Of a stretch of DNA of 12,880 nucleotides, positions 1 to 12,880 are shown piece after piece. Position 1 is the stretch's first letter; the number at the start of each line of letters is the position of its first letter. The stretch is from positions 1 to 12,880 of the forward strand of contig CAMNFW010000039.1 of NCBI GenBank assembly GCA_946537565.1. The letters are read 5' to 3'. The notes under the pieces were generated by a model. It was given only the letters and a program-made list of their open reading frames with translations. It was not told the DNA's origin and did not search any database. Made by a program: the position numbers and the translations under genes. Source of the stretch: an uncultured Ruminococcus sp. Lineage in GTDB: Bacteria; Bacillota; Clostridia; Oscillospirales; Ruminococcaceae.

Positions 1-1223
<1,223 letters not shown>

Positions 1224-1239
1224 AGCAGGCTTATACACA

Positions 1240-1318
1240 GTACTCAGGGAAAAACCTTTTTTATAAAAGGCCTTTCCCCAGACCCTTTCCAAAGACTTTC
1301 AGCCTCGTGGAGAAGGGC
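1240..1318. repeat. Palindromic intergenic element between rpoB and rpoC
   Basis: Arms 1247-1260 and 1265-1278 form a 14-bp stem closed by a 4-base loop when read on the minus (transcribed) strand, with two adjacent G-U pairs and no mismatch. It is flanked by CCCCAGACCCTTTCC and AAAGACTTT (1275-1298). There is no run of U after the stem on either strand, so it is not a standard terminator, and rpoC expression must pass through it. The style (purine/pyrimidine runs, a CCAGACCC tail, AAAGACTTT) resembles dispersed palindromic repeats that I recall in intergenic regions of related gut Clostridia. That link is from memory. The boundaries given are approximate. Confidence 0.55.
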
Positions 1319-1370
1319 AGTTGCTTTTATATTTATATTATTTTTACCTTAGTGCAGTACCGCATTCTTA

Positions 1371-4300
1371 TCAGTTGTCGCCGTAATCATCGTCCAGCTC
1401 CATGTGATCGAAGGCATCGTCATCGTCACCGAAGCTAAGGTCATCGCCGTCCTCGCCGAAATCGTCGTCAAAATTCAGCTCATCGCCGTTATCGACAAGT
1501 TCGAGGTCGCCGTCCTCATCGTCCTCAGCGGAGTAGCCTGCTTCAGCCATATCACTGTCGGAATAGTTAGTGGTATCAGCAGTATCCTCATCAGCGAAGG
1601 AATCCTTTGAAGGTATCGGATCGTCATCGAAGTTCTGCTTAAGGTCGATCTCCTCCTGATTGATATCCAGTACACGGACATCAAGACAGAGTGACTGCAT
1701 TTCTTTAATAAGAACCTTGAAGGATTCTGGGATTCCCGGAGTAGGAACATTCTGACCCTTGACGATAGCTTCATAGGTATTGACACGTCCGATAGTATCA
1801 TCAGACTTTACAGTCAGTATTTCCTGGAGAGTGTAAGCAGCACCATAAGCCTCCAGAGCCCATACTTCCATCTCTCCGAAACGCTGTCCGCCGAACTGAG
1901 CCTTACCGCCAAGAGGCTGCTGAGTTACCAGTGCATAAGGACCTACAGAACGTGCATGGATCTTATCATCTACCAGATGATGGAGCTTGAGGTAGTACAT
2001 ATATCCGACGGTTACACGGTTATCGAACTTCTCACCGGTACGTCCGTCATAGAGCGTGAATTTACAGTCATAATCGCCATGCTCATTGAAGTCAAGAGCT
2101 TTGGGGTTGATGACCTTATCCATGGAATTCAGCTCAAAGAGATCATCGTGATGACCCTGATTCTTTTCGTTTGCACTCTTGAAGCATTCACGGATATCGT
2201 CCTCATGAGCGCCGTCGAATACAGGTGTCATTATATGCCAGCCCAGTGCCTTGCAAGCCATGCCGAGATGTACTTCAAGCACCTGACCGATATTCATACG
2301 GGAAGGAACGCCGAGAGGATTCAGCACGATATCCAGCGGTGTACCGTCGGGAAGGAACGGCATATCCTCCTCAGGAAGTATACGGGATACAACACCCTTG
2401 TTACCGTGACGGCCAGCCATTTTATCGCCGACTGTGATCTTTCTCTTCTGTGCGATATAGCAGATTACACGCATATTAACGCCTGCATTCAACTCCTCGC
2501 AGTTTTCTCTTGTGAATACCTTTACGTCAACGATTACGCCGGCTTCACCGTGAGGCACCTTAAGAGAATTATCTCTTACCTCTCTTGCCTTTTCACCGAA
2601 AATAGCACGGAGAAGTCTTTCCTCAGCAGTAAGCTCGGTCTCGCCCTTTGGAGTTACCTTTCCGACAAGGATATCGCCGGCAGTTACCTCAGAGCCTATT
2701 CTTATGATACCGTTTTCGTCAAGATTAGCCAGAGCGTCATCGCCCACATTGGGGATATCACGGGTGATCTCCTCAGGTCCCAGCTTGGTGTCACGGCATT
2801 CGATCTCATATTCCTCGATATGAACAGAGGTGAAAACATCTTCACGAACGAGTCTCTCGTTAAGAAGAACAGCGTCCTCATAGTTATAGCCTTCCCAGGT
2901 CATGAAGCCGATAAGAGCATTCTTACCCAGTGAGATCTCACCGTCAGATGTTGCAGGGCCGTCAGCCAGCACCTGACCCTTCTTGACCTCCTCACCAACA
3001 GCAACTATAGGTCTCTGGTTCACACAAGTACCCTGGTTGGAGCGCTTGAACTTGATGAGGTCATACTTATGCTCGATTCCTTCGGAGTCGATCATGTGTA
3101 TCTTGTCAGCATCGACATAGGTTATGCGGCCGTCATACTTTGAAACCACGCATACACCTGAGTCAACAGCTGCCTTGTATTCCATTCCTGTTCCTACGAA
3201 AGGACGCTCGGTCTTAAGGAGCGGAACTGCCTGACGCTGCATATTTGAACCCATGAGGGCACGGTTAGCGTCATCATTTTCCAGGAACGGGATCATTGAT
3301 GTAGCTACGGATACTACCATTTTAGGAGAAACGTCCATGTAGTCAACGATCTCACGCTCACATTCAAGGATCTGATCACGGTGACGGGCATTTACTCTTG
3401 GTCTTGCCAGCTTTCCGTCCTCAGTAAGAGGCTCGTTAGCCTGAGCAACAACATAGTTATCCTCAGTATCAGCTGTCATATATACAACTTCATTTGTAAC
3501 TACACCTGTAGCCTTATCGACTTTTCTGTAAGGTGCCTCGATGAAGCCGTATTCATTAATTCTTGCAAAGGTAGCCAGATAGGAGATAAGTCCGATGTTA
3601 GGACCTTCAGGAGTCTCGATAGGACACATTCTTCCATAGTGGCTATAATGAACGTCACGAACCTCAAATCCGGCACGGTCTCTTGAAAGACCTCCCGGGC
3701 CGAGGGCTGAAAGACGCCTCTTATGAGTAAGCTCAGCAAGAGGGTTGTTCTGATCCATGAACTGTGACAGAGGTGAGGAGCAGAAGAATTCCTTCATTGC
3801 AGAGGAAATAGGTCTGATATTGATAAGTGCCTGAGGAGTGAGGGTATTAACATCCTGAGTCTGGATGTTCATTCTCTCACGGATTCCTCTTTCCATTCTC
3901 GCATAACCGATACGGAACTGGTTCTGGAGAAGCTCACCCACGCTGCGGATACGTCTGTTGCCCAGGTGGTCGATATCATCAACAGTGCCGACACCGTCGC
4001 AGAGGTTGATGAAATAGCTGATAGTAGCGAAGATATCATCGAGTATGATATGCTTCGGAACAAGCTCATCTGCCTTCTTGCGGATATTGTCCTCAAGCTC
4101 ATCAGCATCAGCGGAGGTCTCAAGGATCTCTCTCAGCACCTTGAAGGACACCTTCTCGTTAATGCCGTATTTTTCTGTATCGAAGTCAACATAGCCCTTG
4201 ATGTCTACCATTCCGTTGCCGATGATCTTGACCTTGCGCTCAACGAATTCAATGGTAGTCTCACCACGCTCATTGGTGCGGTATTCCTTTACCTCAACGG

Positions 4301-5291
4301 TAACGAACGCATAATATACACCAGCCTGCTCAATCTCACAGGCTTTTTCGTAATTGATCTTATCACCTGCGTCAGCCATGATCTCACCGGTCATAGGATT
4401 GATAACAGGCTCAGCAAGGGTGTGGCCAGCCAGACGTGAAGCAATGCCCAGCTTCTTATTATATTTGTATCTTCCGAAGCGGCAGAGATCATATCTCTTT
4501 GCATCGAAGAAAAGGTTATTCAGGTGGGTAACTGCGCTTTCAACAGTCGGAGGCTCGCCGGGACGGAGCTTTTTGTATACATCAATCAGCGCATCTGAAT
4601 TATTCTTTGTCTGATCCTTCTGGAGGATAGTCTGCTTAAGTCTTTCGTCCTCGCCGAACATCTCATAGATCTCTTCATCAGAGCCTACGCCGAGGGCACG
4701 GATAAAGGTTGTTATCGGAATCTTTCTGTTCTTGTCTATACGGACATAGACCACATCGTTGGAATCCATTTCATATTCCAGCCATGCACCTCTGTTAGGG
4801 ATAACAGTGGTATTGAACAGATCCTTACCGGTCTTATCCTTTTCAAAAGCATAATATACACCAGGAGAACGAACCAGCTGTGATACGATAACACGCTCAG
4901 CACCGTTGATAACGAAGGTACCGCTGTCTGTCATAAGCGGGAAATCACCCATATAGATCTCACTTTCGCTGACAGCGCCTGTCTCCTTGTTTGCGAGGAT
5001 AGCTGTGGCTCTCATTGCTACCTGATAGGTAGTACCTCTTGACTTACATTCTGCCAAAGAGTATTTGGGGGTCTCATCGAATCTGTAGTCCTTGAAATTG
5101 AGGACGAGATTACCGTTATAGTCAGTAATGGCAGTCATATCACGGAAAACTTCCCTGAGTCCCTCTTCCCTGAACCACTGATACGAGTTCTTCTGAACTT
5201 CGATCAGGTTCGGCATTTCGAGAGGCTCGGTAATTTTACCGAAGCTCATTCTGACGTTCTTTCCCAGCTGCTTAGGTGTAACTTTCACCAT
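1371..5291 (-). CDS. rpoB: RNA polymerase subunit beta
   Basis: Second-largest subunit of the core RNA polymerase. The 1306-residue product carries the expected series: N-terminal protrusion and lobe ([20 protein letters not shown]), the rifampicin-binding region near residues 500-530 ([19 protein letters not shown] then LSALGPGG), the block [18 protein letters not shown], the catalytic-core segment [14 protein letters not shown] near residue 950, and the C-terminal clamp anchor [20 protein letters not shown]. The residues usually altered in rifampicin resistance are of the sensitive type. The start at 5291 is preferred over an in-frame ATG at 5321 because an AAGGAGGT site sits 7 bases upstream of 5291 and inside the longer reading. 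The last 89 residues form a very acidic tail (30 Asp, 8 Glu, only 2 Lys), making the protein longer than the 1193 residues of B. subtilis RpoB. It is followed by rpoC. Confidence 0.98.
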
Positions 5292-5298
5292 AGGCGGA

Positions 5299-5306
5299 AC
5301 CTCCTT
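5299..5306 (-). promoter_or_regulatory. rpoB ribosome binding site
   Basis: AAGGAGGT on the minus strand, 7 bases before the ATG at 5291. It decides the rpoB start, because the alternative ATG at 5321 has no such site and would place this sequence inside the coding region. Confidence 0.9.
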
Positions 5307-5315
5307 ATTTTTATA

Positions 5316-5378
5316 CTGCACACCGGCGGAATAAGCTTCTCAGCCGCTCATAGCTGAACGGACAGATATTCACCGCAG
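5316..5378 (-). promoter_or_regulatory. Structured segment of the rpoB leader RNA
   Basis: In the leader transcript an outer CTGC/GCAG pair (5375-5378 with 5316-5319) is followed by a GGTG-AATA arm that pairs with TATT-C-CGCC with one bulge. An inner 6-bp hairpin, CCGTTC/GAGCGG with loop AGCTAT, sits inside. The structure ends 9 bases upstream of the ribosome binding site. No U-tract follows, so it would act on translation or RNA stability if it acts at all. It does not match a leader or riboswitch that I recognise. Pairing was found by eye and has not been scored for free energy. Confidence 0.4.
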
Positions 5379-5438
5379 GCTGACAGGTTTGATTGAGATA
5401 AAAGATGACCGTATCTGTAAAAAATTTGCCGTAACCTA

Positions 5439-5468
5439 TTGACAAGAGCATAGTTTTTATGATATAAT
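5439..5468 (+). promoter_or_regulatory. Plus-strand consensus promoter inside the rpoB leader region
   Basis: TTGACA (5439-5444), 18-base spacer, TATAAT (5463-5468), with TG one base upstream of the -10 box (extended -10). The expected start is near 5475, pointing away from rpoB coding sequence and across the rpoB promoter. Both hexamers are perfect, so a chance occurrence in such a short spacer is unlikely although the area is AT-rich. Confidence 0.72.
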
Positions 5469-5511
5469 ATCTTGCAGAATGCGGCACTTTTCCATATTGA
5501 TACATTATATA

Positions 5512-5540
5512 ATTATAATACATTAATATTAGTTTGTCAA
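5512..5540 (-). promoter_or_regulatory. rpoB-rpoC promoter
   Basis: Minus-strand TTGACA (5535-5540), 17-base spacer, TATAAT (5512-5517): a perfect sigma-A consensus. The start is expected near 5505, giving a leader of about 215 nt before the rpoB ATG. This indicates that rpoBC has its own promoter, rather than depending only on an upstream ribosomal protein operon. Confidence 0.85.
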
Positions 5541-5567
5541 GGGCATTCTGGAAAGATTAGTCATTTC

Positions 5568-5601
5568 GCCGGTTTTTCAGAAGAAACAGCCGGCTCTTTT
5601 T
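5568..5601 (+). terminator. Intrinsic terminator of the candidate antisense RNA
   Basis: GCCGG (5568-5572) pairs with CCGGC (5590-5594). The stem continues inward through T/A pairs with one bulged G and one mismatch to a 4-base loop, and is followed by TCTTTTT (5595-5601). It works on the plus strand only; the minus strand has no U-tract after the stem. Confidence 0.65.
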
Positions 5602-5617
5602 GTATACATAAGTTAAG

Positions 5618-5660
5618 CTGTAAAAATTCAGTTTCTGAGGCTAAAAAAATATTTTTACAG
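5618..5660. repeat. 10-bp inverted repeat upstream of the rpoB promoter
   Basis: CTGTAAAAAT (5618-5627) and ATTTTTACAG (5651-5660) are perfect inverted copies 23 bases apart. A small TCAG/CTGA hairpin lies inside. CTGTAAAAA occurs once more, at 5415-5423, on the other side of the rpoB promoter. It could be a protein-binding site or a transcript stem; no known operator is recognised. Confidence 0.4.
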
Positions 5661-5710
5661 ATTTCGCTATATTGATTTTACTTTTCGCCTGAAAATCCGT
5701 ATATTATCCT

Positions 5711-5750
5711 AAAAAAACAGATCACCGCATCAGCTGAGATACGGTGATCT
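5711..5750 (-). terminator. Terminator of the two-component operon (also fits the plus strand)
   Basis: A perfect 13-bp stem (5738-5750 with 5719-5731, one G-U pair) with loop TCAGCT is followed on the minus strand by G and seven T (5711-5717). It lies 11 bases after the kinase stop codon. On the plus strand the stem is followed by TTATTTTTG, so it may also stop read-through from the plus side. Confidence 0.92.
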
Positions 5751-5761
5751 TATTTTTGTCA

Positions 5762-7657
5762 TTACATTGTCACAACAAAGCAGATGCTCTTTCCTTCTTC
5801 ATTGTCAACATTTATCTTGAATCTGTGCTTGTCAATAATAGACTTTGCTATTGCAAGACCCAGACCATAGCTTCCGGAAGCACGGTTTCGTGACTCATCA
5901 CTGCGGAAGAAGCGCTCGAATATCCTTTCTTTATCCGCTTCCTTCACACCTGAACCTGTGTTAAATACCGACAGTACACGTTTATCCCCCTGTTTTTTCA
6001 GGCCGACACGCACGGTTCCGCCCTCGTTGGAATATTTCAGGGCATTGTCTATGAATATGGCAGCCATTTGTTTTATGTGCTGTTCACTGCCCACAAGATC
6101 AAGTCCCTCTTCAATATCAAGCTCAAATTTCCGGTTCATCTCAAATGCCTGGCACTCAAAAGGCAGTGCAGTATTTTCAATAGCCTGGCTGAGGTCGAAA
6201 TTAGCAAAAATCAGCTTGGCAGTATTATTTTCCAGTCTCGTCAGATTCAGCAGCTCGTTGACCAGGACATTCATTTTATCAGCCTGATCAGTTATATACG
6301 TCAGCCATTTGTTCTCGCCTATCTCGCCCTTGAGTACATCTGCGTTGGCTGATATAACAGTAAGAGGAGTTTTAAGCTCATGGCTGGCATCTGAAATAAA
6401 CTGTTTCTGTTTTGAGAACGCCTCCTTGATAGGCTTAACTATCAGTCCGCTGAGGAAATAAGAAGCTATCGACAAAACGATTATACTGATAAGTCCAATG
6501 AAAATAGTTGTCCTGAACAGCTTTTGCAGCATATCCATTTCCGGACTTTTATCAGTGAAAACTATCAGGGTGCCGTTGCTTTTTTCCGCAGCAAGAAACT
6601 GATACTGATTATTGACCATGCCGCTTTTCAGGTCGCTTTTAAGTATCTCAGTGATATATTTCTGAGCCAGCTCTTCAGTCATGTCATCGTTATTGAGGGT
6701 GGCAAGATAGTTTCCCTCCTGGTCCGCCATTATAATAAAGAAGTCAATAGTTCCGAGAGATCGTGGAACAGCATTGGGATTTTTATTTTTCTGTTCAGCA
6801 TTCATGCCCGGGTCGCCATTCTGACTGTTCGCAGGCATCGAAGAATTACTGTTTGGGAGAGAAGATGTGGTTGCGGTTGTTTTCTTTTCAGTTGAAGCAG
6901 AAGATGCCGGCGCAGTGGTCTGAGGTGCAGCAGAAAGCTGAACTATACCTCCGCCACTGTCAACTCCAGGCATATATGCCATCGGCTGCCATCCTCCGCC
7001 GTCAAATCCCGGTCTCCAGCCGCCGTCATCAGGTCTTTCCGGACGTTCATCCCCGCCCCACTGCCACCACCAGCCTGTAGGCATTTCAGGCCGGTCATCA
7101 TCGTCAGGATCTTTCGGTTCGCTGGGTTCCTCCGGTTCTTCCGGTTCTTTTGTAGCCGGCTCAGTTTTAGGCGGCTCAGTCTTAGGCGGTTCAGTCTTAG
7201 GCGGCTCAGCAGCAGTCATTTCCTCCGGCGGAACATCCTCTGGCGGCAGTTCTTCCGGAGGCGGTTCTTCCTCCGGCGGAATATTCTCAGGTTCAGTTTC
7301 AGTTTTCGGGGCAGTGACTGTTGTCTGGGCAGCTGTTGTTGCCGGAACAGTTTCCTGTGTGGAAGCTTCAGTTGACGCAGGCATTGAAGGGCCATCATTG
7401 CCAGGTTCACCGGTAGGCTTTTCCGGCGGAACATCATATTTATGCTCTTTATCATCTTCAGGACGGATAAATGTAAAGGGCGGATTTTTGGTCTCGTCAT
7501 ATTCAACACCGGCTGCGACCTGTTCCAGCACATTCGTGGACTGCCGCTCCATAAGGGCGTGCATTATCAGGTTGACCGCTCCAAGAAGTGCAATGAATAT
7601 GGCTAAAAGTATGCAGACAATAATGCTGAAAAATCTCAGCTGAACTTTTTTGAACAA
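5762..7657 (-). CDS. Membrane sensor histidine kinase with long proline/acidic outer region
   Basis: Sensor of a two-component system; 631 residues. Membrane segments lie at about 8-36 and 383-407. Between them is a surface-exposed part. Residues about 60-296 are low complexity: Pro/Glu/Thr-rich, with EPPKT in three tandem copies at 151-165, an acidic run near 180-190, then a Trp/Gly-rich patch (WWWQWGG at 196-202). Residues 300-370 look like the small extracellular sensor fold common in Clostridial kinases (IDFFIIMADQEGNYLATLN). The cytoplasmic part has the H-box with His426 (ISDASHELKTPLTVISAN), the N-box (FIDNALKYSNEGG, Asn538), a G1 box NTGSG (Asn566 where Asp is commoner), the F-box (IFERFFRSDESRN) and the G2 box GSYGLGLAIAKS. 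The start is TTG at 7657, with GGGAGGT 8 bases upstream. It follows the regulator gene by 26 bases, so one operon is likely. The signal is unknown. Confidence 0.93.
   Translation of the reverse strand: MFKKVQLRFFSIIVCILLAIFIALLGAVNLIMHALMERQSTNVLEQVAAGVEYDETKNPPFTFIRPEDDKEHKYDVPPEKPTGEPGNDGPSMPASTEASTQETVPATTAAQTTVTAPKTETEPENIPPEEEPPPEELPPEDVPPEEMTAAEPPKTEPPKTEPPKTEPATKEPEEPEEPSEPKDPDDDDRPEMPTGWWWQWGGDERPERPDDGGWRPGFDGGGWQPMAYMPGVDSGGGIVQLSAAPQTTAPASSASTEKKTTATTSSLPNSNSSMPANSQNGDPGMNAEQKNKNPNAVPRSLGTIDFFIIMADQEGNYLATLNNDDMTEELAQKYITEILKSDLKSGMVNNQYQFLAAEKSNGTLIVFTDKSPEMDMLQKLFRTTIFIGLISIIVLSIASYFLSGLIVKPIKEAFSKQKQFISDASHELKTPLTVISANADVLKGEIGENKWLTYITDQADKMNVLVNELLNLTRLENNTAKLIFANFDLSQAIENTALPFECQAFEMNRKFELDIEEGLDLVGSEQHIKQMAAIFIDNALKYSNEGGTVRVGLKKQGDKRVLSVFNTGSGVKEADKERIFERFFRSDESRNRASGSYGLGLAIAKSIIDKHRFKINVDNEEGKSICFVVTM
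7156..7209. repeat. 15-bp tandem repeat inside the kinase gene
   Basis: About 3.6 units of the form GCGGCTCAGTCTTAG (plus-strand reading; 7156-7170, 7171-7185, 7186-7200, then 9 bases) encode the EPPKT repeats. The unit is a multiple of three and nearly identical between copies, so copy number may vary by slippage without breaking the frame. Confidence 0.85.
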
Positions 7658-7683
7658 AGGCTCACACCTCCCTGATTTTATTC

Positions 7684-8352
7684 TTATTCAAGAGAATAGC
7701 CGATACCTCTTGCGGTTTTGATCTGTGCAGGTGATTTTATGACCTTGATCTTTTTTCTGAGGAATGATATGTACACCTCAATATTGTTGTATTCAACATC
7801 GCTTTCGTATCCCCAGATCTTCTCGATAATGCGTTCTTTCGGAAGGATCTGCTTAGGGTTGGCAATAAGAAGCTCCATGATCTGGAATTCCTTAAGGCTC
7901 AGCTTCACGTCATTGCCGCCGTAGCTTATAGAGCAGGTGTTCTTGTGCAGCTCCAGACCGTTGAACTCGACCCGGTTCTCGTCAATTATCTCTCCCTTGC
8001 GTCTTGTTAGGGCACGCACTCTTGCCAGCAGCTCACCGGTGACGAAGGGTTTAGTAAGATAGTCATCGGCACCGCAGTCAAGACCATTGATCTTGTCCTC
8101 GACCTCACTTCTTGCGGTGAGCAGCAGAACAGGGGTATTGATCTTCTCAGCCCTCATATTCTTAAGGATCTCTATGCCGCTCATTCCTGGCAGCATTATA
8201 TCAAGTATTATTCCGTCATAAACGCCAGTCAGCGCATTATCCAGACCGTCGATGCCGTCATAAACCGTGTCAACTGAATACATATTTCTTTTAAGTATCT
8301 CCGACAGAGCATCTGCCAGCTGAACTTCATCTTCTACAACTAAAAGCTTCAT
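7684..8352 (-). CDS. OmpR/PhoB-family response regulator
   Basis: DNA-binding partner of the adjacent kinase; 222 residues, normal for the family. The receiver domain (1-115) has the acidic pocket ED (7-8), phospho-acceptor Asp51 (LDIMLPGMSG), Thr79 and Lys101 (LTKPF). The C-terminal winged helix (about 125-220) has LSLKEFQIMELL, then a recognition region with NNIEVYISFLRKKI and the end block IKTARGIGYSLE. The start at 8352 is chosen because AGGAGGT lies 9 bases upstream and the product then begins MKLLVVEDE; an upstream in-frame ATG at 8376 would overlap that site. It is first in an operon with the kinase. Close relatives act on envelope or stress genes, but no target can be read from this sequence. 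Confidence 0.95.
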   Translation of the reverse strand: MKLLVVEDEVQLADALSEILKRNMYSVDTVYDGIDGLDNALTGVYDGIILDIMLPGMSGIEILKNMRAEKINTPVLLLTARSEVEDKINGLDCGADDYLTKPFVTGELLARVRALTRRKGEIIDENRVEFNGLELHKNTCSISYGGNDVKLSLKEFQIMELLIANPKQILPKERIIEKIWGYESDVEYNNIEVYISFLRKKIKVIKSPAQIKTARGIGYSLE

Positions 8353-8396
8353 AATAAATGTACCTCCTATAAACATAATAAACCACTATACATTTT

Positions 8397-8405
8397 ATTA
8401 TAGCA
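8397..8405 (-). promoter_or_regulatory. Extended -10 promoter of the two-component operon
   Basis: Minus-strand TGCTATAAT (8405-8397) is an extended -10 element with a perfect TATAAT. The -35 region is weak. The start is expected near 8390, giving a leader of about 38 bases. Confidence 0.65.
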
Positions 8406-8410
8406 CAAAT

Positions 8411-8435
8411 TATTGAAATAAGCTTAAATTCAATA
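8411..8435. promoter_or_regulatory. Inverted repeat over the -35 region of the regulator promoter
   Basis: TATTGAA (8411-8417) and TTCAATA (8429-8435) are perfect inverted copies separated by 11 bases and centred about 23 bases upstream of the -10 box. The position fits an operator, possibly for autoregulation. OmpR-type regulators usually prefer direct repeats and the region is AT-rich, so this is tentative. Confidence 0.3.
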
Positions 8436-8507
8436 TGTTGATTAAGAAAAAATATAGCCTGTTTTTTGTGCATTTTAACAATTTTATTATTTTTTCGTAA
8501 ACAATCG

Positions 8508-8536
8508 TTGACTTAAGTTGGGATTTGTGATAAAAT
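8508..8536 (+). promoter_or_regulatory. Promoter of the helical-protein gene
   Basis: TTGACT (8508-8513), 17-base spacer, TAAAAT (8531-8536), with TG one base before the -10 box. The expected start is near 8543, so the leader is about 97 bases. It diverges from the two-component operon promoter about 100 bases away. Confidence 0.8.
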
Positions 8537-8639
8537 TAATAAGCAAGAGTATTATTTTTTGTATTTTATTCAAATTGTAATATACGCTGCCCGGAATAAT
8601 ACTCAAAGGCATAATCAAAACATCAGGAGGACGATTGTC

Positions 8640-9329
8640 ATGCGATCACCACAAGATTATAAAAAAGCCAAAGGTCTGTTCGGTGCTGATATGAAAAAAT
8701 ACGAAGAGGTTTACAGTATCTATGCCGCTTCGGGTTATACAAAGGAACTTTGTGAAGCTTATGCCAGTGCCTTTGTTGACGATGTCAAGAAGCCTTCAAA
8801 TTTTGATATAGTGGAAACTGCACGGCTTTACGACCGCATACATGACTCAAAAATGGTTGAGTTCTATCTCAGTATGCTCTCAGACAAGAAGATCAGCGGC
8901 GATGACAAATTCTATTACTGTATCGAAACCCTAAAAAATATGAGCAAGCAGGGTCATTGGCGTGACGCTGAGGACTTCCGCACAGAAAATATCAATTTTA
9001 TGCAGAAGCACTCCGAAAAAGTGTCAATGAAACGGACTGCCGATATGTATATTGCTCTTGCTTTGGCTGACTGTGCTGCAAAGAAATACGATCAGGCAAT
9101 GCGGCTCATCACCGGTTTCGGCTACAAGCCCGGAAAAAATGATACAAAATTGCTGGAAATGCTCATAACCACTGTCTACATCTATGCCAAAAAGGGTGAC
9201 AATGAAGCTCTTGAAGGAGCAATTGCCAACGCAAAAGGCGGTCTTAAGCTGATAACTGAACCGGAGTTTCCATGGAGCGTAGACTACTATGAAAAATGTA
9301 TCGACGAGGCCGCAAACGGCGTCTTATAA
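8640..9329 (+). CDS. Uncharacterised helical, possibly TPR-like, cytoplasmic protein
   Basis: I do not recognise this protein. It has 229 residues with no signal peptide, no membrane segment and no cysteine cluster. It is rich in Lys, Asp, Glu, Ala and Tyr and reads as a chain of amphipathic helices. Several helix pairs (ARLYDRIHDSKMVEFYLSML; ADMYIALALADCAAKKYDQA; MLITTVYIYAKKGDNEALEG) have the small/aromatic spacing seen in tetratricopeptide-like repeats. That is a visual impression, not a scored match. The start at 8640 is set by CAGGAGG, 9 bases upstream; a longer reading from a TTG at 8559 has no site. It has its own strong promoter and terminator, so it is a single-gene unit, divergent from the regulator operon. 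A helical scaffold or adaptor role is possible but not shown. Confidence 0.9.
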   Translation: MRSPQDYKKAKGLFGADMKKYEEVYSIYAASGYTKELCEAYASAFVDDVKKPSNFDIVETARLYDRIHDSKMVEFYLSMLSDKKISGDDKFYYCIETLKNMSKQGHWRDAEDFRTENINFMQKHSEKVSMKRTADMYIALALADCAAKKYDQAMRLITGFGYKPGKNDTKLLEMLITTVYIYAKKGDNEALEGAIANAKGGLKLITEPEFPWSVDYYEKCIDEAANGVL

Positions 9330-9359
9330 CAAAATATACACATAATCAGTACAATATTG

Positions 9360-9383
9360 CAGGAGCCTTGCGCTCCTGTTTTT
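9360..9383 (+). terminator. Terminator after the helical-protein gene
   Basis: CAGGAGC (9360-9366) pairs with GCTCCTG (9372-9378) around a 5-base loop and is followed by TTTTTG. It lies 30 bases after the stop codon at 9329. Confidence 0.9.
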
Positions 9384-9709
9384 GTTTTGGGCAGTATAAA
9401 TTTACAAAAAATTCAAATTTTGCAAAAAAAGTTATCTCTTTTATGTTGATTAACTGTTTTTACAATATTGCGTTTCCGCCTCAATCCTGTCGCCTCTGTG
9501 AGAAATCGAAAACCAATTAACAATATCTGCAAATGCCGTCTGTCCTGAAATATCCATATTTTAAGCCATTTTCAACAAAATATTTATATTTTAATTTATA
9601 AATATTTTGTTTTCAATCAACTTTGTTTCAGAAATATGTATTTATAAACATTTTTATTTTGTTAATATTAAATTAATTTTTCCTTTTGACTAAATTATAG
9701 CAATATCGT
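9384..9709. other. AT-rich stretch with no gene seen
   Basis: No reading frame with a ribosome binding site or coding character was found on either strand here. The stretch is very AT-rich from about 9550 onward and contains the 15-bp inverted repeat listed separately. It could be the remains of lost genes or a mobile element, but no terminal repeats or transposase fragment are visible. Confidence 0.6.
9574..9611. repeat. 15-bp perfect AT-rich inverted repeat
   Basis: AACAAAATATTTATA (9574-9588) and TATAAATATTTTGTT (9597-9611) are perfect inverted copies around an 8-base loop, and each arm is flanked by TTTTCAA or a close match. A stem this long is unusual even in AT-rich DNA. It could be a weak terminator, a protein-binding site or a mobile-element relic. 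Confidence 0.6.
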
Positions 9710-10047
9710 TCAAAAAATCGGCAATATTATCAATTGATTATCTCCGCAGTTTATTCTATAATACAATTGTCGGAAGGGAAAAAGCCTTAAACAAGCTGAT
9801 TCCTCCGCAAGATCAAATTTCAGATACATTTTTATGTGTCCTGTGGATCACGGCAAATATGATTTTATATCCTTGTAAATATCCGGTTCAAACTCCTCCG
9901 GATAAGGTTCTTTCTACTCCGTCTCAGCAAACTTCAGTGCTATATGCTGTTTATTAAACATTAATGCCTATAATATGTTTAATCGCCTAAATTCAGCTTT
10001 CCATCAGTGAAAACGTTAAGATAGCCTATGTACTTCAGAAGGATATA
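9710..10047 (-). pseudogene. Possible decayed coding remnant, unknown product
   Basis: The minus strand reads as protein-like segments broken by stops and at least one frameshift. 10047-9979 gives YILLKYIGYLNVFTDGKLNL..., ending at TAA. A second frame from ATG 9961 gives MFNKQHIALKFAETE, stop (9914-9916), then KEPYPEEFEPDIYKDIKSYL, stop (9848-9850), then KMYLKFDLAEES... to 9710. Codon content (GAG, GAA, CCG, AAG, GAT) and acidic/aromatic composition resemble real coding sequence rather than random AT-rich spacer. No start site with a ribosome binding site is left. I cannot name the family. The alternative is that it is simply non-coding sequence with chance composition. Confidence 0.35.
9734..9762 (+). 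promoter_or_regulatory. Candidate plus-strand promoter in the gene-free stretch
   Basis: TTGATT (9734-9739), 17-base spacer, TATAAT (9757-9762); expected start near 9769. It has no coding sequence downstream on the same strand before the terminator at 10127-10185, so it could produce an RNA of about 410 nt ending there. A second, weaker -10-like TATAAT at 9969-9974 could instead give an RNA of about 200 nt. Confidence 0.5.
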
Positions 10048-10051
10048 TCAT

Positions 10052-10185
10052 ATGGGTGCAGCTACGGAAACCGCACCGTGCCAGCGGTTTGATGCGTATA
10101 GAGGGTGCGTATCAGCCAGAAAGTATAATAGCGTTCTTCTTTGGCAAATTGAGAGGGTGCCAGGGAAGAGCGCTATTTTCTTTTT
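10052..10185 (+). ncRNA. Candidate structured RNA, three stem-loops, two sharing an AGAGGG loop
   Basis: Three adjacent hairpins on the plus strand. H1 is AAACCGC/GCGGTTT (10068-10074 with 10084-10090, loop ACCGTGCCA). H2 is GATGCGTA/TGCGTATC (10091-10098 with 10106-10113, loop TAGAGGG). H3 is 20 bp (10127-10146 with 10158-10177, loop ending GAGAGGG) and is followed by a U-rich tail. The H2 and H3 loops both end in AGAGGG directly before UGC on the 3' arm. GGGTGC occurs three times (10054, 10103, 10155), and its complement GCACC (10073-10077) overlaps H1, so alternative pairing is possible. Wobble pairs are G-U only when read on the plus strand, which sets the direction. The same bases also hold a 45-codon frame (ATG 10052, AGAAGG upstream), but transcription should stop before its TAG at 10187-10189. 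The structured core is given; the true 5' end is unknown. It matches no RNA family I can name. Confidence 0.5.
10127..10185 (+). terminator. Very strong intrinsic terminator (20-bp stem)
   Basis: Twenty consecutive pairs including three G-U (10127-10146 with 10158-10177), an 11-base loop, then TTTTCTTTTT (10176-10185). No plus-strand gene precedes it except the candidate RNA, so its presence argues that something is transcribed here. The minus strand has no U-tract. Confidence 0.85.
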
Positions 10186-10210
10186 ATAGCCTCTAAATCC
10201 GCAATCAAAC

Positions 10211-10233
10211 GGGCTGTGCCTGATGCACAGCCC
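10211..10233 (-). terminator. Hairpin terminator after glmU
   Basis: GGGCTGTGC and GCACAGCCC form a perfect 9-bp stem with a 5-base loop, 5 bases after the glmU stop codon. The U-tract on the minus strand is poor (GTTTGATT); on the plus strand it is somewhat better (TTATCTT). It probably ends glmU transcription and may work in both directions. Confidence 0.65.
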
Positions 10234-10238
10234 TTATC

Positions 10239-11609
10239 TTATGATTTCTTCTTCATTTTGCGGAGTGTGTATCCCTCATTTACCTTCAGCTCTCCCCTGT
10301 CGATTGCCAGCGCATAGTCAGGCACATCACGGGTAACTGTTGTTCCGGCTGCGGTGTAAACGCCCTTGCCCAGCTTTATCGGCGCAATAAGACTTGTATT
10401 GCTGCCGACAAAGCTATAGTCTCCGATAACGCAGCGGCTCTTTGCAATTCCGTCAAAGTTCACTGTAACCGTTCCGGCTCCGATATTGACCTTCTTGCCA
10501 ATATCTGAATCCCCTACATACGCAAGATGTGCAATGGCTGTCTTTTCACCAACCGACGAATTCTTTATCTCAACAAAGTCACCGATCTTAGCTCCGTCCT
10601 TAATAGTGCTGCCCGGACGGATATGCACATACGGTCCTACATTTACATCATTGCCGATCACCGAATCCTGTGCCTGTGCTGTGTTGAACACAACATTATT
10701 TCCGATCGTACAGTTTTCTGCAACAGAATACGGCCCGATGACGCAGCCCGTGCCGATCTTTGTTCCACGGCGAAGTATAGTTCCGGGAAGTATCTCCGTG
10801 CCAAGTCCGATCTCTACGCTGCGTTCTATTATAACGCCGTCAGTGCTGACAAATCCCACTCCGTTTTCAAGGTGCTTGTCTATGACCATTTCACGGGCAA
10901 TATTATTCAGCTTAAGAAGATCTTTTCTGTCGTTAGCACCAAGTATTATCTGTGGATTTGCCGATTTATAGGCACCTGCACGTTTTCCTTCAGACAAAGC
11001 TATGCTGACTGTATCAGTGAGATAATACTCCTTCTGAACATTATTATTCGTAAGCTTTCCAAGCAGCTTTATAAGATCAGCTGTCCTGAACCAGTACGCT
11101 CCGGAATTGACCTCCCTTATTTTCAGCTGTTCTTCATCTGCATCCTTTTGCTCAACTATAGCGCTTATGCCGGTCTCGCTGCGGATTATCCTGCCATAGC
11201 CCTTCGGTTCTTCCAGTTCCGCTGTTATGACCGTCACCGCATTGCTGTTCTGCTCATGAACTATAAGTGCTTCTTTAATAGTTGCAGCATCTATAAACGG
11301 CGCATCTCCGCACAATACAAGGGTGCTTCCGCTTTCGTCACCGCTGAGAAAAGGTATAGCCTGCTGCACTGCATGACCTGTTCCAAGCCTTTCAGCCTGA
11401 AGAACCGTTTTATACCTGCCGCCCAGATACTCATCTATCATCTCGCCTTTGAATCCCTTAACTACGCATATGTCACCTGTCCCCGCCTGTTCACAGGCAC
11501 TTATCACCCACTCCAGCATCGGCTCACCTAAAACCTTGAACAGCGGCTTCGGTATCTCCGCCTTCATTCTCTTGCCCTGTCCGCCTGCTAAGATTATTGC
11601 TTTATTCAT
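10239..11609 (-). CDS. glmU: Bifunctional GlcNAc-1-P uridyltransferase / GlcN-1-P acetyltransferase
   Basis: Makes UDP-GlcNAc from glucosamine-1-phosphate, acetyl-CoA and UTP in the cytoplasm, for peptidoglycan and other wall polymers. At 456 residues it is full length for the two-domain enzyme. The N-terminal nucleotidyltransferase domain (1-230) has LAGGQGKRMK (7-16), the following PK (20-21), CGDAP (100-104, metal-binding Asp102), EVNSG (166-170) and GANDR (Asn226). The C-terminal left-handed beta-helix (from about 250) has hexapeptide repeats and the acetyltransferase residues: Arg331 (HIRPGS), Lys349 (VEIKN), catalytic-type His361 (AHLAYVGD), and NIGAGTVTVNFDG (375-387). The start at 11609 has AAGGAGGA 7 bases upstream. 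It stands alone between its promoter and terminator; in many Bacillota prs follows glmU, but here it does not. Confidence 0.97.
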   Translation of the reverse strand: MNKAIILAGGQGKRMKAEIPKPLFKVLGEPMLEWVISACEQAGTGDICVVKGFKGEMIDEYLGGRYKTVLQAERLGTGHAVQQAIPFLSGDESGSTLVLCGDAPFIDAATIKEALIVHEQNSNAVTVITAELEEPKGYGRIIRSETGISAIVEQKDADEEQLKIREVNSGAYWFRTADLIKLLGKLTNNNVQKEYYLTDTVSIALSEGKRAGAYKSANPQIILGANDRKDLLKLNNIAREMVIDKHLENGVGFVSTDGVIIERSVEIGLGTEILPGTILRRGTKIGTGCVIGPYSVAENCTIGNNVVFNTAQAQDSVIGNDVNVGPYVHIRPGSTIKDGAKIGDFVEIKNSSVGEKTAIAHLAYVGDSDIGKKVNIGAGTVTVNFDGIAKSRCVIGDYSFVGSNTSLIAPIKLGKGVYTAAGTTVTRDVPDYALAIDRGELKVNEGYTLRKMKKKS

Positions 11610-11675
11610 TGTTTCGTCCTCCTTTTCAGATACTGTATAATTGCATTTATCTGCATAACCAGTGCCTTATTATTA

Positions 11676-11704
11676 ATTATCACAAATTCTCACAATAATT
11701 TCAA
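11676..11704 (-). promoter_or_regulatory. glmU promoter
   Basis: Minus-strand TTGAAA (11699-11704), 17-base spacer, GATAAT (11676-11681), with TG one base upstream of the -10 box. The expected start is near 11669, giving a leader of about 60 bases. Confidence 0.75.
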
Positions 11705-11810
11705 GTCTTTTTATTGCTTTTTATTTATTTTTCTCAAACTTTTGTGCAAAGTGCTACAATTTCAACCTATATTTTTTCACTTAATAGATATGGTATTTTT
11801 TGACTGGATA

Positions 11811-11819
11811 TGTTATAAT
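11811..11819 (+). promoter_or_regulatory. ppdK extended -10 promoter
   Basis: TGTTATAAT (11811-11819) is an extended -10 element with a perfect TATAAT. The -35 position is weak; a TTGACT at 11800 is too close to serve. The start is expected near 11826. Confidence 0.7.
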
Positions 11820-11829
11820 AGATATAAGT

Positions 11830-11854
11830 CGGAGAGACTATAACGTCTTTTCCG
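11830..11854 (+). promoter_or_regulatory. Hairpin at the 5' end of the ppdK transcript
   Basis: CGGAGAGAC (11830-11838) pairs with GTC-TTTTCCG (11845-11854), nine pairs with one bulged U, loop TATAAC. It lies within a few bases of the predicted transcript start, where such stems often protect messages from decay. It ends 15 bases before the ribosome binding site and has no terminator tail worth the name. Confidence 0.45.
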
Positions 11855-11883
11855 GTAATGTTTTAAACTGGAGGTATACACCA

Positions 11884-12880
11884 ATGGCAAATAAGTATTG
11901 TTACCTTTTTAAAGAAGGTAATGCAAGCATGAGAGAGCTTCTCGGCGGTAAGGGCGCTAACCTGGCTGAGATGACTAACATCGGACTTCCTGTACCTCAG
12001 GGATTCACAATCACTACAGAGGCTTGTACTCAGTATTACGAGGACGGCGGTATCTCTGATGAGATCATGGCTGAGATCAATGAGTACATCGGCAAAATGG
12101 AAGAGATCACCGGCAAAAAGTTCGGCGACAAGGAGAATCCGCTCCTCGTTTCCGTTCGTTCAGGCGCAAGAGCTTCTATGCCCGGTATGATGGACACAAT
12201 CCTCAACCTCGGTCTTAACGAGACTGTTGTTAATACTATCGCTGAAAAGTCCGGCAATGCTCGTTGGGCTTGGGACTGCTACAGAAGATTTATCCAGATG
12301 TACTCCGACGTTGTTATGGAAGTCGGCAAAAAGTACTTCGAGGAGCTTATCGACAAGATGAAGGCTGAAAGAGGCGTTCAGCAGGACGTTGAGCTCAATG
12401 CTGATGACCTTAAGGAGCTGGCTAACCAGTTCAAGGCTGAGTATAAGTCAAAGATCGGCTCTGACTTCCCGGATGATCCTAAGGAGCAGCTCATCGGTGC
12501 TATCAAGGCTGTTTTCCGTTCATGGGACAACCCCAGAGCTAATGTATACAGAATGGATAACGATATCCCGTTCTCATGGGGTACTGCTGTAAACGTTCAG
12601 TCAATGGCTTTCGGTAATATGGGCGATAACTGCGGTACAGGCGTTGCTTTCACCCGTGACCCCGCTACCGGTGAAAAGAAGCTCATGGGTGAGTTCCTTA
12701 AGAACGCTCAGGGCGAAGACGTTGTTGCTGGTGTTCGTACTCCTATGCCTATCCAGCAGATGGCTGACGAATTCCCGGAGGCTTATGAGGAGTTCGTAAA
12801 GGTTTGCCAGATCCTTGAGGATCGTTATCACGATATGCAGGACATGGAGTTCACTGTTGAAGACGGTAAGCTCTATATGC
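11884..12880 (+). CDS. ppdK: Pyruvate, phosphate dikinase, N-terminal part (partial)
   Basis: Interconverts pyruvate + ATP + Pi and PEP + AMP + PPi; in anaerobes it serves glycolysis or gluconeogenesis in the cytoplasm. The first 332 residues of about 875 are present and the gene continues past the right edge. What is seen is the ATP-grasp nucleotide-binding domain: [21 protein letters not shown] (21-41, with Lys23), [16 protein letters not shown] (90-105, Arg92), [18 protein letters not shown] (230-247), [15 protein letters not shown] and the acidic pair Asp320/Glu322 ([10 protein letters not shown]), matching ATP-binding residues known in the Clostridium symbiosum enzyme. The phosphohistidine and PEP/pyruvate domains lie outside the window. 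The start at 11884 has GGAGGT 8 bases upstream. The codon choice is uniform and biased, as in highly expressed genes. It is divergent from glmU. Confidence 0.97.

Follow-up and report, generated by a model that had tools for sequence, protein, structure and literature searches.

In CsrB/RsmZ-type RNAs, repeated GGA-containing hairpin loops bind CsrA, and in the TwoAYGGAY RNA two hairpins share one loop motif. Only a small number of large structured RNAs of unknown function are known from bacteria. Among these ornate RNAs, OLE, ROOL and GOLLD form RNA-only complexes, as described by cryo-EM (PMC12286853); judging from the abstracts, the exact function of OLE is unclear.

Here we describe a locus of an uncultured Ruminococcus sp., in which three hairpins at 10052-10186 of the window (the whole stretch of 12,880 nucleotides that was analysed; the RNA features below are all on its plus strand) look like the 3' third of a structured RNA of ~415 nt that is predicted to be transcribed on its own. 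Similar to OLE, ROOL and GOLLD, this RNA would be multi-branched and non-coding with strongly conserved loops, and it shares with OLE an unclear exact function. Unlike these three, it is ~415 nt long, comes from one genus so far and matches no phage, plasmid or Rfam family. As in CsrB/RsmZ-type RNAs, a short motif is repeated in hairpin loops, but the motif is AGAGGG, which lacks the GGA core, and it occupies two loops instead of many; as in the TwoAYGGAY RNA, two hairpins carry an identical loop motif, but the motif is a different one and no Rfam match was obtained. A literature search returned nothing on this RNA, and an unlabelled listing is possible among the 3161 candidate RNAs from human microbiomes reported in PMC8040213. 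The string 'Ruminococc' is absent from the main text of that paper and from the main text of PMC11109978, and the Ruminococcus passages of PMC7580957 concern CRISPR arrays.

Extent of the predicted RNA and its promoter

An earlier note had described 10052-10186 as a candidate small structured RNA of three hairpins, closed by a 20-bp terminator into which no protein gene of that strand leads. All three hairpins (H1, H2 and H3) are indeed present, H3 being a 20-bp terminator stem followed by a T-rich tract at the place described, and the nearest gene-size open frame on the same strand stops at 9329, followed by a terminator-like hairpin visible by eye at 9360-9378 (CAGGAGC-CTTGC-GCTCCTG, then T-rich). 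The word 'small' had to be given up, as the predicted RNA is ~415 nt, compared to 135. A blastn search with 10000-10200 gave matches in 12 of 60 genomes, the window's own counted in both numbers and all 12 belonging to its genus. Alignment of these homologues revealed a conserved part much longer than 10052-10186, extending from promoter-like DNA near 9699 to the terminator; the conserved unit begins at ~9769 and its promoter DNA at ~9699, both upstream of the noted hairpins. A covariance model, R1, was built from 12 sequences (R2 is the refined model) and matched 92 of 125 genomes of the genus, placing homologues well beyond the strain. For further analysis 93 sequences were taken from 91 of these 92 genomes, with G004 left out and two sequences each from G395 and G381.

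Two GCAATAT-type DNA boxes, 21 bp apart, are located at 9699-9727, directly upstream of a predicted promoter at 9734-9762, which comprises a -35 box (TTGATT, 9734-9739), a 17-bp spacer and a -10 box (TATAAT, 9757-9762). The position of the -10 box suggests a start near 9769, and the terminator suggests an end at 10186, so that the full RNA, with both ends estimated, would span 9769-10186. This corresponds to the conserved block in both the 12- and the 93-sequence alignments, the median length being ~400. Promoter counts were made on 90 of the 93 sequences, the three cut upstream being left out. An exact TATAAT together with a TTG -35 box, in a search that required a GCAA box ahead of the promoter, was present in 88 of these 90 sequences with 420 nt upstream; the spacer is 17 bp in 87 of the 90, and a second GCAA box lies 21 bp before the first in 80 of the 88 promoters. 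The combination of boxes, 17-bp spacer and exact TATAAT was found in 79 of 90 real upstream stretches but in none of 90 reversed or 1800 shuffled ones, 16 of the shuffled stretches showing a partial match to this arrangement. Reading the boxes as the signal of a tRNA or an already known RNA was rejected, given that 18 loci with the box gave no Rfam match and no tRNA gene.

The surroundings of the RNA bear on whether it could be a cis-regulatory leader or the 3' end of a neighbouring gene, an explanation that we consider very improbable. Three genes recur upstream among the 93 loci, some of which are cut by contig ends: one for a ~235-aa protein, on the strand of the RNA (69 loci), one for a histidine kinase (65) and one for a response regulator (64). 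In the window the first of these, at 8631-9329 and ~232 aa long, belongs to no Pfam family. The same-strand gene upstream in 69 of 93 loci would fit such a cis-acting element; against it stand the promoter-like signals and terminator of the RNA itself, the terminator-like hairpin that follows the window's upstream gene, and downstream genes that vary, the commonest nearby one lying on the opposite strand in 34 of 34 loci. Within the downstream flank, 34 loci have a glmU-like gene, on the minus strand in all 34, and 43 have a gene resembling pyruvate phosphate dikinase, and other genes also occur; the proteins of the window were named by Pfam, and the glmU and dikinase names are our own reading. 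None of the three upstream genes is present in 16 of the 87 loci with 1.6 kb upstream, and the RNA is still there. With changing downstream genes and an upstream block that some loci lack, the RNA appears to be independent of its neighbours. A GC-rich inverted repeat, noted by eye at 10210-10233, separates the RNA from the glmU-like gene that converges on it, and is perhaps the terminator of that gene.

Predicted fold and covariation

The predicted RNA opens with a 5' hairpin of variable sequence, P0 (9771-9807), weakly supported by the thermodynamic model of the window, and continues with a conserved UGUGUCCUGU segment (9835-9844), found as GTGTCCTGT in 74 of the 93 sequences, some of which are cut upstream. 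Three long-range stems within 9852-10082 would close a multi-branched core, on the basis of pair types in 91 sequences, covarying columns and the window fold: P1 (9852-9855/10079-10082), P2 (9857-9862/10048-10053) and P3 (9866-9874/10039-10047), of which P2 and P3 are disrupted in a fair share of the 91 sequences. Hairpin P4 (9880-9904), with a conserved AAACUCC loop, holds the strongest covarying column pair. Stem P5 (9946-9949/9994-9997, the element as a whole spanning 9946-9997) also covaries and carries hairpin P6 (9953-9961/9975-9983). In P6, 98.4% of cells are paired, two-sided changes occur in 6 of the 9 pairs and the loop, UAAUGCCUAUAAU, is strongly conserved.

The 3' third holds the hairpins described in the earlier note. 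H1 (10055-10077; stem 10055-10059/10073-10077) has 99.3% of cells paired and changes on both sides in 5 of 5 pairs. H2 (10086-10117; in the window 10091-10099/10105-10113) carries the first AGAGGG at 10100-10105 and changes on both sides in 8 of 11 pairs. H3, together with its T-rich tract, forms a putative intrinsic terminator (10127-10186), with the second AGAGGG at 10152-10157 above a stem of 20 bp in the window (10127-10146/10158-10177); 18 of 19 pairs change on both sides. Folding of 10040-10190 gave -56.5 kcal/mol (z -4.31), whereas 200 dinucleotide-shuffled versions gave -39.92 +/- 3.85 and none of them folded as well; this fold of the segment alone draws H1 differently, as short stems. 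Ten sampled full-length sequences gave folding z-scores of -3.7 to -6.2 (40 shuffles each).

Compensatory changes in H1, H2 and H3, which the earlier note had named as the support to look for, were observed in two alignments of 63 and 12 sequences. The larger one was fitted to the refined model R2, and its counts are based on 63 of 92 sources, as near-duplicates and insertion-rich rows (among them L105, L108, L114 and L115) were dropped with the aim of staying below 400 columns; L097, which is the second G395 copy, was not among the 92 sources. In this alignment 95.9% of cells are paired, and 37 of the 44 pairs show two-sided changes. Both-side changes amount to 466 cells, compared to 115 +/- 11 in shuffles (0 of 500 reach this value) and 44-78 with slid partners, and occur, with G-U pairs, in all four modelled helices. 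Being model-fitted, the 63-sequence alignment leans towards the structure, and other evidence therefore matters. In the alignment of 12, made from sequence only, 21 of 44 pairs change on both sides, with 0 of 500 shuffles as good on four measures and 1 of 500 on pair types. A structure-free covariation ranking of the 93 sequences placed 22 of the top 23 column pairs in helices, and also backs P1, P2 and P3, which join the 5' part to the H1 region, as well as P5 around P6.

The one top-ranked pair outside the helices is relevant to another reading, namely that the RNA may self-assemble into an RNA-only particle like OLE, ROOL and GOLLD, with the conserved loops making contact between copies. 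The similar build, long and multi-branched with strongly conserved loops on covarying stems, speaks for such a particle, as does the cryo-EM precedent of three ornate bacterial RNAs (PMC12286853). However, this single pair among the top 23 shows standard pairing in 54% only, so that a contact between copies is not visible in the ranking. We regard self-assembly as unlikely.

Twin AGAGGG loops

Both AGAGGG loops described in the earlier note are found, at 10100-10105 and 10152-10157, with TGC after each, and both are nearly fixed: the first is kept in 86 of 93 sequences, the second in 91, and both together in 84. GAGGG is present in the first loop of all 93 sequences, the seven without AGAGGG having UGAGGG. 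The second loop reads AGAGGA in the other two sequences, from two genomes, and these are the only cases approaching the GGA-containing loops of CsrB/RsmZ-type RNAs. The bases 3' of AGAGGG vary in the second loop, suggesting that AGAGGG itself is the part that is kept. Loop 1 is predicted to be unpaired with a median of 0.999 (76 sequences); for loop 2 the median is 0.73 (74 sequences), with values above 0.8 in 22%, so it appears only partly open in the ensembles.

Two further proposals of the earlier note were not supported. A switch between folds through GGGTGC/GCACC pairing finds no counterpart in the ensemble of the window, to which this result is confined: the closing pairs of H2 and H3 have probabilities of 0.88-1.0, and no pairing of a loop with H1 is at or above 0.1. 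The likeness of AGAGGG to a ribosome-binding site was not borne out, as the loops pair with the 3' tail of 16S no better than shuffled loops do (48% and 16% as good). Pairing of the conserved loops with each other was likewise rejected after eight pairs had been tried, in which at best 12% of shuffles were as good.

These results also weigh on the suggestion that the AGAGGG loops act as seeds, pairing with CU-rich mRNA segments or another small RNA for target regulation or sponging, which we think improbable. Although the two loops show the same six bases, at least 12% of shuffles were as good in each of the eight loop pairings within the RNA and the two with the 16S 3' tail, and the pairing between the P6 and H2 loops is broken without compensation in all seven UGAGGG sequences.

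Distribution and coding potential

Among the good-quality genomes of the genus, R1 matched 54 of 68, and 88 of the 92 matching genomes have a single match. The 93 sequences do not include the weak second match in either G377 or G387. In G377 (L114, 3389-3763) two matches adjoin, one of them short, and G381 has two full copies that differ and lie on different contigs (L102 and L106); these doubles may be mixed assemblies or else rare duplications. Among the named carriers are R. flavefaciens FD-1, 007c, ATCC 19208 and MC2020. An exact-pattern scan of named genomes gave 70 stretches, of which 67 are titled Ruminococcus and the other three only Oscillospiraceae or Clostridiales bacterium. An early gapped pattern missed members of the genus that R1 later found, and its two matches in G063 were judged to be chance.

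No match was obtained in 33 of the 125 genus genomes, 14 of them of good quality, indicating that the RNA is not needed by the whole genus. Nine weak R2 matches in eight of these 33 genomes were read, compared by BLAST and attributed to chance. RpoB identity shows the 33 non-carriers to be dispersed: the three full-length RpoBs of lowest identity (83-84%) come from them, but so do some partial ones at 93-94%, and the missing matches could thus reflect divergence, loss or incomplete assembly.

Samples of 297 genomes from the family, 394 from the order and 391 from the class, with some members of the genus among them, gave no convincing match outside the genus; scans of more than 40 genomes use stricter filters and can lose weak matches. 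R1 matched five genomes of the family sample, four in the genus plus G320, where the match covers model positions 168-217 only and was dismissed as chance. R2 matched three in the order sample, two in the genus plus G670, from another family of the order, in which a terminator-like stretch without the conserved motifs was BLAST-compared and equally dismissed; in the class sample the window's own genome alone matched. Chance matches of this kind, and a 3' hairpin that makes a good terminator, would be expected if the locus were a plain terminator with chance hairpins, but the both-side changes and G-U pairs in every modelled helix argue against this. We regard this explanation, together with the DNA site, mobile element or coding region that might stand in its place, as extremely improbable. 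Against a mobile element, the RNA gave no match in phages or plasmids by blastn, or in viral contigs by exact pattern.

An overlapping reading frame, kept while the stems break, was the refutation that the earlier note had foreseen; no frame is conserved across the homologues. In favour of a coding region, one frame through P6 is peptide-like and joins 48 of 76 loci by BLAST, a link that nucleotide-level conservation explains. This frame is not kept: even at the best conserved block, the P6 motif, any in-frame start is present in 46 of 91 sequences, and the spacing from P6 to the neighbouring blocks occurs in all three phases (23, 28 and 39 of 90; 40, 33 and 20 of 93). A leader peptide at P6 (LLNINAYNMFNRL) was rejected on the same in-frame starts and scrambled phases. 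Synonymous changes in the P6 frame are few (AAC in 89 of 91, TTT in 84 of 91), its GCC and TAT being fixed by the search pattern itself.

Identity and possible function

Novelty, as proposed in the earlier note, agrees with the Rfam searches: the whole window gave 0 matches at cut-off against the 4227 families of Rfam 15, which include OLE, ROOL and GOLLD. At E up to 10, the region 9330-10260 gave seven matches below the cut-off, every one to a microRNA or snoRNA family of animals or plants, the best being mir-3689 (E 0.002) on the terminator stem; these were judged chance. Twenty homologous loci searched against Rfam at E up to 0.05 gave none at cut-off and two below it, both in one locus. 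In one of the 20 (L027) a CsrC match reached 20.9 bits, the cut-off being 61. 6S RNA, like the RNA described here, is a stand-alone structured RNA of the same genomes, but its model, RF00013, does not match the window and finds other places in 14 of 16 genomes, namely 8 of 10 carriers tested, in which 6S RNA therefore sits elsewhere, and 6 of 6 genomes without the ~415-nt RNA. Neither the incomplete assembly that contains the window nor G008 yielded a 6S RNA.

No catalogued RNA family having been matched, this is probably a new non-coding RNA, and we are nearly certain that it is a new structured one. On the evidence of these searches the family is absent from Rfam and found only in Ruminococcus as far as sampled. 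Comparison of the homologues established a conserved predicted promoter, a multi-branched fold, a terminator, twin loops, changing downstream genes and the lack of a kept frame; a promoter and terminator of its own, covarying stems and no conserved frame are what marks a putative stand-alone structured non-coding RNA.

Combined with these data, we favour, with some reservation, a stand-alone, trans-acting structured non-coding RNA of ~415 nt whose twin loops serve as a two-site docking platform. The RNA would be transcribed from ~9769 to 10186, P1-P3 would form a scaffold with H2 and H3 standing beside it, and the identical loops may present two docking sites to a partner acting in trans. That the two loops are identical and almost invariant suggests a partner that has two sites for binding. 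Such a partner would most likely be an RNA-binding protein, held or sequestered by an RNA that acts as scaffold or sponge. That the twin loops bind protein is put forward tentatively, given that their duplication and conservation are its sole basis; the commonest upstream neighbour (69 of 93 loci) has no Pfam domain, which counts against protein docking. Equally tentative is the broader proposal of a new class of ornate bacterial RNA with a tightly conserved promoter of its own, working as a scaffold, either a self-assembled particle or an RNA-protein complex, in rumen and gut Ruminococcus, in which the twin loops bind a dedicated partner. Since 92 of 125 genomes of this fibre-degrading genus, as well as named strains such as R. 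flavefaciens FD-1, carry the RNA, its transcript, structure and partner are directly testable.

Promoter-like boxes at other loci

L218 (at ~1501), from a relative where the RNA was not found, holds two near-identical tandem copies of a short unit that comprises promoter-like sequence and a tiny open frame. A AGCAATAT-GT-CTAA box, as at the promoter of the RNA, was also observed in L225, L226, L230, L233, L235 and L264, in the first five of these from ~1500 onward and in some on the reverse strand. Between the box and a small lipoprotein-like gene lies conserved intergenic sequence in which TTTTCAACA and TGTGGATAA, which are DnaA-box-like, are abundant; it is possibly a replication origin. Counts of the box against a reversed-pattern control, with at most two mismatches, were 15/1, 13/5, 10/4, 21/8, 9/4 and 8/9 in six genomes, indicating enrichment in five of the six. 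A regulator shared by the RNA promoter and the box at the lipoprotein gene is possible.
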